The notes beneath the pieces were generated by a model, which made no database searches, had not been told where the DNA came from, and worked only from the letters and a program-made list of their open reading frames with translations. The position numbers and the translations under genes were made by a program. Below, one piece after another: positions 1 through 64,000 of a stretch of DNA of 64,000 nt (position 1 is its first letter; the number at the start of each line of letters is the position of its first letter). Where the stretch lies: the NCBI GenBank assembly GCA_947489525.1, contig CANLDW010000002.1:434001-498000 (forward strand), written 5' to 3'. This stretch comes from an uncultured Psychrobacter sp. GTDB taxonomy: Bacteria; Pseudomonadota; Gammaproteobacteria; Pseudomonadales; Moraxellaceae.

Positions 1-735
1 ACCACCGTTCTCATAGGCGCGCATGATAGTGAGCCACTGCTTGAGATCGAGGCTAAAGCTGTCCGACTCTGTGCTCTCAACCTTTTTGATAGCGGCTTCG
101 CTTAACATCACGAGTCCAGCACAAGGCGTGCTGCTCCAGCCCTTTTGCGGCGCGCTGATAATGACATCAATCCCCAAATCTTTCATATCCAGCCAGATAC
201 AGCCTGAGGCAATACAGTCAATCACTAGTAATGCACCGACGCTGTGCGCAGCGTCTGCCAAGGCTTTGATATAGTCCTTTGGCAATATAATGCCCGCTGA
301 GGTTTCGACATGCGGTGCGAATACGACGGCAGGTTTATGTTCTTTAATCTTGGCAACTGCTTCTTCGATGTCAACAGGTGCAAACGGCTTTGGCGCCGCG
401 CTGTCATCAGCGCGATTAGCGGTGAGCACGGTTGAAGATTTGGCAATGTTGCCTTTTTCTAGGATTTGCGTCCAGCGATAACTGAACCAACCGTTACGAA
501 TGATCAAACAGTCCTGATCCTTGGCTAATTGACGCGCTACCGCCTCCATACCGCTAGTCCCTGAGCCTGGGACAATAACCACTGCATCAGCCTTGTATAC
601 TGATTTTAGATCAGCTGACAAGTCGTTCATGACTTGCTGAAAGACTTGCGACATATGGTTAAGCGCGCGGTCGGTATAGACGACTGAATATTCGAGTAGA
701 CCGTTTGGATCGATATCTTGACGTAATGCTGTCAT
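1..735 (-). CDS. Class V aminotransferase (alanine-glyoxylate / serine-pyruvate type), 5' part
   Basis: The gene starts at 735 (ATG with a GAGGAG ribosome site about 6 bases upstream) and runs off the left edge, so only the first 245 residues are visible. The reading frame is open throughout. Family features are a small N-terminal domain, a glycine-rich stretch PGSGTSGMEA that fits the PLP phosphate site, an acidic VIDCIASG segment that would contact the pyridine ring, and SAPQKGWSS, whose lysine should carry PLP. This fits the small archaeal/bacterial serine-pyruvate or alanine-glyoxylate transaminase group in the cytoplasm. The exact amino donor cannot be read from sequence. It lies downstream of hemA on the same strand, 237 bases away, so it probably has its own promoter. 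Confidence 0.8.
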   Translation of the reverse strand, partial: MTALRQDIDPNGLLEYSVVYTDRALNHMSQVFQQVMNDLSADLKSVYKADAVVIVPGSGTSGMEAVARQLAKDQDCLIIRNGWFSYRWTQILEKGNIAKSSTVLTANRADDSAAPKPFAPVDIEEAVAKIKEHKPAVVFAPHVETSAGIILPKDYIKALADAAHSVGALLVIDCIASGCIWLDMKDLGIDVIISAPQKGWSSTPCAGLVMLSEAAIKKVESTESDSFSLDLKQWLTIMRAYENGG

Positions 736-864
736 AAAATACTCCTCGTTAGTGATGGGGTGAATTAGGCTGTTTGAGAGATGCTAAATATTTGTTTTGT
801 TGATTTTAAGACAACGTCAAACAGCTCGCCAGTTAAAAGTGTAAGTCGTCTCTTATGATTTACT

Positions 865-906
865 AACTATGACTTGCGAACTATGACTTGCGAACTATGA
901 GTTGCT
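865..906. repeat. 14-bp tandem repeat, three units
   Basis: AACTATGACTTGCG occurs at 865-878 and 879-892, with a decayed third unit (AACTATGAGTTGCT) at 893-906. It lies in the gap between hemA and the aminotransferase gene. It probably arose by slippage; no function is evident. Confidence 0.85.
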
Positions 907-972
907 GGCAATAATTTACTAGCTATAACTTACTGGCAGACACCTTATCTCAGACATTGTCTCAGACGTTTA

Positions 973-2301
973 TTAGCGCCGATTGGCTTCTTGTAGCCCT
1001 GTCACCACAAATTCGAGTAGTTCACTATCGCCCTCGCGCGCTGCTTTGCGCATGAGCTTAGAGGGGGCGTGCGTCAGCGTCTGCGTTAAGCGCCGTGACA
1101 GCTCAGTGATGATATCCTCAGGACTGCTATCCCCTTGCTGAAGCCTAGCAAGAGACTCATGCAATAACTTATCGACTTGATCGTGGGTACGCGAGCGGTA
1201 CTGCTGGATATCGCGTCCTACTTTGCGTACCTGAAAGCTGCGCTCCATCTCAACGACCAACTGACTAACTAACAGCTCCGCGTCCACAGCCGCCTGACGG
1301 CGCTGCTCTAAGTTGCCTGCGATAACGTGCTGCAAATCATCGACAGAGTACAAGTAGACATCATCTATCTGACTCACAGCAGCGTCAATATCGCGCGGCA
1401 CTGCCAAATCGACCATAAGCATAGGTTGATAGCGGCGGCGTTTTAGTGCTTGTAGCGTCATCGTCTTATTAATCAATACATTCATACTACCGCTACAGCT
1501 ACTGACAATGTCCGCCTCGCCTAATACTTGCGGTAGATCCGATAAATGTCTAACCTCAACGCGTCGATTAGGAGCGTGTAGCTCTGCTGCCAGTGCCTCT
1601 GCGCGCTCAGGATTACGGTTGCAGATAATAATACGTCCAACCCCAAGTCCTGCAATATGGGTCGCTACCAAGCGGTTCATCTCGCCTGCTGCCACGACCA
1701 ACAACGTACGCGAGGCTAAGTTATCAAATATCTGCGTGACCAGCTTAGCGGCAGCAAACCCCAATGACACCGCTTGCGCGCCTACTTGCGTCTCATTGCG
1801 TACCCGTTTTGCCGCAGCAAAGACCTGATCGACAATCCAGCTCAATTGATTATTAATACCCTGCTCATCTTGCGCGAGATGCACCGCTTTTTTGATCTGT
1901 CCCAATATTTGCGGCTCGCCTAGTATCATGGAATCAAGACCTGCGGCAACGCGTAGCCAGTGTGTCAACGCATGCGTATCACGGTGGACATATAAATAGG
2001 GATCAATCTCGCTTAGTGACAACTGCTTAAAATCGGCGAGCCACGTTTTAATGCGATCAATATGGGCGCTAATGACAGCTGAGGAGATACCGACATTGGA
2101 TGACTGGCTATCACTGCTTTGATCATCTGGCACTAAGGCGTAGATCTCAGTACGATTACAGGTTGAGACGATAATGCTGCCATCAGTGAAGCGTTCTAGC
2201 TGCTCAAGCGCAATATTGACATCGTCACCCACAAGCGCCAGACGCTCACGCAGAGCGACCGGTGCCGTTTTGTGATTGACCCCAATGACCACTAATCTCA
2301 T
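973..2301 (-). CDS. hemA: Glutamyl-tRNA reductase
   Basis: First committed step of tetrapyrrole synthesis by the C5 route: NADPH-dependent reduction of glutamyl-tRNA(Glu) to glutamate-1-semialdehyde, which HemL (21148-22443 here) then converts to 5-aminolevulinate. The 442 residues are close to the family's usual length. The catalytic cysteine is Cys48 in STCNRTEIYA, the tRNA-glutamate binding stretch is GLDSMILGEPQILGQ (about 120-135), then comes an NADPH-binding domain and a C-terminal dimerisation helix region. The nucleotide loop reads VVAAGEMN, so the first glycine of the usual GAGE loop is alanine. The gene is divergent from the TPR-lolB-ispE group, the arrangement also seen in Pseudomonas. 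The ATG at 2301 leaves the usual N-terminus VIGVNHKTAP intact. Confidence 0.97.
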   Translation of the reverse strand: MRLVVIGVNHKTAPVALRERLALVGDDVNIALEQLERFTDGSIIVSTCNRTEIYALVPDDQSSDSQSSNVGISSAVISAHIDRIKTWLADFKQLSLSEIDPYLYVHRDTHALTHWLRVAAGLDSMILGEPQILGQIKKAVHLAQDEQGINNQLSWIVDQVFAAAKRVRNETQVGAQAVSLGFAAAKLVTQIFDNLASRTLLVVAAGEMNRLVATHIAGLGVGRIIICNRNPERAEALAAELHAPNRRVEVRHLSDLPQVLGEADIVSSCSGSMNVLINKTMTLQALKRRRYQPMLMVDLAVPRDIDAAVSQIDDVYLYSVDDLQHVIAGNLEQRRQAAVDAELLVSQLVVEMERSFQVRKVGRDIQQYRSRTHDQVDKLLHESLARLQQGDSSPEDIITELSRRLTQTLTHAPSKLMRKAAREGDSELLEFVVTGLQEANRR

Positions 2302-2767
2302 TATCGATAGACCATAAATATGACACTGATTTGGCAGCAGCTAGCACTTATCTTTTATAGACAGCTTTTTTTAGATAGCGTTTGGCAATACAAATAAAAA
2401 AGGCCTATTGTAGCATTGTTACTTGCCTTATTTCATATTGGAACGCCGCCTTCGTATTATTACTTGTAATTGGGTATTTTTATCATAAATCAACGCTTAC
2501 CGCCGCATTTACCCCTAAGGTTTGTAGAAGCTGATATATCGTAAACGCTTTGTAAAATTTGTCCGTGGTACTGTCCTTTGTACAGGGTCTCTTTAGCTAG
2601 TGTTTTGACCACCCCTTGCAAAACTCAAGTAACGCTGGTGAGGGATAAGGGTAATCAAGTAACACGGCTACTATTGTTTATATCCGCGCACTACTTTTAT
2701 AATGCTGAGCACTATTATTGGCTTTTGCCTTTTATAACGCTGCCTTACTGGATACACACTGCCCGCT
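2302..2767. other. Divergent intergenic region hemA / TPR gene
   Basis: About 465 bases with no convincing gene. An ORF at 2578-2823 begins with TTG, overlaps the TPR gene start and has no ribosome site, so I do not count it. Apart from the hemA promoter candidate I see no repeat or terminator here. Confidence 0.6.
2407..2415 (-). promoter_or_regulatory. Candidate extended -10 promoter of hemA
   Basis: On the minus strand the sequence reads TGCTACAAT, an extended -10 (TGn plus TACAAT), about 105 bases before the hemA start. There is no good -35, which extended -10 promoters tolerate. Sequence match only. Confidence 0.4.
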
Positions 2768-4696
2768 ATGGTCTTTTTTGGTACCTCGTCTCGCTTGTGG
2801 TTTATGTCTCGTGCGCCGCTTAGCCTCTCAGGTCTATTCTCAGGGCTATGGCGCACTATCGTGGAGCGTTTGTACCCTCGTCAGCAGATGAGCATACTGC
2901 TGACCGCTTGTTTGTGCGTCAGCTCAAATACTTATGGCGCGCAGGCCAGCGCTCCAATGGATCTCAGTCCAAGCCCTGCTATTACTCCTATACAGAGTGA
3001 CAATAGGGTTAGACCTGCGGATGCAGGTATGGGGACAACGTTGCTATATACTCTAGATAAGAAAGTAGCTGACTTTGCTCCTGATTATTCAAGCAATAAC
3101 CGACTGAATGAACCTAGTTTATACGCGCTACTGGATGCCGAATTTGCAGCGGATCGCGATAATAGCCGCCGCGCGCTCGCGATATATAAGCAGCAGTCCT
3201 TTAAAGAGGATGCCACCGCTGTGTTTGAGCGCGCGCTGAGTCTGTCTTTGCGTTACGACCCGGTTGAGGAGTCGCTACAGTTTGCCAAACAATGGCAAGA
3301 GCAAAATCCAGATCACGTGCCCGCTTGGTTCTATGTGGCGCATTTGGCTCTACGCGCGCACGATTATAACTTAGCAGGCGAGACGCTTAATCGTATCTTA
3401 CGCTATGATCCGCGTGCCGATCTAAGTGAGATCCTTATCGGTATTTATCCCACAACGGATACTGACAAGCGTGAGCTGTTAGCTGCCTTGCAGCCTCTAG
3501 ATAGTGAAGAGAACGCCTCATTGTCCGTGCTCAAAGCCGGCCTACTCTATCAGTTCGATGAGCCGCAAGCCGCACTGATTAATATTAATAACGCGCTTGC
3601 GCGTCAACCGGACTACGTGCCCTTTATCACGCTCAAGGCCGATATTCTACGCAAGATTGAACCTCCAGCGCAGGTGGTCAATTATCTGAGTCAAGCGCTG
3701 CTGCGCAGTCCCGATAGCAAAAGCTTGTACTTGTATGAGATTCGCTATTTACTCGACTTAGGTCAAAGCAAACAAGCTTTGCAGCGCTTACTTGAGGCGC
3801 ATGAGCGCTTCGATGAAGACGCTGAGATCACCTTGCTCGCGGCCTTAGTCAGCTTAGATACCGAAGACTATATGGGCGCAGACCAGCTGCTAAATGTACT
3901 TGCAAAAAACCCAGCCTACCTCGATCAGGCATATTACTATCTTGGAATCAGTGCTGAGCGTCAGCAGAACTTTGCGCAAGCCAAAACCTACCTAAGGGCT
4001 GTGATGCAAGAGGACTTAGTACTCGATGCGCGCAAAAAAGTCGTCGCGCTTGAGCTACTCGATAATAACGTCGACGCCGCTATTGCCACGCTACAAAATC
4101 TGCGTGAGGAATTTGGGGTGTTTGCTCCTGAGACCTATGTTTTGCAGGCCGATATCTTGTGGCAGCAAAACGAGGGCGCTGAAGCGCTGCGCTTATTGAC
4201 GCGCGCCAGTCGCAAATATCCTTACAATGAGCCCCTACTCTTTGCGCGCGTACAATTGCTTGATGACAGTGCAGACTACGTGGTCAAGCGCACGCTATTG
4301 AACCATCTACAAGCGCTTGATCCTGACAATCTCGCCTATCAGCTCAGTTACGCGCAGCTGCTCCTCGCTAATGATCAAAGCTCCGAGCAAGGTTTGGCAC
4401 TTGCCAACACCATCGCTCAGATTCGCTTCGACGATCCGCGTTACGACAACGAGCTGCATCTGCAAGCGCTCAATGTACTAGCTAGCAATGCGCTTGCCAA
4501 CAGTAACTATGCGCAGGTCATCAGCTACTTACAAACGCCTTATGAGGTCTTGCCAACCCTGCGCTCGGGCACACTACTGCTGCGTGCCTACCAAGGTCTA
4601 GGGGACAGTGCCAAAGTTGAGGCGTTACTGGTTGATCTACAGCAGCGCTTCTCCTTTGGGCAACAAAACGTCAACGATCGTATCCAGCTATATTAA
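2768..4696 (+). CDS. Secreted tetratricopeptide-repeat protein
   Basis: 642 residues from this start. The body consists of helix pairs with TPR spacing and A/L/Y patterning (for example KQALQRLLEAHERFDEDAEIT and PAYLDQAYYYLGISAERQ), so it is probably a periplasmic or membrane-attached scaffold. The start is uncertain. ATGs at 2768, 2804 and 2888 are in frame and none has a strong ribosome site. From 2888 the protein begins MSILLTACLCVSSNTYGAQA, a short signal peptide with an AQA cleavage site, and the longer forms carry a 28-40 residue lead before it. In gammaproteobacteria this TPR gene sits between hemA and lolB, as here. It is followed by lolB after 94 bases, probably in the same transcript. 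A role in envelope biogenesis is inferred from context only. Confidence 0.85.
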   Translation: MVFFGTSSRLWFMSRAPLSLSGLFSGLWRTIVERLYPRQQMSILLTACLCVSSNTYGAQASAPMDLSPSPAITPIQSDNRVRPADAGMGTTLLYTLDKKVADFAPDYSSNNRLNEPSLYALLDAEFAADRDNSRRALAIYKQQSFKEDATAVFERALSLSLRYDPVEESLQFAKQWQEQNPDHVPAWFYVAHLALRAHDYNLAGETLNRILRYDPRADLSEILIGIYPTTDTDKRELLAALQPLDSEENASLSVLKAGLLYQFDEPQAALININNALARQPDYVPFITLKADILRKIEPPAQVVNYLSQALLRSPDSKSLYLYEIRYLLDLGQSKQALQRLLEAHERFDEDAEITLLAALVSLDTEDYMGADQLLNVLAKNPAYLDQAYYYLGISAERQQNFAQAKTYLRAVMQEDLVLDARKKVVALELLDNNVDAAIATLQNLREEFGVFAPETYVLQADILWQQNEGAEALRLLTRASRKYPYNEPLLFARVQLLDDSADYVVKRTLLNHLQALDPDNLAYQLSYAQLLLANDQSSEQGLALANTIAQIRFDDPRYDNELHLQALNVLASNALANSNYAQVISYLQTPYEVLPTLRSGTLLLRAYQGLGDSAKVEALLVDLQQRFSFGQQNVNDRIQLY

Positions 4697-4790
4697 TGTA
4701 TAAATGTATCGATATATAAAAACGAATAGCACTTACTAATTAAGTTAACGACTGCCTTACCCTTATATTTTAAGCCCTCAAGGATCCGCT

Positions 4791-5402
4791 ATGCTCGCTC
4801 TAACGTCCAACCCTGCTGCCAGATTACTACTCGCTGCTTGTAGCGCCGCCTTTATTTTATCCGGCTGTCAATCTCTATCGAGCACCGCGCCTACGGCGAC
4901 CACCCAAATGGTTAATGCTGATAAGCTTGAGCGCTTTAATATCACCGGCAAAATTGGTGTTAGCGCGCCTAATCGCCTCACCGATAAAACAGAAGGCGGC
5001 AGCGCTTTTTATGCGTGGGGTCAAGAGCAGGACCGCTTCGCCATTGAGCTGATCGGTGCGCTAGGTATCGGTAAAACCAACATTGAATACAACGGACAAA
5101 CGGCAACCTTAGTCAGTGAAAAGACAGGCACATTGACCGCAGACGATCCTGAAACCTTACTTGAGCAAGCCACAGGCTGGCAAGCGCCCATCTCCCAGCT
5201 ACCGTACTGGATATCAGGTCGTCCTGCCCCCTCTGATAGCGCTTCGACCTTAGATGCTCAAAATCGTCTGCTCACTGCTGTCAACGGCGCATGGCAAGCC
5301 AGCTTTAGCTACAGCGGTAGTGATACGCTGCCTAATAAAATCACTGTCACCCAGCCGCAAGGTCAAAGAGTAATCATGACCATCAATCATCAAAACCGCT
5401 AA
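4791..5402 (+). CDS. lolB: Outer-membrane lipoprotein LolB
   Basis: LolB accepts lipoproteins from the periplasmic carrier LolA and inserts them into the inner leaflet of the outer membrane. The 203 residues start with a lipoprotein signal peptide ending in FILSGC, with Cys26 as the lipidated residue. The mature part has the beta-rich LolB pattern: FNITGKIGVSAP, a tryptophan-containing YAWGQEQDRFAIEL strand, and LPYWISGRPAP. The position between the TPR gene and ispE is the conserved gammaproteobacterial order and supports the call. The sequence is divergent from enterics, as expected for Moraxellaceae. Confidence 0.92.
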   Translation: MLALTSNPAARLLLAACSAAFILSGCQSLSSTAPTATTQMVNADKLERFNITGKIGVSAPNRLTDKTEGGSAFYAWGQEQDRFAIELIGALGIGKTNIEYNGQTATLVSEKTGTLTADDPETLLEQATGWQAPISQLPYWISGRPAPSDSASTLDAQNRLLTAVNGAWQASFSYSGSDTLPNKITVTQPQGQRVIMTINHQNR

Positions 5403-5405
5403 GAT

Positions 5406-5439
5406 CTTTTATAATTTAGGACCTTTTATAATTTAAGAC
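5406..5439. repeat. 17-bp tandem duplication before ispE
   Basis: CTTTTATAATTTAGGAC (5406-5422) is followed directly by CTTTTATAATTTAAGAC (5423-5439), one base different. The pair fills nearly the whole 42-base lolB-ispE gap and puts an A/G-rich stretch just upstream of the ispE ATG. Confidence 0.9.
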
Positions 5440-5444
5440 CCTCT

Positions 5445-6413
5445 ATGACTCAAAACACTGCTCCAAACGCCATCACCCACCTCTCGCCTGCCAAAATTAA
5501 TTTGTTTTTGCATGTTATTGGCAAGCGCGCGGATGGCTATCACAACTTGCAGACGGTGTTTCGTCTATTAGATTGGGGTGATAAGCTACAATTTGTGCCG
5601 ACTGATATTGTACAGGTTAGTACGCTTATAAAGTCGCAGGACAGTATTCAAGCGCAAGCGACCAGCCTAGCTAGTACCCTTATTATCCTTATCGGTGCTG
5701 ATGACATCACAACGGATGTGACACAAAACCTAATATTAAAGGCTACCGTTGCCCTTATTGCTCATAAACTGTCAACGCATACGCTACCCAAACACTTGCA
5801 TAAGATAAATATCGGCTTGGATAAACACTTACCTATGGGCGCAGGGTTGGGCGGTGGCTCCTCCAATGCAGCGACCACTCTACTGACGCTCAATGAACTT
5901 TGGCAGTTTTATTTATCTGAAGATGAACTCATCAACATCGCCACCACCATTGGCGCGGATGTGCCGATATTTATCTTTGGCCAAGATGCGATTGCGATGG
6001 GTGTCGGCGAAGAGCTGACGGCTATTGACTTACCTGATCAGCACTATCTTATCTTAACCCCAAACGCCCATATCAACACCACTGAGCTATTTGCGCACCC
6101 TAAACTAAGTCGTGATATTGCACCTTTATCTATCGATACGATAAAAACGCAAAGCCGTGATTATACGCAGAGCTTAAACGCGCCTTATCACAATGTCTTT
6201 ACGCCAGTAGTGACCAGTCTCGCCCCTGCGGTCAATGATGCCTTGCAGTATTTACAAAGTTTGGAAGCGCAAGCACTAGGCATGACAAGAATGACGGGGT
6301 CAGGTAGCGCGGTGTTTTTGCCGTTGGATGCTAGTATTGTCTCTAATAAGGTACTACTTAAGAAGTGGATTGACGATGCGCCGTGTCCAGCGTACGTGGT
6401 GAGTAATTTGTAA
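5445..6413 (+). CDS. ispE: 4-diphosphocytidyl-2-C-methyl-D-erythritol kinase
   Basis: ATP-dependent phosphorylation of CDP-methylerythritol in the MEP pathway of isoprenoid synthesis. This is a GHMP kinase: the N-terminus has LSPAKINLFLHVIGKRADGYH, with the conserved lysine of PAKIN and the substrate-binding HxxDGYH-like end. The ATP loop is PMGAGLGGGSSNAA at about 130-143, and GADVPIF follows. At 322 residues it is about 40 longer than the E. coli enzyme. The extra length lies mainly in a loop at about residues 54-92 (IQAQATSLASTL region) between strands of the N-terminal domain. It is cotranscribed with lolB across a 42-base gap made of a tandem repeat, and is followed by tRNA-Gln. Confidence 0.96.
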   Translation: MTQNTAPNAITHLSPAKINLFLHVIGKRADGYHNLQTVFRLLDWGDKLQFVPTDIVQVSTLIKSQDSIQAQATSLASTLIILIGADDITTDVTQNLILKATVALIAHKLSTHTLPKHLHKINIGLDKHLPMGAGLGGGSSNAATTLLTLNELWQFYLSEDELINIATTIGADVPIFIFGQDAIAMGVGEELTAIDLPDQHYLILTPNAHINTTELFAHPKLSRDIAPLSIDTIKTQSRDYTQSLNAPYHNVFTPVVTSLAPAVNDALQYLQSLEAQALGMTRMTGSGSAVFLPLDASIVSNKVLLKKWIDDAPCPAYVVSNL

Positions 6414-6524
6414 AGCTTGGCGGTAGGCTGCGCGCTCATATCAAGTATGGCTTTTGCTATGGGTCGATGACTGGTAGCCATACTGGCGCGTTACGAATAA
6501 ACGCCATAAAAACGGCTAAAACCC

Positions 6525-6552
6525 TTGCAAAATCGAAATATTAATCTATAAT
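6525..6552 (+). promoter_or_regulatory. Promoter of the first tRNA-Gln
   Basis: TTGCAA (6525-6530), a 16-base spacer and TATAAT (6547-6552), followed by the GC-rich discriminator GGTCGCC. It lies 13 bases before the tRNA 5' end. The GC-rich discriminator is typical of stable-RNA promoters under stringent control. Confidence 0.75.
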
Positions 6553-6565
6553 AGGTCGCCACAAT

Positions 6566-6641
6566 AGGGGTATAGCCAAGTTGGTAAGGCATCAGGTTTT
6601 GATCCTGACATCCGTTGGTTCGAGTCCAGCTACCCCTGCCA
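6566..6641 (+). tRNA. tRNA-Gln (TTG), copy 1
   Basis: 76 bases including an encoded CCA. The acceptor arms AGGGGTA / TACCCCT pair. The anticodon stem-loop is TCAGG-TTTTGAT-CCTGA with anticodon TTG, and the T-loop is GGTTCGAGTC. It is identical to copy 2. Confidence 0.97.
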
Positions 6642-6692
6642 TTTTCGTTGTCGCTACAGATGATATTGCTGTTAGCAGCGCCTGATTAGCAA

Positions 6693-6722
6693 TTGACAAC
6701 ACCTTCGTATTTTCGGTATAGT
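6693..6722 (+). promoter_or_regulatory. Promoter in the tRNA-Gln spacer
   Basis: TTGACA (6693-6698), an 18-base spacer and TATAGT (6717-6722) lie between the two tRNA-Gln genes. This would start a transcript about 110 bases before the second tRNA, which could continue into prs. Sequence match only. Confidence 0.6.
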
Positions 6723-6839
6723 TCGCAACGAACACCGTGAATCTTGGTCATCTCACAGAGATCACTCTCTTATGAATGACCCGTTAGACGTAGACGCACG
6801 CAGGGCAAAATAGTTTAGTGACTGCGTTGCTGATATCAC

Positions 6840-6915
6840 AGGGGTATAGCCAAGTTGGTAAGGCATCAGGTTTTGATCCTGACATCCGTTGGTTCGAGTC
6901 CAGCTACCCCTGCCA
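6840..6915 (+). tRNA. tRNA-Gln (TTG), copy 2
   Basis: Identical over all 76 bases, including CCA, to the gene at 6566-6641. The flanks differ, so this is an old or gene-converted duplication. It ends 98 bases before prs; a tRNA-Gln next to prs is a conserved gammaproteobacterial arrangement. Confidence 0.97.
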
Positions 6916-7013
6916 TTTTCTGTTACGATATTTACTCCCCTACTTTTTCTATATTTGAGCAGTTTGTCACTGCTTAGCGGTCACTGCTTGAGTTACTCAA
7001 TAGGACTTTTGTC

Positions 7014-7961
7014 ATGCCTTATTTGGCGATTTTTACTGGTAACGCCCACCCAGAACTTGCAAAAACCGTAGCCGATCACCTGCATATTCCCCTTGGTAAA
7101 GCGGATATCACGCGGTTCTCTGATGGCGAGATTGCTGTAGAAATCAAAGAGCACGTACGCGGTAAAGACGTGTTTATTATGCAGCCCACCTGCGCGCCGA
7201 CCAATGACAATTTGATGGAAATCATGATGATGGCCGATGCGCTGCGCCGTTCAAGCGCGGGTCGTATCACCGCGGTAATGCCCTACTTTGGCTACGCGCG
7301 CCAAGATCGTCGTCCGCGCTCAGCCCGCGTGCCTATCTCAGCCAAAGTGGTCGCTGATATGCTCAACATCGTTAGCATCGATCGGGTGATGACGGTCGAT
7401 TTGCACTCGGATCAGATTCAGGGCTTTTTTGATATTCCCGTCGATAACATCTACGGTACACCCGTCTTATTAAACGACTTACTCAAGCAAGACTACGACA
7501 ATATCATGGTCGTCTCCCCTGACGTGGGCGGTGTGGTACGCGCACGGGCGATGGCAAAGCAGTTAGGCGATGCCGATCTTGCTATTATCGATAAGCGCCG
7601 CGCCCGCGCCAATGAGTCACAAGTCATGCATATCATCGGTGACGTCAGCGATCGCGACTGCGTGATCGTTGATGATATGGTCGATACTGCCGGCACACTA
7701 TGTAAAGCGGCCGAAGCGCTTAAAGAAAACGGCGCACGCCGTGTCCTTGCTTATATTACCCACCCGGTACTCTCAGGTAACGCGCTCAAAAATATCAGCG
7801 ACTCAGCGCTTGATGAGATTGTGGTAACCGATACCATTCCGTTAAGTGAGGCCTCCAAAGCTTGTACCAAGATCCGCCAAGTGTCTATCGCGCCGATGCT
7901 CGCTGAGAGTCTACGCCGTATTAATAACGAAGAGTCCATTAGTGCGATGTTTGATGCTTGA
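7014..7961 (+). CDS. prs: Ribose-phosphate pyrophosphokinase (PRPP synthetase)
   Basis: Transfers pyrophosphate from ATP to ribose 5-phosphate to make PRPP for purine, pyrimidine, histidine, tryptophan and NAD synthesis. The 315 residues match the usual length. Visible motifs are FSDGEI (35-40), the ATP-binding [10 protein letters not shown] (91-100), TVDLHSDQ (127-134) and the PRPP/ribose-5-phosphate loop [10 protein letters not shown] (219-228). The ATG at 7014 follows AATAGGACTTTTGTC, a usable ribosome site. An upstream in-frame extension into the tRNA is not plausible. A terminator lies about 205 bases downstream, beyond most of a mobile-element-like repeat. Confidence 0.98.
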
Positions 7962-8002
7962 TGCTTGATAATTTTTATCAGTGGTTACGAGCACTAAGTC
8001 TA

Positions 8003-8140
8003 TATAGTTAGTTTAAAGTAATACTGTTATAAGTTTAAACGCGCTACTGGTATAAATTTTATTTGCATGCTGTTGCTACAGAGGCTACATAAAATCCATT
8101 CCAGTAGCGCTATGTCATTTTTTAGAATCAATTAACTGTG
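8003..8140. repeat. MITE-like element, long type, copy 1
   Basis: Begins TATAGTTAGTTTAAAG and ends near CAATTAACTGTG, an imperfect terminal inverted repeat. The core (8041-8110) is a near-palindrome that starts GCGCTACTGGTATAAATTTT and ends ATTCCAGTAGCGC. The same core organisation occurs at 20937-21084. No ORF is present. It lies downstream of the prs stop. Confidence 0.7.
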
Positions 8141-8166
8141 TTCATTATAATTTATATTTAGTAAAA

Positions 8167-8199
8167 AACGTCGAGGTTTTGCCTTGGCGTTATTTTTTT
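8167..8199 (+). terminator. Intrinsic terminator after prs
   Basis: Hairpin AACGTCGAGG-TTTTG-CCTTGGCGTT (10 pairs counting G-U) followed by ATTTTTTT. Confidence 0.7.
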
Positions 8200-8246
8200 G
8201 TGTAATTTTTTTTGTATATATCAGCGCCGATAAATAACGGTAACCC

Positions 8247-8275
8247 TTTATTATTATTACAAAACCACGTATAAT
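8247..8275 (+). promoter_or_regulatory. Candidate rplY promoter
   Basis: A perfect TATAAT at 8270-8275 with a weak -35 (TTTATT, 17-base spacer), about 150 bases before the rplY start. The leader in between holds short inverted repeats but nothing I can assign. Confidence 0.4.
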
Positions 8276-8427
8276 GCGCGCCTGTGCTGGTCATTGCCGC
8301 TTATATAGTGTAAATATAAATTGTGGCAGACGGGTACTTTCTAAAGTATCGATGATCTGGCGGTGAGCTGGTCGCAAGTTCTTTACTGCTGGTAGATACT
8401 TCACATACTCTTAATAGGATTAACTCC

Positions 8428-9144
8428 ATGGCTATTGATCATTTTGCAATTAACGCGATTGCGCGTTCTGCAGACGAACAAGGTAAAGGTGCGAGCCGCC
8501 GCCTACGTAAGCAGAACCTAGTACCTGCTATCATTTATGGTGGTGGTGAGGAGCCAACGGCTATCTCTATCAAATTGAACGAGATGGTAAAGTCGCTTGA
8601 ATACGAAGCGTTTTTCTCACAAATCTTAACCATCACTACGGATTCAGGTGATGAGCACCAAGTCGTTATCAAAGACTTGCAGCGTCATCCAGCAAAAGGC
8701 TTCCCAATGCACGCTGACTTTCAGCGCATTGTTAAAGGTCAAAAGATCCACATGAACATCCCAGTACATTTCTCTGGTCGTGAAGATGCGCCAGGTACAG
8801 CGAATGGTGGTATCTTATCTACACTGGTCTCTGATATCGAGATTATCGCCTTACCGTCGCAGTTACCTGAGTATCTAGACGTTGATGTATCAGCTATGGA
8901 GATCGGTGATAGCTATCGCTTATCAGATATCAACTTGCCAGAAGGCGTTGTGATCTATGAGCTTGATATTGAAGACGGTACGGATCGTACTATCGTTAAC
9001 ATGCAGCCACCAACGGTTGAAGAAGTAGACGAAGTCATTGAGGACGACGTTGATGCTGATGAAGTACCAGCGACTGAACAAGGCGGTGAAGGTACGGACG
9101 CAGACAACGAAGAATCAGATGGCGATGACAAAGACGCTGAGTAA
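8428..9144 (+). CDS. rplY: 50S ribosomal protein L25, long Ctc form
   Basis: Binds 5S rRNA in the large subunit. The 238 residues have an N-terminal L25 domain (about 1-95, with RSADEQGKGASRRLRKQ and VPAIIYGG) and a C-terminal beta domain (about 100-190) found in the Ctc/TL5 form, unlike the 94-residue E. coli protein. Residues from about 195 on form a strongly acidic tail rich in D and E (EEVDEVIEDDVDADEVP). The ATG at 8428 follows AATAGGATTAACTCC. It lies between prs and pth in the usual order, with its own upstream terminator and promoter. Confidence 0.97.
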   Translation: MAIDHFAINAIARSADEQGKGASRRLRKQNLVPAIIYGGGEEPTAISIKLNEMVKSLEYEAFFSQILTITTDSGDEHQVVIKDLQRHPAKGFPMHADFQRIVKGQKIHMNIPVHFSGREDAPGTANGGILSTLVSDIEIIALPSQLPEYLDVDVSAMEIGDSYRLSDINLPEGVVIYELDIEDGTDRTIVNMQPPTVEEVDEVIEDDVDADEVPATEQGGEGTDADNEESDGDDKDAE

Positions 9145-9190
9145 TATTTGAGTCTTTTTGATTTTGCTATAAATCTTTGATTTAATCGTA

Positions 9191-9227
9191 AACAGCAGCA
9201 GGTGATCTCTATCTCCTGCTGTTTTTG
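9191..9227 (+). terminator. Intrinsic terminator after rplY
   Basis: AGCAGG and CCTGCT arms inside a longer AACAGCAG...CTGCTGTT pairing, followed by TTTTTG. It separates rplY from pth. Confidence 0.65.
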
Positions 9228-9297
9228 TAAGTACGGTTTGTCCGCTATAAAATAAAGCGTCTATTGATTGTTTATCCCTTTTAAGTAGAGTATTCTC

Positions 9298-9879
9298 ATG
9301 TCCATAAAGCTGATCGTAGGTCTTGGCAATCCGGGTGAGCAGTACATGTATACCCGTCACAATGCAGGCTTTTGGTTCGTGCAGCACATCGCGCAGCAGT
9401 TTAATATTGAGCTTGCTCCTGATAAAAAATTTCACGGCGTAACGGGTCGCGGACAGGTGCATGGACACGATGTACGTTTGCTACTGCCGCTCACCTTTAT
9501 GAATAAATCAGGACAGTCGGTAGTGCCTATGGTCAACTACTTTAATATCGCTAATGATGAGCTACTCATCGCTCACGATGAGCTTGATATCCCAGCAGGT
9601 AGCATTAAGCTTAAAACGGCGGGCGGGCACGGCGGACACAATGGTCTGCGCGATATCACCCCGCACATTGGCAACGACTTTCATCGCTTACGCGTTGGTA
9701 TCGGACATCCAGGGCATAAATCAAAAGTCACCGGTCACGTACTCTCAAAAGCGGGTAACGATGAGCAGATCGCTATTGATAGTGCGCTGTCTGCTGCTTT
9801 TGAAGCGCTGCCTTTACTATTAGCGGGCGACATTGAAAAAGCGCGCTCGCAGATTAACAGCTTTAAACTCCCTGAGTAA
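9298..9879 (+). CDS. pth: Peptidyl-tRNA hydrolase
   Basis: Cleaves peptidyl-tRNA released early from ribosomes so that the tRNA can be reused. The 193 residues match the family. Active-site residues are all visible: Asn11 (GLGNPG), His21 (TRHNAG), Asn69 (TFMNKSG) and Asp94 (AHDELD). The glycine-rich KTAGGHGGHNGLRDI stretch is also present. The ATG at 9298 gives the standard N-terminus IKLIVGLGNPGEQY. Just after the stop lies a 35-bp remnant of a MITE-like element. Confidence 0.98.
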   Translation: MSIKLIVGLGNPGEQYMYTRHNAGFWFVQHIAQQFNIELAPDKKFHGVTGRGQVHGHDVRLLLPLTFMNKSGQSVVPMVNYFNIANDELLIAHDELDIPAGSIKLKTAGGHGGHNGLRDITPHIGNDFHRLRVGIGHPGHKSKVTGHVLSKAGNDEQIAIDSALSAAFEALPLLLAGDIEKARSQINSFKLPE

Positions 9880-9885
9880 GGCTAC

Positions 9886-9920
9886 TATAGTCGAACCACT
9901 TTTAATATTGATTGACTATA
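9886..9920. repeat. 35-bp internally deleted MITE-like remnant
   Basis: Starts TATAGTCGAACCACTTTTAA and ends TATTGATTGACTATA. It is the two ends of the 107-bp element (30114-30220, 57815-57921) joined directly, in inverse orientation, with the whole middle missing. It lies 7 bases after the pth stop and could itself form a hairpin. Confidence 0.8.
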
Positions 9921-10081
9921 TCAGCATTGTCTTATAGCGCTGATTGTGAACCACCTTTTATTTTGTGTTTATCATCCCCATTAACGTTTTGATTTCATTC
10001 ATTAATATTTAGTAGGTTATGAACAATTGAATCAAACCTGCTAACTCATACTAAGGTTAATTAATACTAAGGAAGCACAAT

Positions 10082-10462
10082 ATGCTACTTAATATGCTCA
10101 AATGTAAATTGCACCGTGCGCGCGTTACCCACGCTGAGCTGCATTACGAAGGTTCATGCGGTATTGATAGCGATCTGCTAGACCTTGCTGGCATACGCGA
10201 AAACGAGTCCATTGACATCTACAATGTCACTAATGGTAAGCGCTTTCGTACTTATGCGATTCGTGCTGAAGCGGGTTCTGGTATCATCTCCTTAAATGGC
10301 GCTGCCGCGCACATGGCAGATTTGGGTGATATCGTCATTATCTGTGCGTACGCCCACTTTGATGAAGTCGAAGCGGCAACGTACCAACCAAAGCTTGTGT
10401 ATTGTAATGAAGACAATACGGTAAAAGATACGGCGAATATCATTCCGGTACAAGTCGCTTAA
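10082..10462 (+). CDS. panD: Aspartate 1-decarboxylase, pyruvoyl enzyme
   Basis: Makes beta-alanine from L-aspartate for pantothenate and CoA. The 126-residue pro-enzyme self-cleaves between Gly24 and Ser25 in HYEGSCGID, and Ser25 becomes the pyruvoyl group. Lys9, His11 and Tyr22 ([14 protein letters not shown]) and the C-terminal [15 protein letters not shown] strand match the family. The ATG at 10082 follows AAGGAAGCACAAT. It stands alone, with its own terminator at 10608. Confidence 0.97.
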
Positions 10463-10607
10463 CTGTTACGGCAAGCGCTGCTACTGCTTTGCTATTTAAC
10501 TGGAGTTAAACTGTAGTCAAATACCCTGAACATTAATTGATAAAATTAACTTTTTGTGTATATACTATAAGTTTTTTTCATCATGTTTAATATGCTGTGC
10601 TACTATT

Positions 10608-10639
10608 AAAGCTGAGTCATTTATTGACTCAGCTTTTTT
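10608..10639 (+). terminator. Intrinsic terminator after panD
   Basis: Hairpin AAAGCTGAGTCA / TGACTCAGCTTT followed by TTTT. A strong rho-independent terminator. Confidence 0.85.
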
Positions 10640-10688
10640 GTGCCATTAAGAAAAATCATCTAACGCGTATAAGACGAGGATAAACTCG

Positions 10689-11657
10689 ATGTGGTTGGCA
10701 ATTCTTGCAGTAGTCGTAGGTTTAGGAATATTAGTATGGAGTGCCGATGTCTTTATTGATGGCGCTGTGGTCTTAGCGGACAAATTAAAGGTGCCAAGCT
10801 TTTTGATCGGCGTTGTCATCTTAGGTCTTGGTACCTCAGCGCCAGAGATGGTGGTTTCGGTATTAGCTGCTCTAGAAGGCAGTCCTGAGCTGGCTTTGGG
10901 TAATGCTTATGGATCCAACATTATTAATATTGCGTTGGTATTAGGCGCTACGGTGCTGATCAGTCCGATTATCATTCGTAAAAGTATCATTAACCGTGAT
11001 CTTCCCCTTTTACTCATCGTCACTGCTGTTGCTGCTTGGCAGCTGAGTGATGGCATATTAAGTTTGACTGACGGTGTGGTTCTGATCGTCTTACTAGTAG
11101 CTGTCTTAGGTATTCAGATCGTTCTGAGTTTGCGTGAGGGCAACCATGAACACGAAGATGATCCCGTCCTAGAGGCGGCAGCGCAAACGAGCGCGATACG
11201 CGGCTTGGGTGGTCTAGTTGTCGGTCTACTGGTACTGATCCTAAGCTCACGCGCTATCGTGTGGGGCGCAGTAGAGCTGGCAACGATTTGGGGGCTTAGT
11301 GAGTTGATTATCGGTTTAACGATTGTCGCTGTTGGAACCTCACTACCAGAATTGGTCGCCAGTCTGTCCGCGGCGCGTAAGGGTGAGCATGATATGGCGC
11401 TCGGTAATATTATCGGCTCTAACGTGTTTAATACGCTCGGTGTGGTTGGACTTGCAGCGCTAATCGCGCCGATTACACCCAATGCTATCATCCTATCGCG
11501 CGATGTGTTGGCAATGGGTCTGCTGACAGTATTATTGTTTGCTATGTGTTTGTTCGCTTTTAAAACCAAACGCAGCTTTGGCCGCGCTTCGGGGGCGACG
11601 TTGGTATTGTTCTTTGTGGGCTACACTGTCCTCTTGATTCTTACGCTTAGCTTGTAA
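10689..11657 (+). CDS. Calcium/sodium antiporter, YrbG type (CaCA family)
   Basis: Inner-membrane cation exchanger of 322 residues with about ten hydrophobic helices. The two inverted alpha-repeats that form the ion site are clear: GTSAPEMVVSVLAAL followed by LGNAYGSNIINI, and GTSLPELVASLSAA followed by LGNIIGSNVFNTLG. The central loop is short and charged (REGNHEHEDDP), as in the bacterial YrbG group. The ATG at 10689 follows GAGGATAAACTCG. Exact ion specificity (Ca, Na, K or H) cannot be read from sequence. A stem without a T-run follows the stop. Confidence 0.92.
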   Translation: MWLAILAVVVGLGILVWSADVFIDGAVVLADKLKVPSFLIGVVILGLGTSAPEMVVSVLAALEGSPELALGNAYGSNIINIALVLGATVLISPIIIRKSIINRDLPLLLIVTAVAAWQLSDGILSLTDGVVLIVLLVAVLGIQIVLSLREGNHEHEDDPVLEAAAQTSAIRGLGGLVVGLLVLILSSRAIVWGAVELATIWGLSELIIGLTIVAVGTSLPELVASLSAARKGEHDMALGNIIGSNVFNTLGVVGLAALIAPITPNAIILSRDVLAMGLLTVLLFAMCLFAFKTKRSFGRASGATLVLFFVGYTVLLILTLSL

Positions 11658-11712
11658 TGACAGTGCCCGCTGCAAGTTAGATAGCTTGCGGCGTTATTGT
11701 AAAGTGTATCTA

Positions 11713-12360
11713 TCATTTGCGGTTTCTAATGACGCGCCACAAGCCCTCATTTTCAGTTTTGGGCATCTTTAAGGTCACGGTGTTTGAGATCATATCTTGT
11801 ACAGCAAGGCCGCGTCGATTGAACAAACAAAAAGCGTAATTAAATATCAGACCCAAAAAGGCGCTAGTCAAGATGATAGCGCGTGAGCCACCGATTAAGC
11901 TCCCAATGATCCCAAAGATCAGTGGCATCACACTAGCGGCCATAATTCGCTTAAACGCCTGTCCCCAAGTTAGTAGATGCCCTGAATCATTAACCGTCTT
12001 AAGCCGCCACGTCTGCATACCCAGCGTTTGACCCCCGCGCCGCCAAAACAGACCATAAAAACCGACCAGCGTCAAAATAAATGAGGGGGTCATTATCGCG
12101 TTTTGATACCACAGCGGTAGCGTCTGAGCTTGCGCGGACTCCGTGCCCGTCTGCATCGTGGCGAGCGTCCCTATTATGGTCAGTAGCGTTCCTACCAAAA
12201 ATAGCAGTGCTAATATCAACATACCATCGTACACAATAGCAGCGAGGCGCGTGGTTGGTTTAGCAATGGTAGGCTCTTCTACTTCTACGCGCGCTGTAGG
12301 CGCAGAGTGTGCACGGCGCGCAGACGGCGGTACGGGCGCTCTTTTTTTACGTTTTGGCAT
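11713..12360 (-). CDS. RDD-family membrane protein
   Basis: 215 residues from the ATG at 12360, which is preceded by GCAAAGAGCTGACGCT. The frame stays open another 57 codons upstream, but that stretch looks like non-coding sequence. It starts with a basic tail (MPKRKKRAPVPPSARRAH), then an RDD domain from about residue 45: RLAAIVYDGMLILALLF, WRRGGQTLGMQTWRLKTV and a helix rich in small residues near IIGSLIGGSRAII. Four hydrophobic segments are visible. Function in the family is poorly defined; a few members act as sodium/proton exchangers. It is convergent with the YrbG-type gene. Confidence 0.85.
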   Translation of the reverse strand: MPKRKKRAPVPPSARRAHSAPTARVEVEEPTIAKPTTRLAAIVYDGMLILALLFLVGTLLTIIGTLATMQTGTESAQAQTLPLWYQNAIMTPSFILTLVGFYGLFWRRGGQTLGMQTWRLKTVNDSGHLLTWGQAFKRIMAASVMPLIFGIIGSLIGGSRAIILTSAFLGLIFNYAFCLFNRRGLAVQDMISNTVTLKMPKTENEGLWRVIRNRK

Positions 12361-12631
12361 AGCGTCAGCTCTTTGCGAACAAGGTGTGTTTATTGTACCG
12401 TAATTATTAACGTTAGCGCAGTACTCGTTTAGAGACTGCCGTAAAAGAAGCCGTACGCCTAAACCTAAATCTGAATCTAAATACTTGCCTCGCAATAAAT
12501 AAACAGGCACAAAAAAATCGCCAAATGTCATAAGACAGGCGATTGATTTAGGTGTTTATTAGTAACTTAAACAGGTGATTGAGCTAAACAACCCATAAAG
12601 CTTAATAAACGGTAGGGCTCAAATATGCAAA

Positions 12632-12708
12632 TGGTGCGCCTGGAGAGATTCGAACTCCCGACCCCTTAGTTCGTAGCCAAGTGCTCTATCCAACTGAGCT
12701 ACAGGCGC
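12632..12708 (-). tRNA. tRNA-Arg (ACG)
   Basis: 77 bases with encoded CCA. Read on the minus strand: GCGCCTG acceptor, D-arm AGCTCAGTTGGATAGAGC, anticodon stem-loop CTTGG-CTACGAA-CTAAG with anticodon ACG, and T-loop GGTTCGAATC-type (GAGTTCGAATCTC). Confidence 0.96.
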
Positions 12709-12860
12709 GTATTGCATAACATCTACTGCGTCTAACATTTGCAGCAAATTAGGTTGGTCATTATATAGATAATATCGTCATTGTCAACGTATTTAGTGCT
12801 GAAAAGCGTTTATTTCTATCGTGGCGATACTTATTGCATCAAAACCACTGACCGAATGAA

Positions 12861-12950
12861 TGGCGGTGAAGGAGGGATTCGAACCCTCGATACGCTTACA
12901 CGTATGGTTCCTTAGCAGGGAACTGGTTTCAGCCACTCACCCACTTCACC
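12861..12950 (-). tRNA. tRNA-Ser (GCT)
   Basis: 90 bases with encoded CCA and the long variable arm of a class II tRNA (CATACGTGTAAGCGTAT). The anticodon stem-loop GTTCC-CTGCTAA-GGAAC gives anticodon GCT for AGC/AGU. The acceptor arm GGTGAAG pairs with CTTCACC. Confidence 0.96.
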
Positions 12951-13042
12951 GAAACGAGATAAGACCTCTTATAGCATCACAATACAGTGAATGCGATAAC
13001 AGAGAGCATCGTGCAAATGATACGTCCTAGTCGTGGGCGAGT

Positions 13043-13070
13043 ATTATAACAAAGACATAATGAATTGCAA
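13043..13070 (-). promoter_or_regulatory. Promoter of tRNA-Ser
   Basis: On the minus strand TTGCAA (13070-13065), a 16-base spacer and TATAAT (13048-13043), the same -35 and spacing as the tRNA-Gln promoter. The tRNA starts about 93 bases downstream, so a processed leader is implied. Confidence 0.65.
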
Positions 13071-13098
13071 GCTTTGTGACCTTTTTAAATGCAGGTTT

Positions 13099-13107
13099 TG
13101 CTATAAT
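13099..13107 (+). promoter_or_regulatory. Extended -10 promoter of thiD
   Basis: TGCTATAAT: TG, one base, then a consensus -10, about 43 bases before the thiD ATG. No good -35. It is back to back with the tRNA-Ser promoter. Confidence 0.55.
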
Positions 13108-13134
13108 CTTTGTAGCGACTCTGCCCTCACTTAG

Positions 13135-13956
<822 letters not shown>

Positions 13957-13983
13957 TAAATTTGTTCAACAAAACAGAGCCAT

Positions 13984-14026
13984 AAAAAACTACCCCGCTA
14001 TCTATATTTATAGCGGGGCAGTTTTT
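13984..14026. terminator. Bidirectional terminator between thiD and yggT
   Basis: AAACTACCCCGCTAT and ATAGCGGGGCAGTTT form a 15-pair stem with one mismatch, with A-run and T-run on opposite sides. It serves both convergent genes. Confidence 0.85.
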
Positions 14027-14043
14027 GATGATCTAATAAAGTT

Positions 14044-14613
14044 TTAGCCAAGCATAGGAAGCAGACTTGCAGCGACAAAAGTAACCATCATCTCAATTAA
14101 GTAAATAGCAAAGAATGCCACAATAGGAGACAGATCCAGCATACCTAAATTGGGCGTGATACGACGAAACGGCGCAAGGATCGGTTCAGCTAAACGTATA
14201 ATAATAGCGACAATCGGATGCATTGAATTGGTAAATACGACAATCCAGCTGACGATGATAGAGCCGATAATTAAGTAGCGACACATGCGCAAAAAGTCCA
14301 AAATCAAACTCAGCGTCCCTTGAAAGAACAACGGAATCGGCGCGATACCTTGATGGGTCAAAGCCGCTTTACCTGAGATATCGATCAGGCGAATCAAGAG
14401 CATAAGGACGATGGCAGCGATACTAATGCGCCCTTGCGCCACTGTCGGAAAAATGCGACCGAACACATCGACAATATGCGTCGCCCTATAAGCAGGCGCA
14501 ATCATAGGGTCTCTGGCATCCATACCCGCAAACTGCAGCATAAAGCGTATAAATACCAGTAACATGGCAAAGCTTGTGACTAAGTCAAACGTGGTTAATA
14601 AAATATCATTCAT
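14044..14613 (-). CDS. YggT-family membrane protein
   Basis: 189 residues with two tandem YGGT units, each of two membrane helices: one around TTFDLVTSFAMLLVFIRFML, the other around ILDFLRMCRYLIIGSIIVSW, each followed by an amphipathic segment with conserved prolines (AEPILAPFRRITPNLG). Family members are integral inner-membrane proteins; a link to osmotic shock or cell-division factors has been suggested in some bacteria. The gene lies immediately downstream of proC on the same strand (62 bases), a common proC-yggT pairing, so the two are probably cotranscribed. Confidence 0.92.
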   Translation of the reverse strand: MNDILLTTFDLVTSFAMLLVFIRFMLQFAGMDARDPMIAPAYRATHIVDVFGRIFPTVAQGRISIAAIVLMLLIRLIDISGKAALTHQGIAPIPLFFQGTLSLILDFLRMCRYLIIGSIIVSWIVVFTNSMHPIVAIIIRLAEPILAPFRRITPNLGMLDLSPIVAFFAIYLIEMMVTFVAASLLPMLG

Positions 14614-14675
14614 GAAAAGCGGCTCAATGTGTCATTATTAGCATGTTTTGGGGCAGTGACGCTCATTATCAAATA

Positions 14676-15569
14676 CTATTTGCTCATCTCATCACTAAGC
14701 GCTTGGCTACGAGCAGCACAAGCCTTCATCGCTTCACCGATTTGGCGGGCAATATCATTACTCTGCATGGATTCAATCGCAGCTTGCGTCGTGCCATTTG
14801 GTGAGGTGACTTTGCGGCGCAGCTCACTTGGCGTATCCTCACTATCCATCGCCATCCTGGCCGCGCCAAGCATCGTTTGCATAGCAAGTGTTGAGGCTTG
14901 CTCTTTATCCAGTCCTAGCGCTGTTGCCCCATCTACCATTGACTCGATAATATAGAACATATAGGCAGGCGCCGATCCTGATACTGCCGTTACTGCATGC
15001 ATGTCCGCCTCATCATCCACCCATATCGTCAGCCCTGAAGCTTGCATGACCGCAGTAGCTAACTGTTTTTGCTCAGCGGTAATGTCATCAGTACCGTACA
15101 GACCCGTAGCGCCCATCTGAATCATGGCAGGCGTATTTGGCATAGCGCGTACGATATTGGTATAGCCGCCTAGCATCTTAGATAGAATGTCAGTTGAGAG
15201 TCCAGCGGCAACGGAGATGATTAGCTGCTCATCCAACGCCTCAGCAAAAGCGCTGACCACCACTTGCATGACTTGTGGCTTAACAGCGAGGACGATGATA
15301 TCCGCGTCTTTTACAGCAGCAGTCGCATCTGCAGTAGGATCTATCGTTTGTAAACCTTTACTATCTAGTTGCTGACGGATCTCTGCACTAGGATCTGATA
15401 CTCTGATATGGCTTGGCGCAACACCGCAGCTGATTAAACCACTGATCAAGGCTTGCGCCATGTTGCCCCCACCGATAAAGCTAATCTTTTTGTCCTTTAG
15501 CTTATCGCGGCTTGCCTGACTGGTATCTGACTCTTTATTATCTGGCTCTCTATTATTTAATGCTGACAC
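14676..15569 (-). CDS. proC: Pyrroline-5-carboxylate reductase
   Basis: Last step of proline synthesis: NAD(P)H reduction of pyrroline-5-carboxylate. 297 residues, slightly long because of a charged lead of about 25 residues before the Rossmann domain. The dinucleotide loop is FIGGGNMAQALISGL, then AVKPQ, SVAAGLS, VRAMPNTPAMI and the C-terminal dimer helix VSGSAPAYMFYIIESM. The start codon is GTG at 15569, chosen because it follows AGGAGACGATA. It is the first gene of a proC-yggT pair. Confidence 0.96.
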   Translation of the reverse strand: MSALNNREPDNKESDTSQASRDKLKDKKISFIGGGNMAQALISGLISCGVAPSHIRVSDPSAEIRQQLDSKGLQTIDPTADATAAVKDADIIVLAVKPQVMQVVVSAFAEALDEQLIISVAAGLSTDILSKMLGGYTNIVRAMPNTPAMIQMGATGLYGTDDITAEQKQLATAVMQASGLTIWVDDEADMHAVTAVSGSAPAYMFYIIESMVDGATALGLDKEQASTLAMQTMLGAARMAMDSEDTPSELRRKVTSPNGTTQAAIESMQSNDIARQIGEAMKACAARSQALSDEMSK

Positions 15570-15739
15570 TATCGTCTCCTACTAAACACGCTCAAAGATA
15601 TTTGCTATAAAGCAATACAAAATGGGCTCTAGTTTAGCATACTGCTATAATGACCGTTTGATAAATTGGCAGCGTTAGCTTTGGAGTGCATTATGTTTTG
15701 GGTACAGGAAGATTATAGATGTTGAAATGATAAGGCGAG

Positions 15740-17341
15740 TCAATGTTGTTGCTTAGACTTTGAAAAGTTAGTGACAGTGCTAATGATGGTGCTATCACTC
15801 ATACAGTCGCTCTCACGACTCACAGCCGATTTGTCTATTCCTAGTTGCCAGCTTTGCCACGGTGATAGCAATAATACAGGCAGCTCATTCTGAATGTTGT
15901 GGTCTCTTTTATCATTAATATCATTGCTACTATCAAAAATAATACTAACCACTACAAGGCTATCGCGTAGCCATACGGGGATACCCAGCGTCTGATAGAG
16001 CTTCTTTCCTGCCTGCGGACGAGTAGCCAGCGCCGTTTGTACGCGTTGTTGCCGCGTCAAAGGGGCAACCTTAAAGGTAAGGCTATCGGTTGAGACAGTA
16101 TGTTTATCTTCTACAAAGATAGCAATCCGCTCTAATAATACCTCACTATCTACCTCTAACTGCCACTGATAGGGCTCGCTGCTACGTAAGTTCATAACCT
16201 GAGGCTTGTGCTCATTTGTCACTGTTATGATTTGTGCTAACACAGGTAGCGCCAGCCACTGTAGCCATGTCTGGCTCAAACGGTAGAGCTGATTGCGATA
16301 ACGGCGCACGTGGTAGTGCTCATGACGAGCGTGCCAATATAACTGGGTTTGATGATCGGCATCAAGACGATGGATTAAGCTGAGCACATCATCTACCAAT
16401 TGCTTGGTAGGCGGTAGCGGCTCATCCTGCGCCAGCCAAGAGTGTAGCAACTGGCGCTGACGATAAAGGGGTAGCGTCTGTATTGTCTCGATATCGAGCG
16501 CGCGCTGGGCAGGCGAATAGTTTAATTGCTCAATAGTCGTATGGTTAATATCTTGCGCGGCTTGCTCGGTGACGATAGCTTGAGCATCTGTTAGCAGCTG
16601 CGCGCTACGGGCAATATTGTCGATGACATTAGGGTTATAAGTTGCAAGCGTCGGCATTATGTCGCGGCGTAGTCCACTGCGTGCGTTTACACCGCCCTCA
16701 TTAGTAGGGTCATCGATATAAGGGAGTGCTAAGTGCGTAGCATAGCTGGTGATACGTGCGCGTCTAACACTTAGCCAAGGTCGCCACAGCGCGGTGCGCT
16801 GGATAGTATTATAACAGCTTTGCTCATGCTCGCGCCACGGCTGCATACCGGACAGACCGGTGACCCCAGCGCCTTGGATCAAGCGCATCAGCACGGTCTC
16901 TGCTTGATCATCGGCGTGATGTGCGAGCATCAGCACGTCGTTTTGGTTCATACGTGCGCGCATCGTCTGGTAGCGCGCTTGCCGCGCCGCTTGCTCATCT
17001 TGTCCTATAACCTGCGCCCGTAAAATATAACACGGCATCGACTGCGCGGCCGCCCATCTCCTTACGTGCTGCGCCCATGTATCACTGTCCGTCTGTAAGC
17101 CGTGGTCAACGTGCAAAAGCGTTGGTAAAAAGGGCAGTTTGCCAAGCTTATAGAGCTGCACGCATAGCGCTGCCAGCGCTAAGGAGTCGCGACCACCGCT
17201 ACACGCTAGCCAAATACGCCGACCGTGCAAGCGCTCAGCATATGCAGACAGACTTGATAGTAACGCCGCTGCGAGTTTTGCATCTACAGGTAGCGTCGCT
17301 ACAGGTACGATAGGGTGCGGCAAAATAGCGCTAGAAGTCAT
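15740..17341 (-). CDS. tilS: tRNA(Ile)-lysidine synthetase
   Basis: Modifies C34 of tRNA-Ile(CAU) to lysidine so that it reads AUA. The N-terminal PP-loop ATPase domain has the SGGRDS motif at residues 48-53, LLHVDHGL and MLAHHADDQAETVLMRL. A middle helical domain and a divergent C-terminal domain (including TRPQAGKKLYQTLGIPVWLRDS) follow. 533 residues is long compared with about 430 in enterics; the additions are in the C-terminal half. It lies downstream of accA, the usual gammaproteobacterial order. The ribosome site overlaps a TTATCCACA sequence on the plus strand. Confidence 0.95.
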   Translation of the reverse strand: MTSSAILPHPIVPVATLPVDAKLAAALLSSLSAYAERLHGRRIWLACSGGRDSLALAALCVQLYKLGKLPFLPTLLHVDHGLQTDSDTWAQHVRRWAAAQSMPCYILRAQVIGQDEQAARQARYQTMRARMNQNDVLMLAHHADDQAETVLMRLIQGAGVTGLSGMQPWREHEQSCYNTIQRTALWRPWLSVRRARITSYATHLALPYIDDPTNEGGVNARSGLRRDIMPTLATYNPNVIDNIARSAQLLTDAQAIVTEQAAQDINHTTIEQLNYSPAQRALDIETIQTLPLYRQRQLLHSWLAQDEPLPPTKQLVDDVLSLIHRLDADHQTQLYWHARHEHYHVRRYRNQLYRLSQTWLQWLALPVLAQIITVTNEHKPQVMNLRSSEPYQWQLEVDSEVLLERIAIFVEDKHTVSTDSLTFKVAPLTRQQRVQTALATRPQAGKKLYQTLGIPVWLRDSLVVVSIIFDSSNDINDKRDHNIQNELPVLLLSPWQSWQLGIDKSAVSRESDCMSDSTIISTVTNFSKSKQQH

Positions 17342-17344
17342 GGG

Positions 17345-17353
17345 TTATCCACA
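17345..17353 (+). promoter_or_regulatory. DnaA-box-like 9-mer upstream of tilS
   Basis: TTATCCACA matches the strict DnaA box consensus exactly. It is a single copy and overlaps the tilS ribosome-binding region. It could be chance; no AT-rich unwinding region or other boxes are nearby. Confidence 0.3.
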
Positions 17354-17404
17354 AAAAAACATCGTCAAATGAACGCAGTTAAAACAACACAGCCGAATGA
17401 ACAC

Positions 17405-17447
17405 AAAAAAACGTGCCTGCCATAACACGTTTATGGGGCACGTTTTA
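17405..17447 (-). terminator. Intrinsic terminator after accA
   Basis: AAAACGTGCC and GGCACGTTTT pair, with an inner CCATAA / TTATGG stem. On the minus strand the stem is followed by a run of seven T. Confidence 0.75.
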
Positions 17448-17469
17448 TCTTAACAAAATATAGCTGTCC

Positions 17470-18273
17470 TCAGTTAACTAACATAACCTCGGAATTAAAG
17501 GATTTAAGCTTTTCGTAACGCTGCTCGCAGCGTACCTCTGGATCCATATCTGCTAGCGTCTCTAACTGCTCAATGAGTAACGTTTTTAACGCTGTCATGA
17601 CCAACTGCGGCTGTAGATGTGCGCCCTCGCCTTCATCAATAACTTCATCAATCAGTCCTAACTGATATAGGTTAATGGCATTAAGTTTTAGCGCTTCGCT
17701 GGCCTCCTGAGCCTTATCTGCCGTCTTCCAAAGAATAGACGCGCAGCCCTCAGGCGAGATGACCGAATAGATACTGTTTTGTAGCATGTTCACCTTGTCG
17801 CCGACCCCAATCGCGAGCGCGCCGCCTGAGCCGCCCTCACCGATGATAGTGACGATAATAGGTACGCGTAGGCTTGAGAACACCGCGATACTCTCTGCGA
17901 TCGCTTGCGCCTGCCCGCGCTCCTCTGCACCGACCCCCGGGTACGCGCCTTGAGTATCGACAAAGGTCATCACTGGTATATTAAAGCGCTCCGCCATTTT
18001 GACCAGACGAATCACTTTACGATAACCCTCAGGATTTGCCATACCAAAGTTATGAGCGATGCGCTCGCGCGTACTGCGCCCACGGTGTTGACCGATGACC
18101 ATGACAGGCTCGCCATCCAAACGCGCCAGACCACCTATAATGGCTTTGTCATCGGCGTAGGCGCGATCGCCATGTAATGGGTCAAATTCGGTAAATAGTG
18201 TATTGACGTAGTCCATAAATAGTGGACGCTTAGCGTGGCGTGCCAGCTGCACGCTATCCCAAACGGTACTCAT
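17470..18273 (-). CDS. accA: Acetyl-CoA carboxylase carboxyltransferase alpha subunit
   Basis: With AccD it transfers the carboxyl group from biotin to acetyl-CoA to make malonyl-CoA. Family segments are clear: [46 protein letters not shown] and [16 protein letters not shown]. It has 267 residues and lacks the N-terminal helical segment of about 50 residues present in E. coli AccA (319 residues). The start at 18273 has a strong AAGGAAGG ribosome site, so the short form is probably real rather than a missed start. The gene is single with its own terminator. Confidence 0.95.
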
Positions 18274-18468
18274 AGAGACCTTCCTTAACGCTTTATGTTG
18301 TATAAGGTCGATACTAGATTAAATAGTAATCAAAACCAAAAAGAACAGTTGTAAACTCAATATTCGCCATAGTAGCACAGTTATTAGCTTATGGCTTTAA
18401 TCTGTACTCATTTACCTGTACTCAGGTATCTGTACTTAATTATCTATATTTGTATCTGTTTGATATGT

Positions 18469-20025
18469 CTATACCTGTAGCGGAGTTTGAGTACGACTAA
18501 CACTGAGCTTGACCCCCCATTTGGCAAACTGTTCGATCTCAGATTCTAAGTCTGATATCAAATAGGTGTAGTGCTCGCTATCGTCAGCGACACTGGTCTC
18601 CCAATGATTTGTATCGTTATTTTTATCAATGATATTGAGCTGTAGCGCTGGCAGCTCATGATCGCTGCGACTGTGATGCGCCAATACGGCTAAACGTAGC
18701 AATAAGCACAAATACACCAGCTGATCGCCACCGATGATACAAGCTTGCTCTAGAGTCTCAGCTTTAAGCTTACGCCGATGATTGAGCATCAGCTGCGCCA
18801 TGCGCTTTTGATCCACTTGCGAAAATCCGGGTATGTCAGAATATTCTAATAAGTAAGCGCTGTGTTTATGATAGCCGCTGTGCCCAATGGCAAGCCCAAT
18901 CTCGTGCAAAAACGCCGCACGGCGCAATAGATCGCCATCCTCTTCACTCAGATCCAGTGGCTCTTTGACTTGTTCAAACAGCATACGACTGGTCTTTACT
19001 ACTTTTTTGGCTTGTTTTTTGTCGCCAGAGTAGCGTTTAATGAGCGCCAGCACACTGCGATCGCGCACGTCTTCGCTGGCGAAACGCCCGAGCATATCGT
19101 ACATGACGCCCTCACGCAGTGCCCCATCTGAATAGGTAATCGTGGAGATCCCCAAGACTTTCATCACTGCCCGCAGTACTGCTACCCCTGCTGGAAACAC
19201 CGCCTTACGGTGCGCCTTGACGCCTTCTAATTCAATATTATCGACGTTACCGATTTTGATGAGCAGCTTCTCAAGCTTTTTGACCCCTTGGTAGGTGACC
19301 CGCTCCTGCGCGTCCGCCCAGCCTTTGGACACCAGTACATTGCGTACTGCTTTGATGGTACCGCTTGAGCCAACAACGCTGCTCCAGCCGGCTTTTTGAT
19401 AGCGACCACTGATGGCGAGCACTTCTTTACGCGCGCCTGCAATCGCTTGAGTAAATGCCTCTTTTGTGATGTTACCATCATCAAAGTACTTTTGGGTAAA
19501 GGCGACGCAGCCCATCTGCAAACTCTCGGTGAGAAGCGGATCAAAGCCTTGTCCGATAATAAACTCGGTCGAGCCGCCACCGATATCGATGACTAAGCGC
19601 TTATCGGTACTAGCGTTAGTGTGTGATACGCCAAGGTAGATCAGACGCGCCTCTTCGCGACCAGAGATGATCTCAATCGGCTTTGGCAGTATGACATTGG
19701 CGCGCGCGATAAAATCGTTGGCATTTTTGGCTTGGCGCAGGGCATTGGTTGCGACAACGCGGATGCGTTTAGGCGGTACCGCATCAAGGCGCGCCACAAA
19801 TCGGCTTAAGCAGTCAATGCCACGCTGCTCGGCTGCCGCGCTTAAGATATTATTAGCGTCTAAACCTGCCGCTAATTGCACCTTTTCGGACATGGAGACG
19901 ACTTTACGCACCTCGCCGTGATCGAGGCGAGCAATCGCTAAGTGAAAACTATTGGAGCCGATATCGATAGCTGCCATCAGCTCATCTTCAGCCAGTGGCG
20001 GATTCGTAAGATAATTATTGGGCAT
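18469..20025 (-). CDS. ppx: Exopolyphosphatase / Ppx-GppA phosphatase
   Basis: Hydrolyses polyphosphate or pppGpp. The 518 residues begin with the actin-like ATPase domain: AAIDIGSNSFHLAIARL, DIGGGSTEFIIG and VGSSGTIKAV are the phosphate-binding loops. A C-terminal HD-like helical domain contains FLHEIGLAIGHSGYHKHSAY. Ppx and GppA cannot be told apart safely from one sequence; the length of about 500 and single occurrence suit Ppx. ATG at 20025. The region upstream contains a candidate structured RNA on the opposite strand. Confidence 0.92.
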   Translation of the reverse strand: MPNNYLTNPPLAEDELMAAIDIGSNSFHLAIARLDHGEVRKVVSMSEKVQLAAGLDANNILSAAAEQRGIDCLSRFVARLDAVPPKRIRVVATNALRQAKNANDFIARANVILPKPIEIISGREEARLIYLGVSHTNASTDKRLVIDIGGGSTEFIIGQGFDPLLTESLQMGCVAFTQKYFDDGNITKEAFTQAIAGARKEVLAISGRYQKAGWSSVVGSSGTIKAVRNVLVSKGWADAQERVTYQGVKKLEKLLIKIGNVDNIELEGVKAHRKAVFPAGVAVLRAVMKVLGISTITYSDGALREGVMYDMLGRFASEDVRDRSVLALIKRYSGDKKQAKKVVKTSRMLFEQVKEPLDLSEEDGDLLRRAAFLHEIGLAIGHSGYHKHSAYLLEYSDIPGFSQVDQKRMAQLMLNHRRKLKAETLEQACIIGGDQLVYLCLLLRLAVLAHHSRSDHELPALQLNIIDKNNDTNHWETSVADDSEHYTYLISDLESEIEQFAKWGVKLSVSRTQTPLQV

Positions 20026-20180
20026 AGAGCAGTCGTTACCCTTGTTAATAAGACACTATTTATTGGAATATTATTTATTAAAACTGTATTTTAAGATATA
20101 TCTTTTCATGCAGCACAGCGCACTTGTAAAACCATCATGAACGAAAAATCGGGCTGACACTATACTAAGCTTGTAAGAAA

Positions 20181-20209
20181 CTGACATTATATTGTGGCGG
20201 TAATACAAT
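20181..20209 (+). promoter_or_regulatory. Promoter before the candidate structured RNA
   Basis: CTGACA (20181-20186), a 17-base spacer and TACAAT (20204-20209). Transcription would begin near 20216, at the 5' edge of the structured segment. Confidence 0.6.
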
Positions 20210-20375
20210 ACACTGATAGACAAGTACGCACGCAGCGTATGTAAGGGTACGCTGAGGCCAATGGGGCTTATTAAACCACTTATGCCCTATTCAGGCAAGC
20301 GGGCCTCGAGGGCCAGCACAAGTCAATATAGGTCACTGACGAATAGCTGGCTACCGCGCAAGCTATCTTGTATTG
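20206..20375 (+). ncRNA. Candidate structured RNA or structured leader
   Basis: A non-coding segment with several nested helices: a closing stem CAATAC-ACT-GATAG (20206-20219) with CTATC-TT-GTATTG (20363-20375); AGCGTA / TACGCT (20234-20253); AATGGGGC / GCCCTATT (20260-20291, one G-U); and GGCCAGC / GCTGGCT (20311-20352), which encloses GTCA / TGAC. Together they form a multibranched fold of about 170 bases. I do not recognise it as tmRNA, RNase P RNA, SRP RNA or a known riboswitch, and a 6S match is not convincing. It could be an independent small RNA or the 5' leader of the DUF962 gene at 20479. If the promoter at 20181-20209 is used, the outer half of the closing stem is not transcribed. 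Confidence 0.45.
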
Positions 20376-20423
20376 CTAGCGGCAATTTGCTACATTTGAA
20401 TAAAGGATATTGTATAAAGAACA

Positions 20424-20450
20424 AGCACTTATCCTAAATCGATAAGTGTT
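20424..20450 (+). terminator. Hairpin between structured RNA and DUF962 gene
   Basis: AGCACTTATC and GATAAGTGTT pair (nine Watson-Crick pairs plus one G-U) around CTAAATC. The T-run is poor (GTTTATC), so this may be an attenuator or RNA 3' end rather than a full terminator. Confidence 0.4.
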
Positions 20451-20478
20451 TATCAATTAAAAACAAGGATGGATCACT

Positions 20479-20916
20479 ATGATACGGACAGATACTCAAA
20501 CGACTGCGCAAGACAGTACGGCAGCAGCCGATCCGCGTATTAAAAGTAGCGCAAATCACAATGAGCCTGCGCATAAATCAGTGATAAAAACTGAAGCGAA
20601 CGCTCAGCAAAAGTTCTATGACTTTTATTTAGAAGAGCATCAAAATATGGCTTGTCGCCGCTTGCACTTTGCAGGGAGCAGCTTTGGTTTGCTCGGTCTT
20701 GCCAAATCTATCAAAACCCGCTCCCCTAAGCCTTTGTTAAAAGGTATCGCTGCCGGTTACGGCTGTGCGTGGGTTGGACATTTCTTTTTTGAAAAAAATA
20801 AACCTGCTTCTTTTAAATTCCCCCTAAAAAGCTTCGTCAGTGATTTTCGTATGTATACCGATGTCCTGCGTGGCAATTTGAGCCTAAGAGATATCAAGTA
20901 CGATAAGCCGCGTTAA
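20479..20916 (+). CDS. DUF962 / Mpo1-like membrane protein
   Basis: 145 residues. After a polar lead of about 40 residues comes the family signature FYDFYLEEHQNMACRRLHFAG, then two hydrophobic segments (SSFGLLGLA and GIAAGYGCAWVGHFFFE) and the conserved GHFFFEKNKPASFKFP, ending with a short LRGNLSL. Eukaryotic Mpo1 is an iron-dependent dioxygenase acting on 2-hydroxy fatty acids; the His-containing motifs (EEH, GHFFFE) match that family, so a similar lipid role is possible here but unproven. The ATG at 20479 follows AAGGATGGATCACT. A possible structured leader lies upstream. Confidence 0.85.
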   Translation: MIRTDTQTTAQDSTAAADPRIKSSANHNEPAHKSVIKTEANAQQKFYDFYLEEHQNMACRRLHFAGSSFGLLGLAKSIKTRSPKPLLKGIAAGYGCAWVGHFFFEKNKPASFKFPLKSFVSDFRMYTDVLRGNLSLRDIKYDKPR

Positions 20917-20936
20917 AGGTTAAGCTTAGAGCGATA

Positions 20937-21084
20937 TATAGTCAATACGAAATAAAATCGATACGTTATTAATGTCGTGCTACTGGTATAAATTTTCCTT
21001 GCTTGCTGTGCGCTTCGCACTTTTCGATGCTACGTAAAATTTATTCCAGTAGCACTGTATCGGTTTTAAAGTGAGTCAACTATA
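20937..21084. repeat. MITE-like element, long type, copy 2
   Basis: 148 bases bounded by TATAGTCAATACG and GAGTCAACTATA. The terminal inverted repeat is about 28 bases, imperfect. The core 20977-21054 runs from GTGCTACTGGTATAAATTTT to ATTTATTCCAGTAGCAC and matches the core at 8041-8110. No coding capacity. It lies between DUF962 and hemL, just before the hemL terminator. Confidence 0.78.
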
Positions 21085-21089
21085 ATATA

Positions 21090-21122
21090 AAAAGCCAGTA
21101 CTGTTAAACAGTACTGGCTTTT
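21090..21122. terminator. Strong terminator after hemL
   Basis: AAAAGCCAGTACTGTT and AACAGTACTGGCTTTT form a perfect long stem with A- and T-tracts at both sides. It serves hemL on the minus strand and can also stop plus-strand transcripts. Confidence 0.85.
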
Positions 21123-21147
21123 GAGTGTAAGCGACAAGCAAAACGCC

Positions 21148-22443
21148 TTATGCCATCTCGGCAAAGACCTCGTCAGCGGCATCAATCGTATCTTTGATAT
21201 CTGTATCACTGTGCTTTATGGACATAAAGCCTGCCTCATAAGCGGACGGCGCCAGATAGATACCGCGTTTGAGCATACCATGAAAAAAGGTATTAAAAGC
21301 GGTCATATCACACGCTGTCACCTCATCGAAGTTTTTGGGGACGCCTGCGTCTTTATCACTGACAAAGAACATACCGAACATACCGCCAAGCTTATTAGTG
21401 CGCAGATGGATACCGTGCTTATCGGCCGCCGCCTGAATACCATCGACTAGATCGGCAACTTTAGCGGATAGCTCATCATAAAAGCCATCGACGGTTAAGT
21501 CCTCAAACATCGCGATACCCGCGCGCATCGCTAGCGGATTACCTGATAATGTCCCCGCTTGATAGACGCCGCCCATCGGTGCGATCTGCTCCATGATCTC
21601 GCGTTTCCCACCAAACGCGCCAACGGGTAGACCTGCGCCAATGATTTTGCCAAAACAAGTCAGATCAGGCTCGATGCCAAAGTGACCTTGCGCGCCGTTG
21701 ATACCGATACGAAAGCCTGTCATGACCTCATCAAAGATAAGCACGCTGCCGTTAGCTGTGCACTGCTCACGTAAGGTGTCATGAAACGCTTGATCGGGGA
21801 TCACCATGTTCATATTGCCAGCGATGGGTTCGACGATGACACAGGCAATGGTATCGCCCCACTTCTCGAAACAATCTTTGATGGCTTGCGGATCGTTGTA
21901 AGGTAAGGTGATGGTATGCTTGGCAAAGTCAGTGGGTACACCTTTTGAGGTCGGCTCACCAATATCGAGCATCCCTGAGCCGGCTTTGACCAGTAAGCTA
22001 TCGGAGTGACCGTGGTAGCAGCCTTCGAATTTGACAATATTATCGCGCCCTGTATAGCCACGTGCTAAGCGAATCGCGCTCATCGTCGCCTCAGTGCCTG
22101 AGCTGGTCATACGTATCATGTCGACGCTCGGCACAAGATCACAAATCTTATCGGCAACCGTGGTCTCAAATGGGGTTGGCGTACCAAAGCTTAAGCCGTC
22201 ATCAGCCGCTTTTTTGACCGCGTCGATCACTTTGGGATGCGCGTGCCCTAAAATCATCGGCCCCCATGAGCCGATATAGTCGATGTAAGCGTTATCCTCG
22301 GTATCATAGATTTTGCTGCCAGAAGCCTTGTGCATAAATACTGGCGTACCGCCAACACCTGCAAAAGCGCGAACGGGCGAATTGACGCCGCCCGGAATAT
22401 GTTTGCGCGCCTGCATAAACAGCTGCTCGTTTTTTGTACTCAT
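21148..22443 (-). CDS. hemL: Glutamate-1-semialdehyde 2,1-aminomutase
   Basis: Converts the HemA product to 5-aminolevulinate. The 431-residue PLP enzyme of aminotransferase class III has the N-terminal [11 protein letters not shown], the [16 protein letters not shown] phosphate loop, [10 protein letters not shown] with the pyridine-contacting aspartate, and [17 protein letters not shown], whose lysine binds PLP at about residue 265. ATG at 22443. It is a single gene, far from hemA, with its own terminator. Confidence 0.97.
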
Positions 22444-22531
22444 GATAATTGCCTTTTTTAATTATGTTTTATCTATTATTAACTTATATTAGGTGTAATA
22501 AAGACAGAGATACTAAAAGAAGATAGATATC

Positions 22532-22897
22532 CTAAGCCTTTTTAACCACTGATGATTTGAGTTTCATTTGCCCAAAACCGTCCACTTTACAATCAATATC
22601 GTGTCCATCTACGGGATCATCGAGCAAACGGATGCTCTTGACTTTAGTGCCAACCTTAATGGGCGTTGACGACCCTTTGACTTTTAAATCCTTAATAACT
22701 GTTACCGCATCGCCATCTTGTAGTACATTACCTACCGCATCACGAATGACGTCGTCTTGCGCCGCGTTTTTGACCGCGTCATTCTCCGCCCTAGTTTCAG
22801 CAGCTGTCCACTCGTGCGCGCACATTGGACAGACCAGTAATGCGCCATCCTCATAGGTGTATTCAGCAGCGCACTCAGGGCAGTTTGGTAAACTCAT
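22532..22897 (-). CDS. yjdM: YjdM / PhnA-family zinc-ribbon protein
   Basis: 121 residues. The N-terminal zinc ribbon has [21 protein letters not shown], and the C-terminal PhnA domain has [47 protein letters not shown]. Once linked by name to alkylphosphonate use, the family has no firmly known function; some members hydrolyse phosphonoacetate but most lack that context, and no phn genes are near here. It is separated from hemL by about 90 bases on the same strand. Confidence 0.9.
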
Positions 22898-23126
22898 AGG
22901 GGTCTCGACTATCAGTATGATTTTAGGCTTTTATTGTAGCAAATATCCTTTGTTTAAACTAATAAGCGCTGTTGAAAAGCGGACACTGTGCCCAATCTAT
23001 ACCTATATCCAAACGTCTTTTTGACGTTTTTTAAGCATTTTTGTTAACTTCATCTTTTGTGCTACTCTCTTTTTTATTTATGTTTTATGGCATGCTGGTT
23101 TAACTAATGAACAAGGAATAATAACA

Positions 23127-23900
23127 ATGAGTCAATCCCCTATCCCCTCATCATTACCGCAATTCGTCCAGCTTACGCTTACCGGCGATGAAGCCGAAAA
23201 GTTCCTACAAGGTCAAATTACCTCTGATACGACTAAACTTGGACTAAGTTATCAAGCGACAGCGCTGAGTAATTTAAAAGGTCGTATTGAATTTGGTCTT
23301 TGGATAAAAAAACAGGGCGAAAATCACTTTGATGTTGTTATCAGCGCGGACTGCGCAGAGTCTTTGCAAGCGCATCTAAAAAAGTTCGGCGCTTTTTCTA
23401 AGTTTGAAACCAGCGCGCCAACGCCTATATATCCGTGCGTCATCGATGAGATGCCCACCTTTAGTCATAAGGATGAGCACAATACGCCAGAGACAACTAC
23501 AGCGTGGATGCAGCGCAGTTTGGCCACGGGCAATTATTGGATCGTCGCAGCGACGCAAGGGGAGTTTCAGCCGCAGGAGCTACGTTTGCACCAGCGCGGC
23601 GGTATCGACTACGACAAAGGCTGCTACCTAGGACAAGAAGTCATCGCGCGTATTTACTTTAAGTCGGCGCCAAAGGCTTTTTTACATTACGTTCAAGGCT
23701 CAGGAGCAGTACCTGCCGCAGGCGAGAAGATAGGTAAGATCCAAGTGGTCAACGCTATGGCAACAGATGACAGCGTTAATGCTGGATACAAGGCCGGATA
23801 CAAGGCATTAGTGGTCGCGCGGCCTGAGCAGTTAAGCGAAAGTGAGATGACGATTCTTGACTTGCCTGCTGCCTTGCAAGCTGATGTGGCGCGTGCTTAG
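23127..23900 (+). CDS. ygfZ: Folate-binding Fe-S cluster repair protein YgfZ
   Basis: Tetrahydrofolate-dependent protein that helps maintain some Fe-S enzymes. The fold is that of the GcvT aminomethyltransferases. The signature KGCYLGQEV, with the essential cysteine, lies at about residues 171-179, preceded by LHQRGGIDYD. 257 residues, shorter than E. coli YgfZ (326). The N-terminal FLQGQITSDTTKL is the usual family start. ATG at 23127 follows AAGGAATAATAACA. A dadA-like gene follows 42 bases later on the same strand. Confidence 0.93.
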   Translation: MSQSPIPSSLPQFVQLTLTGDEAEKFLQGQITSDTTKLGLSYQATALSNLKGRIEFGLWIKKQGENHFDVVISADCAESLQAHLKKFGAFSKFETSAPTPIYPCVIDEMPTFSHKDEHNTPETTTAWMQRSLATGNYWIVAATQGEFQPQELRLHQRGGIDYDKGCYLGQEVIARIYFKSAPKAFLHYVQGSGAVPAAGEKIGKIQVVNAMATDDSVNAGYKAGYKALVVARPEQLSESEMTILDLPAALQADVARA

Positions 23901-23942
23901 TTTTTATTTGCTTGTTAATTGCTGTTCTAAGAGAGCTTGTCT

Positions 23943-25262
23943 ATGACTCATATCGCGGTACTTGGCGCAGGCGTTGTTGGCGTCACCACGGCTTGGTATT
24001 TACGCCAAGCGGGCTTTGATGTCACCGTCATTGAGCGCGAGTCAGCGGCGGGTATGCAGACCTCTTTTGCTAATGGCGGACAGATATCGGTGTCGCATGC
24101 AACCCCTTGGGCCAATCCAAAAACGCCGATCAAAGCGCTTAAATGGTTGTTTCGTGAAGATGCGCCCTTGCTGTATCGTTTGCGTGCGGACAAAGCCCAG
24201 CTTAAGTGGGCCATGCAGTTTTTGCAGGAGTGCCGCGCGGATCGCGCTGATGCCAATCTTGTGCAGATGGTGCATTTGGGTCTGTACTCGCGTGCTGCCC
24301 TCCAGCAATTGCGCGCGGATACGGATATCAAGTACGAGCAGCAAACGCGCGGCATCATGCACTTTTATACCAGTCAAGCGGAGTTTGATGCAGCAGCAGC
24401 GCCAACCAAGCGTATGCAAGAGCTGGGCGTTGAGCGCCGTTTTATAGATATCAATAATGCTGCAAGCCTAGAGCCTGCACTCTACCCTATCGCGCATAAA
24501 CTCATCGGTGCAACTTATACTAGCCGTGATGAGTCGGGTAATGCGCACCTATTTACCCAGCGTTTAGCGACACGCTGCGCTCAGTTTGGGGTTAAGTTCT
24601 TATATGATACCGAGATACTAGCTATCAATACGGACGCGCAAGCCGCCCATCCACACGTACATAGCATCACTATTCGTCCATCTGACGAAAACGCCCAGAC
24701 CTTTAGCGCGGATAGTTTTGTTGTTGCTTTGGGTAGCTATAGCGTGCCATTGGTGAAGCCTCTCGGTATCCACTTGCCTATATTCCCTGCTAAAGGCTAT
24801 TCAGCGACCTACCGCGTCAATCCACGTGCGCCGCATGCCGCGCCCTTTATTAGTCTGATTGATGATGAGTATAAGCTTGTGATATCGCGTCTCGGTGATA
24901 AATTGCGCGTAGCAGGAACGGCGGAGTTTAACGGTTATAATATGGATCTAAACATGACGCGCTGCAAAGCCATCACCGCGCGCGTCCAGCAAATCTTCCC
25001 TAAAGGTATCGTCGCAAGCTCGGCTCAGTACTGGACAGGTCTGCGTCCCATGACGCCCTCAAACGTGCCGCTTATTGGCCGGGCGCACTTAGGACAAGTC
25101 CGTCATGGCAGTCAAAATACGGCAGCCACCTTTGATAATTTATGGCTCAATACGGGTCATGGAACGCTTGGCTGGACCCATGCCTGCGGCTCAGCAAAAG
25201 CCATTGCTACCTTAATTCAAGATGCGCGGCCTAAGCTTGATTTTGACTTTGTGGGTGTTTGA
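23943..25262 (+). CDS. dadA: D-amino-acid dehydrogenase, DadA-like
   Basis: FAD enzyme that oxidises D-amino acids (typically D-alanine) to 2-oxo acids and feeds electrons to the respiratory chain. 439 residues. The FAD loop is VLGAGVVGVTTAWYLRQAG (7-25), followed by the DadA-typical SFANGGQISVSHATPWANP, LPIFPAKGYSATY and the C-terminal TGLRPMTPSNVPLIGR and NTGHGTLGWTHACGS. I use the ATG at 23943; a TTG two codons upstream is not needed. No alr/dadX racemase is adjacent. The 3' end, including the stop codon, lies inside a 16-bp tandem repeat. Confidence 0.92.
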   Translation: MTHIAVLGAGVVGVTTAWYLRQAGFDVTVIERESAAGMQTSFANGGQISVSHATPWANPKTPIKALKWLFREDAPLLYRLRADKAQLKWAMQFLQECRADRADANLVQMVHLGLYSRAALQQLRADTDIKYEQQTRGIMHFYTSQAEFDAAAAPTKRMQELGVERRFIDINNAASLEPALYPIAHKLIGATYTSRDESGNAHLFTQRLATRCAQFGVKFLYDTEILAINTDAQAAHPHVHSITIRPSDENAQTFSADSFVVALGSYSVPLVKPLGIHLPIFPAKGYSATYRVNPRAPHAAPFISLIDDEYKLVISRLGDKLRVAGTAEFNGYNMDLNMTRCKAITARVQQIFPKGIVASSAQYWTGLRPMTPSNVPLIGRAHLGQVRHGSQNTAATFDNLWLNTGHGTLGWTHACGSAKAIATLIQDARPKLDFDFVGV

Positions 25263-25292
25263 CTTTGTGGGTGTTTGACTTCGTGGATGTGT
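25245..25292. repeat. 16-bp tandem repeat across the dadA stop
   Basis: GACTTTGTGGGTGTTT occurs at 25245-25260 and 25261-25276, with a decayed third copy (GACTTCGTGGATGTGT) at 25277-25292. The dadA stop TGA (25260-25262) spans the first junction. Confidence 0.9.
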
Positions 25293-25346
25293 AGAGGCGC
25301 GCATAAAAGGATACTGATAACTGTAATACTCTTAAATCTAATCCCT

Positions 25347-25381
25347 AAAAAAGGCGCTTATTTTAAAATAAGCGCCTTTTT
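25347..25381. terminator. Bidirectional terminator dadA / molybdopterin oxidoreductase
   Basis: AAAAAAGGCGCTTATTTT pairs with AAAATAAGCGCCTTTTT. Symmetric, between two convergent genes. Confidence 0.85.
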
Positions 25382-25407
25382 ATGTGCATTATTTTTATGG
25401 TAATGAG

Positions 25408-27618
25408 TTAAGCTGGTAGAACTTGCGCAGCAAGCGCCCTATTGGTCTCAGACTCTGTAGGTAGCGGCGCTTCTATCAACGCCTCTAGCTGTACAGGCAC
25501 GCCATTGACTGCAGCATTACCGCTGAGCTTATCGATGAGCGTATCGTCCGTTAAGTCATTGACACTGACGCCTGCGTGCGCTTGCGCAATCTTTTGTTTA
25601 ACCCCTTTACGTCCATGACCCCAGCCGTGCGGGATACTTACGACCCCTGGCATTAGCTCATCGGTCACCTCAGCGATGATATCGACTTGACCGACGCGCG
25701 AGGTGACTTTGACCTGTTGACCGTCTTCGATACTGTGCGCGCGAGCCGTATCAGGATGTAGCATCAGCGTACAGCGCGGCTTGCCTTTGACTAAGCGGTG
25801 ACTGTTGTGTAGCCACGAGTTGTTACTGCGCACATGACGACGACCAATCAAAAGAATCTGACTGTCATCGTAGCTTGCCATTACCTCGCGTACCCGCGCC
25901 AGATCCGCTTGATAAAAGTCGACGTTGAGATGGATCTGCTTGTCTTTGTGCTTAATGGTGTCAGGCAGCATCTTTTTGAGTGGTCCTAGATCCATACCGT
26001 GCGGATGCTTTTGTACTTGACGAAGACTCATGCCTTGATACGGGCCGCGTTTTAGTCCTTGATCGAGCAGCACTTTGGTGCCTAGCGTCTGGATCATTTT
26101 GCGCTCAGCTTTGACCATCATCGGCGCGTCTTTATCCATACGTGTCGCTAGTTCTAAATAGATTTGCCAATCGTGCTTGGCATCTTTGTGCTTAGTAAAT
26201 AATACGGGCGAGTATTTGGCAACGTTGTGTACCGCAAAGCCATTAAAGGTTAGATCGTAGTGATCGCGCTCAAGCGGTGAGACGGGCGGTAGGATAATAT
26301 TGGCATGACGACTGGTCTCAGTAACAAAATAATCTAATGCCACCATAAACTCCAAACCGGCAAATGCCTTGTCCAGCTTCTCGCCATTTGGGGTGCTGAG
26401 CACTGGATTGCCTGCCACGCACATAAAGCCCTTGAGCTGCCCTTCCCCTTCGATTAGCATCTCATCGGCCATCGCCGCCACAGGGTACTCGCCATTAAAA
26501 TCAGGTAAGTTACTGACCCGGCTATGACGCTTTCCTAAGTAGCCCGGACCTGAGTTATTGACCACATCGACGGCAGGGTTGGGGAACATCAGCCCGCCGA
26601 CTTCATCCAAGCGCCCTGCGACAATGTTAATCATCATCACTAAATACTGAGCGAGCAGCCCAAACTCTTGCACCGACACGCCCATACGGCTATAGCACAC
26701 TGAGCGCTCTGCCTCACAAAACTCTTTGACCATGCGCTTAATCTCGCTTGCCTCGATACCTGTGATACCTGCGACGGACTCGGCGCTATAGCCTTTGGCA
26801 AAGTCTCTTATGCGCTCAATCTCAGGTGCTAGATCAGCGGCTCTATTATGAGGGCGCGCCTTGTCCGCGTAACCTTGCGCGTAGATCTCGTTGAGCATAG
26901 CCAGCAGCAACCAGACATCGGTTGCCGGCCGGATAAAGTGATGCTCGCTGGCGATGTCTGCGGTTTCGGTGCGTCTTGGATCAATGACTACTACTTTACC
27001 ATCGCGCGCTTTGATGTCTTTGAGCTTTTGGCGCATATTGGCAGCGGTCATAATGCTACCGTTTGAGGCCAGCGGATTACCACCGATGATCATCATATGC
27101 TGAGTGCGATTGACATCGGGTACAGGGATGCGCAGCATGTGCCCGAACAGATGCATACTGATGATATGGTGCGGCAATTGATCGATGGAGGTGGCGGAGA
27201 AGCGGCTACGCGTTTTGATACTGGTCAGTAAGTGCTTAATGGTCAGCATGCCGCCTAGATTATGCACGTTTGGATTACCCAAATATACTCCAAAAGCGTT
27301 TTGACCGTACTTTTTCTGTACCGATTGGATGCCAGCAGCGACTTTATCAAACGCCTCGTCCCAGCTGATCTTTTGCCAACCGTCCTTGGTGCGCTCAATA
27401 GGCTGACGCAGGCGGTCAGGATCTTCGTGCAAGTCTTGCAGAGCGGTGGCTTTTGGACAGATATAGCCTTGCGAGAAGGGATCGTCTTTATCGCCTTTGA
27501 TGGATAGCACCTTGTTGCCATCGTGCTTGACGACGATACCGCACATGGCCTCGCACAGATTGCAGGTTCGAAAGTGTGTCTGCTCACCGGCTTTTGATTT
27601 TTGGTTACTGATCGCCAT
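25408..27618 (-). CDS. Molybdopterin oxidoreductase (formate-dehydrogenase-like)
   Basis: 736 residues of the DMSO-reductase superfamily. An N-terminal 4Fe-4S site is formed by Cys19, Cys22, Cys26 and Cys54 (CNLCEAMC ... GYICPKA). Then come the molybdopterin domains (NVHNLGGMLTIKHLL, GGNPLASNGSIM, VIDPRRTETA) and a C-terminal bis-MGD binding domain (MLHPDTARAHSIEDGQ, VSIPHGWGHGRKG). There is no Tat signal, so the enzyme should be cytoplasmic. No electron-transfer subunit is beside it, and the substrate is unknown. It lies 75 bases downstream of a TetR gene on the same strand and divergent from an Old Yellow Enzyme, so it is probably an inducible locus. Confidence 0.9.
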   Translation of the reverse strand: MAISNQKSKAGEQTHFRTCNLCEAMCGIVVKHDGNKVLSIKGDKDDPFSQGYICPKATALQDLHEDPDRLRQPIERTKDGWQKISWDEAFDKVAAGIQSVQKKYGQNAFGVYLGNPNVHNLGGMLTIKHLLTSIKTRSRFSATSIDQLPHHIISMHLFGHMLRIPVPDVNRTQHMMIIGGNPLASNGSIMTAANMRQKLKDIKARDGKVVVIDPRRTETADIASEHHFIRPATDVWLLLAMLNEIYAQGYADKARPHNRAADLAPEIERIRDFAKGYSAESVAGITGIEASEIKRMVKEFCEAERSVCYSRMGVSVQEFGLLAQYLVMMINIVAGRLDEVGGLMFPNPAVDVVNNSGPGYLGKRHSRVSNLPDFNGEYPVAAMADEMLIEGEGQLKGFMCVAGNPVLSTPNGEKLDKAFAGLEFMVALDYFVTETSRHANIILPPVSPLERDHYDLTFNGFAVHNVAKYSPVLFTKHKDAKHDWQIYLELATRMDKDAPMMVKAERKMIQTLGTKVLLDQGLKRGPYQGMSLRQVQKHPHGMDLGPLKKMLPDTIKHKDKQIHLNVDFYQADLARVREVMASYDDSQILLIGRRHVRSNNSWLHNSHRLVKGKPRCTLMLHPDTARAHSIEDGQQVKVTSRVGQVDIIAEVTDELMPGVVSIPHGWGHGRKGVKQKIAQAHAGVSVNDLTDDTLIDKLSGNAAVNGVPVQLEALIEAPLPTESETNRALAAQVLPA

Positions 27619-27692
27619 AGTTCTACTTCCTTGTTGTTTCAGTGCTTATAGCTTTGGCTATAAATTTCCGTTTATGATGGTCGTTTAACAAG

Positions 27693-28430
27693 TTACTCCG
27701 AGATCTCTTGTTGCCAAAAACTAGTAAAAAGCGCGTTAAGATTTTTGCATAAAACGTGGATAGCCTGCTCTCTACTGTAACGCTGCTGATGACAGCCTAA
27801 TATCAGCTCATGGACTTGGGCGGCGGCAATATCAACGCCAAGATTGACCTTGGAGTATTCAAAATCGCAGTGAGATAACGTTAAGCCTGCAACGAATATC
27901 TGTGTCCACTCCGCCTGTATGTCATTAATTAAGTTTCCCAAACCCTTAGCTGAGCCTTCAGTTGAGTCCTTAGTGGGTAAACTTTTAGCGGTAAAGCTCG
28001 GACTAAAACGTATACGATCCTCGTTTAAGCGCTGAAATAAGTCGATATTGACAAAGGCCGCATCAAAGATATGCGTAAGACACTGCTTGCAGCGCTGATT
28101 GAACTGCGCCTCGCTCAGATCAGTATAATCTTTAATCATAGCGATCCAAGCGGCGCGCATAGGGGATAAATAGTTATCTTTGAGCTGTAAGCTTAACGCT
28201 TGTTGCAGCTCATCCAAACTCGCAAAATGATTATAAAAACTAGGCTGAGCGATACCGGCGCCCTTAGCGATTTTATTCATGCTCATACCAGACGCGCCCT
28301 CCGTACTATAGAGCTGCAAAGCACTTTTCATAATGGCTCTGCGGGTTTTGGCTTTGGCAAGCGTACGTTTTGAGTCGGGTTTAGGATTGACAGTCTTTTC
28401 TCTACCATCAGTCGTTACTACTACATCCAC
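27693..28430 (-). CDS. TetR-family transcriptional regulator
   Basis: 245 residues. The N-terminal helix-turn-helix is MSMNKIAKGAGIAQPSFYNHFASLDEL (about 50-76), in the form seen in the FabR-like group (PSFYNHF). The rest is a ligand-binding helical domain with no specific signature. It is upstream of the molybdopterin oxidoreductase and divergent from the flavin oxidoreductase at 28606. Two matching palindromes in the intergenic region (28476-28493 and 28499-28516) are the likely operators, so it probably represses itself, the molybdoenzyme and the flavoenzyme. The ligand is unknown. Confidence 0.9.
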   Translation of the reverse strand: MDVVVTTDGREKTVNPKPDSKRTLAKAKTRRAIMKSALQLYSTEGASGMSMNKIAKGAGIAQPSFYNHFASLDELQQALSLQLKDNYLSPMRAAWIAMIKDYTDLSEAQFNQRCKQCLTHIFDAAFVNIDLFQRLNEDRIRFSPSFTAKSLPTKDSTEGSAKGLGNLINDIQAEWTQIFVAGLTLSHCDFEYSKVNLGVDIAAAQVHELILGCHQQRYSREQAIHVLCKNLNALFTSFWQQEISE

Positions 28431-28475
28431 AGTATGGCCTTTTTATTAGTGACTTGTACGCACTATTAATACGTC

Positions 28476-28493
28476 GACTATAAGATTATAGTC
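28476..28493. promoter_or_regulatory. Palindromic operator 1
   Basis: GACTATAAGATTATAGTC: inverted repeat GACTATAA / TTATAGTC with a 2-base centre, in the gap between the TetR gene and the flavin oxidoreductase gene. Likely TetR binding site. Confidence 0.7.
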
Positions 28494-28498
28494 ATTTA

Positions 28499-28516
28499 AA
28501 CTATAAGTCTATAGTT
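28499..28516. promoter_or_regulatory. Palindromic operator 2
   Basis: AACTATAAGTCTATAGTT: inverted repeat AACTATA / TATAGTT with a 4-base centre. Shares ACTATA...TATAGT with operator 1; the centres are 23 bp apart, about two helical turns. Confidence 0.7.
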
Positions 28517-28605
28517 AATACCGAACTCGCGCTTTTTATTCTCTGATTACTATCAGACTATCGCTCGCTTATTATCTATTCAACATTAATGACTAAGGCT
28601 GCCCT

Positions 28606-29856
28606 ATGACCATATTTACGCCGTTTACCTTACCTTGTGGGACAACGCTCCCCAACCGTATCGCCAAAGCCGCTATGGAAGAGAACATGGCAGCTGAAGG
28701 TCAGATTCCAGGACCGACCCTTTTACGCTTGTACCGCCGCTGGGCTGAGGGCGGTACAGGACTTTTGATTACGGGTAATGTCATGGTTGATGGTCGCGCG
28801 ATGACAGGGCCTGGCGGGATCGTACTTGACAAGAACAGTGAGCTTGCGCCTTTTAAGGCGTGGGCACAGACGGCAAAAGCGGATAACGATAGCACGCAGA
28901 TTTGGATGCAAATCAATCATCCGGGTCGCCAAGTCTACGCGGCGATGGGCGGCGATGTGCTATCGCCTTCTGATGTAGCGCTCGATTTAGGCAAGCACTC
29001 ACGCCTGTTTAGCAAGCCGCGCGCGATGACTTTTGATGACATTGAGCAGCTTATTCAGCGCTTTGTCGATACGGCGCTACAAGCTGAACGTGCAGGCTTC
29101 GATGGTGTGCAAATTCACGCCGCGCATGGTTATCTTATCTCGCAGTTTTTATCGCCCCTGACCAATAAGCGCACGGATGAGTACGGCGGGAGTGCACAAA
29201 ACCGCATGCGCCTATTGCTTGAGGTCATCAAAGCGGTACGGGCAAATGTCTCTGCAACCTTTGCCGTCTCAGTCAAGCTCAACTCCGCGGACTTTCAGCG
29301 CGGCGGTTTTGATGCTGATGACGCCAAAGATGTGGTTATCGCTATGAACGATTTGGGCGTGGATGTGGTGGAGTTATCAGGCGGTAGCTATGAGAGCCCG
29401 GCTATGCAAGGCACAACCGCTGATGGTCGCACCTTGCAGCGCGAAGCTTATTTTTTGGATTTCGCCAAAGAGATTGCCCAAGTGGCAACGATGCCTATCA
29501 TGACCACAGGCGGGGTTAGGCGTTTAGCTGTTGCCGAAGCGGTACTGGCGCAAGGTATCGATATCGTCGGTATGGGCACAGCGCTCGCTATGAATCCGCA
29601 GTTACCTAATGACTGGCGTACGAATAAAGATGCCATCGCGCACAACCCTATTGTGCAATGGAAAGATAAAACCCTAAGCGCTATTGCGACAATGGCAGTG
29701 ATTAAGCGCCAGTTGCAGCGTATGGGAGCTGGCAGAGCGCCCAAAACCAATGTCTCACCGCTATTGTCTTTAGTGTCTGATCGCGTGCGTCTTAACAAGC
29801 TCACTAAACGTTATAAGAAGTATCTGGCGCAAGCGCGTCTTAGCTCTAATAAGTAA
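28606..29856 (+). CDS. NADH:flavin oxidoreductase, Old Yellow Enzyme family
   Basis: 416-residue FMN TIM-barrel enzyme that reduces activated C=C bonds. Seen: FTLPCGTTLPNRIAKAAMEE at the N-terminus, MQINHPGRQ (about 104-112), the substrate/FMN motif HAAHGYLISQFLSP followed by TNKRTDEYGGS, VELSGGSYESP and the phosphate site MTTGGVRRL. There is no C-terminal FAD/4Fe-4S extension, so it is not a dienoyl-CoA reductase of the FadH type. The C-terminal 50 residues are basic and unusual. It is divergent from the TetR gene with the two palindromic operators in its promoter region, which suggests induction by an electrophile or xenobiotic. Confidence 0.93.
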   Translation: MTIFTPFTLPCGTTLPNRIAKAAMEENMAAEGQIPGPTLLRLYRRWAEGGTGLLITGNVMVDGRAMTGPGGIVLDKNSELAPFKAWAQTAKADNDSTQIWMQINHPGRQVYAAMGGDVLSPSDVALDLGKHSRLFSKPRAMTFDDIEQLIQRFVDTALQAERAGFDGVQIHAAHGYLISQFLSPLTNKRTDEYGGSAQNRMRLLLEVIKAVRANVSATFAVSVKLNSADFQRGGFDADDAKDVVIAMNDLGVDVVELSGGSYESPAMQGTTADGRTLQREAYFLDFAKEIAQVATMPIMTTGGVRRLAVAEAVLAQGIDIVGMGTALAMNPQLPNDWRTNKDAIAHNPIVQWKDKTLSAIATMAVIKRQLQRMGAGRAPKTNVSPLLSLVSDRVRLNKLTKRYKKYLAQARLSSNK

Positions 29857-29873
29857 CTGCTTAATAAACCGAC

Positions 29874-29909
29874 AAAGCAGAAGTCATCACCTTATGGCTT
29901 CTGCTTTTT
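29874..29909 (+). terminator. Terminator after the flavin oxidoreductase
   Basis: AAAGCAGAAG and CTTCTGCTTT stem with a 14-base loop and a TTTTT tail. Confidence 0.7.
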
Positions 29910-30113
29910 GTTTATTTATCTTACCGTGAGTAAGATAATTTACATAACCTTAATACTCTTAGGGTTTTATTTTCACTACATAACATTTTAAACACCGCTT
30001 ATACAGACAATAAGCGTTTAGCTTTTATATATTTATAAGTGCCAGCTTAGTAAATACTTGATAAATAACTTAATACATCAGCACTATAAAACCTTGGTAT
30101 TAAGAAATTGTTG

Positions 30114-30220
30114 TATAGTCAATCAACATTAAAAGTGGTACAAGGCAGACGAGTGCAAGTACTACAGTAGTAGGCTAAACGAGTCTAACGCTGTAACACT
30201 TTAATAGGGGTTCGACTATA
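30114..30220. mobile_element. 107-bp MITE-like element, copy 1
   Basis: Bounded by TATAGTCAATCAACATTAAAA and TTCGACTATA. It is nearly identical over its whole length to 57815-57921, with only a handful of base differences, and its ends are inverted repeats (TATAGTC / GACTATA, and ATTAAAAGTG / CACTTTAAT). An internal TACTACAGTAGTA palindrome is present. No ORF. A TA target duplication is possible. It lies 103 bases upstream of csbD. Confidence 0.82.
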
Positions 30221-30323
30221 AGTAAAAAGTTGGCAAGTGAGACAGTTAATAAAGACAAATGGATTAATTGTCTTAATAATAAATGTCAGATAAAAAAGAC
30301 AATAAACAAAAAGGAAGATAACT

Positions 30324-30527
30324 ATGAATAGTCAAACTCTAAAAGGCGAATGGAATCAAATGAAAGGCTCAGTAAAGCAAAAGTGGGCCGATTTGACCGA
30401 TGATGATCTCCAGCACGTTAATGGGGACCGTGATAAACTCGTAGGACGCGTCCAAGAGCGTTATGGTCGAAGTAGAGAAGACGCTGAGCGTGAAGTTGAC
30501 GATTGGCGCCGCGATAATAACTATTAA
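30324..30527 (+). CDS. CsbD-family stress protein
   Basis: 67 residues, wholly soluble and highly charged, with the CsbD pattern LKGEWNQMKGSVKQKWADLTDDD and GDRDKLVGRVQERYGRSREDAE. Family members are general-stress proteins of unknown mechanism, often induced by osmotic or phosphate stress. ATG at 30324 follows AAAAGGAAGATAACT, a good ribosome site. It stands alone after a MITE-like element and is followed by two hairpins. Confidence 0.93.
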   Translation: MNSQTLKGEWNQMKGSVKQKWADLTDDDLQHVNGDRDKLVGRVQERYGRSREDAEREVDDWRRDNNY

Positions 30528-30603
30528 TACACTCTTAAAAAGAGTTATTAAAAAGTGCGTGTTAAGACGAGATTAAAACTACAACTCTCTTAATGTAATC
30601 AAA

Positions 30604-30631
30604 GACCGCATGATAGCTATCGTGCGGTCTG
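30604..30631 (+). terminator. Terminator-like hairpin after csbD
   Basis: AGACCGCATGATAG and CTATCGTGCGGTCT form a nearly perfect palindrome. The T-run is weak (GTTGT), so termination may be partial. Confidence 0.5.
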
Positions 30632-30714
30632 TTGTATCGGCCTTTTATTTTAATAATACTCTTGTATAAACGCTATATAGCTGTATGGTTTGTTATAACC
30701 TTTGATAAAGTAAA

Positions 30715-30760
30715 AACGATAAAACCGCATAACAAGTTACTGTTATGCGGTTTTATCGTT
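30715..30760. terminator. Perfect 20-bp hairpin
   Basis: AACGATAAAACCGCATAACA, a 6-base loop AGTTAC, and the exact inverse complement at 30741-30760. Internal AAAA and TTTT tracts flank the CCGCAT core, so it may act as a bidirectional terminator, but it is far (about 330 bases) from the ZIP gene stop. Confidence 0.6.
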
Positions 30761-31034
30761 AACCATCCATGTCACTATTTATAACGTAATGCAGCACATC
30801 CATGCGAAGTATAACGTTATAAGTACAAGGCATCCTGCCTATAATGTCATCTAGTATTACTACTAGCAGCGTCGGTAATATGTACCAAATCTAATAACGA
30901 TAGTCATCCTGACGCAGGTTATTAAATTATCATCCTAAAAGCGGTTAACTCAATCCTTGAGTCATACTCCCTATGCCGTAGAACTATAATGCCAAATCTC
31001 GTGCTCAGTGTTAAGTCGCGTAAACGTCAATACT

Positions 31035-31052
31035 TGTAAGCATATGCTTACA
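31035..31052. promoter_or_regulatory. 18-bp perfect palindrome
   Basis: TGTAAGCATATGCTTACA, exact inverted symmetry, 39 bases downstream of the ZIP transporter stop. It could be a regulator site or an inefficient 3' hairpin; no gene start is near. Confidence 0.4.
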
Positions 31053-31090
31053 TAGAATTATAAGTCGCTCTTATATCAGCGCCTATCTTT

Positions 31091-31798
31091 TTATATAAGC
31101 ATCTCACCTATGACCCCAACCAAAAACCCGAGTGCCGCGCCAAGCGAGGTACTGTAATGATTATCGAGCTTGCTCTCTGGAATGATGTCCTGAATCAGTA
31201 AGTACAAAATACCACCGCTGGCAAACATCATCAGATAAGCGGTCAAAGTAGGATAACTGCTCAATAAAAAGTGTCCGATAAGCGCTGAGATAATACCAAA
31301 AAAACTTAAGCCAAAAAATATCGCTAACGCTTTTTGTGTGCCGCAGCCGCTTAGCACTAAATCTCGATACGAGTTAAAGGATTCAGGCAAGTTTTGTAGA
31401 CCGATAAATACTGCCAGTAGCATCGCTGTCTTCGGCTCAACTGCAAACACGGCCCCAAGAGCCAATGATTCAGGAACGAAGTCCATCATCATCGCCAGCA
31501 GCGTCGCTTGCCGACTACCTGACTGTGCCAATCGGCGATCAAGCAGCATAAATAGCACCGCGCCGAGTACAAATGCACCAGTAACCCCCCAAACGCTTAG
31601 TACCTCCATACCTTTGGGTACTAAAACTAAAGCCAGCGCGGATAAAATGATACCAGCGCCAAACGACATCAGGGTATGGATGACTCTGTATTTAACGGGG
31701 CTGTCTTTGACGTAGTGATTGAATGATTTGGCCAATAGACCACCGATAAACACCGTTATCCCTGCAAATCCTGAAAATAAAATAAGCTCAAATAACAC
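31091..31798 (-). CDS. ZIP-family divalent metal transporter
   Basis: 235 residues, seven or eight membrane helices. The metal-site helices read MMDFVPESLALGAVFA and FIGLQNLPESFNSY, matching the ZIP pattern in which helix 4 and helix 5 supply E, N and P residues. The histidine usual in the helix 4 HSxxEG motif is not evident, so specificity for zinc cannot be assumed. The start is GTG at 31798, chosen because AAAGGATAGGTTATT lies just upstream. It follows the NIF3-like gene after 40 bases on the same strand and is probably cotranscribed. Confidence 0.87.
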   Translation of the reverse strand: MLFELILFSGFAGITVFIGGLLAKSFNHYVKDSPVKYRVIHTLMSFGAGIILSALALVLVPKGMEVLSVWGVTGAFVLGAVLFMLLDRRLAQSGSRQATLLAMMMDFVPESLALGAVFAVEPKTAMLLAVFIGLQNLPESFNSYRDLVLSGCGTQKALAIFFGLSFFGIISALIGHFLLSSYPTLTAYLMMFASGGILYLLIQDIIPESKLDNHYSTSLGAALGFLVGVIGEMLI

Positions 31799-31837
31799 AA
31801 TAACCTATCCTTTTAACTTTGTTGTACCTCTAAGTTT

Positions 31838-32149
31838 TTATATATCGACGACTTCACTCACATCATAGGCAGGCGTCTCGTAAGGATGAGCGCTTTTGAG
31901 CGCTGCTATCACCTCGGTAATGACGTTGTGCGCAACGACCATCTCAACTCGCCACTCCGTCACCTGCTCAAGCTCGTCTTGCGCGCCAATGTGCGGCGTA
32001 CTACCCGCCAGCGGCATAAACTGTCCAGTGCCTTTGACCTGCCAGCAGCACTGCTCGTAGTTACCGATAGTGCCTGCGCCGGCAGCAAATAGCGCAGATT
32101 TTACCCTCTCAAGCGCCTCCTCTGGGATAAATACGGTTAGCTTATACAT
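31838..32149 (-). CDS. NIF3-like insertion-domain protein (YqfO-type)
   Basis: 103 residues. It corresponds to the middle, PII/CutA-like domain of YqfO/NIF3 proteins, as a free-standing gene: KLTVFIPEEALERVKSALFAAGAGTIGNYEQCCWQ, GTGQFMPLAGSTPHIG and a C-terminal AHPYETPAYDV. Stand-alone versions are common in proteobacteria; a metal or nucleotide sensing role is guessed but not shown. ATG at 32149 follows AGGAGCGCGCG. It lies between mpg and the ZIP gene on the same strand. Confidence 0.85.
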   Translation of the reverse strand: MYKLTVFIPEEALERVKSALFAAGAGTIGNYEQCCWQVKGTGQFMPLAGSTPHIGAQDELEQVTEWRVEMVVAHNVITEVIAALKSAHPYETPAYDVSEVVDI

Positions 32150-32193
32150 CGCGCGCTCCTATCGCTACACGTTTTAGAAATAATATATAAACG

Positions 32194-32829
32194 CTATTTT
32201 TTTGATAGCGAAAGATGATCTGTCCAAACGTAGCGCAGTAGCCAATCTTTCGCTGTACCCGCGTAGTCGATACCGATGCGAGGGCGTAGTGACACTGGTG
32301 GTCGGCAACCGTCATCCTCTATCCATACCTTGGATTCAGGGCTGATTGCCATACCGTACAGCGTGCGATCTAATTGCAGGCGTTTGCTCAGCTTACCTGG
32401 CCCTGCAAACTGTTTGGGATGGGTCAGCTGCTTATCAGGCGGCAGACTTTGCTCAGCGAGCAGGCGATCGCTATCCTCGCTCAAAAATCCTGCCCGTATC
32501 AGTACCGATTCAGGTGATCCTTTGGCGCCGCTGATAAGATTGAGCATCAGATGCACGCCATACGTCAGATAGGCGTAGAACACCCCGCCTGCCTTGTACA
32601 TGATATCAGTATCACCACCACGCTTGGACAGATGTGCCTCTACTGAACCGTCCGCCGCGCCAATATAAGCTTCGGTCTCGGTGATGCGCATACGCAGCAC
32701 CTTTACGGTGTCATCGCTATCGGTCAGCTGGCGACACAGTACCTTACCGATTAAATCAGCGGCAACCACACATGTAGGCTGGGTGAACCATACGGGCATA
32801 AGCGGTGTTGTCATAGCAGGCTTTGACAT
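32194..32829 (-). CDS. DNA-3-methyladenine glycosylase (AAG/MPG type)
   Basis: Base-excision repair enzyme that removes alkylated purines. The 211 residues have the AAG fold motifs: AADLIGKVLCRQL, RMRITETEAYIGAADGSVEAH with the catalytic glutamate in the ETEAY segment, KAGGVFYAYLTYGVHLMLN, SPESVLIRAG, GPGKLSKRLQLD and RPRIGIDYAG. ATG at 32829 follows AAGAAGGATAACC. It heads a possible mpg / NIF3-like / ZIP transcript. Confidence 0.94.
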   Translation of the reverse strand: MSKPAMTTPLMPVWFTQPTCVVAADLIGKVLCRQLTDSDDTVKVLRMRITETEAYIGAADGSVEAHLSKRGGDTDIMYKAGGVFYAYLTYGVHLMLNLISGAKGSPESVLIRAGFLSEDSDRLLAEQSLPPDKQLTHPKQFAGPGKLSKRLQLDRTLYGMAISPESKVWIEDDGCRPPVSLRPRIGIDYAGTAKDWLLRYVWTDHLSLSKK

Positions 32830-32996
32830 GGTTATCCTTCTTAAACAATCAGTGCTTAATACACAACGAGTCTTATTATAAAAAGATATGGCACTACTAA
32901 CGTGCGTCTTTGCGTGCGCCTTTAATAGCCATTAAGTAACTTTTTACACTGCTTCTTACATAGCTTTTTACATAAGTCTTTACAAGAAAACAGGCA

Positions 32997-33022
32997 CAAA
33001 AAAACTGAGCACGCCGCTCAGT
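32997..33022 (-). terminator. Terminator after purC
   Basis: On the minus strand CTGAG-CGGCGTG-CTCAG type stem (CTGAGC / GCTCAG) followed by a run of seven T. Confidence 0.75.
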
Positions 33023-33049
33023 CTTTGTTTATGCTATTTGACATAAGTC

Positions 33050-33763
33050 TTAGCTTAAGGGCACGCCAATGCGTTTAGCCACCTCTTCATAGCCTTCAAT
33101 CACATCGCCTAGCGATTGACGGAAGCGGTCTTTATCGAGCTTTTTCTTAGTGTTTTTGTCCCAGATACGGCAGCCATCAGGTGAGAACTCATCGCCTAAT
33201 ACAATGCGGTCATGAAACACGCCAAACTCTAGTTTGAAATCGACTAGCATCAGATCGCCTTTATCAAACAGCGCTTGCAAGACATCGTTGACGCGGTAGG
33301 TCAGATCTTTCATAGCGCTGAGCTGCGCTTCAGTCGCCCAGCCAAGTGAGACGGATAATGACTCATTGATCATGGGATCGCCAAGCGCATCATCCTTATA
33401 AAACAGCTCATACGTTGGCGGGTTGAGTGCTTGACCTTCCTCCAGTCCCAAACGGCGCACAAGGCTACCGGCAGCAAAGTTACGTACCACGCACTCAACA
33501 GGGATCATATCCAAGCGTTTTACGAGCACCTCATCGTCTGATAACTGCTGTTCAAAATGTGTCTCAATACCCGCTTCGCTTAGCTTTTGCATGACAAAAG
33601 CATTAAAGCGGTTATTGACCTCGCCTTTACGTGCCAACTGCTCAATACGCTCACCGTTAAAGGCTGAGGTATCGTCACGAAATTGCAGAATTAACAGATC
33701 GCTATCATCCGTCTCAAAAACCGATTTGGCTTTACCTTTATACAGCAATTGTTGCTTTTGCAT
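33050..33763 (-). CDS. purC: Phosphoribosylaminoimidazole-succinocarboxamide synthase
   Basis: SAICAR synthetase: ATP-dependent joining of CAIR and aspartate in purine synthesis. 237 residues, the normal bacterial length. Seen: [15 protein letters not shown] at the N-terminus, [35 protein letters not shown] and [12 protein letters not shown] at 33763 follows AGAAGGAATCCTTCCG. It is the last gene of a dapA / bamC-like / purC run, the same order as in E. coli. Confidence 0.97.
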
Positions 33764-33801
33764 CGGAAGGATTCCTTCTCAAGCTGAATGAATTAGTGAG
33801 G

Positions 33802-34122
33802 TTAGTTGTTCGGCGTTTCCGTTGTAGGAACCGCGCGCTGCGGCATAGGCAACTGATACTGTTTGCCCGCCTCGTTTTGTAGGGTCAAAGTATTGACACC
33901 AACATTGGGCGTTGGATACAAGGGTACAAACGGTGCAGTTTGCTGCGCGACAGGTAGCTCTAACGGCGCAAGCTTTTGGCTCTGCTGATAATCTAAGCTG
34001 CCATTATCACGCTTGCTAAAGAGGTCTTTGACGGATTGACAGCCGCTAAGTGCTAAGGTGCTACTTAAGATAATCGTTGGCAGTAGCAAAGCTTTTGCGG
34101 GGAGTAATGATGTGTTCATCAT
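33802..34122 (-). CDS. BamC-like lipoprotein, short form
   Basis: 106 residues with a lipoprotein signal peptide ending LALSGC (Cys28). The next segment DYQQSQKLAPLELPVAQQ resembles the unstructured N-terminal region of BamC that docks onto BamD. The two C-terminal helix-grip domains of E. coli BamC (344 residues) are absent, and the rest is proline-rich. The position, exactly between dapA and purC as in E. coli dapA-bamC-purC, is the main support. It would be an outer-membrane lipoprotein of the BAM complex, reduced to its BamD-binding part. Alternatively it is an unrelated lipoprotein in the same place. Confidence 0.65.
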   Translation of the reverse strand: MMNTSLLPAKALLLPTIILSSTLALSGCQSVKDLFSKRDNGSLDYQQSQKLAPLELPVAQQTAPFVPLYPTPNVGVNTLTLQNEAGKQYQLPMPQRAVPTTETPNN

Positions 34123-34208
34123 AGTATTTCTCTGAGTTTACGAGTGACGCTGGTAAGCGTACATTAACGATAGTAGAAAGCTATAGCCCTATGGCTATCA
34201 TAAGTTAA

Positions 34209-35114
34209 CTACAACAAGTTCGCTTTGATTAAGGCGTTATCGATAGTGTCGTGGTGCTCTGGCGCTAGCCACACTAGGGGCAGACGGATACCCTTATCGA
34301 TCATACCCATTTTGTGCAGGGCGTATTTGACCGGAATAGGGCTTGATTCGATAAACAAATCGCGATGTAGGTGTTTGATACTGTCGTGAATGCGTTTGGC
34401 AGTAACGATATCGCCCTGTAACGCCGCCGAAAACGCGTCGCTCATCGCTTTTGGTGCGACGTTTGCGGTCACTGAGATATTACCCTGTCCGCCAAAGCCT
34501 ATCAGCTCAAGCGCTGTCCCATCATCACCTGATAGTACAACCATTCTATCGCCAAGCGCTTTTATTAAGGGCTCGCCGCGAGATACAGCGCCCGTGGCGT
34601 CTTTGATAGCGACAATATTGTCGATATCCGCTAAGCGCTCGACGGTCGCTTGGGCGATATCAACAACGGTACGCCCAGGGACGTTATAGAGCATTTGCGG
34701 GATAGCAACCGCTTCAGCAATGGCTTTGTAGTGCTGATACAAGCCCTCTTGCGGCGGCTTGTTATAGTAAGGCGCGACAAGTAGCGCGCAGTCCGCACCA
34801 GCGTCATACGCTTCTTGAGTCAGCTTGATCGCCTCAAGGGTATTGTTCGCGCCTGTACCTGCAATAACAGGGACGCGCCCCTTAACATGCTGGATAAAAA
34901 AACGGATCACATCGCTGTGCTCTTGCATGGAGAGCGTTGCCGACTCGCCTGTGGTTCCAACCGCCACTAAGCAGTGTGTACCTTGCTCAATCTGCCAGTC
35001 GATGAGGTCTGCCAAACGTTTATAGTCGACCGCCCCATCAGGCTGCATAGGCGTGACCAAAGCTACCATTGAGCCTCGTAGTCGGGTTTTTATCTCGTCG
35101 TATGCTGTGCTCAT
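34209..35114 (-). CDS. dapA: 4-hydroxy-tetrahydrodipicolinate synthase
   Basis: Condenses pyruvate with aspartate semialdehyde at the start of the lysine/diaminopimelate branch. A TIM barrel of 301 residues: GSMVALVTPMQPDGAVDY, GTTGESATLS (phosphate-like loop), VAPYYNKPPQEGLY, MLYNVPGRTVVD with the catalytic tyrosine, and NIVAIKDATG with the Schiff-base lysine. I start at the ATG at 35114 because the TAAGG ribosome site is 7 bases away; an ATG two codons earlier (35120) is too close to it. Confidence 0.97.
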   Translation of the reverse strand: MSTAYDEIKTRLRGSMVALVTPMQPDGAVDYKRLADLIDWQIEQGTHCLVAVGTTGESATLSMQEHSDVIRFFIQHVKGRVPVIAGTGANNTLEAIKLTQEAYDAGADCALLVAPYYNKPPQEGLYQHYKAIAEAVAIPQMLYNVPGRTVVDIAQATVERLADIDNIVAIKDATGAVSRGEPLIKALGDRMVVLSGDDGTALELIGFGGQGNISVTANVAPKAMSDAFSAALQGDIVTAKRIHDSIKHLHRDLFIESSPIPVKYALHKMGMIDKGIRLPLVWLAPEHHDTIDNALIKANLL

Positions 35115-35375
35115 AACCATGCCTTACTGTATTATCCTAGCTTTATAAAAGCTGTTAATGGATCAAAGGGCGCTTGTATCACGCTCTATTTTAGCAGTGC
35201 TACGACTGCCTGTATTGACCAGAGTAGCTTATATTAACTACCGTATAAATTGAGCGCTAGTGTAGCATATTTTGCTTTGACGGCTATCCTCAATTCAGCT
35301 TTGTGGTTTGCTATTGTGCTGCGTTTTGTTGTACCTAGTTCTACAAAGCCACAGACCACTAATATGATCTAGATG

Positions 35376-36827
35376 TTACTCAATGCGCAGACCAATAATA
35401 CCGGGTACACCTTGACGGATAACCTCAATGGTCACCACACCTTTTTCAGGCAGTGAGGAGATGGCGTTTGAAAAATCAGCGACCGTGGTAATCGGTTTTT
35501 GATGCAGATTGGTGATGATATCGCCTGCAAATATACCAGAGCGCGCGGCGATACCCGTGGGATCGACGGTAGTCACTAAGATGCCATCTCTGCTATTAGA
35601 ACCGAGCTCTGCTTGCTCATCTGGGGTCAAATCGCGTAGGCGTAAGCCAAGATTGAGGTCGCTGTCACGCTCATTGCGACCCTGCGCTTGCACATCGCTT
35701 GGCGCTTGACCAAGCTGACCTCTCACTATAATGGGTTTGCCGTCACGCTGCACTCTAGCGACAAACGCATCGTTGGGACGGGCACGGTTGATGGCATTTA
35801 ACAGATCAGCGGCGCGGACGATATTGGTATCATTATAGGTGAGAATAATATCGCCTGATTTAAGCCCTGCCCTTTGCGCAGGCGAGTCAGGAGATACTCG
35901 CGTCAGTAGCGCTCCTTGCGGACGCGATAACTGGTAAGCTTCGGCGAGATTGCGATCGATATCTTGCGGATAGATACCCAAGTAAGCGCGCGCTACCTGA
36001 CCGTTGGTTTTGAGCTGCTCGTAGATGTCCATCGCCGCATCGATTGGAATCGAGAACGACAGTCCCATGTAGCCGCCTGTACCACTAAAGATACGCGAGT
36101 TGATACCGATGACCTCACCGCTTTGATTAAAGAGTGGACCACCTGAGTTACCTGGATTTAGTGCCACGTCGGTCTGGATAAAGGGTACGCTAATCTCGCG
36201 CGAGAAGCTGCGCGATTTGGCACTGACAATACCGGCCGACGCCGAGTAGTCAAAGCCAAAGGGAGAGCCGATTGCGAGGACGGGCTCGCCAACTCGTATA
36301 TCGTTAGAGTCGCCAATAGGCAGTGCTGGGCGCTGAGTGCCATCCACTTTGAGCACCGCGACATCCGAGCGCTCATCGCTACCTACTAGCGTAGCATCCA
36401 GCTCCGTTCTATCATTTAAGGTAACGGTGATTTTGTCAGCACCAGCGACCACGTGATGATTGGTCAGCATATAGCCATTAGCGGTAATAAAAAATGCGGT
36501 GCCGTAAGCGTGTTCGATCGCTGGGGTCATCGCGCGATCAGGTATGCGCAGACGATCGCCAAAGAACTGACGCAACAGCTCAGCGGTTTGCGCTTTTGCT
36601 AGCTCTTCCTCGCTCACTGTTTTAGTGACATTAACGCGCGCCACCCCTGGCGTCACTTGTTGCACTAGCTCTGAGAAGTCCGCTGTCGTTACCGCCGCTG
36701 TAGCGTCCGTTGACGGTATGGCGACACCTGTGAGCGCTATGGTACTAAGCGCCAATGCCAATGCGCTTTGCTGCACCCAACGCCGCGCGCGATGAGTAGA
36801 TGATGTGCTGAGCTTACGAATTGGCAT
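35376..36827 (-). CDS. Periplasmic serine endoprotease, DegP/MucD type
   Basis: 483 residues. The signal peptide has an HRARRW basic start, a hydrophobic core QSALALALSTIALTGVA and a cut near DATA. The trypsin-like domain has the full triad: His125 (TNHHVVAG), Asp155 (RSDVAVLK) and Ser228 (NPGNSGGP). Two PDZ domains follow, at about 285-370 and 395-480. It degrades or refolds damaged envelope proteins. The Q-linker loop near 80-100 is short, as in MucD/DegQ rather than E. coli DegP. Which of the Do-family names applies cannot be settled by sequence alone. Confidence 0.94.
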   Translation of the reverse strand: MPIRKLSTSSTHRARRWVQQSALALALSTIALTGVAIPSTDATAAVTTADFSELVQQVTPGVARVNVTKTVSEEELAKAQTAELLRQFFGDRLRIPDRAMTPAIEHAYGTAFFITANGYMLTNHHVVAGADKITVTLNDRTELDATLVGSDERSDVAVLKVDGTQRPALPIGDSNDIRVGEPVLAIGSPFGFDYSASAGIVSAKSRSFSREISVPFIQTDVALNPGNSGGPLFNQSGEVIGINSRIFSGTGGYMGLSFSIPIDAAMDIYEQLKTNGQVARAYLGIYPQDIDRNLAEAYQLSRPQGALLTRVSPDSPAQRAGLKSGDIILTYNDTNIVRAADLLNAINRARPNDAFVARVQRDGKPIIVRGQLGQAPSDVQAQGRNERDSDLNLGLRLRDLTPDEQAELGSNSRDGILVTTVDPTGIAARSGIFAGDIITNLHQKPITTVADFSNAISSLPEKGVVTIEVIRQGVPGIIGLRIE

Positions 36828-37307
36828 CTTATCCTCCTATTTATAGTGAAAGGGGTGGTTGTGGCTTATGAGTATTATTAATACTAGTATTATATCAGCC
36901 TAATTTTACACAAGTTTGTACGCCCAATACTAGACGCAAGCGCTTAAGTTTGTACCTTTAGCGCGATCAGGGCAACTGCTTTTGCCACAGCTATATCCTA
37001 GCGCTGCTATATACAAAATAAAATCATGTTATTATAGCAAACCAAATAATTTTAATAACCAACAAATGTCATATAAAATAAATTCATAGTGAAGCGATTA
37101 TTAGCTATGGTCACCGACCAGCCTCTACAATCATGAGCATTATTTGCTATTTTATAATGCTGTAGATGACAATCATACCGCCTTATTACTGAGTGTCATA
37201 AAAGTTGATGTTACTACTGACCGTTACGAGCGAACGTTTTGAACAAAGTTACTACTCATAACCGTTGCTACAGATAACAGACAACCGGATTACAAAAGGA
37301 TTACTTT
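36828..37307. other. Divergent intergenic region degP-type / antiporter
   Basis: About 480 bases, AT-rich. It contains an extended -10 for the protease gene (36889-36897) and a lone TATAAT at 37153-37158 facing the antiporter gene, with about 150 bases of leader. I see no ORF, repeat or strong hairpin. Confidence 0.6.
36889..36897 (-). promoter_or_regulatory. Extended -10 promoter of the protease gene
   Basis: Minus strand TGATATAAT (TG, one base, consensus -10), about 62 bases before the ATG. No matching -35. Confidence 0.5.
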
Positions 37308-39569
37308 ATGGATACCGCCCTACTACTATCTGGCGTACTTGGGATCGGCATTGCCGCCCAGTGGCTTGCTTGGTACTTAAAGCAGCCATCCATTTTATTT
37401 TTATTATTAATTGGTATCATCGTCGGACCAGTTTTAGGCTACTTTGATCCCGACTTGGTATTAGGCGAGCTGATGTTCCCTTTTATCTCGCTCGGTGTTG
37501 CCATTATTTTATTCGAAGGCTCCTTAACCTTAGAGTTCGATGAGATCAAGCAGCATGGTACTGTGGTACAAATGCTGGTCTCCGTCGGTGTCCTGATTAC
37601 CATCGCTATTGTGGCCTTGTCGACGTACCTCTTATTTGATGTCGACCCTTTGATTGCCTTACTGTTTGGCTCGCTGGTCTGTGTCACTGGGCCGACAGTC
37701 ATCATGCCACTACTGCGCAGTGTACGCCCTAATAAGACTATCGCCAATATCCTTAAATGGGAAGGTATTATCATCGATCCTATCGGGGCGATCGCTGTGG
37801 TCTTGGTCTATGAGTACATTATCTCAGGCGGTGAAGGTAATAGTATCCTACTGTTTGCCAAGATTGTGGTGTTAGCGACGATACTCGGTATGGTTGGCGC
37901 TTGGGTGCTTGCGTTCTTAATGCGCCGGCAGATGGTGCCTGAATTCTTACGTAACGTCTTTACCTTAGCTTACGTACTGGTGCTATTTTCGATATCGAAC
38001 CATTTGGAGCATGAATCTGGCTTATTGACCGTCACTGTACTCGGTGTGGCACTGGCTAACTGGCCTAAGTTCCCACGCGATACTATCTTAGAGTTTAACG
38101 AGTCCTTGACGGTGCTTTTGATCTCCGTCCTCTTTATTGTACTGGCCGCACGTGTTGAGCTGGCAAGTTTGCTCAGCGTCGGCTTAGCAGGTTTAGTGCT
38201 GCTGGCGATTGTTATGTTTGTCGCCCGTCCGCTATCCGTTTGGGCGTCCTCTATCGGCTCCAATCTAAAGACTAGCGAAAAAATGATGATCAGTTGGATC
38301 GGGCCGCGTGGTATTGTTGCCGCTGCTATCTCATCGCTGTTTGCGATTCGCTTACAAGAGTACGATATTGAAGGCGTTGAGCTTTTAGTACCGCTAGTAT
38401 TTATGGTCATTATCGGTACGGTTATGATTCAGGGACTCGGCGCCAAGCTCGTCGGTAATTTGCTTGGCGTGCGCGAACCTGAGAGTAACGGTATCTTAAT
38501 TGTAGGCTCAAACCCAGTAGCGCTTCTGGTCGCCACCTCCTTAAAGGAGCAAGGCTTTGATGTCATCGTCGCACACAATAACTACACCAACATTGCTAAA
38601 GCACGTATGAGTGGTCTGCGTACTTATTTTGGTAATCCCATCTCCGACCACGCGGATCGTCATCTCGATCTCATCGGCATCGGTCATCTATTTGCCATGA
38701 GTATGGATAAAGAGCTGAACACTTTATCCGAGATTCACTACCGTCATGAGTTTGGCGAACAAAAACTGTATCGTCTCAAGTTTAGTGAAGAAAAAGTCAA
38801 AAGCGAGCGCGATGATAAGCAGTCAAACTTTCAGTCCAAGTGGTTATTTGGTAGGGATGTCACTTACACCAAGCTTGCCAGTATGCTGTCCAAAAAAGCG
38901 CGCATTAAGATTACTAATCTCACGGACAGCTATACCTTTGAGCAGTATAAAGCGGATAACAAGCAGTTCGTACCCCTTTATACCCTCGATAAAGAAGGTA
39001 AGCTCCACGTCATCACTGACAAGTTCGAGGGTACTATTCCGCGCGATCGTAAACTGATCGCTCTCGTTATCGAAGATGAAGTACAGCCCAAGCCCGTCGA
39101 TGTCACTGCTAAGCAAGAACAAGCACGCGCTGTAGCTGACGCTGACTTTGAGGCAACCGCTAAACTGCCAGAAAAGCGTAAGGAAAAAGAGCTGGTAGAT
39201 GACGGTATAGATATGCCAGCGCCGCCGACTGCCGTTGCTTCACAAACAGAACCTGTAGGCGCTGATACGTCTGTAAGTAGTCAAGAAACTGTCGCCGCCA
39301 CAGGCGTCAATACAGATAATCGTACTGATGCGCCAAAACCTAAGCCTGTCAATCCTAATGACAATGGTAGCGGCAGCGCCCCTAAAACCAAAAGCGGCGC
39401 GCTTGACCCCAGCCGTCTGCCTGACTCAGAGCAAAACAACGAGTCAAAGAAACTCGCACAAGCAGCAGCGCAAAGTGAGGCTGACCAAGCAAAGCTAAAT
39501 AACTCAAAGTCAGCTGACTCAAAGCCAAATAATTCAAAGCCAAGTAATTCAAAGCTGGACAAGAAGTAG
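37308..39569 (+). CDS. Cation:proton antiporter (CPA1-type) with TrkA-N domain
   Basis: 753 residues. Residues 1 to about 390 form a twelve-helix exchanger: ISLGVAIILFEGSLTL, GSLVCVTGPTVIMPLL, LKWEGIIIDPIGAIAVVLVYEY with the acidic ion-site residues, and WIGPRGIVAAAISSLFAIR. Residues about 395-510 are a TrkA-N nucleotide-binding domain (ILIVGSNPVALLVATSLKEQG), implying gating by NAD(H) or a similar ligand. The last 150 residues are a disordered tail, first acidic and proline-rich, then Asn/Ser/Lys repeats ending NSKPNNSKPSNSK. Likely substrates are K+ or Na+. ATG at 37308 follows AAAAGGATTACTTT. Confidence 0.93.
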   Translation: MDTALLLSGVLGIGIAAQWLAWYLKQPSILFLLLIGIIVGPVLGYFDPDLVLGELMFPFISLGVAIILFEGSLTLEFDEIKQHGTVVQMLVSVGVLITIAIVALSTYLLFDVDPLIALLFGSLVCVTGPTVIMPLLRSVRPNKTIANILKWEGIIIDPIGAIAVVLVYEYIISGGEGNSILLFAKIVVLATILGMVGAWVLAFLMRRQMVPEFLRNVFTLAYVLVLFSISNHLEHESGLLTVTVLGVALANWPKFPRDTILEFNESLTVLLISVLFIVLAARVELASLLSVGLAGLVLLAIVMFVARPLSVWASSIGSNLKTSEKMMISWIGPRGIVAAAISSLFAIRLQEYDIEGVELLVPLVFMVIIGTVMIQGLGAKLVGNLLGVREPESNGILIVGSNPVALLVATSLKEQGFDVIVAHNNYTNIAKARMSGLRTYFGNPISDHADRHLDLIGIGHLFAMSMDKELNTLSEIHYRHEFGEQKLYRLKFSEEKVKSERDDKQSNFQSKWLFGRDVTYTKLASMLSKKARIKITNLTDSYTFEQYKADNKQFVPLYTLDKEGKLHVITDKFEGTIPRDRKLIALVIEDEVQPKPVDVTAKQEQARAVADADFEATAKLPEKRKEKELVDDGIDMPAPPTAVASQTEPVGADTSVSSQETVAATGVNTDNRTDAPKPKPVNPNDNGSGSAPKTKSGALDPSRLPDSEQNNESKKLAQAAAQSEADQAKLNNSKSADSKPNNSKPSNSKLDKK

Positions 39570-39592
39570 CTTTAGCCAGTGTAAACGTCAAA

Positions 39593-39627
39593 CCCCTGAA
39601 CGCTTAATAACGCTCAGGGGTTTTTTA
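39593..39627 (+). terminator. Terminator after the antiporter
   Basis: CCCCTGA-ACG and CGC-TCAGGGG stem followed by TTTTTT. Confidence 0.8.
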
Positions 39628-39708
39628 TTGATAAAAACTTGCCTTAAACACCAAGTATCATGAGTATTAAAACCATTCACTGTACGTTTGACCAGACATC
39701 CACTAGCA

Positions 39709-40395
39709 TCAGTCACTCACACGAATGATCGCGTCCATGACTTGCCAAATACGCGCGCTAACCTCAGTGCTACTACCAGCAGCATCGATACGCTGGATAC
39801 GCGGATACGCCGCTGCTAAGTGCTCAAAGCCTGCGTATACGCGCCTAAAAAACGCTTCGGCTTGCTGCTCAAAACGATCCGCGCTACTTCTCTTATTAGC
39901 TCGTGCCATGCCCTCCAATACCGGCAGATCCAGCCAAAAGGTAATATCCGGCAGACGCGGCACAAACTGCTCAATGAGCGTTTCAATCTTGCCCACTACC
40001 AGCGCATCACCATGAGCGCGGCCATAGCCTTGATAGGCGAGCGTCGAGTCGGTGAAGCGATCACAGATGACCCACTGACCGCGCGCGAGCGCTGGCATAA
40101 TGACGCGCTGCAGGTGATCACTGCGCGCTGCAAAGAGCAGCAGCAGCTCGGTGTCATCATCGATATCAGTAGCAGGATCGAGCAATATGGCACGTAGCTG
40201 CTCAGCAAAAGGACTACCGCCCGGCTCCCGCGTACGCACGTAATCGATACCTTGCGTGTAGAGACGCGCACACAACTGCTCAATCGCGGTAGTTTTACCC
40301 ACGCCTTCGGTGCCCTCAAAGCTAATAAAGCGCCCTTGTTGGGGCGCAGTCTCACTCATATGTTGGTGGTGCGGCTCTGCTCTCGACGCTGACAT
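39709..40395 (-). CDS. tmk: Thymidylate kinase
   Basis: Phosphorylates dTMP to dTDP. 228 residues with the P-loop FEGTEGVGKTT (26-36), the DRY-type motif CDRFTDSTLAYQGYGR and the LID region MARANKRSSADRFEQ. ATG at 40395 follows AAGGTTACGCC; a second ATG at 40359 would remove a non-conserved lead of 12 residues. It is directly downstream of mltG on the same strand (65 bases), matching the conserved pabC-mltG-tmk order. Confidence 0.96.
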   Translation of the reverse strand: MSASRAEPHHQHMSETAPQQGRFISFEGTEGVGKTTAIEQLCARLYTQGIDYVRTREPGGSPFAEQLRAILLDPATDIDDDTELLLLFAARSDHLQRVIMPALARGQWVICDRFTDSTLAYQGYGRAHGDALVVGKIETLIEQFVPRLPDITFWLDLPVLEGMARANKRSSADRFEQQAEAFFRRVYAGFEHLAAAYPRIQRIDAAGSSTEVSARIWQVMDAIIRVSD

Positions 40396-40460
40396 GGCGT
40401 AACCTTATGTCATGACTGAATAATGGGTCGTTTTACTAAGTAGGTCGTTTTACTAAAAGT

Positions 40461-41720
40461 CTATTGCGGCGGTGTTTGCGCTCTTTGCTCACGCATCACG
40501 CGTAAGTATTCTTGCACCGCTTTGTTGTGCTCAGCTAAGCTATTGGTAAACTTATGACCGCCAGTCCCTGTAGCGACAAAATACAGCGCTTCGCTATCAG
40601 CAGGATGCAAGGTTGCCTCAATAGACGCCGCTGATGGCAGGGCAATCGGTGTTGGCGGTAGACCGTCGATCTGATACGTATTATAGCCCGTCTTTTCATC
40701 GATATCAGCGCGGCGAATATTACCGTCGTAGCGGCTACCCATACCGTAGATAATCGTCGGATCGGTTTGCAAGCGCATACCTTGTTTGAGGCGATTGTTA
40801 AATACAGCAGAGACTAAGGGACGCTCTTCGGGGACGCTGGTTTCTTTTTCGATGATAGAGGCCATGATTAGCGCTTCATAAGGGCTATCGTACGGTAGAT
40901 CTGGCGCGCGGTTCTCCCACGCGGTAGTCAGTGCCTGCTGCTGGCGCTTATACAGATCGGTTAGCACTTGCTTATCACTGGCACCCTCACCGTAATAGTA
41001 CGTATCTGGAGTAAACCAGCCTTCAAGGTTGTAGCGGACAATAGGATCGTCGCTACTCGTCACCGACTCTGGTAAGACACCAACCAAATCAAGCGCTCGC
41101 GCGATGCTCTCATTATCACTACCAGCTATCAGCACTTCTTTTTTTATGCCGTCATTGTCACGTAAGTTTTGATACAAGTCCTGTACTGATTTGCCTTCGA
41201 TGACTTGCACTTTGACCATCGCTACTTTGGCGCCTTGTGCGAGGACTTGCAGGGCTTCTGCTACCGTTGGATTGGCGGGTAGCTCGTAGATACCGGCGTG
41301 TAGCGGTGCATCGATTTGCGATCTGATATACAACTTGGCAACTGTAGTGGAGAATAGCGGAACCTGTTGTTGCCACTGTGGCAGTAGACCGTAGTAAGTA
41401 TCGCCGCGCTCAATGGTCACTTTTTGCTGCGGCTGTTCAATGCGTCCAAACAGAGTCTGATAGACCATCGCCAGCAAAAACGCTGCGATAAGTCCTAGCA
41501 CCAGCAATATCTGATAACCGCGCTGCATAAAAAACGACGGATTGTCCTTTTTGTACTTACGCGGTTTGCTACCCCCACTGATGAGCGAGACATCCGTGTT
41601 CGACGCTTGGTCTTCAGGTAGGTTTACGGTGTCAACGCCTTCATTTACCCCTTTGCCTGTGGTATTTGCTGAGGTGTTATCGTTGTTATCTGAGGGTTTT
41701 TTGGACGCAGGGGTGCTCAT
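40461..41720 (-). CDS. mltG: Endolytic murein transglycosylase MltG
   Basis: Cleaves nascent glycan strands and limits their length. 419 residues: a polar cytoplasmic lead of about 60 residues rich in N, D and S, one membrane helix (ILLVLGLIAAFLLAMVYQTLF), a LysM-like subdomain, and the YceG catalytic domain with IMASIIEKETSVPEERPLVSAVFNNRL (its first glutamate is catalytic) and LPPTPIALPS. It is normally next to pabC; here a restriction-modification cassette lies between them. ATG at 41720. Confidence 0.95.
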   Translation of the reverse strand: MSTPASKKPSDNNDNTSANTTGKGVNEGVDTVNLPEDQASNTDVSLISGGSKPRKYKKDNPSFFMQRGYQILLVLGLIAAFLLAMVYQTLFGRIEQPQQKVTIERGDTYYGLLPQWQQQVPLFSTTVAKLYIRSQIDAPLHAGIYELPANPTVAEALQVLAQGAKVAMVKVQVIEGKSVQDLYQNLRDNDGIKKEVLIAGSDNESIARALDLVGVLPESVTSSDDPIVRYNLEGWFTPDTYYYGEGASDKQVLTDLYKRQQQALTTAWENRAPDLPYDSPYEALIMASIIEKETSVPEERPLVSAVFNNRLKQGMRLQTDPTIIYGMGSRYDGNIRRADIDEKTGYNTYQIDGLPPTPIALPSAASIEATLHPADSEALYFVATGTGGHKFTNSLAEHNKAVQEYLRVMREQRAQTPPQ

Positions 41721-41826
41721 GGCAACTCATAAGGCAGGGGTTTGCTAGAATTTAGCACTGAACCCACCGTTTTTCAATGGTATTTGCTTTGCTTATGGAT
41801 TAATCAACTCAACTCATGATAGATAA

Positions 41827-41835
41827 TGCTATACT
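41827..41835 (+). promoter_or_regulatory. Extended -10 before the Dam-type methylase
   Basis: TGCTATACT about 45 bases before the methylase start. No clear -35. Confidence 0.4.
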
Positions 41836-41880
41836 CTTTCGTTGAATTTGGCAGTGTGTTCAATGAAATAAGGTAGAATG

Positions 41881-42780
41881 ATGGCTAAACCATTCATCAA
41901 GTGGGTAGGTGGTAAAACTCAGCTGATAACAGAAATTTCTCAACGTTTACCTAGTTATATTCAAGAAGGTTTGCCTTATATATATGTTGAGCCTTTTAGT
42001 GGGAGTGCTGCATTTGCACTACACCTCTTAGATAGTGAAAACCCTCCGTCTGCTGTCATTTTAAATGACATAAATATCGATCTTATAAACCTATATAGAG
42101 TTGTGAAGTCTAACCCTCATGAGTTATTAGAATTCTTGAAAAATATTCAGATAGAATATGACGCCCTAGAAGGTAAGGAAGCTAAACAACCTTATTACTA
42201 TGCTAAACGTGAGGCGTTTAACTTACGTAATACTGACGATGTTGAACATGCTGGCCTATTTATTTTCTTAAATCGTGCTGGTTTTAATGGCTTGTACCGT
42301 GTGAATCGTAAGAATGAATTCAATGTTCCTATTGGTAGTTATAAAAAGCCTAATTTCGTTTTTGAAGAAACCATCTTAAAAGCTTCAAAACTATTGAGTA
42401 ATGTAGAGATATACACTGGAAACTATAACGATACACTTCATCATTTAGAGAAATTCAATAGGCAAAAATTAGCAGTGTTTTTCTATCTTGATCCACCCTA
42501 TAAACCACTAAGCGACTCTTCTAGCTTTACTTCTTACGCAAAAGATAGCTTTGATGATGAAGATCAAGTAGAACTAAAGTCTTTTTGTGATTTATTGAAT
42601 GAAAGAAACTATCAGTGGCTACTAAGTAACTCTGATACAACAAACCTTGACTCTACAAATAGATTTTTCGATGAATTATACTCGAATTATACTATCGACA
42701 GAGTCAAGGCGAGCCGTAGTATCAACTCAAAAGGTTCAAAGCGCGGTCAAATTAATGAGTTATTAATTAGGAATTATTGA
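41881..42780 (+). CDS. DNA adenine methyltransferase, Dam/DpnM type (GATC)
   Basis: 299 residues from the ATG at 41881 (an ATG one codon earlier is equally possible; the AAGG site favours the second). An N6-adenine methylase of the alpha group: KPFIKWVGGKTQL, the SAM-binding YVEPFSGSAAFAL (motif I), LNRAGFNGLYRVN, and the catalytic FFYLDPPYKPL (motif IV, about 204-207). The end RGQINELLIRNY is typical of the Dam family. It should methylate GATC and protect the host from the nuclease encoded next to it. It is 3 bases upstream of the nuclease gene, so the two are one transcript. Confidence 0.94.
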   Translation: MAKPFIKWVGGKTQLITEISQRLPSYIQEGLPYIYVEPFSGSAAFALHLLDSENPPSAVILNDINIDLINLYRVVKSNPHELLEFLKNIQIEYDALEGKEAKQPYYYAKREAFNLRNTDDVEHAGLFIFLNRAGFNGLYRVNRKNEFNVPIGSYKKPNFVFEETILKASKLLSNVEIYTGNYNDTLHHLEKFNRQKLAVFFYLDPPYKPLSDSSSFTSYAKDSFDDEDQVELKSFCDLLNERNYQWLLSNSDTTNLDSTNRFFDELYSNYTIDRVKASRSINSKGSKRGQINELLIRNY

Positions 42781-42783
42781 AGT

Positions 42784-43671
42784 ATGGAAAAGCTATATTT
42801 ACCTGAGCACTTTTCTCAGTTTATTGAGACCTTAAACTTGAAAGGTATACTTCAATACGACTATTTTGTCAATTGGGCGAAAGTCCTAAACAATATCGAA
42901 CCTATAGAAAAAGAACTAAACCTTCTTAACACTGTGGTAGGTAAAGAAAATATTGAAGAGTTACTATTTAATATATTTAAAGAATATCCAAAAACAATTA
43001 AAACCATACCAGCTTTACTTGCTATTCGCGATAAATCTGTCGATATTCTTATTGATAAAACAAACTACATTCATAAGCACTTTAACTTTAGTCAAAAAGA
43101 GTTTTCTGATAGCGACATAGATAGCTTAGTTAACTTTGTTATACAAAGTGGACTTGGTGAACTGATTAAGAATAAGCAGATTAAAAGCTTACCTGACTAT
43201 TGTACTGGTGTAGAAGTCGGACTAGATTCGAATGGACGTAAAAACCGTGGTGGCACCCAAATGGAGCAGCTTGTTGAGTCCTTCATTGCTATACTCTGTC
43301 ACGAATATGATCTAGAGTACCTCACTCAGGCCAATGCAAAGAAAATTAAAGAGACATGGAATATAGAGTTACAAGTCGATAAGTCCTCCAGAATTATTGA
43401 TTTTGTTATATATAGGGAGCAAGATAGTAAGCTCTTCTTCATCGAAGTTAATTTTTATAGTGGCGGTGGCTCTAAACTCAAGTCTACTGCTACAGAATAT
43501 GTAGAAATGAGTCGATTTTGGAAAAGCCAAGATGTAGAGTTTATCTGGATCACAGATGGTAAGGGTTGGTCCAACACTCAAAACCCTCTTAGAGATTATT
43601 TTGAGCATGGCAACCTGTTGATTAATATTGATATGCTACAAAATGGATATTTACAAAAAATTATTCTATAG
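42784..43671 (+). CDS. Type II restriction endonuclease, DpnII/MboI family
   Basis: 295 residues. The family is recognised from the C-terminal half: GVEVGLDSNGRKNRGGTQME, then SRIIDFVIYRE with Asp206, and FFIEVNFYSGGGSKLKSTA with Glu221 and a following NFYSGGGSKL that is characteristic of DpnII-like enzymes (PD-(D/E)xK fold). It should cut unmethylated GATC. ATG at 42784 follows the methylase stop by 3 bases. Its last 6 bases overlap the stop of the convergent gene at 43666. Confidence 0.9.
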   Translation: MEKLYLPEHFSQFIETLNLKGILQYDYFVNWAKVLNNIEPIEKELNLLNTVVGKENIEELLFNIFKEYPKTIKTIPALLAIRDKSVDILIDKTNYIHKHFNFSQKEFSDSDIDSLVNFVIQSGLGELIKNKQIKSLPDYCTGVEVGLDSNGRKNRGGTQMEQLVESFIAILCHEYDLEYLTQANAKKIKETWNIELQVDKSSRIIDFVIYREQDSKLFFIEVNFYSGGGSKLKSTATEYVEMSRFWKSQDVEFIWITDGKGWSNTQNPLRDYFEHGNLLINIDMLQNGYLQKIIL

Positions 43672-44202
43672 TAATTTGCAACTTACTAGATAGTTATAGA
43701 GTTTTGCTCTACCACTATAGCCCCAATAAGTTATGTCTTGCTCTATAAATAACCATTTAAGAGTAAGACATACCTCCTCAGGCGTTAGACGCCCTACTGG
43801 TAAATCAAGACTTCTCAAATCTTCGATTATTTGACTATCATTTTCACAATTATATATAGATACTATTTTTTCAGCCAATAAAGCATAAGCGGCTTCATCA
43901 TAGTTCTTCTTTTCTGTCAAATCTTCTATTATATGTTGATGAGAAGGACTTCTAGTTCGTCTAGTTCTTCCCTGAAAATAGACATCTCTGAACTTTATCC
44001 TGAAGTCCATTCCTTTATTCAATTGCGTTTGACGAGCAATGATTATATCTCTATTTTCACACTCTTCGACGATATATTCATATCGCTGAGATTCATTGAT
44101 ATTTCCTGGTAACTCATCTAAAAAAACGTTGATAACGAATCTACGTATCTCAGCTCTATTAAGACCGCTAGGTAAATCGAGTCTTTCAGTATGTAGCGCC
44201 AT
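43666..44202 (-). CDS. Unknown protein coupled to the R-M controller
   Basis: 178 residues from the ATG at 44202 (AAGGA 6 bases upstream; an ATG at 44208 is too close to it). I do not recognise the family. It is soluble and mixed charge, with an N-terminal AEIRRFVINVFLDELPG, a central basic patch FQGRTRRTRSPSHQH, acidic helices and the C-terminal LKWLFIEQDITYWGYSGRAKLY, which looks like a conserved motif. No PD-(D/E)xK, HNH or methylase motif is evident. The gene starts 9 bases after the controller stop, so it is translated with it. Its stop overlaps the stop of the endonuclease gene. A role in the restriction system is inferred from position. Confidence 0.8.
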   Translation of the reverse strand: MALHTERLDLPSGLNRAEIRRFVINVFLDELPGNINESQRYEYIVEECENRDIIIARQTQLNKGMDFRIKFRDVYFQGRTRRTRSPSHQHIIEDLTEKKNYDEAAYALLAEKIVSIYNCENDSQIIEDLRSLDLPVGRLTPEEVCLTLKWLFIEQDITYWGYSGRAKLYNYLVSCKLL

Positions 44203-44211
44203 AACCATTCC

Positions 44212-44424
44212 TTATATATTAAATAACTCCGATAAACTCATGTCAAATGCACTTGCGAATAACTCTATATTTGTAAGTCTCAAATCACGCTCACCACGCT
44301 CTACCATGCCAATATAGTTGTAGTGAAATCCTGTTATTACAGCTAACTGTTTTTGAGTGAGCTTGCGTCCTTTTCGTAGTGTTCTGATACGCTGCCCAAA
44401 CTTAATTAAAACCGAACTTTCCAT
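44212..44424 (-). CDS. Xre-type helix-turn-helix controller of the R-M system
   Basis: 70 residues, the size of R-M controller (C) proteins. A single HTH: GQRIRTLRKGRKLTQKQLA, TGFHYNYIGMVERGERDLRLTNIELFASAFDMSLSELF. The ATG at 44424 is used because AAAGGTG lies 8 bases upstream; a TTG two codons earlier is not needed. Transcribed away from the 82-residue gene at 44515, with the unknown 178-residue gene downstream. C proteins usually bind their own promoter and delay nuclease expression after entry; here the controlled partner is unusual. Confidence 0.88.
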   Translation of the reverse strand: MESSVLIKFGQRIRTLRKGRKLTQKQLAVITGFHYNYIGMVERGERDLRLTNIELFASAFDMSLSELFNI

Positions 44425-44457
44425 TTGCAATCACCTTTAAAACTATGTACTATGAAA

Positions 44458-44474
44458 AACACACAATAAGTGTT
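44458..44474. promoter_or_regulatory. Possible controller operator
   Basis: AACACACAATAAGTGTT: inverted AACAC / GTGTT around an AT-rich centre, in the 90-base gap between the controller gene and the divergent small gene. The symmetry is short, so this is tentative. Confidence 0.3.
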
Positions 44475-44514
44475 ATTTCGATATTTTCTAGAGTAAGCTA
44501 TATAGGACAATGCT

Positions 44515-44763
44515 ATGATAAGCATCGACAATATTACTATTAATATAAATACTCCCTTACCTGTATCAGATGACTTGTTAAAAACCCAAAGTCCAATAAT
44601 TGTTAGAGATGAACTAACCAATATGCTACGTATTATTAGTAAAGATTCTCGGTTTGTTGGACAAACTATTATTATTCCTAGTGAATGCGAACAGTACGGT
44701 TTTATAGAAGGTGAGTTTGACTTACCTACAATGCTTTACTTCTTAGCCGATATGTTGGAGTAA
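44515..44763 (+). CDS. Small unknown protein upstream of the second methylase
   Basis: 82 residues, acidic, no recognised domain. Predicted mixed alpha/beta: ISIDNITININTPLP, then RDELTNMLRIISKD, TIIIPSECEQYGF and LPTMLYFLADMLE. ATG at 44515 has a weak ribosome site (AGGACAATGCT). Its stop is 2 bases before the second methylase start, so the two are translationally linked. It could be a small regulator or partner of the methylase; nothing in the sequence decides. Confidence 0.6.
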   Translation: MISIDNITININTPLPVSDDLLKTQSPIIVRDELTNMLRIISKDSRFVGQTIIIPSECEQYGFIEGEFDLPTMLYFLADMLE

Positions 44764-44765
44764 AT

Positions 44766-45596
44766 ATGTCAGATAATTTATTTTTTCATAGTGAACAAGC
44801 CGATTTTAGTCTAATGAAAGGTAACTGCTTAACACTTATCCCGAAAATAGAGAAAAGTATAGATATGGTTTTTGCTGATCCGCCATACTTCCTATCTAAT
44901 GACGGTCTCACAGTAAAAAATGGTAAAGTCCAATCCGTAAATAAAGGCAAATGGGATAAGCTGATCAGTGACGATGATGCCTACGCTTTTACTATTGAAT
45001 GGCTGTCAGCAGTACGTGAAAAAATGGCGGACAATGCCACGATTTGGGTTAGCGGTACGCATCATAATATATTTACTCTAGGTCGCATTCTACCCCAGTT
45101 GGGTTTTAAAATACTTAACGTTATCACGTGGGAGAAAACCAATCCACCACCTAATTTCTCTTGCCGGTTTTTTACTCATTCAACGGAGTTCATCATTTGG
45201 GCGCGTAAACATCCTAAAGTTCCGCATCATTACGACTACGATTTAATGAAAAAGCTAAACGGTGACAAGCAAATGAAAGATGTTTGGCGTTTACCTGCAA
45301 TCGCTAAGTGGGAAAAGACTTGTGGCAAACATCCTACGCAGAAACCTTTAGCACTGCTAGCACAAATTATTTTAGCTTCTACTAAGAAAAATGCTGTCAT
45401 ACTCGATCCGTTTGCAGGATCTTCAACGACGGGCATCGCAAGTAATGTGTTAGGGAGAAATTTTATTGGTATTGACCAAGAGCTTGAATATTTACAGCTG
45501 AGCCAAGCTCGTTATGAAGACTTGCAAAATGAAGGTAGGAAAGAGTTTTTTAAGCAACACTTTTACCGTTTGCTTAAGAAGGAAAGCGTCTCGTAA
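44766..45596 (+). CDS. Second DNA adenine methyltransferase, DpnA type
   Basis: 276 residues with the beta-group order: DPPY first (MVFADPPYFLSNDG, about 34-47) and the SAM motif later (ILDPFAGSSTTGIAS, 212-226). This is closest in outline to DpnA, the second DpnII-system methylase, which can also modify single-stranded GATC and helps protect incoming DNA. HPTQKPLALLAQIIL is also typical. The stop codon directly abuts the stop codon of pabC on the other strand, with no intervening base. Confidence 0.92.
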   Translation: MSDNLFFHSEQADFSLMKGNCLTLIPKIEKSIDMVFADPPYFLSNDGLTVKNGKVQSVNKGKWDKLISDDDAYAFTIEWLSAVREKMADNATIWVSGTHHNIFTLGRILPQLGFKILNVITWEKTNPPPNFSCRFFTHSTEFIIWARKHPKVPHHYDYDLMKKLNGDKQMKDVWRLPAIAKWEKTCGKHPTQKPLALLAQIILASTKKNAVILDPFAGSSTTGIASNVLGRNFIGIDQELEYLQLSQARYEDLQNEGRKEFFKQHFYRLLKKESVS

Positions 45597-46574
45597 CTAA
45601 TCCATCTCCACCACCGCCCCCGATAACAACCTTAAAGCAGTAATAGGCATCACCCCGCGCACCGCATTACAAAAGAACATCTGGCTAATCTTTGGCAAGT
45701 CTTTATCCTCAAGAGCACGCAGGATAACCGGATTGTCGGTTTGAGATAAGCTATCGATAATGACTTGACGCATGACGCCCGCGACCCCTGACTCAGTCAT
45801 AGGCGGGGTGAACCACTGACCTTTAGTAAGATAATGAGTTGAATAATCAGCAGTAGGGGTAGTAGCATGATGACTTTGCGTATGGTCATCGTTGTGTAAG
45901 GGGGCTAATTGATAAAAAACATTGCTCATTGTGCCCTCCACCCAAGAGCCACTCATATCACGTACGAGTCCCTCACCTATAGATGCAGTGCCATTTGCGT
46001 CCTGCGCTTTATAGCGTTGTAGCTCGCCGCTTGCCAACACGCTATCGAGACGGTTGAGGCTTTTGAGTCCAGCTAGAGGGGGCGGCAGACATGCCAGCAT
46101 GGATGTCAAACAAACTGCGATTGTGCTTGGTTGTAGTAGTAGCCTTTGCTGAGTCGGTAGCGTTAATGGCGCAGCTTCGGTGATAAATGCTGGCGTAGAT
46201 TGCAGCCAAATATCACAGGTACGGCCTAAGTCTGTCGGTGCAAAGCCATAGCCGCGCAGCGCTTGCGCCTTACGCGTTATAACCAGCTTGAGTATGCCTT
46301 GTCCAAGCGCGCGCGCCTGCGTTTGTATAGCTAACGAGAGCGCCTGAATATTGATATCGAGCTGTAGCGCCTTGGCATGCGATTGCAAACGCTGCTTGTG
46401 GTAGTCAAGCCATAACACGCTGCCATCCGTGACGCCCATCGTGGTAAAGAACCCATCAGCGTAGCTCAGTCCTCGATTATCAAGAGGTAGCGCTGTAGTG
46501 TCTATTGCTACAAAGTCGGCGTCTTTAGCATAAAAGTACTGCCAGTGGCTTGTACTCGTATCTGCCCTCACCAC
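45597..46574 (-). CDS. pabC: Aminodeoxychorismate lyase
   Basis: PLP fold-type IV enzyme that releases pyruvate from aminodeoxychorismate to give p-aminobenzoate for folate. 325 residues, longer than E. coli PabC (269). Seen: NRGLSYADGFFTTMGVTDG, LDYHKQRLQSHAKAL, the ILKLVITRKAQALRGYGF segment, SLNRLDSVLA and TESGVAGVMRQVII near the phosphate site. The lysine position could not be fixed with certainty. The start is GTG at 46574, which overlaps the stop of the upstream lipoprotein gene by one base (TAGTG), so translation is probably coupled. Confidence 0.88.
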   Translation of the reverse strand: MVRADTSTSHWQYFYAKDADFVAIDTTALPLDNRGLSYADGFFTTMGVTDGSVLWLDYHKQRLQSHAKALQLDINIQALSLAIQTQARALGQGILKLVITRKAQALRGYGFAPTDLGRTCDIWLQSTPAFITEAAPLTLPTQQRLLLQPSTIAVCLTSMLACLPPPLAGLKSLNRLDSVLASGELQRYKAQDANGTASIGEGLVRDMSGSWVEGTMSNVFYQLAPLHNDDHTQSHHATTPTADYSTHYLTKGQWFTPPMTESGVAGVMRQVIIDSLSQTDNPVILRALEDKDLPKISQMFFCNAVRGVMPITALRLLSGAVVEMD

Positions 46575-47242
46575 TAGCTAGTCGTTACTGAGGCAGCAGA
46601 CTTATTAAGTACGAGCATACAGCTATAAAACTCACACTTCGCCAGCTCGACCTGTTGCCCACCGATGACTTTGTTTTTGATGATTTGACCGCTTAGCATA
46701 TTGGCGAGTAATTGACGTCCCTCGTCGCCCATAAGCTGTTGCACGAGCTGATATGACTTTTTGGCGTGTGCCTCGCTTAGCGCTTTTTCTTCATCGGAAT
46801 CAGCTGGATTGGCATAGTACCAGCCAAGCTCTAGATATCTATCAGAGTCGATGAGATCTAAATAAGGCGAATCATTATCCATAAAACGATATTTCGATGC
46901 CGGGTTACTCGCGTAATCGAGGCTGTTCTCATCAGTGCTCTCCACCTGACCGAAAGTCGCTTTGATAGCATCAATCTCATTGATATCAAGCGGCTCTACA
47001 TCATCGACATTCCATGCTGCGATATTATAGTCGACAGGGGCTTGCTCGATATTAGGGCTAGCGAGACTGGCATTTTGATCTTGTGCAGTAGCACTATCGC
47101 TGACCGTTTGTTCAGGGTTATCAGAGACGACACTTGTGTCCTCATCAGCCTGACTACAGCCAATAAGTAAAGCGCTTGTAGTCATCAAAGTACCGATCAT
47201 AAGGGTCTGTAATGTATTATTCCACATGGGTAATGTACTCAT
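46574..47242 (-). CDS. Lipoprotein of unknown function
   Basis: 222 residues with a lipoprotein signal peptide ending SALLIGC. The lead is 29 residues, followed by an acidic low-complexity segment (DEDTSVVSDNPEQTVSDSATAQDQN) and a small globular part with YLELGWYYANPADSDEEKALSEAHAKKSYQL, ending KCEFYSCMLVLNKS. I do not recognise the family. It is upstream of, and overlaps, pabC. Confidence 0.8.
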   Translation of the reverse strand: MSTLPMWNNTLQTLMIGTLMTTSALLIGCSQADEDTSVVSDNPEQTVSDSATAQDQNASLASPNIEQAPVDYNIAAWNVDDVEPLDINEIDAIKATFGQVESTDENSLDYASNPASKYRFMDNDSPYLDLIDSDRYLELGWYYANPADSDEEKALSEAHAKKSYQLVQQLMGDEGRQLLANMLSGQIIKNKVIGGQQVELAKCEFYSCMLVLNKSAASVTTS

Positions 47243-47685
47243 ACTTTTGGATGTATTTAAATGGTATTAACGCCCTAACATACTAGTAGACAAGCTGTTG
47301 GCGACCAGAAAGTGTGGATCATTCTAAACACGTCGGTGGTCATTAAAAGGAGCAGATAGCTTTTAAGGATAGAAAGCTAAAGATAGGACGTAAACGTCTC
47401 GTTTAGAGCTGTAGTTACCTATCTTGTCTCTTAAATCTCTACCTCTCTCTCAAACCGTTCCTACATTTACGCCCTACAGTTTAACCAACTGCTCGCTTAA
47501 TGACTAGCCTTTAGGTTACGCCAAGCGCTCATCGCCGCTACAGATTTGTTAAAAACCTTGTTGCTAGAGTAAGATAATGTCTTGGATAAGATAAGCAGCT
47601 CCGCACTGATGCCAATATTGTGCTATCGCTATGGTAGCGGACTGACTATAATTGCTCTATCTTTGTACGCCTTTTAGGACTTGTA
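47243..47685. other. Intergenic region upstream of aroE
   Basis: About 440 bases without a gene. A TATAAT at 47647-47652 lies 34 bases before the aroE start but has no good -35. No repeats or hairpins of note. Confidence 0.5.
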
Positions 47686-48522
47686 ATGACTCAGCACTTT
47701 ATTGTAATTGGCAATCCCATCAGCCACAGTCAATCACCAACGATCCATCAGGTATTTGCCGAGCAAGTGGGTATCGATATCAGCTATCAGCGCCAATACT
47801 GCCCTGATGATGATGCCAGCTTTGGCGCTGTTGTTGAGGCGTTCTTTAATGGCGGCGGTATCGGTGCCAACGTCACTGTGCCCTTTAAACAAAGTGCCTA
47901 TACCTACTGTCAAACGCAAGGAGGCTTATCTGAGCACGCGCGCGTGGCAGGCGCGGTCAATACTTTGCTGCTAAAGAACAGTACCTTGTACGGCGATAAT
48001 ACAGATGGTCAAGGCTTGGTCAACCATATGATAAGCTTAGGCTGGACATTGACAGATGCGCGCGTCGCTATCATTGGCGCAGGCGGCGCGGCGCGCGGGG
48101 TGATACTGCCGCTCATTGAGGCGGGTATCGGCGCGCTAACCCTTAGCAATCGTACGCTCAGCCGAGCGCAAACGCTAGTCACTGAGCTGAGTGCCGCCAG
48201 TCCCCTTGTAGCGCAGCATACTATTGCGACCCGTACGACCAACGAGCTGACAGGTGAGTTTGATATTGTTATCAACGCCACCTCCATCGGGCTGAGCGAT
48301 GCTACCTTGCCGCTATCCGATACGCTCCGCACGCATTTTGCTTACGATATGATGTACGGGCGCCCGCTTAATTTTTTACAGCACTTTGCCGCGCGCGGCG
48401 CGCGGGTATCAGACGGCTATGGTATGCTAATCAATCAAGCCGCGCTTAGCTTTGCGCGCTGGACTGGACAGGCAGTTAACGTCGAACGAGCGACTGACAC
48501 ACTGCTACAGGACGCTAAGTAG
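47686..48522 (+). CDS. aroE: Shikimate dehydrogenase
   Basis: NADPH reduction of 3-dehydroshikimate. 278 residues: GNPISHSQSPTIHQ (substrate serine pair), GANVTVPFKQSAY with the catalytic lysine, NTDGQGL with the catalytic aspartate, the NADP loop IGAGGAARGVILPL, SNRTLSRAQTL and the C-terminal DGYGMLINQAALSF. ATG at 47686 follows TTTTAGGACTTGTA. Single gene, convergent with the FUSC gene. Confidence 0.97.
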   Translation: MTQHFIVIGNPISHSQSPTIHQVFAEQVGIDISYQRQYCPDDDASFGAVVEAFFNGGGIGANVTVPFKQSAYTYCQTQGGLSEHARVAGAVNTLLLKNSTLYGDNTDGQGLVNHMISLGWTLTDARVAIIGAGGAARGVILPLIEAGIGALTLSNRTLSRAQTLVTELSAASPLVAQHTIATRTTNELTGEFDIVINATSIGLSDATLPLSDTLRTHFAYDMMYGRPLNFLQHFAARGARVSDGYGMLINQAALSFARWTGQAVNVERATDTLLQDAK

Positions 48523-48598
48523 TACGCTGTGCAAAGTAGCGCCTTTTATCTAAGTCAAGCTCACATTATCTGACGCTATAAAGTGTTGTTTGATAGCG

Positions 48599-49723
48599 TT
48601 AGGTCTGCGAGCTAAATCGCTTAAGTATGCTTTGTTCTAGTCGTCTTAACGGCTTACGTATCACTGCTGCACGCATAGTGAGACCGCCGCCTAGCGCAAC
48701 CGCGCAGCCAAGGGCGGTATCGAGCATACGCGCCTCAATTACGGCACGGGTCGTCGTCTGATCTAGGGGCATGCTAACCCCATATTCAGCGATAACGATC
48801 GTCAGCGGCGTAATAAATACCACTGCTAAGCCATAGTGCCTGTCAACTAGCGACTCAATACCCAGCATCAGCAGCAGTATAGCGATGGCAACACCCCAAC
48901 CTGATATCCCCCATGACAATAGCCAACTGGCAACGCCCATACCCACTAGTGTACCCAAAAATCGATGTAACTGTTTGACCCATATCGTGCGTAGGTGCAT
49001 ACCTTGAATGAGGATAAAACAGCTGACTGCTGCCCAATATGGATAAGGCATATCCAGTACGACGGCGAGCAGTAGCGCCACACTGACAAAGCTTGCGACG
49101 ATTATGCTGTCGCTGATGGTGTCAGACTCATAATAAAACGTAGGGACGGTAGAGGCAGGAGAAGTCAGCAGTAAAAATAGCGAATACAATAGTGCCACTA
49201 CCATAGCAAATACACTGCCTAAGACCACAAGTCCTGTCGCCGCTAGCACTTGCGTCATAGTTACCGGGATAAACAAAGCGATAGCGCCTGCCATCACGAC
49301 AAACAATCCAGCTGGCGGTGGCTGGCGATAATAACGACTCAAAATCACCACCCCAAAACTCATCACGGTAAATACAGGTAATCTGAGTGCCGATATTTGC
49401 TGCGCGATCAGACCGAGGGCGAAACACAGCGCCATGGCAAAGCCCCACGTCATAACCGTCACCATGCGATACGGTAGCGCGCCTGCCAAGGGCAAGTTGA
49501 GAATGATCATTGCTCCTAGTGAGGCCTTGATACCGGATGCGACGTCGCCAAAATAGACACCTACAAAGACTGGAAAACTTATCGCTATAGCCGCAATAAT
49601 AGGCAGATGCCACGGTCTTTTGCTTTTGTTTATCTTAGTGAGATGAGCAAACTCTCTACGAAGTACAGTTTTTAGCTGCTGAATACGCCTTTGCTGCTCT
49701 AATTTGTGATCAAATTTACTCAT
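48599..49723 (-). CDS. FUSC-family inner-membrane protein
   Basis: 374 residues from the ATG at 49723; a TTG five codons upstream is not needed. A charged N-terminus is followed by two blocks of about five membrane helices (SFPVFVGVYFGDVASGIKASL, GALPYRMVTVMTWGFAMALC; then YWAAVSCFILIQGMHLRTIWVKQLHRFLGTLVGMG), the pattern of FUSC / aromatic acid exporter (YccS, AaeB) N-terminal domains. The W-x(n)-R-x-x-G-T-x-x-G motif is clear. There is no adjacent membrane-fusion protein. Substrate unknown. Confidence 0.85.
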   Translation of the reverse strand: MSKFDHKLEQQRRIQQLKTVLRREFAHLTKINKSKRPWHLPIIAAIAISFPVFVGVYFGDVASGIKASLGAMIILNLPLAGALPYRMVTVMTWGFAMALCFALGLIAQQISALRLPVFTVMSFGVVILSRYYRQPPPAGLFVVMAGAIALFIPVTMTQVLAATGLVVLGSVFAMVVALLYSLFLLLTSPASTVPTFYYESDTISDSIIVASFVSVALLLAVVLDMPYPYWAAVSCFILIQGMHLRTIWVKQLHRFLGTLVGMGVASWLLSWGISGWGVAIAILLLMLGIESLVDRHYGLAVVFITPLTIVIAEYGVSMPLDQTTTRAVIEARMLDTALGCAVALGGGLTMRAAVIRKPLRRLEQSILKRFSSQT

Positions 49724-50067
49724 AAAAAGAACATCCAATAATAACTTAATTTAATGTTTCGGTATTTAATTGATGAATATTAGTTATTAGTTATATATTT
49801 ATGACTATATAAGCCTTATACTAGGTGCGCCTAGCGGTAGCTTGATTTTTTATTTGTTTTCAATACTGATAAACTATTTAATAGCGCTACTTTAAGAGCC
49901 TTATGTGCTCGGTATATGTGGCTATATACAAGAATTAAGGATGTAAATAGCCCAATAGATGATACCGTGTCTTGCGCTAAGCTTGGGTAGTGCGGCTGAT
50001 CGCTTAAACAAACAATAGCTGATTTAATAGTTTTTTTATTGATGATGCAAATCCAAAGAGACTGACT
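49724..50067. other. Divergent intergenic region FUSC / acyl-CoA dehydrogenase
   Basis: About 340 AT-rich bases holding the two promoters, neither of which I can place with confidence. No ORF, repeat or strong hairpin seen. Confidence 0.5.
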
Positions 50068-51888
50068 ATGTTAACTTACAAAGCGCCTTTACGTGATATC
50101 AAGTTTTTGATAAATGACGTGTTTGACTTTCAAACGCACTATAAAAGCTTAGACAACGGCGAAAATGCCGATCCTGAAACGGTCGATATGATCTTACAAG
50201 GTATGGCAGATTTTGCTGAAAATGTTCTTGCGCCCATCTATCAGCCTGCTGACGAAGAAGGCTGTCATTTTGATAATGGCGTTGTAACCACGCCTAAAGG
50301 CTTTAAAGAAGCCTATCAGCAGTTCGTTGATGGCGGCTGGCAAGGTATCTCTTACCCTGAAGAGTACGGCGGTATGAACCTGCCGATGTCTATTAATTTG
50401 ATCAAAGCTGAGATGATCGGTACGGCTAACTGGCCGTGGGCGATGTATCCAGGCCTATCAACGGGCTGTATCAATACTATTATGCAGTACGGTACAGATG
50501 AGCAAAAAGAGACGTATTTGCATAAGCTCGTTGAAGGATCATGGGCAGGTACTATGTGCTTGACTGAGCCGCAGTGTGGTACTGATTTGGGACAAGTCAA
50601 GTCAAAAGCCATCCCGCAAGAAGACGGCACATACAAGCTTAGCGGTACTAAAATCTTTATCTCAAGCGGTGAGCACGACTTAACCGAAAACATCGTCCAT
50701 ATCGTATTAGCGCGCTTGCCGGACGCACCAGAGGGCACACGCGGTATCTCACTCTTTATCGTGCCAAAGTTCTTACCAAACGATCAGGGCGAAGCGGGCG
50801 AGCGTAATGGCGTGACTTGTGGTTCAATTGAGCACAAAATGGGTATCAGCTCATCAGCGACTTGTGTGCTTAACTTTGACGGCGCAACAGGCTACCTCAT
50901 CGGTGAGCCGAACAAAGGTCTAAAAGCCATGTTCACCTTTATGAACACCGCCCGTATCGGTACGGGTATCGAAGGTCTTGCTCATACTGAATTGTCATTC
51001 CAAAACGCGCTACCCTATGCCAAAGAGCGCCGTTCTATGCGCGCGCTATCTGGTACAAAAGATCCTGAAAAAGTTGCCGATGCGATCATCCATCATGCCG
51101 ATGTACGCCGTATGCTGCTTACGCAAAAAGCCTTTGCTGAAGGCGGTCGCTCTATGATTTATCACTCGGCACGCTATGCGGACAAAATGTCACAAGGCGT
51201 TGCTAATGATGATGAGGCTGAGTTTGAGAAGTGGGATGATAAGTTAGGCTTCTACACGCCTATCCTAAAAGGTTTCTTAACTGAGCTGGGTATTGAGGCG
51301 GCTAAGCACGGTCAGCAAGTCTACGGTGGTCACGGCTATATCAAAGAGTGGGGCATGGAGCTGATCGCTCGTGATGCTCGTATCGCAACGATGTACGAAG
51401 GGACAACTGGCGTACAAGCACTCGATCTATTAGGTCGTAAAGTGATCATGCAGTCCAAAGGTAAAATCATCCGTGATTACACTTCAAGCATTATGAAATG
51501 GTGTAGCGAGTACGCGCTTGATAAAGACATGCGTAAGTTCGTTTGGGCCCTGACTAAACTATGTGCTGAGTGGAATACACTAACCGTACGTCTCATGCTT
51601 ATGGCACGTAAAGACCGCGAAATCATCTCAGCGGCGTCAGATGATTACCTTATGTATTCAGGCTATGTCATGATGGGCTACCACTGGGCACGTATGGCGG
51701 CTGTCGCTTATGACAAGCTTAAAAACGGCGGCACAGAAGCACCTGAATTTTATGAAGCTAAGATTCAAACCGCTGAATTTTACTTTGACAAGATATTGCC
51801 CCGTACTTCAGGTCACGCCGAGTCTATGGTTGCACCAAGTGAGAGCATGACGTCAATGGATATCGAGAACTTCTCATTCTTAGACTAA
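50068..51888 (+). CDS. Acyl-CoA dehydrogenase, DmdC/FadE5-like long form
   Basis: 606 residues: an N-terminal helix typical of the long group (MLTYKAPLRDIKFLINDVFDF), the flavin domain (MCLTEPQCGTDLGQVKSKA, TKIFISSGEHDLTENIVH), the C-terminal helical domain (QQVYGGHGYIKEWGMELIARDARIATMYEGTTGVQALDLLGRK) and an extra ACDH C-terminal domain. The MYEGTTG segment is where the catalytic glutamate lies in the family. The substrate may be a medium- or long-chain acyl-CoA; 3-methylmercaptopropionyl-CoA cannot be excluded. Single gene with its own terminator. ATG at 50068 follows AAAGAGACTGACT. Confidence 0.93.
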   Translation: MLTYKAPLRDIKFLINDVFDFQTHYKSLDNGENADPETVDMILQGMADFAENVLAPIYQPADEEGCHFDNGVVTTPKGFKEAYQQFVDGGWQGISYPEEYGGMNLPMSINLIKAEMIGTANWPWAMYPGLSTGCINTIMQYGTDEQKETYLHKLVEGSWAGTMCLTEPQCGTDLGQVKSKAIPQEDGTYKLSGTKIFISSGEHDLTENIVHIVLARLPDAPEGTRGISLFIVPKFLPNDQGEAGERNGVTCGSIEHKMGISSSATCVLNFDGATGYLIGEPNKGLKAMFTFMNTARIGTGIEGLAHTELSFQNALPYAKERRSMRALSGTKDPEKVADAIIHHADVRRMLLTQKAFAEGGRSMIYHSARYADKMSQGVANDDEAEFEKWDDKLGFYTPILKGFLTELGIEAAKHGQQVYGGHGYIKEWGMELIARDARIATMYEGTTGVQALDLLGRKVIMQSKGKIIRDYTSSIMKWCSEYALDKDMRKFVWALTKLCAEWNTLTVRLMLMARKDREIISAASDDYLMYSGYVMMGYHWARMAAVAYDKLKNGGTEAPEFYEAKIQTAEFYFDKILPRTSGHAESMVAPSESMTSMDIENFSFLD

Positions 51889-51932
51889 TCTCTATATAGA
51901 AAAACTAAGTATTTAAAGTAGTATTTGTAGAA

Positions 51933-51961
51933 GAAGCGCCTATGTATTAGGCGCTTTTTTT
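51933..51961 (+). terminator. Terminator after the acyl-CoA dehydrogenase
   Basis: AAGCGCCTA and TAGGCGCTT stem with a TTTTTT tail. Confidence 0.8.
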
Positions 51962-52016
51962 ATGCCGATTAAAAGCTCACCTATTCATAGTCGTGCACTT
52001 ATTCATAGTCGCTCGC

Positions 52017-52391
52017 TTAGTCGCCCAGTATTTTTTTGTGGTAGACCGCGCTAATCTCCTCGACCTCAACAGCTATCTGCACAGTGGTACGCTCCGATTG
52101 TACCGTGCTCAGCTCTCTATCTATCACGGTTACGATAATCTCAGCCAGTCGATTACGCTCGGTAATATCTCGCCCCATCATCAGCTTTAAGTGCGCGTAT
52201 ATAAAGCCATAAGTCTGCTCATCATCGTCTACGCCCACCAAAAACCGATCTAGCGGAATAATACGTGCTTTGATATCCGTGGGCTTTGCAAAGTGACCAC
52301 TATTCCACAAGGCGCTATTTAACGCTTTGAGTAGAGACGCCTCAGAAGGGACTTCCACGTTTGGCGTCATTTGTATGGTTAGGTGCGGCAT
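52017..52391 (-). CDS. 5-carboxymethyl-2-hydroxymuconate isomerase-like tautomerase
   Basis: 124 residues from the ATG at 52391 (AAGGATAACTATT upstream). The frame is open further upstream but that part overlaps ybaK. The mature protein would begin with Pro2 (MPHLTIQMTP), the catalytic base of the tautomerase superfamily, and has the HpaF/CHMI pattern: SLLKALNSALWNSGHF, DIKARIIPLDRFLVG, FIYAHLKLMMGRD and RTTVQIAVEVEEI. The other hpa genes for homoprotocatechuate breakdown are not in the window, so its substrate here is unclear. It lies 79 bases downstream of ybaK. Confidence 0.88.
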   Translation of the reverse strand: MPHLTIQMTPNVEVPSEASLLKALNSALWNSGHFAKPTDIKARIIPLDRFLVGVDDDEQTYGFIYAHLKLMMGRDITERNRLAEIIVTVIDRELSTVQSERTTVQIAVEVEEISAVYHKKILGD

Positions 52392-52470
52392 AATAGTTAT
52401 CCTTATAAAAAAAACGCGTAAGAAAAATAAAGTAAAAAATAGCGCAAACACAGCGCGCTGCTGCTTATGA

Positions 52471-52953
52471 TTACTCGCTAATAGCGGCAAAAGAAGCCGC
52501 CAGCGTCTGCGCCAATTGCTGCGCGGGTAATTCGATCTCAAGCCCCCTTTTGCCGGCACTCACATAAATGGTTTGTGGTTTCTGCGCAGACTCGTCAATA
52601 AGGGTGGTTAGACGTTTTTTTTGTCCAAGGGGACTGACGCCGCCCAGCACATAACCTGTACTACGCTGTACCTGCTCAGGCACTGCCATCTGCACCTTTT
52701 TGCAAGGTACACCATGCATAGACAGCGCTTTAGCCATTTTTTTAAAGCTTAATTGGCTATCTACGGGTAGCACTGCCACGCATAGGACATCCTTGTCTGT
52801 AACGACGACCAAGGTCTTAAATACGCGCTCTGTACTAACGCCAAGCTTCTGCGCCGCCTCTATCCCATAGGAGGTTGCGCGCTCATCGTGAGCGTACTCA
52901 TGCAGCTTATAATCAAGGCGTTGTTGTTTGGCAAGGTCAATGGCAGGTGTCAT
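52471..52953 (-). CDS. ybaK: Cys-tRNA(Pro) / Cys-tRNA(Cys) deacylase
   Basis: Trans-editing hydrolase that removes mischarged cysteine from tRNA-Pro. 160 residues from the ATG at 52953 (MTPAIDLAKQQRLDYKLHEYAHD); a longer reading adds 14 hydrophobic residues that are not family-like. The YbaK/ProX fold is seen in YGIEAAQKLGVSTERVFKTLVV, CVAVLPVDSQLSFKKMA, GYVLGGVSPLGQKKR (with the conserved lysine region) and IYVSAGKRGLEIELP. Confidence 0.93.
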   Translation of the reverse strand: MTPAIDLAKQQRLDYKLHEYAHDERATSYGIEAAQKLGVSTERVFKTLVVVTDKDVLCVAVLPVDSQLSFKKMAKALSMHGVPCKKVQMAVPEQVQRSTGYVLGGVSPLGQKKRLTTLIDESAQKPQTIYVSAGKRGLEIELPAQQLAQTLAASFAAISE

Positions 52954-53160
52954 AAGCGTCACAAATCCTCTACTCAATAAAATAATAAATCGCACGCGAT
53001 ACTAACATATGTCCAAGCAAGCAAATATTATAGCCCTGCGCTTATTAACGCGCTGTTTCTCTTATGCCACTCACTCTAGCAAATACAGATGTTATATATC
53101 GCTTTTGCCGGTTTTATGGCATCATATGCCCACTATATTTTACAGATTTGACTTTTTATT

Positions 53161-55950
53161 ATGATACCTAAGTTCATCAAAAAACGGATTTTTAAAGCGC
53201 CAGTCACCGATCAGGTCGATGAGCAGAGCAATGAACAAACAGCTGAGCCTGATATTCAAAGACGTGCTCCTAAGCCTTATACGAACGCTCCAATCAGTCA
53301 GCTCTACCGTACAGTGTCAGGGCGACTGCTTGATGTCGCGGTCAAGCCTAAAATATTGGGGCAACTGCCTGAGTTTGATGCCGACGATCAGATTCTAAGG
53401 TTTTATGTCCTCAAGGATTACTCCCGCTCTAATAGTATACTGGTCGATCTGCAAACACAGGAGCATAATTTGCCACCAGCGTTAGTTGGTGTCAATGACA
53501 GCGCTCATAATATTAAAGAGAACGCTGCAATTATCTTTTTACATCACCCAAAGGCTAAGGATGACGCGCTCTCCCCGCGTCTATCACGTCTGATATCCGC
53601 CGTCTTGCAGTATCCTGACTTAAAGGTGCGTCTAGTGCCGGTCTCTATACTCTGGGGGCGCGCGCCGGACAAAGAGGACTCGCTACTCAAGCTTTTGATG
53701 ACAGATAACTGGGAAGACCCCAGTATTACCAAACAGCTATTTAACATCGGCGTTATGGGCCGCGATACCTTTGTGCAGTTTCATCCGCCCCAAGATCTAC
53801 GTGAGCTTATTCATGACCAGCTTGGTCAAGATCAAGAGCAGCCTGATCATGAGCAAAGTGAACCCAGTGCACAAGCAAGTTTTAGCGCTGATAACCTTAT
53901 TCATGGCGATCATAGCGCATCTCATAGCGCATCTAAAGACAGGATTTTTCCGCTCGTCTCTACCACGGATGGTAACCGCGAGCTGACCCGTCAACTCCAG
54001 CAGCAGCTCAACGTCTACTTAGATAAGCAGCGCGTCAGTATGCTAGGGCCTGACTTATCCGATAGGCGTAATCTGGTCGATAAGCTGATCTACTCGCCTG
54101 CAATCAAACACGCTATCGAAAAAGAAGCGAAAGCCACCGGTCTTAGCACTCGTGATGTCCGCGCGCAGGCTCGAGGCTATGCCAATGAGATGGTCAATAA
54201 CTACTCCTACCCTATCATTCAAGTATTTGATAAGTTTTTGACATGGCTATGGACGCAGCTCTATGACGGCGTCAAAGTGCATCATTTTGAGCGCGTCCGC
54301 GATCTGGCCGCTGATCACGAGGTCATCTACGTGCCCTGTCACCGCAGCCACGTCGATTATTTGCTCTTATCTTACGTCATCTATAAGCGTGGTCTGAGCA
54401 TCCCTTACGTGGCAGCGGGTGACAACTTAGATGTGCCCGTATTAGGGCCGCTACTACGCGGCGCTGTCGCTTTTTATATTCGTCGTAGTTTCCGTGGTAA
54501 CGCGCTCTATACTGCCGTACTGCGTGAATACATGCACACACTGATTACCCGTAACACGCCGATTGAGTACTTTATTGAAGGCGGACGCTCACGCTCAGGT
54601 CGCTTACTGCCGCCCAAGATGGGTATGCTCGCGATGACTGTCCACAGTCAGCTGCGCTATACCCATAAGCCTGTGGTCTTTATCCCGACCTATATCGGCT
54701 ACGAGCGTATTATGGAGGGCGGTACGTATATCGGTGAGCTTAAGGGTAAGCCAAAGGAGTCTGAATCCTTTCTGGGACTGCTCAAAGTTGGGCGCAAAAT
54801 TGAGCGTATCTTTGGTAATGTGCATCTGAGCTTTGGCTCGCCGCTGTATCTTAGCGACTTTATGCAAAAGTTCGATGTACCTGCCAATAGCTTACCTGCC
54901 GATTATACTGATACACCGCTTGATAGTAAGACCAATGCGATGGTGGATAATCTTGGCGTCAAGATTATGCAGCACATTAATAAAGCAGCAGTGGTCAATC
55001 CGGTGTCTTTGTTATCTCTAGTACTCCTATCAGCACCTAAAGCCGCCCTTGATGAAGATATTTGCCGCGAGCAAATTGGTTTGTATCGTAATATCGCTCA
55101 GCAGATGCCGTATTCAGACGATACGATGGTGACCGATATGACGCCGCAGCAGATTATCGATTACGGTATCAAACTCAAACTCATTGAACGCATACCGCAC
55201 ATCTTAGGCGACATTATCCAAGTCGCAGACAAGCAAGCCGCGCTGCTCAGTTATTTCCGCAATAATATCCTGCACGTCTTTATCTTGATGTCGTTTCTTG
55301 CCGCTTTAGTGGCGCGTAATGGCCGTATTACCCGCAGTCGCTTGGATGGTATCGTAGAGCAGCTGTATCCTTTTCTGCAAAGCGAGCTGTTCTTATACTA
55401 TCCGGCGCACGGACTGACAGAAACGCTGAATCAAAAGATTGATAACATGATCACCCACGGTCTGATCGTCGATCTTGGCGATGATGTGCTCAGTACCCCT
55501 GAATCGAACACCAGAGGTTATCAGCAGCTACAAGTGCTGGCTACCCCTGTTGAGCAAAGCCTTGAGCGCTACTTTATGACCCTTGCCTTATTATCGCAGC
55601 AAGGTTCAGGTAATCTAACAGAAGATGAAGTGATTGATCTTTGTCAGCTATTGGGTCAACGTTTATCCGTGCTTTACGCTGATGATATCCCCGATTTCTT
55701 TGATCGCTCACTGTTTGTCAGCTTCGTCAATGCCCTATTACGTCTTAACTATCTACAAAAAGACGCGGAGACAGGACTGCTCACCTTTGATCAGCGCATT
55801 GATGATATCGCTCAGCATGCCAAATATGTCCTGAGTCCTGATGTGATGCAGCTATTACAACAAGTGGCGAGTCTGAGCGACGACGAGATCACTCACGCCA
55901 TCACTGAGATCAGTAATAAAAAACAGCGTAAGTTTGGACGTAAGCGTTGA
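53161..55950 (+). CDS. plsB: Glycerol-3-phosphate 1-O-acyltransferase PlsB
   Basis: First acylation of glycerol 3-phosphate in phospholipid synthesis; inner-membrane enzyme. 929 residues, longer than E. coli PlsB (807). The acyltransferase motifs are CHRSHVDYLLLSY (HX4D, near residue 395), RGAVAFYIRRSFRGN, FIEGGRSRSGRLLPPK and VVFIPTYIGYERI. The extra length is partly a charged N-terminal lead and a loop of acidic and His/Ser-rich residues near 220-260 (QDQEQPDHEQSEPSAQ). The ribosome site before ATG 53161 is weak. Closed by a strong bidirectional terminator. Confidence 0.96.
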   Translation: MIPKFIKKRIFKAPVTDQVDEQSNEQTAEPDIQRRAPKPYTNAPISQLYRTVSGRLLDVAVKPKILGQLPEFDADDQILRFYVLKDYSRSNSILVDLQTQEHNLPPALVGVNDSAHNIKENAAIIFLHHPKAKDDALSPRLSRLISAVLQYPDLKVRLVPVSILWGRAPDKEDSLLKLLMTDNWEDPSITKQLFNIGVMGRDTFVQFHPPQDLRELIHDQLGQDQEQPDHEQSEPSAQASFSADNLIHGDHSASHSASKDRIFPLVSTTDGNRELTRQLQQQLNVYLDKQRVSMLGPDLSDRRNLVDKLIYSPAIKHAIEKEAKATGLSTRDVRAQARGYANEMVNNYSYPIIQVFDKFLTWLWTQLYDGVKVHHFERVRDLAADHEVIYVPCHRSHVDYLLLSYVIYKRGLSIPYVAAGDNLDVPVLGPLLRGAVAFYIRRSFRGNALYTAVLREYMHTLITRNTPIEYFIEGGRSRSGRLLPPKMGMLAMTVHSQLRYTHKPVVFIPTYIGYERIMEGGTYIGELKGKPKESESFLGLLKVGRKIERIFGNVHLSFGSPLYLSDFMQKFDVPANSLPADYTDTPLDSKTNAMVDNLGVKIMQHINKAAVVNPVSLLSLVLLSAPKAALDEDICREQIGLYRNIAQQMPYSDDTMVTDMTPQQIIDYGIKLKLIERIPHILGDIIQVADKQAALLSYFRNNILHVFILMSFLAALVARNGRITRSRLDGIVEQLYPFLQSELFLYYPAHGLTETLNQKIDNMITHGLIVDLGDDVLSTPESNTRGYQQLQVLATPVEQSLERYFMTLALLSQQGSGNLTEDEVIDLCQLLGQRLSVLYADDIPDFFDRSLFVSFVNALLRLNYLQKDAETGLLTFDQRIDDIAQHAKYVLSPDVMQLLQQVASLSDDEITHAITEISNKKQRKFGRKR

Positions 55951-55972
55951 TATCTTAATGACAAGTCTTGGT

Positions 55973-56008
55973 ATAAAAAAAGCAAACTCAGTGAGTTTGC
56001 TTTTTTGT
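55973..56008. terminator. Bidirectional terminator plsB / ettA
   Basis: AAAAAAGCAAACTC and GAGTTTGCTTTTTT stem with a 4-base loop, shared by two convergent genes. Confidence 0.85.
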
Positions 56009-56083
56009 TGGCTCATAGTTTAACGCCTAATTATTAACATCTAGTTATTAACGTCTACTTAAACGCTTAACTACTAATAGCGC

Positions 56084-57745
56084 TTAACTACTAATCTTCT
56101 TATACTTCATGCGTTTGGGACCGGCGTTATCGCCCAATTGTTTTTTGCGATAGGTCTCAAACTCCGAGTAGTTACCATCAAACCAGATCGGACCTTCCTC
56201 TTCAAACGCCAATATGTGCGTGGCGATACGGTCAAGGAACCAGCGATCATGCGAGACCACCATCACCGTACCTGGGAACACTTGAATCGCATCTTCAAGC
56301 GCACGTAGGGTCTCGATGTCCAAATCGTTTGAGGGTTCATCGAGTAGCAACACATTCGCGCCTTGCTTTAAGGTTTTGGCCAGTTGTAGACGGTTACGCT
56401 CACCGCCCGAGAGTTGACCGACGCGCTTTTGTTGGTCTTGACCTTTAAAATTAAAGCGCCCGATATAAGCGCGGCTTGGCGTGGTGTAGTCGCCAACGGT
56501 GATGATATCAAGACCGTCTGAGACCTCTTCCCATACCGTTTTACTGTCATCTAGGTTATCGCGTACCTGACCGACATAGGCGACTTTTACGCTCTCACCT
56601 AATTCTACAGAGCCAGTATCCGGCTCATCTTGACCAGTAATCATATTAAACAGCGTCGTTTTACCTGCGCCATTAGGACCGATAATACCGACGATAGCGC
56701 CTGCTGGCACATTGAAGCTTAGGTTTTCGTATAACAAACGATCGCCAAAGGACTTGGAGATGTCATTGACCTCAATAACTTTATTACCTAAGCGAGGACC
56801 GGGCGGAATATAAATCTCAGAGGTCTCGTTACGCTTTTGGAATTCCGTTGAGTTTAGCTCCTCAAAACGCTGGACACGTGATTTGGACTTGGCTTGCTGG
56901 CCTTTTTGATTTTTGCGAATCCACTCAAGCTCCTTTTTAAGCGCTTTAGCAAAGGACTCTTCTTGTTTTTGCTGCTGCTCAAGACGGATATTTTTTTGCT
57001 CAAGCCACTCGGTATAGTTGCCTTCATAAGGGTAGCCATGTCCGCGATCCAGCTCCAATATCCACTGCGCGACATTATCTAAGAAGTAGCGATCATGGGT
57101 AATAGCAACGATAGTACCGCTATAGTTCTGTAGGAACAGCTCAAGCCAAGCGACAGATTCAGCGTCCAAATGGTTGGTCGGCTCATCGAGTAGCAGCATA
57201 TCAGGACGCGAGAGCAGTAGACGACACAGCGCCACTCGGCGTTTTTCACCACCTGATAACTTGCTGACATCAGCATCCCATGGCGGCAGACGCAAGGCAT
57301 CAGCCGCTTTTTCTAATTGGGTGTTAAGGTTATGCGCATCCCACGCCTGAATGATGTCTTCCATCTTGCCTTGCTCTTCAGCTAACTTATCAAAGTCAGC
57401 ATCAGGTTCGGCGTATTCAGCATAGATCGCATCTAAACGTGCTAGCGCATCAAGCGCCTCACGCATACCGTCCTCGACATTGCCGCGTACGTCTTTGCTA
57501 TCATCAAGCTGCGGCTCCTGCGGTAGATAGCCTACTTTCGTACCAGGCTGCGCGCGCGCTTCACCACTATAATCAGTATCAACGCCTGCCATGATACGCA
57601 GTAAGGTGGATTTACCAGCACCGTTAATACCCAAAACACCGATTTTGGCACCGGGGAAGAAAGATAAATTGATATTTTTTAGAATTTCGCGCTTAGGCGG
57701 AACAAGTTTTGACACGTTGTTCATCGTGTAGATATATTGAGCCAT
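56084..57745 (-). CDS. ettA: Energy-dependent translational throttle protein EttA
   Basis: ABC-F ATPase that binds the ribosomal E site and gates entry into elongation according to ATP/ADP. 553 residues, matching E. coli EttA (555). Two ABC domains: GINGAGKSTLLRIMAG with LSGGEKRRVALCRLLLSRPDMLLLDEPTNHLD, and GPNGAGKTTLFNMITG with LSGGERNRLQLAKTL and LLLDEPSNDLD. Between them are the arm and the charged linker (ALKKELEWIRKNQKGQQAKSK). The ATG at 57745 gives the standard N-terminus AQYIYTMNNVSK; upstream frame readings run into a MITE-like element. Confidence 0.97.
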   Translation of the reverse strand: MAQYIYTMNNVSKLVPPKREILKNINLSFFPGAKIGVLGINGAGKSTLLRIMAGVDTDYSGEARAQPGTKVGYLPQEPQLDDSKDVRGNVEDGMREALDALARLDAIYAEYAEPDADFDKLAEEQGKMEDIIQAWDAHNLNTQLEKAADALRLPPWDADVSKLSGGEKRRVALCRLLLSRPDMLLLDEPTNHLDAESVAWLELFLQNYSGTIVAITHDRYFLDNVAQWILELDRGHGYPYEGNYTEWLEQKNIRLEQQQKQEESFAKALKKELEWIRKNQKGQQAKSKSRVQRFEELNSTEFQKRNETSEIYIPPGPRLGNKVIEVNDISKSFGDRLLYENLSFNVPAGAIVGIIGPNGAGKTTLFNMITGQDEPDTGSVELGESVKVAYVGQVRDNLDDSKTVWEEVSDGLDIITVGDYTTPSRAYIGRFNFKGQDQQKRVGQLSGGERNRLQLAKTLKQGANVLLLDEPSNDLDIETLRALEDAIQVFPGTVMVVSHDRWFLDRIATHILAFEEEGPIWFDGNYSEFETYRKKQLGDNAGPKRMKYKKISS

Positions 57746-57814
57746 TAACACTCCGAGGGACGATATAAAAGCGGTCAGTGTACAAACACCCATACTATGG
57801 ACGTCTATATTTAC

Positions 57815-57921
57815 TATAGTCAATCAATATTAAAAGTGGTACAAGGCAGACGAGCGCAAGTACTACAGTAGTAGACTAAGCGAGTCTAACGCCGTAACAT
57901 TTTAAGAGTGGTTCGACTATA
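57815..57921. mobile_element. 107-bp MITE-like element, copy 2
   Basis: Begins TATAGTCAATCAATATTAAAA and ends GGTTCGACTATA; same length and nearly the same sequence as 30114-30220, in the same orientation. It sits 70 bases upstream of the ettA start, so it may carry or disturb that promoter. Confidence 0.82.
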
Positions 57922-58425
57922 CCTAAAATTATGGTCTAAAAATCAAAGATATATATAGATATAAGGTCTTTGCTATTCGCGTCCATTATCGCATTGTGCT
58001 AAGAGCGCTGCAAGCTTACAAGTGCTTTAGCTGGTTTTATCTTACTTGCCGAGTGCTGTTAATAAACTAAATATCGGCTATTACCTTATTCAAGTCATAG
58101 ATATACAAGCTGAGTCTACCTACTTGTAATAAATAGCTATCATATGGTAGATGGCATACCTGCTGGACGTTTTACTAAGTATCTGGCAGAGTAAATAAAG
58201 TACTTAGCAAAGTTGCCGTCTGTAACGTAAACTGGTTTTTGCCCCGCCTGCTCACGTATGTTAGTAGTAACATTTGTACTGTCTATGCTTACGATAAATA
58301 GCGCTTAAGCACTGGCTTAACATCCTTAGAGAACTCATAATAAATTAGTTTGGTGTATGCCACTGCGCATCACCATAAGTTATCTGCAAACTATAATTTT
58401 AAGTATAATTTTAATAAGGAGCTTT
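57922..58425. other. Non-coding stretch ettA / GNAT gene
   Basis: About 500 bases between divergent genes. One loose inverted repeat (CTAAGTA near 58176 and TACTTAG near 58203). Nothing else that I can assign. Confidence 0.5.
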
Positions 58426-58722
58426 ATGATGAGTGATAGTATCAATACAGAATCTTTGGAGATTAACCACGATAAAAGTGCTCAGCGTTTTGAAACGACA
58501 ATTGAGGGTAAAGTCGGTTATTTAAGCTATCAAGAGCGCGGTGATACCTTGGTCTATGACCATACTATTGTACCGCCAGAGCTTGGCGGTCAAGGCGTCG
58601 GTTCTGCGCTGGCAAAATATGCGCTAGACTATGCACGGGAGCAGAACAAAAAAGTCATCCCTCAGTGCTCGTTTGTTGCTGCATATATCAAAAAGCATCC
58701 TGAGTACCAAGCACTAGTATAG
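58426..58722 (+). CDS. GNAT-family N-acetyltransferase, small YjdJ type
   Basis: 98 residues. A short single-domain GNAT: EINHDKSAQRFETTIEGKVGYLSYQERGD, the strand LVYDHTIVPPELGGQGVGSALAKYALDYARE containing the acetyl-CoA loop (GGQGVGSALA), and VIPQCSFVAAYIKKHPEYQALV, which is conserved in COG2388. Target unknown. Tandem ATGs at 58426 and 58429 follow AAGGAGCTTT; the frame upstream of them is not used. It lies 59 bases upstream of phhB on the same strand. Confidence 0.88.
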   Translation: MMSDSINTESLEINHDKSAQRFETTIEGKVGYLSYQERGDTLVYDHTIVPPELGGQGVGSALAKYALDYAREQNKKVIPQCSFVAAYIKKHPEYQALV

Positions 58723-58781
58723 CCAGTGGCTGACCGCCCTTAACCTTTAAACAATCACGCTTTATAGCAGAGGATACGTTT

Positions 58782-59075
58782 ATGAGTAGTCTATCCGACC
58801 AACAAATAGATATGCAGCTTGACGAGCTCAAAGGCTGGCGACGTGATGGTAATAGTATCGTTAAACGCTATGAGTTTGGCGATTTTATTGAAGCCATGAG
58901 CTTTATGAATCAGGCGGCGTTTTATGCAGAAGCCATTGAGCATCATCCAGAATGGCACAACATATATAATGTCGTTGATGTACGCCTAACGACTCATGAT
59001 ACAGGTGGTATTACTAGCCTAGATATTCGTTTAGCAAAGCGCATGGAGTATATCGTCCAGCCTAAACGTCTCTAA
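58782..59075 (+). CDS. phhB: Pterin-4a-carbinolamine dehydratase
   Basis: Dehydrates 4a-hydroxytetrahydrobiopterin made by aromatic hydroxylases and recycles the cofactor. 97 residues: [21 protein letters not shown], the [36 protein letters not shown] signature with the active-site histidines, and the usual C-terminal [12 protein letters not shown]. No phenylalanine hydroxylase is nearby. It probably shares a transcript with the GNAT gene and ends at the terminator at 59128. Confidence 0.95.
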
Positions 59076-59127
59076 ATAGAGATTATTATGTAGCAAAATC
59101 CATCCGTACTACGCTACGCAGCTACGC

Positions 59128-59154
59128 AAAAAAGTCCTCAATTGAGGACTTTTT
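59128..59154. terminator. Terminator phhB / DUF1328 gene
   Basis: AAAAAAGTCCTCAA and TTGAGGACTTTTT, symmetric, serving both convergent genes. Confidence 0.85.
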
Positions 59155-59185
59155 CATCAATAACTTTTATTAAGTATTTACACTG

Positions 59186-59341
59186 TTACATTTTGCGGCT
59201 GACAAAAGCGACGATAAATAAAATTACTGCTACCGCTAAGAAAATATAAGCTAGGTTAGTTGATAAGCCAGCAACTTCGCCAAATCCTAATAAGCTAGCG
59301 ATCAGCGCAATAACAGCAAAAATAATAGCCCAACGAAACAT
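59186..59341 (-). CDS. DUF1328 membrane microprotein (YtjA-like)
   Basis: 51 residues: begins [20 protein letters not shown], then [20 protein letters not shown] and ends FVSRKM. Two membrane helices with a GxGEVAG turn, which is the DUF1328 signature. Often found among stress-response genes; function unknown. The ATG at 59341 follows GGAGTGAGACT. Confidence 0.9.
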
Positions 59342-59749
59342 AGTCTCACTCCTCAAAACGTTAATTGAATAAAAGTCGTTTTTTCACTACCCTATAACTG
59401 TTACTACTCTATCGCTAACGAGTAATAACAAATTAAAGGACAATTACGATACGATATATTTCAATCTAAACAGTTTTTGTCTTAAACATATTTAATATCG
59501 AAATGCTAGAGTATCAACGCGTACTTAAAAGTATCGTTCATTTTGGTAAACAATCGACTTTATTGTGTAAACTGTGTAGCTGGTCTGGTATTTTTAACGC
59601 GAATTGATTAACTTTTAACAGCTTATTGTATACGTAGTACTTATTTAGACTCTGTATTTGGCATGCTTATGATTTAATCGATATTGTCTAGTACCTTATC
59701 TGATAACCTATCTTATCTTAATAATAGCAAACCTAAAAAGGATTTAATT
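59342..59749. other. Intergenic region before the saccharopine-dehydrogenase-like gene
   Basis: About 400 AT-rich bases with promoters in both directions presumed. No element or hairpin that I can support. Confidence 0.45.
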
Positions 59750-61123
59750 ATGAACAATAACTCAGATAACAATTCAAACCACAATTCAAACAACAGCTCA
59801 AACAACAACTTAGATAAAACAGCGCCCTACAGTAGCGAAGAAGCGAATAGGACTAAAACTGACGACAAAAGCCAAAGCAAAAAAAACAACGATGAGCGCG
59901 CTTACGCGATTGTGTTGTATGGCGCTACTAGCTTCGTTGGAAAAATCACAGCGCATTATCTCACTAACTTTTTGAGCAACGCGACATCCAAAGGCGACTC
60001 TGATATCACATGGGCGATTGCTGGCCGTGATGAAGATAAGCTCAAAGCGCTTCAATCTAAGCTTGAGAGCAAAGTGGACATCATCGTCGCAAACAGCAAC
60101 GATCAAGACAGTCTAGATAAGATGACCAAGCAGACGCGAGTGATTATCTCAACAGTCGGCCCTTACCTCAAATATGGTGAACCTTTAATAAAATCTTGTA
60201 CTAGCCAAGGTACCGATTACGTTGATCTTACAGGCGAGGCTATCTTCATCAAAGATATGATGGATAAATATCAAGATGATGCCAAAAAATCTGGCGCGCG
60301 CATTGTTAACTCGTGCGGCTTTGATTCCATTCCCTCAGATCTTGGCGTCTACTTTACGCAGCAGCAAGCTGAAGCTCAGTTTGATGAGGTGTGCCATGTC
60401 ATCAATATGCGGGTAAAAGCGGCCAAAGGTGGTTTATCAGGTGGTACAGTGGCATCGATGGCGACTATCTTTGAAGAGGTTGGTCAAGATAAATCACGTC
60501 GTAAGCAAGTTGCTAACCCGTACCTTTTAAACGATGATCAAGACGCGCCCAATACCCGTCAAACCAATGTCAGTAAGCCTGAATATGACAAAGATCACAA
60601 ACGCTGGGTTGCGCCTTTTGTAATGGCAAGTATCAATACACGCATCGTCCATCGCAGTAATCAGCTATTAGGTTACGAATATGGTCGCGACTTTAAGTAC
60701 GATGAAGCGATGTGGATGCAAGATGGCGTTAAAGGTCAGCTTATGAGCTATGGTATGAGCGCAGGCCTACTAGGCTTTGGAGCGGCGATGATGTTTAAGC
60801 CTAGCCGTGAGCTATTATCCAAACACGTGCTACCAAAAACAGGAACAGGCCCCTCTAAGTCTGAACAAGAAAACGGTTATTTCGATATTCGCTTCTTTGG
60901 CGAGACTCCAAGCGGTGACGAGATAACGACTAAAGTGACAGGCGATCGTGATCCAGGCTACGGTAGTACCTCGCGCATGCTGGCGCAGTCTGCGTTATGT
61001 CTCGCGCAAGACATTGATGAAGATGACGTAGAAGGCGGCTTTTGGACGCCATCAACGGCTATGGGTGATAAGCTTATGACGCGTTTAGAGGAACACGCTG
61101 GTATTACTTTTGAAGTTATATAG
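59750..61123 (+). CDS. Saccharopine-dehydrogenase-like / trans-acting enoyl reductase family protein
   Basis: 457 residues from the ATG at 59750, which follows AAAAAGGATTTAATT. Residues 1-50 are low complexity, rich in Asn and Ser (MNNNSDNNSNHNSNNSSNNN). Then a Rossmann domain AIVLYGATSFVGKITAHYL, AIAGRDEDKLKALQSKL, VISTVGPYLKYGEPL and SCGFDSIPSDLGVYF, which is typical of the saccharopine-dehydrogenase-like NAD(P) proteins related to mycobacterial trans-acting enoyl reductase. The substrate is unknown; lipid metabolism is likely from the family. One hydrophobic segment (SYGMSAGLLGFGAAMMF) may attach to the membrane. Single gene with its own terminator. Confidence 0.88.
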   Translation: MNNNSDNNSNHNSNNSSNNNLDKTAPYSSEEANRTKTDDKSQSKKNNDERAYAIVLYGATSFVGKITAHYLTNFLSNATSKGDSDITWAIAGRDEDKLKALQSKLESKVDIIVANSNDQDSLDKMTKQTRVIISTVGPYLKYGEPLIKSCTSQGTDYVDLTGEAIFIKDMMDKYQDDAKKSGARIVNSCGFDSIPSDLGVYFTQQQAEAQFDEVCHVINMRVKAAKGGLSGGTVASMATIFEEVGQDKSRRKQVANPYLLNDDQDAPNTRQTNVSKPEYDKDHKRWVAPFVMASINTRIVHRSNQLLGYEYGRDFKYDEAMWMQDGVKGQLMSYGMSAGLLGFGAAMMFKPSRELLSKHVLPKTGTGPSKSEQENGYFDIRFFGETPSGDEITTKVTGDRDPGYGSTSRMLAQSALCLAQDIDEDDVEGGFWTPSTAMGDKLMTRLEEHAGITFEVI

Positions 61124-61558
61124 CAAATCCAAAATAATCCTGTTCATAATAAGACAGCTTTGGTTATGTAATAATCAAGTATTTTAAGTTACTTATTTAC
61201 AGCTACAGCAAGACCGTACTTTATCTTCAAGTACGGTCTTTTTTATGCTTAATACTTTTTAGGGCTTTTACGTTAAATGTTAATGAATACTAACAACGTA
61301 TTTCTTTAGTGAACGATGTTGCCTGTTTTTAGTTTTTTGCTACATTATGCTACACATTTCTCGCTTGATGTCACAGCGTCAGCAGAATAGGTGTCGTAAT
61401 ATTAAATAAGCATTCATAAGGACTGAACTGCATTGTTATGTCTGACATAGATATCTCTATCAGAGCTATAGTCCAAATACAATAATAGCGCCTGATGCTG
61501 CTGTACTTTATTAAGATGAATTTATTACTATATTTTTGACAATTAAGAGGAATACATT
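61124..61558. other. Intergenic region before the secreted-protein cluster
   Basis: Contains the terminator at 61213-61242. The remaining roughly 310 bases are AT-rich without an assignable feature. Confidence 0.5.
61213..61242 (+). terminator. Terminator after the saccharopine-dehydrogenase-like gene
   Basis: AAGACCGTACTT and AAGTACGGTCTT stem followed by TTTT. Confidence 0.85.
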
Positions 61559-62386
61559 ATGAAGATGAATATATTAACCGCAGCAGTACTGACCTCAGGA
61601 TTGGCTATGTACGCTACTTCTGCAAATGCTGCTATGGTCACCGACGGTCATGGCAACGTTGGCTATGACACTTACGATGAGTGTGTTATGGCGGTAAAAG
61701 AAGGTTCTGCGCGTTACTATACGCCATATACGTATCAGCAGCCCATGCCGCGCGCTGGTGAAGTATCCGTAGGCAAAATGCGTTTATCTGAAGTTATGAT
61801 TCCTCAAAATGAAGTCAATGATAATAATTTGCGTACTAGCGATTACCAAGCAGGGGCATGCGATTTAGGTGTTGGTCAGTCCAATGGTCGCTACGGGGTT
61901 TCAGGTGCACTAGTAGGTAAATATGTACCTTTCGATGCAGACATGCCGGTCAACGTCTATATGGACGCTAATGGTAATCCTGTACGCGTAACGATGCAGC
62001 AGTGCGATAATCACTTCAGTGGTAATTTCCCAACGCCAGTGGTTAGCGAAGTACCTGCTCTACCCGCACAAATCGCTATCGATGAAGAGCGCAGTGTTGA
62101 GCCTGTTGTTATCCAAACCAGACGTTATATTCGTCCTTCTACTTACAGTATAAAAGAGGTTGTCGTAGCGCCCGTGGATCAAGTCAAACGCTATAATACA
62201 GTGGACGGTACAGCTATCGGTGTCGAAGGCGCCCAACGTACGGTCATCTTAGGTCAACAAGCGGATGCTGAGATATTAGATGAAGTAGAGATTGATCAGA
62301 CGTTCCCAGTTATTCGGGTGCCAAGTAACGATAATCAAAGACGCGTCATTGATCCAAATACAGGTAGAACGATCATTGTTGAGTAA
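61559..62386 (+). CDS. Secreted protein of unknown function
   Basis: 275 residues. Signal peptide MKMNILTAAVLTSGLAMYATSANA with a clear ANA cleavage site. The mature N-terminus has AMVTDGHGNVGYDTYDECVMAVKEGSARYYTPY, a short module with a paired cysteine that resembles the start of some Moraxellaceae envelope proteins (GNxV..YxxC), then a second cysteine pair (AGACDLG ... MQQCDNHF). The C-terminal half is beta-rich and polar. No OmpA peptidoglycan-binding domain. ATG at 61559 follows AGAGGAATACATT. Function unknown. Confidence 0.85.
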   Translation: MKMNILTAAVLTSGLAMYATSANAAMVTDGHGNVGYDTYDECVMAVKEGSARYYTPYTYQQPMPRAGEVSVGKMRLSEVMIPQNEVNDNNLRTSDYQAGACDLGVGQSNGRYGVSGALVGKYVPFDADMPVNVYMDANGNPVRVTMQQCDNHFSGNFPTPVVSEVPALPAQIAIDEERSVEPVVIQTRRYIRPSTYSIKEVVVAPVDQVKRYNTVDGTAIGVEGAQRTVILGQQADAEILDEVEIDQTFPVIRVPSNDNQRRVIDPNTGRTIIVE

Positions 62387-62531
62387 ATCGCGAGAATAAG
62401 TTACGACGCTTTTTTACAAAGATTAGAGGTTTATTCTCATAAATTAACATAAGTCGTTGTATGTAAATGTATTTACGTTTTGTTTTCTTAAATATACATG
62501 AACACACGGGACGGCTAAAATTTTACTACTG

Positions 62532-62560
62532 AAATGCCAGCTCGTTAGCTGGTATTTTTA
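62532..62560 (+). terminator. Terminator, conserved with 63623
   Basis: AAATGCCAGC-TCGTTA-GCTGGTATTTTT. The preceding CTACTG and the stem are the same as in the terminator at 63623-63650. Confidence 0.7.
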
Positions 62561-62661
62561 TATGCAGATAAATATACGAACGGCTTACTTATAAAAAAGT
62601 CATTTCTAGGTAAGTCTATACTTTTACTGTTTATTAATAATTAGAAATTAAGGAATCTCTT

Positions 62662-63480
62662 ATGAAAACACGTATTTTACCTCTCGCTCTAGGTATGGCT
62701 TTGGTTTTACCAAGTTTAGCTTTTGCCGCTTATAACACAGGCAATGTTACCCCTGCTGATGCACGTACAATGCCCGCACAAAATACCCTACAGTCTAAAG
62801 TTATTGGTCCAGATGGTGAGCTGCTTGCAACTCAACCGGGTCGTGTTGAGATCAATGATCCCAATATGAATAGCAGTATGAACCGCAACATGAACAATGG
62901 GATGAATTATAGCCGCAATAGCATGAATACTAATGTGAATACGGGTAATGTTACACCTGCAGACATGCGTACTGTGCCAGCACCAAACACACTACAGTCT
63001 AAAATCATTGGTCCAGATGGTGAGCTGCTTGCTACCCAACCCGGCCGAGTTGAGATTAATGATCCCAATATGAATAGCAATATGAACAACAGAGCAGGTT
63101 ATAACCGTAATAGTATAAATACTAATGTAAACACAGGTAACGTCACACCTGCTGATATGCGTATTATGCCAGCACCAAATACACTACAACGCAAAATCGA
63201 AGGTCCAAGTGGAGAGTTACTAGCAACACAGCCCGGTGAGGTTGAAATTAATGAATTGGCGGTCGCTGGGACTCGTAGCTCATCACCAAACTTGCGTTAC
63301 AATCAACCGCTATTACTCGGTGAGCAAGTCCAAAGTGGTACGGTAACGCCAGCCGATGTTCGCACTACGCCTGCACCCATCACTTTGCAACAAAAAATAC
63401 AAGGGCCGCGCGGTGAGCTGGTCGCCACACAGCCTGGTGAAGTTGAGTTTATAGAAAATCGTCGTATATCCGTTCGCTAG
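62662..63480 (+). CDS. Secreted repeat protein with four 40-residue units
   Basis: 272 residues. Signal peptide MKTRILPLALGMALVLPSLAFA. The mature protein has four copies of a 40-residue unit at about 26-65, 94-133, 158-197 and 225-264. Consensus order: TGNVTPADMRT, PAPNTLQSKIIG, PDGELLATQPG, RVEIN. Asn/Met-rich spacers (NPNMNSSMNRNMNNGMNYSR) separate units 1-3; the fourth unit is most diverged. I do not recognise the family. It begins 275 bases after the previous gene stop and has a start preceded by AAGGAATCTCTT. A paralogue begins at 63858. Confidence 0.85.
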   Translation: MKTRILPLALGMALVLPSLAFAAYNTGNVTPADARTMPAQNTLQSKVIGPDGELLATQPGRVEINDPNMNSSMNRNMNNGMNYSRNSMNTNVNTGNVTPADMRTVPAPNTLQSKIIGPDGELLATQPGRVEINDPNMNSNMNNRAGYNRNSINTNVNTGNVTPADMRIMPAPNTLQRKIEGPSGELLATQPGEVEINELAVAGTRSSSPNLRYNQPLLLGEQVQSGTVTPADVRTTPAPITLQQKIQGPRGELVATQPGEVEFIENRRISVR

Positions 63481-63857
63481 TACATTACTACAGCTGTGCT
63501 CGTTATCGCTGATTGCAACATGAACATAACGAGTTAGAGTAAATATTGGCTTACAGACACAGCAGTTGCATAACAATACAGGGTTATACCGAGCTGTCAG
63601 CTTATTAATCTGTCTACTACTGAAATACCAGCCATAGAGCTGGTATTTTTGCGTTTACGACAGTTAGGTACATCTGATTTAGCTGTCTTCACTGATGATA
63701 CTTATGCTTATAAGCATCCTTATGTGATCGTATATCTAGTATCTGTTGCTATAACTCATTCTAGATCAATCAATATTGTAGGACGTAACGCGACATTTAA
63801 GCTTGAGTCCAAGCTTTAAGACTCGTCTTTAATATTTGCAACTCAAGGAATTATCCG
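63481..63857. other. Gap between two repeat-protein genes
   Basis: About 375 bases containing the terminator at 63623-63650 and, presumably, the promoter of the next paralogue. No ORF that I support. Confidence 0.55.
63623..63650 (+). terminator. Terminator after the repeat-protein gene
   Basis: AAATACCAGC-CATAGA-GCTGGTATTTTT, the same stem as at 62532-62560. Confidence 0.75.
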
Positions 63858-64000
63858 ATGAAAAACCATACTTTAACACTCGTTATGAGCGCCGCTCTAG
63901 CCCTACCCATGTTATCGGTAGCAGCACCTGTAAACACTGGCAATATTACGCCTGCTGATAATCTCAATCAGCCTGCTCCCAATACCTTACAAGCTGAAAT
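63858..64000 (+). CDS. Paralogous secreted repeat protein, 5' part
   Basis: Open to the right edge, 47 codons visible. Signal peptide MKNHTLTLVMSAALALPMLS with a cut near VAA, then NTGNITPADNLNQPAPNTLQAE, which matches the first half of the 40-residue unit of the preceding gene (TGNVTPAD...PAPNTLQ). ATG at 63858 follows CAAGGAATTATCCG. It makes a tandem family with 62662-63480. Confidence 0.8.
   Translation, partial: MKNHTLTLVMSAALALPMLSVAAPVNTGNITPADNLNQPAPNTLQAE

What the first reader, a model, noticed from the sequence alone, without database searches (positions are those of the whole stretch)
43666..44424. Unknown 178-residue protein translationally coupled to the R-M controller
In classical controller-type systems the C gene is followed by the restriction gene. 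Here the controller is followed within 9 bases by a protein with no recognised nuclease or methylase motif but with a conserved-looking C-terminal EQDITYWGYSGRAKLY. The nuclease is instead paired with the Dam-type methylase on the other strand. The unknown protein could be an accessory restriction, anti-restriction or regulatory factor.
Basis: partly seen in the sequence, partly recalled or inferred. Interest (0 to 1): 0.65.

Follow-up and report, generated by a model that had tools for sequence, protein, structure and literature searches.

The report
Unrecognised effector in GATC restriction systems
A small protein of unknown type sits where a bacterial DNA-defence system often keeps its DNA-cutting enzyme, and its relatives in bacteria and archaea usually sit beside the same kinds of DNA-marking enzyme, so it is probably an undescribed weapon of these systems.

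Summary
Window 43666-44202 (-), here X, encodes 178 aa, starts 9 bases after the controller gene C, and has no Pfam or NCBIfam match. Its family is widespread: 112 relatives in one scan, 80 returned. Of 89 non-duplicate loci, 85 hold a Dam- or DpnA-type methylase within 4.5 kb; 20 of those 85 hold none of three nuclease families seen in the rest. Of 24 other C-like genes in X loci, 21 lead an operon with X, sometimes with a MutH-like or PD-(D/E)XK-like nuclease, never with a methylase or DpnII. In 13 genomes of the genus with C, the next gene is MutH-like (6), PD-(D/E)XK-like (2), a methylase (3), unassigned (1) or X (window). The eight nuclease cases share the window's exact C-box. I commit to X being a restriction-side effector, probably attacking unmethylated GATC itself; GATC is inferred from the methylase families. 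The chemistry is unknown: E154 is invariant in 78 sequences, and a weak likeness to ribosome-inactivating N-glycosidases is only a lead.

The parts
43666..44202 (-). X, 178-aa protein of an unrecognised family; in the slot after C
44208..44214 (-). C stop codon (44214-44212) overlapping a Shine-Dalgarno-like AAGGA before X; alternative ATG at 44208
   Evidence: read from the sequence; role inferred
44212..44424 (-). C, HTH_3 controller-like protein (70 aa)
   Evidence: PF01381 E 1.3e-11; 58-68% identical in 11 other genomes of the genus with this system, 47% in a twelfth with another system
44459..44473 (-). C-box ACACTTATTGTGTGT upstream of C-X (binding not tested)
   Evidence: identical before C in L002, L003, L084 (same family), L004 (Flavobacteriia) and eight other genomes of the genus; only exact copy in the window
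41878..42780 (+). Dam-family (D12) adenine methylase
   Evidence: PF02086 E 7.3e-58, TIGR00571 E 1.1e-82
42784..43671 (+). DpnII-family restriction endonuclease
   Evidence: PF04556 E 8.7e-92; 65-67% identical to enzymes of two Psychrobacter plasmids
44515..44763 (+). 82-aa ORF of unknown function, divergent from C, before the DpnA-like gene
   Evidence: no Pfam match; kept in L004, L046, L052, L084 and in 11 other genomes of the genus, 50-68% identical
44766..45596 (+). DpnA/CcrM-like DNA methylase
   Evidence: PF01555 E 5.2e-57

Best explanation
X is a restriction-side effector of GATC-type R-M systems. The controller C turns on the C-X operon from a C-box, so X appears late, after the Dam and DpnA-like methylases have marked host DNA. 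X then most likely attacks DNA carrying unmethylated GATC itself, beside or instead of DpnII, MutH-like or PD-(D/E)XK-like nucleases. Shown by sequence: the family, its neighbours, the operon, the slot, the C-box, the conserved residues. Inferred: that C controls X, that GATC is the target (from the methylase and nuclease families), and that X is itself the attacking enzyme. Not known: whether it cuts the backbone or removes a base.
For: (a) 85 of 89 non-duplicate X loci hold a Dam- or DpnA-type methylase within 4.5 kb and 76 of 89 a labelled R-M gene within 100 bp. (b) 20 of those 85 have no DpnII, MutH-like or P3 nuclease nearby; 10 of these 20 have at least 4 kb of sequence on both sides (one of the 10, L060, carries DpnI). 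Of 14 X genomes searched for PF04556, the 12 with methylase+X loci have none. (c) Of 24 C-like genes in X loci outside the window, 21 lead an operon with X: 11 X alone, 4 X-MutH, 4 P3-X, 1 X-P3, 1 X-P3-C; 0 of 21 hold a methylase or DpnII. (d) Survey that does not start from X: 13 of 105 genomes of the genus, window included, have C; the next gene is MutH-like in 6, P3 in 2, Dam in 3, X in the window, an unassigned protein in 1. The MutH-like family matches solved MutH over its length, E 1.5e-7. (e) The C-box is identical in the window and in the eight genomes with MutH-like or P3 in the slot, and absent as an exact copy in the three with Dam there. (f) Eight divergent X relatives in archaea, all of the eight examined, lie beside a gene that matches the Dam or DpnA profile. 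(g) One X-Dam fused reading frame, L080. (h) Enzyme-like conservation: 16 invariant columns over 78 sequences. (i) In a sample of 369 genomes of the class, PF04556 matched 6; only two matches are long, the window's and G455, and both are beside X.
Against: No activity is shown. No nuclease or glycosylase profile matches the window's X. In 65 of the 85 methylase loci a likely nuclease is also there, so X could be its helper. Four of 89 loci have no labelled methylase nearby (L044, L061, L062, L066; L061 and L062 lie near a contig end). In three genomes of the genus the gene after C is a methylase, so the slot is not reserved for restriction genes. L060/L138 pairs X with DpnI (PF06044), which cuts methylated GATC (PMC3573125): hard to square with X attacking unmethylated GATC unless the partner methylase reads another site. 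The archaeal methylase-only loci are mostly one clade (13 of its 15 rows), though at least 4 changes of that label are forced on the tree. MutH-like and P3 systems of the genus do without X.
Confidence: 0.52

Rival explanations
1. X is a helper of the nucleases (recruiter, specificity or stability factor for DpnII, MutH-like and PD-(D/E)XK-like enzymes), without activity of its own.
For: 65 of 85 methylase loci also hold one of the three nuclease families; X shares an operon with MutH-like or P3 genes in 10 of 21 C-led operons.
Against: 20 methylase loci hold none of the three nucleases. MutH-like and P3 genes occur without X in eight genomes of the genus and DpnII without X on two Psychrobacter plasmids. 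One helper for three different nucleases seems unlikely.
Confidence: 0.18
2. X is a partner or regulator of the methylases (for example it times, targets or titrates Dam/DpnA).
For: The methylase is the most constant neighbour (85 of 89); X-Dam fusion in L080.
Against: In C-led operons X travels with nucleases and never with a methylase (0 of 21); related Dam, DpnA-like and C genes occur without X in the genus. A constant methylase is equally expected if X is the restriction half.
Confidence: 0.14
3. X handles incoming single-stranded DNA during transformation, with the DpnA-type methylase.
For: DpnA acts on single-stranded transforming DNA in pneumococcus (PMC3573125, abstract and passages), and DpnA-like genes often sit by X.
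Against: X+Dam loci such as L027, L034, L036, L048, L065 and L077 show no DpnA-like gene in the stretch held.
Confidence: 0.08
4. X is an anti-restriction or phage-derived factor.
For: 87 Streptomyces phage records carry a very distant relative, phrog_11668.
Against: The 11 viral contigs that carry X proper all carry a Dam- or DpnA-type methylase too. X shares C-led operons with nucleases.
Confidence: 0.04

Closest known systems
C-controlled Type II R-M systems (C gene followed by the restriction gene; recalled)
   Same: HTH controller, conserved box upstream, X next in the same operon
   Different: the gene in the slot is no recognised nuclease, and a DpnII enzyme is coded with Dam on the other strand
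DpnII GATC systems (Dam-type methylase, DpnA-type methylase, DpnII nuclease)
   Same: all three are in the window
   Different: the passages seen on pneumococcal DpnII name dpnM, dpnA and dpnB (PMC3573125); X, C and the 82-aa ORF are extra
PabI family restriction glycosylases (PMC10273834: passages and section 6.3)
   Same: precedent for a restriction enzyme that removes a base and is blocked by methylation
   Different: R.PabI reads GTAC (abstract in the listing); no relationship to X was detected, but it was not tested directly
Ribosome-inactivating protein fold (adenine N-glycosidases)
   Same: the only rows listed with more than 110 aligned residues for both X models; invariant Glu near the end of the long helix
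   Different: VIA Z at most 4.4, rmsd 4.5-6.7; no Arg three residues after the Glu
phrog_11668 of Streptomyces phages
   Same: similar predicted fold (probability 1.00, TM 0.55, E 7.5e-3) and weak profile match (best E 1.2e-5, 16 of 78 members)
   Different: function unknown; its neighbours were not analysed

Membership tests
C-controlled restriction gene | lies directly downstream of C in one operon | tested here: met
   window; 21 of 24 other C-like genes in X loci lead an X-containing operon, X directly next in 17
C-controlled restriction gene | conserved box upstream of the C-led operon | tested here: met
   exact 15-mer conserved before C in eight genomes of the genus and in L002, L003, L004, L084; binding not tested
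C-controlled restriction gene | product restricts unmethylated DNA | not testable with these tools
   needs protein work
PD-(D/E)XK, HNH, GIY-YIG, PLD nucleases | match to a sequence profile | tested here: not met
   0 Pfam and 0 NCBIfam families for the window's X at E<=1; that Pfam holds models of each of these kinds is recalled, except PD-(D/E)XK (seen)
PD-(D/E)XK nucleases | shared fold | tested here: inconclusive
   two confident models (pLDDT 93.8, 95.1); no Foldseek match with E<=0.001
Ribosome-inactivating N-glycosidase fold | shared fold above noise | tested here: inconclusive
   Z 4.4 over 126 residues, rmsd 4.9; Z 4.0 over 121, rmsd 5.5, tied with partial matches up to Z 4.4
Ribosome-inactivating N-glycosidase fold | catalytic Glu and Arg on the central helix (recalled) | tested here: inconclusive
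   E154 invariant in 78 of 78; R165 invariant at +11; no Arg at +3 in the window's X; no coordinates to superpose
PabI restriction glycosylases | sequence or fold relationship | tested here: inconclusive
   no Pfam or NCBIfam match of X, but no call shows that these libraries hold a PabI model
DpnII-type R-M system (whole locus) | Dam-type methylase, DpnII nuclease, DpnA-type methylase | tested here: met

The most novel reading that the evidence does not exclude
X is a base-excision restriction enzyme: an adenine N-glycosidase with a fold like ribosome-inactivating proteins that removes the unmethylated adenine of GATC. This would be a second family of restriction glycosylases beside PabI, spread over many bacterial and archaeal phyla.
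Probability: 0.12. Interest if true: 0.9.

Novelty: new variant of a known kind. Interest (0 to 1): 0.62.

Why it matters
GATC systems are textbook R-M systems, yet here is a conserved component of bacteria and archaea without a convincing match in Pfam, NCBIfam or PADLOC and not met in the paper searches made (listings, and passages of six papers). If X is an effector, some methylases that look like orphans (methylase plus X) are complete defence systems, and small DNA-attacking enzymes remain hidden beside known methylases. A two-gene archaeal X+Dam pair makes this directly testable.

Tried and rejected
DpnII-only association: rejected, because X also occurs with MutH-like and P3 nucleases or with none of the three. 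19 plasmid records hold a DpnII relative; X of the window finds no plasmid at E<=0.01, and a streptococcal X finds at E<=0.001 only one weak 94-residue hit on a Leuconostoc plasmid (not one of the 19 by organism), which lies by Dam and a P3-like gene.

X as an escort of archaeal orphan Dam in general: not supported; X is in 3 of 200 genomes of the phylum of G715, one of them only a distant match.

Known fold: Foldseek against PDB found nothing at E<=0.001 for either model. VIA lists ribosome-inactivating proteins as the long matches of both models, but Z is at most 4.4 and in the second model shorter partial matches score as high, so this stays a lead. I compared no toxin sequence and cannot superpose active sites. 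Promoter- and terminator-like sites were no more frequent than in shuffles. GATC is not depleted in the window, 255 against 247 expected. PDB searches with X profiles found nothing credible. Members of the family matched 35 Pfam and 7 PADLOC families weakly at E<=1, each in 1-3 of 78 members among those shown. My recollection that MJ0599 of Methanocaldococcus might be X could not be tested (one search found nothing on it).

Weak spots of the nuclease labels: single MutH-like proteins match Pfam MutH or MvaI_BcnI only below the cut-offs and L172 matches neither; the case rests on the profile match to solved MutH. P3 passes the PDDEXK_11 cut-off in L075 but not in L169 and L185, and has no credible PDB match. 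The DUF6996/DUF6997 match was seen in L170/L188 and L187; L189 is alike by eye.

Limits: 32 of the 112 relatives were not returned. Rows dropped as duplicates before counting: L001, L013, L014, L033, L082, L083, L094; some kept rows are still near-copies (L012/L016, L021/L030/L091/L092). The DpnA label covers more than one subfamily of methylase, whose sites are unknown. Most loci were found through X; the PF04556 searches, the pabC search, the C search and the plasmid DpnII search were not. For the methylase-only loci, 68 of 81 listed flanking ORFs were scanned with Pfam and only 25 of 104 families were shown; nine neighbours scanned one by one included a PIN protein (L077) and a transposase (L027) but no named restriction enzyme; L065:4196-5002 looks partly nuclease-like by eye. 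The phage residue match was read by eye. L126, a weak hit with stops, was not followed.

Full report
WHAT IS THERE; from left to right the locus holds a Dam-family methylase (41878-42780, +), a DpnII-family nuclease (42784-43671, +), X (43666-44202, -), a controller-like HTH protein C (44212-44424, -), an 82-aa ORF (44515-44763, +) and a DpnA/CcrM-like methylase (44766-45596, +). X starts 9 bases after the stop of C, with an AAGGA overlapping that stop. X has no Pfam or NCBIfam match at E<=1.

THE FAMILY. One scan of one genome per species found 112 relatives, of which 80 were returned, from Pseudomonadota to DPANN archaea. 78 sequences, the window's included, align with 16 invariant columns: G33, G64, D66, F67, P86, K149, W150, L151, F152, I153, E154, Q155, D156, W160, G164, R165 (13 of these 16 recounted). 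In the host's family X is in 4 of 348 genomes, counting the window's own. The window copy has the longest end branch of the 78 (1.06) and groups with Moraxella copies; it is the only one with Q at position 58, where 77 have P.

CONTEXT. I labelled genes with profiles built here and tabulated 89 non-duplicate loci: 85 hold a Dam- or DpnA-type methylase within 4.5 kb; with it are DpnII alone in 32, MutH-like alone in 9, P3 alone in 7, two or three of these in 17, and none of them in 20. The other four hold no labelled methylase (one of them has P3). P3 is a family of about 173 aa with an invariant E-x-K that touches Pfam PDDEXK_11. The MutH-like family matches solved MutH along its length at E 1.5e-7. 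In 14 X genomes searched for PF04556 the 12 with methylase+X loci have none; of the other two, whose X lies away from a methylase, one has DpnII plus Dam on a separate contig. Many of these genomes are metagenome bins and may be incomplete.

THE C OPERON. Of 24 C-like genes in X loci outside the window, 21 lead a same-strand run of labelled genes that contains X, and 0 of those 21 runs contain a methylase or DpnII. The other 3 C-like genes lead no such run.

A SURVEY THAT STARTS FROM C. Of 105 genomes of the genus, 13 have C, the window's included. The gene after C is MutH-like in L179, L180, L181, L183, L184, L186; P3 in L182, L185; Dam in L187, L188, L189, followed by a DUF6996/DUF6997-type protein; X in the window; and an unassigned 181-aa protein in L190, which is a different system. 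In the eleven besides L190 and the window, C is 58-68%, the 82-aa ORF 50-68% and the DpnA-like protein 74-87% identical to the window's; Dam is 66-79% in eight and 39-41% in three. Ten of the eleven lie beside pabC, as the window's locus does, and the seven stretches read further show mltG on the other side. So X takes the place of a nuclease in what looks like one chassis, although in three genomes that place begins with a methylase.

REGULATION. ACACTTATTGTGTGT lies 35-49 bases before the C start (44459-44473, -). It is identical in the eight genomes of the genus with MutH-like or P3 in the slot, in L002, L003 and L084 of the same family, and in the Flavobacteriia locus L004; no exact copy is in L187-L190. 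This fits delayed, C-driven expression of X; it was not tested.

DISTANT RELATIVES. Archaeal searches gave very divergent X (E 1.2e-7 to 1.7e-4): eight loci examined, all beside a gene matching the Dam or DpnA profile, five of them beside Dam. Read by eye on these alignments, R57-P58, F67, H88 and an E-Q-(D/E) stretch recur in most; D66 is often N. E154 is kept in 7 of these 8 by profile alignment and in L132 only if shifted by one residue. Streptomyces phages carry a still more distant relative.

STRUCTURE. Two confident models (pLDDT 93.8 and 95.1) show a strand, a helix, an antiparallel sheet and then helices. No PDB match is significant. Ribosome-inactivating proteins are the longest weak matches in both (Z up to 4.4 and 4.0). 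I treat this as a lead for N-glycosidase chemistry, no more.

THE DPNII PAIR. Two Psychrobacter plasmids carry Dam plus a DpnII enzyme 65-67% identical to the window's; the stretches read (7.6 of 8.2 kb and 7.2 of 11.2 kb) match no X, C or DpnA profile. So DpnII occurs without X. The window's Dam is 74-78% identical to four chassis Dam proteins of the genus, 66% to a fifth from another site, and 71% to the plasmid Dam, so the window locus may be the chassis with a DpnII gene added; that history is inferred and the margin is small. The host genus is inferred to be Psychrobacter from these hits.

CONCLUSION. X is a restriction-side component by operon, slot and company, and in methylase-only loci it is the only candidate effector recognised. 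That it is itself the attacking enzyme is my best reading (0.52). Whether it is a nuclease or a glycosylase is open.

Noticed in passing
40461-41720 and 45597-46574 (flanks); L169-L177: The pabC-mltG junction is a hotspot for GATC-type systems in this genus: no system between the two genes (L175, L176), C-MutH, C-P3, C-Dam-DUF6997, or a gene resembling DpnI by eye in L173, L174 and L177 with a split, shortened or absent DpnA-like gene, reminiscent of the DpnI/DpnII exchange of pneumococcus.
   Followed up: partly
L191, L192: Psychrobacter plasmids pYP14d and pA17P1 carry an adjacent Dam and DpnII pair related to the window's.
   Followed up: yes
44515-44763: 82-aa ORF without Pfam match, kept divergent from C and before the DpnA-like gene in 11 other genomes of the genus and in L004, L046, L052, L084; function unknown.
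   Followed up: partly
L080:6001-7455; L005, L017, L055, L069, L074: One X-Dam fused open frame, and five single open frames that hold both Dam and DpnII.
   Followed up: no
L138:2186-4506 (same gene set as L060): X beside a DpnI gene (PF06044) and a DpnA-like methylase in a Woesearchaeote, odd because DpnI cuts methylated GATC.
   Followed up: partly
L132, L066: X-like genes near a DndB-domain protein (L132, PF14072) or one that resembles it by eye (L066).
   Followed up: no
L087:44221-44817: Streptomyces phages (87 records) carry a distant X-like protein, phrog_11668.
   Followed up: partly
L095: A viral contig with X, MutH-like, P3, DpnII, Dam and DpnA-like genes together, that is, four candidate effectors in one system.
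   Followed up: no
L116/L127, L118/L128: In two archaeal genomes X is split over two frames or broken by stops.
   Followed up: no
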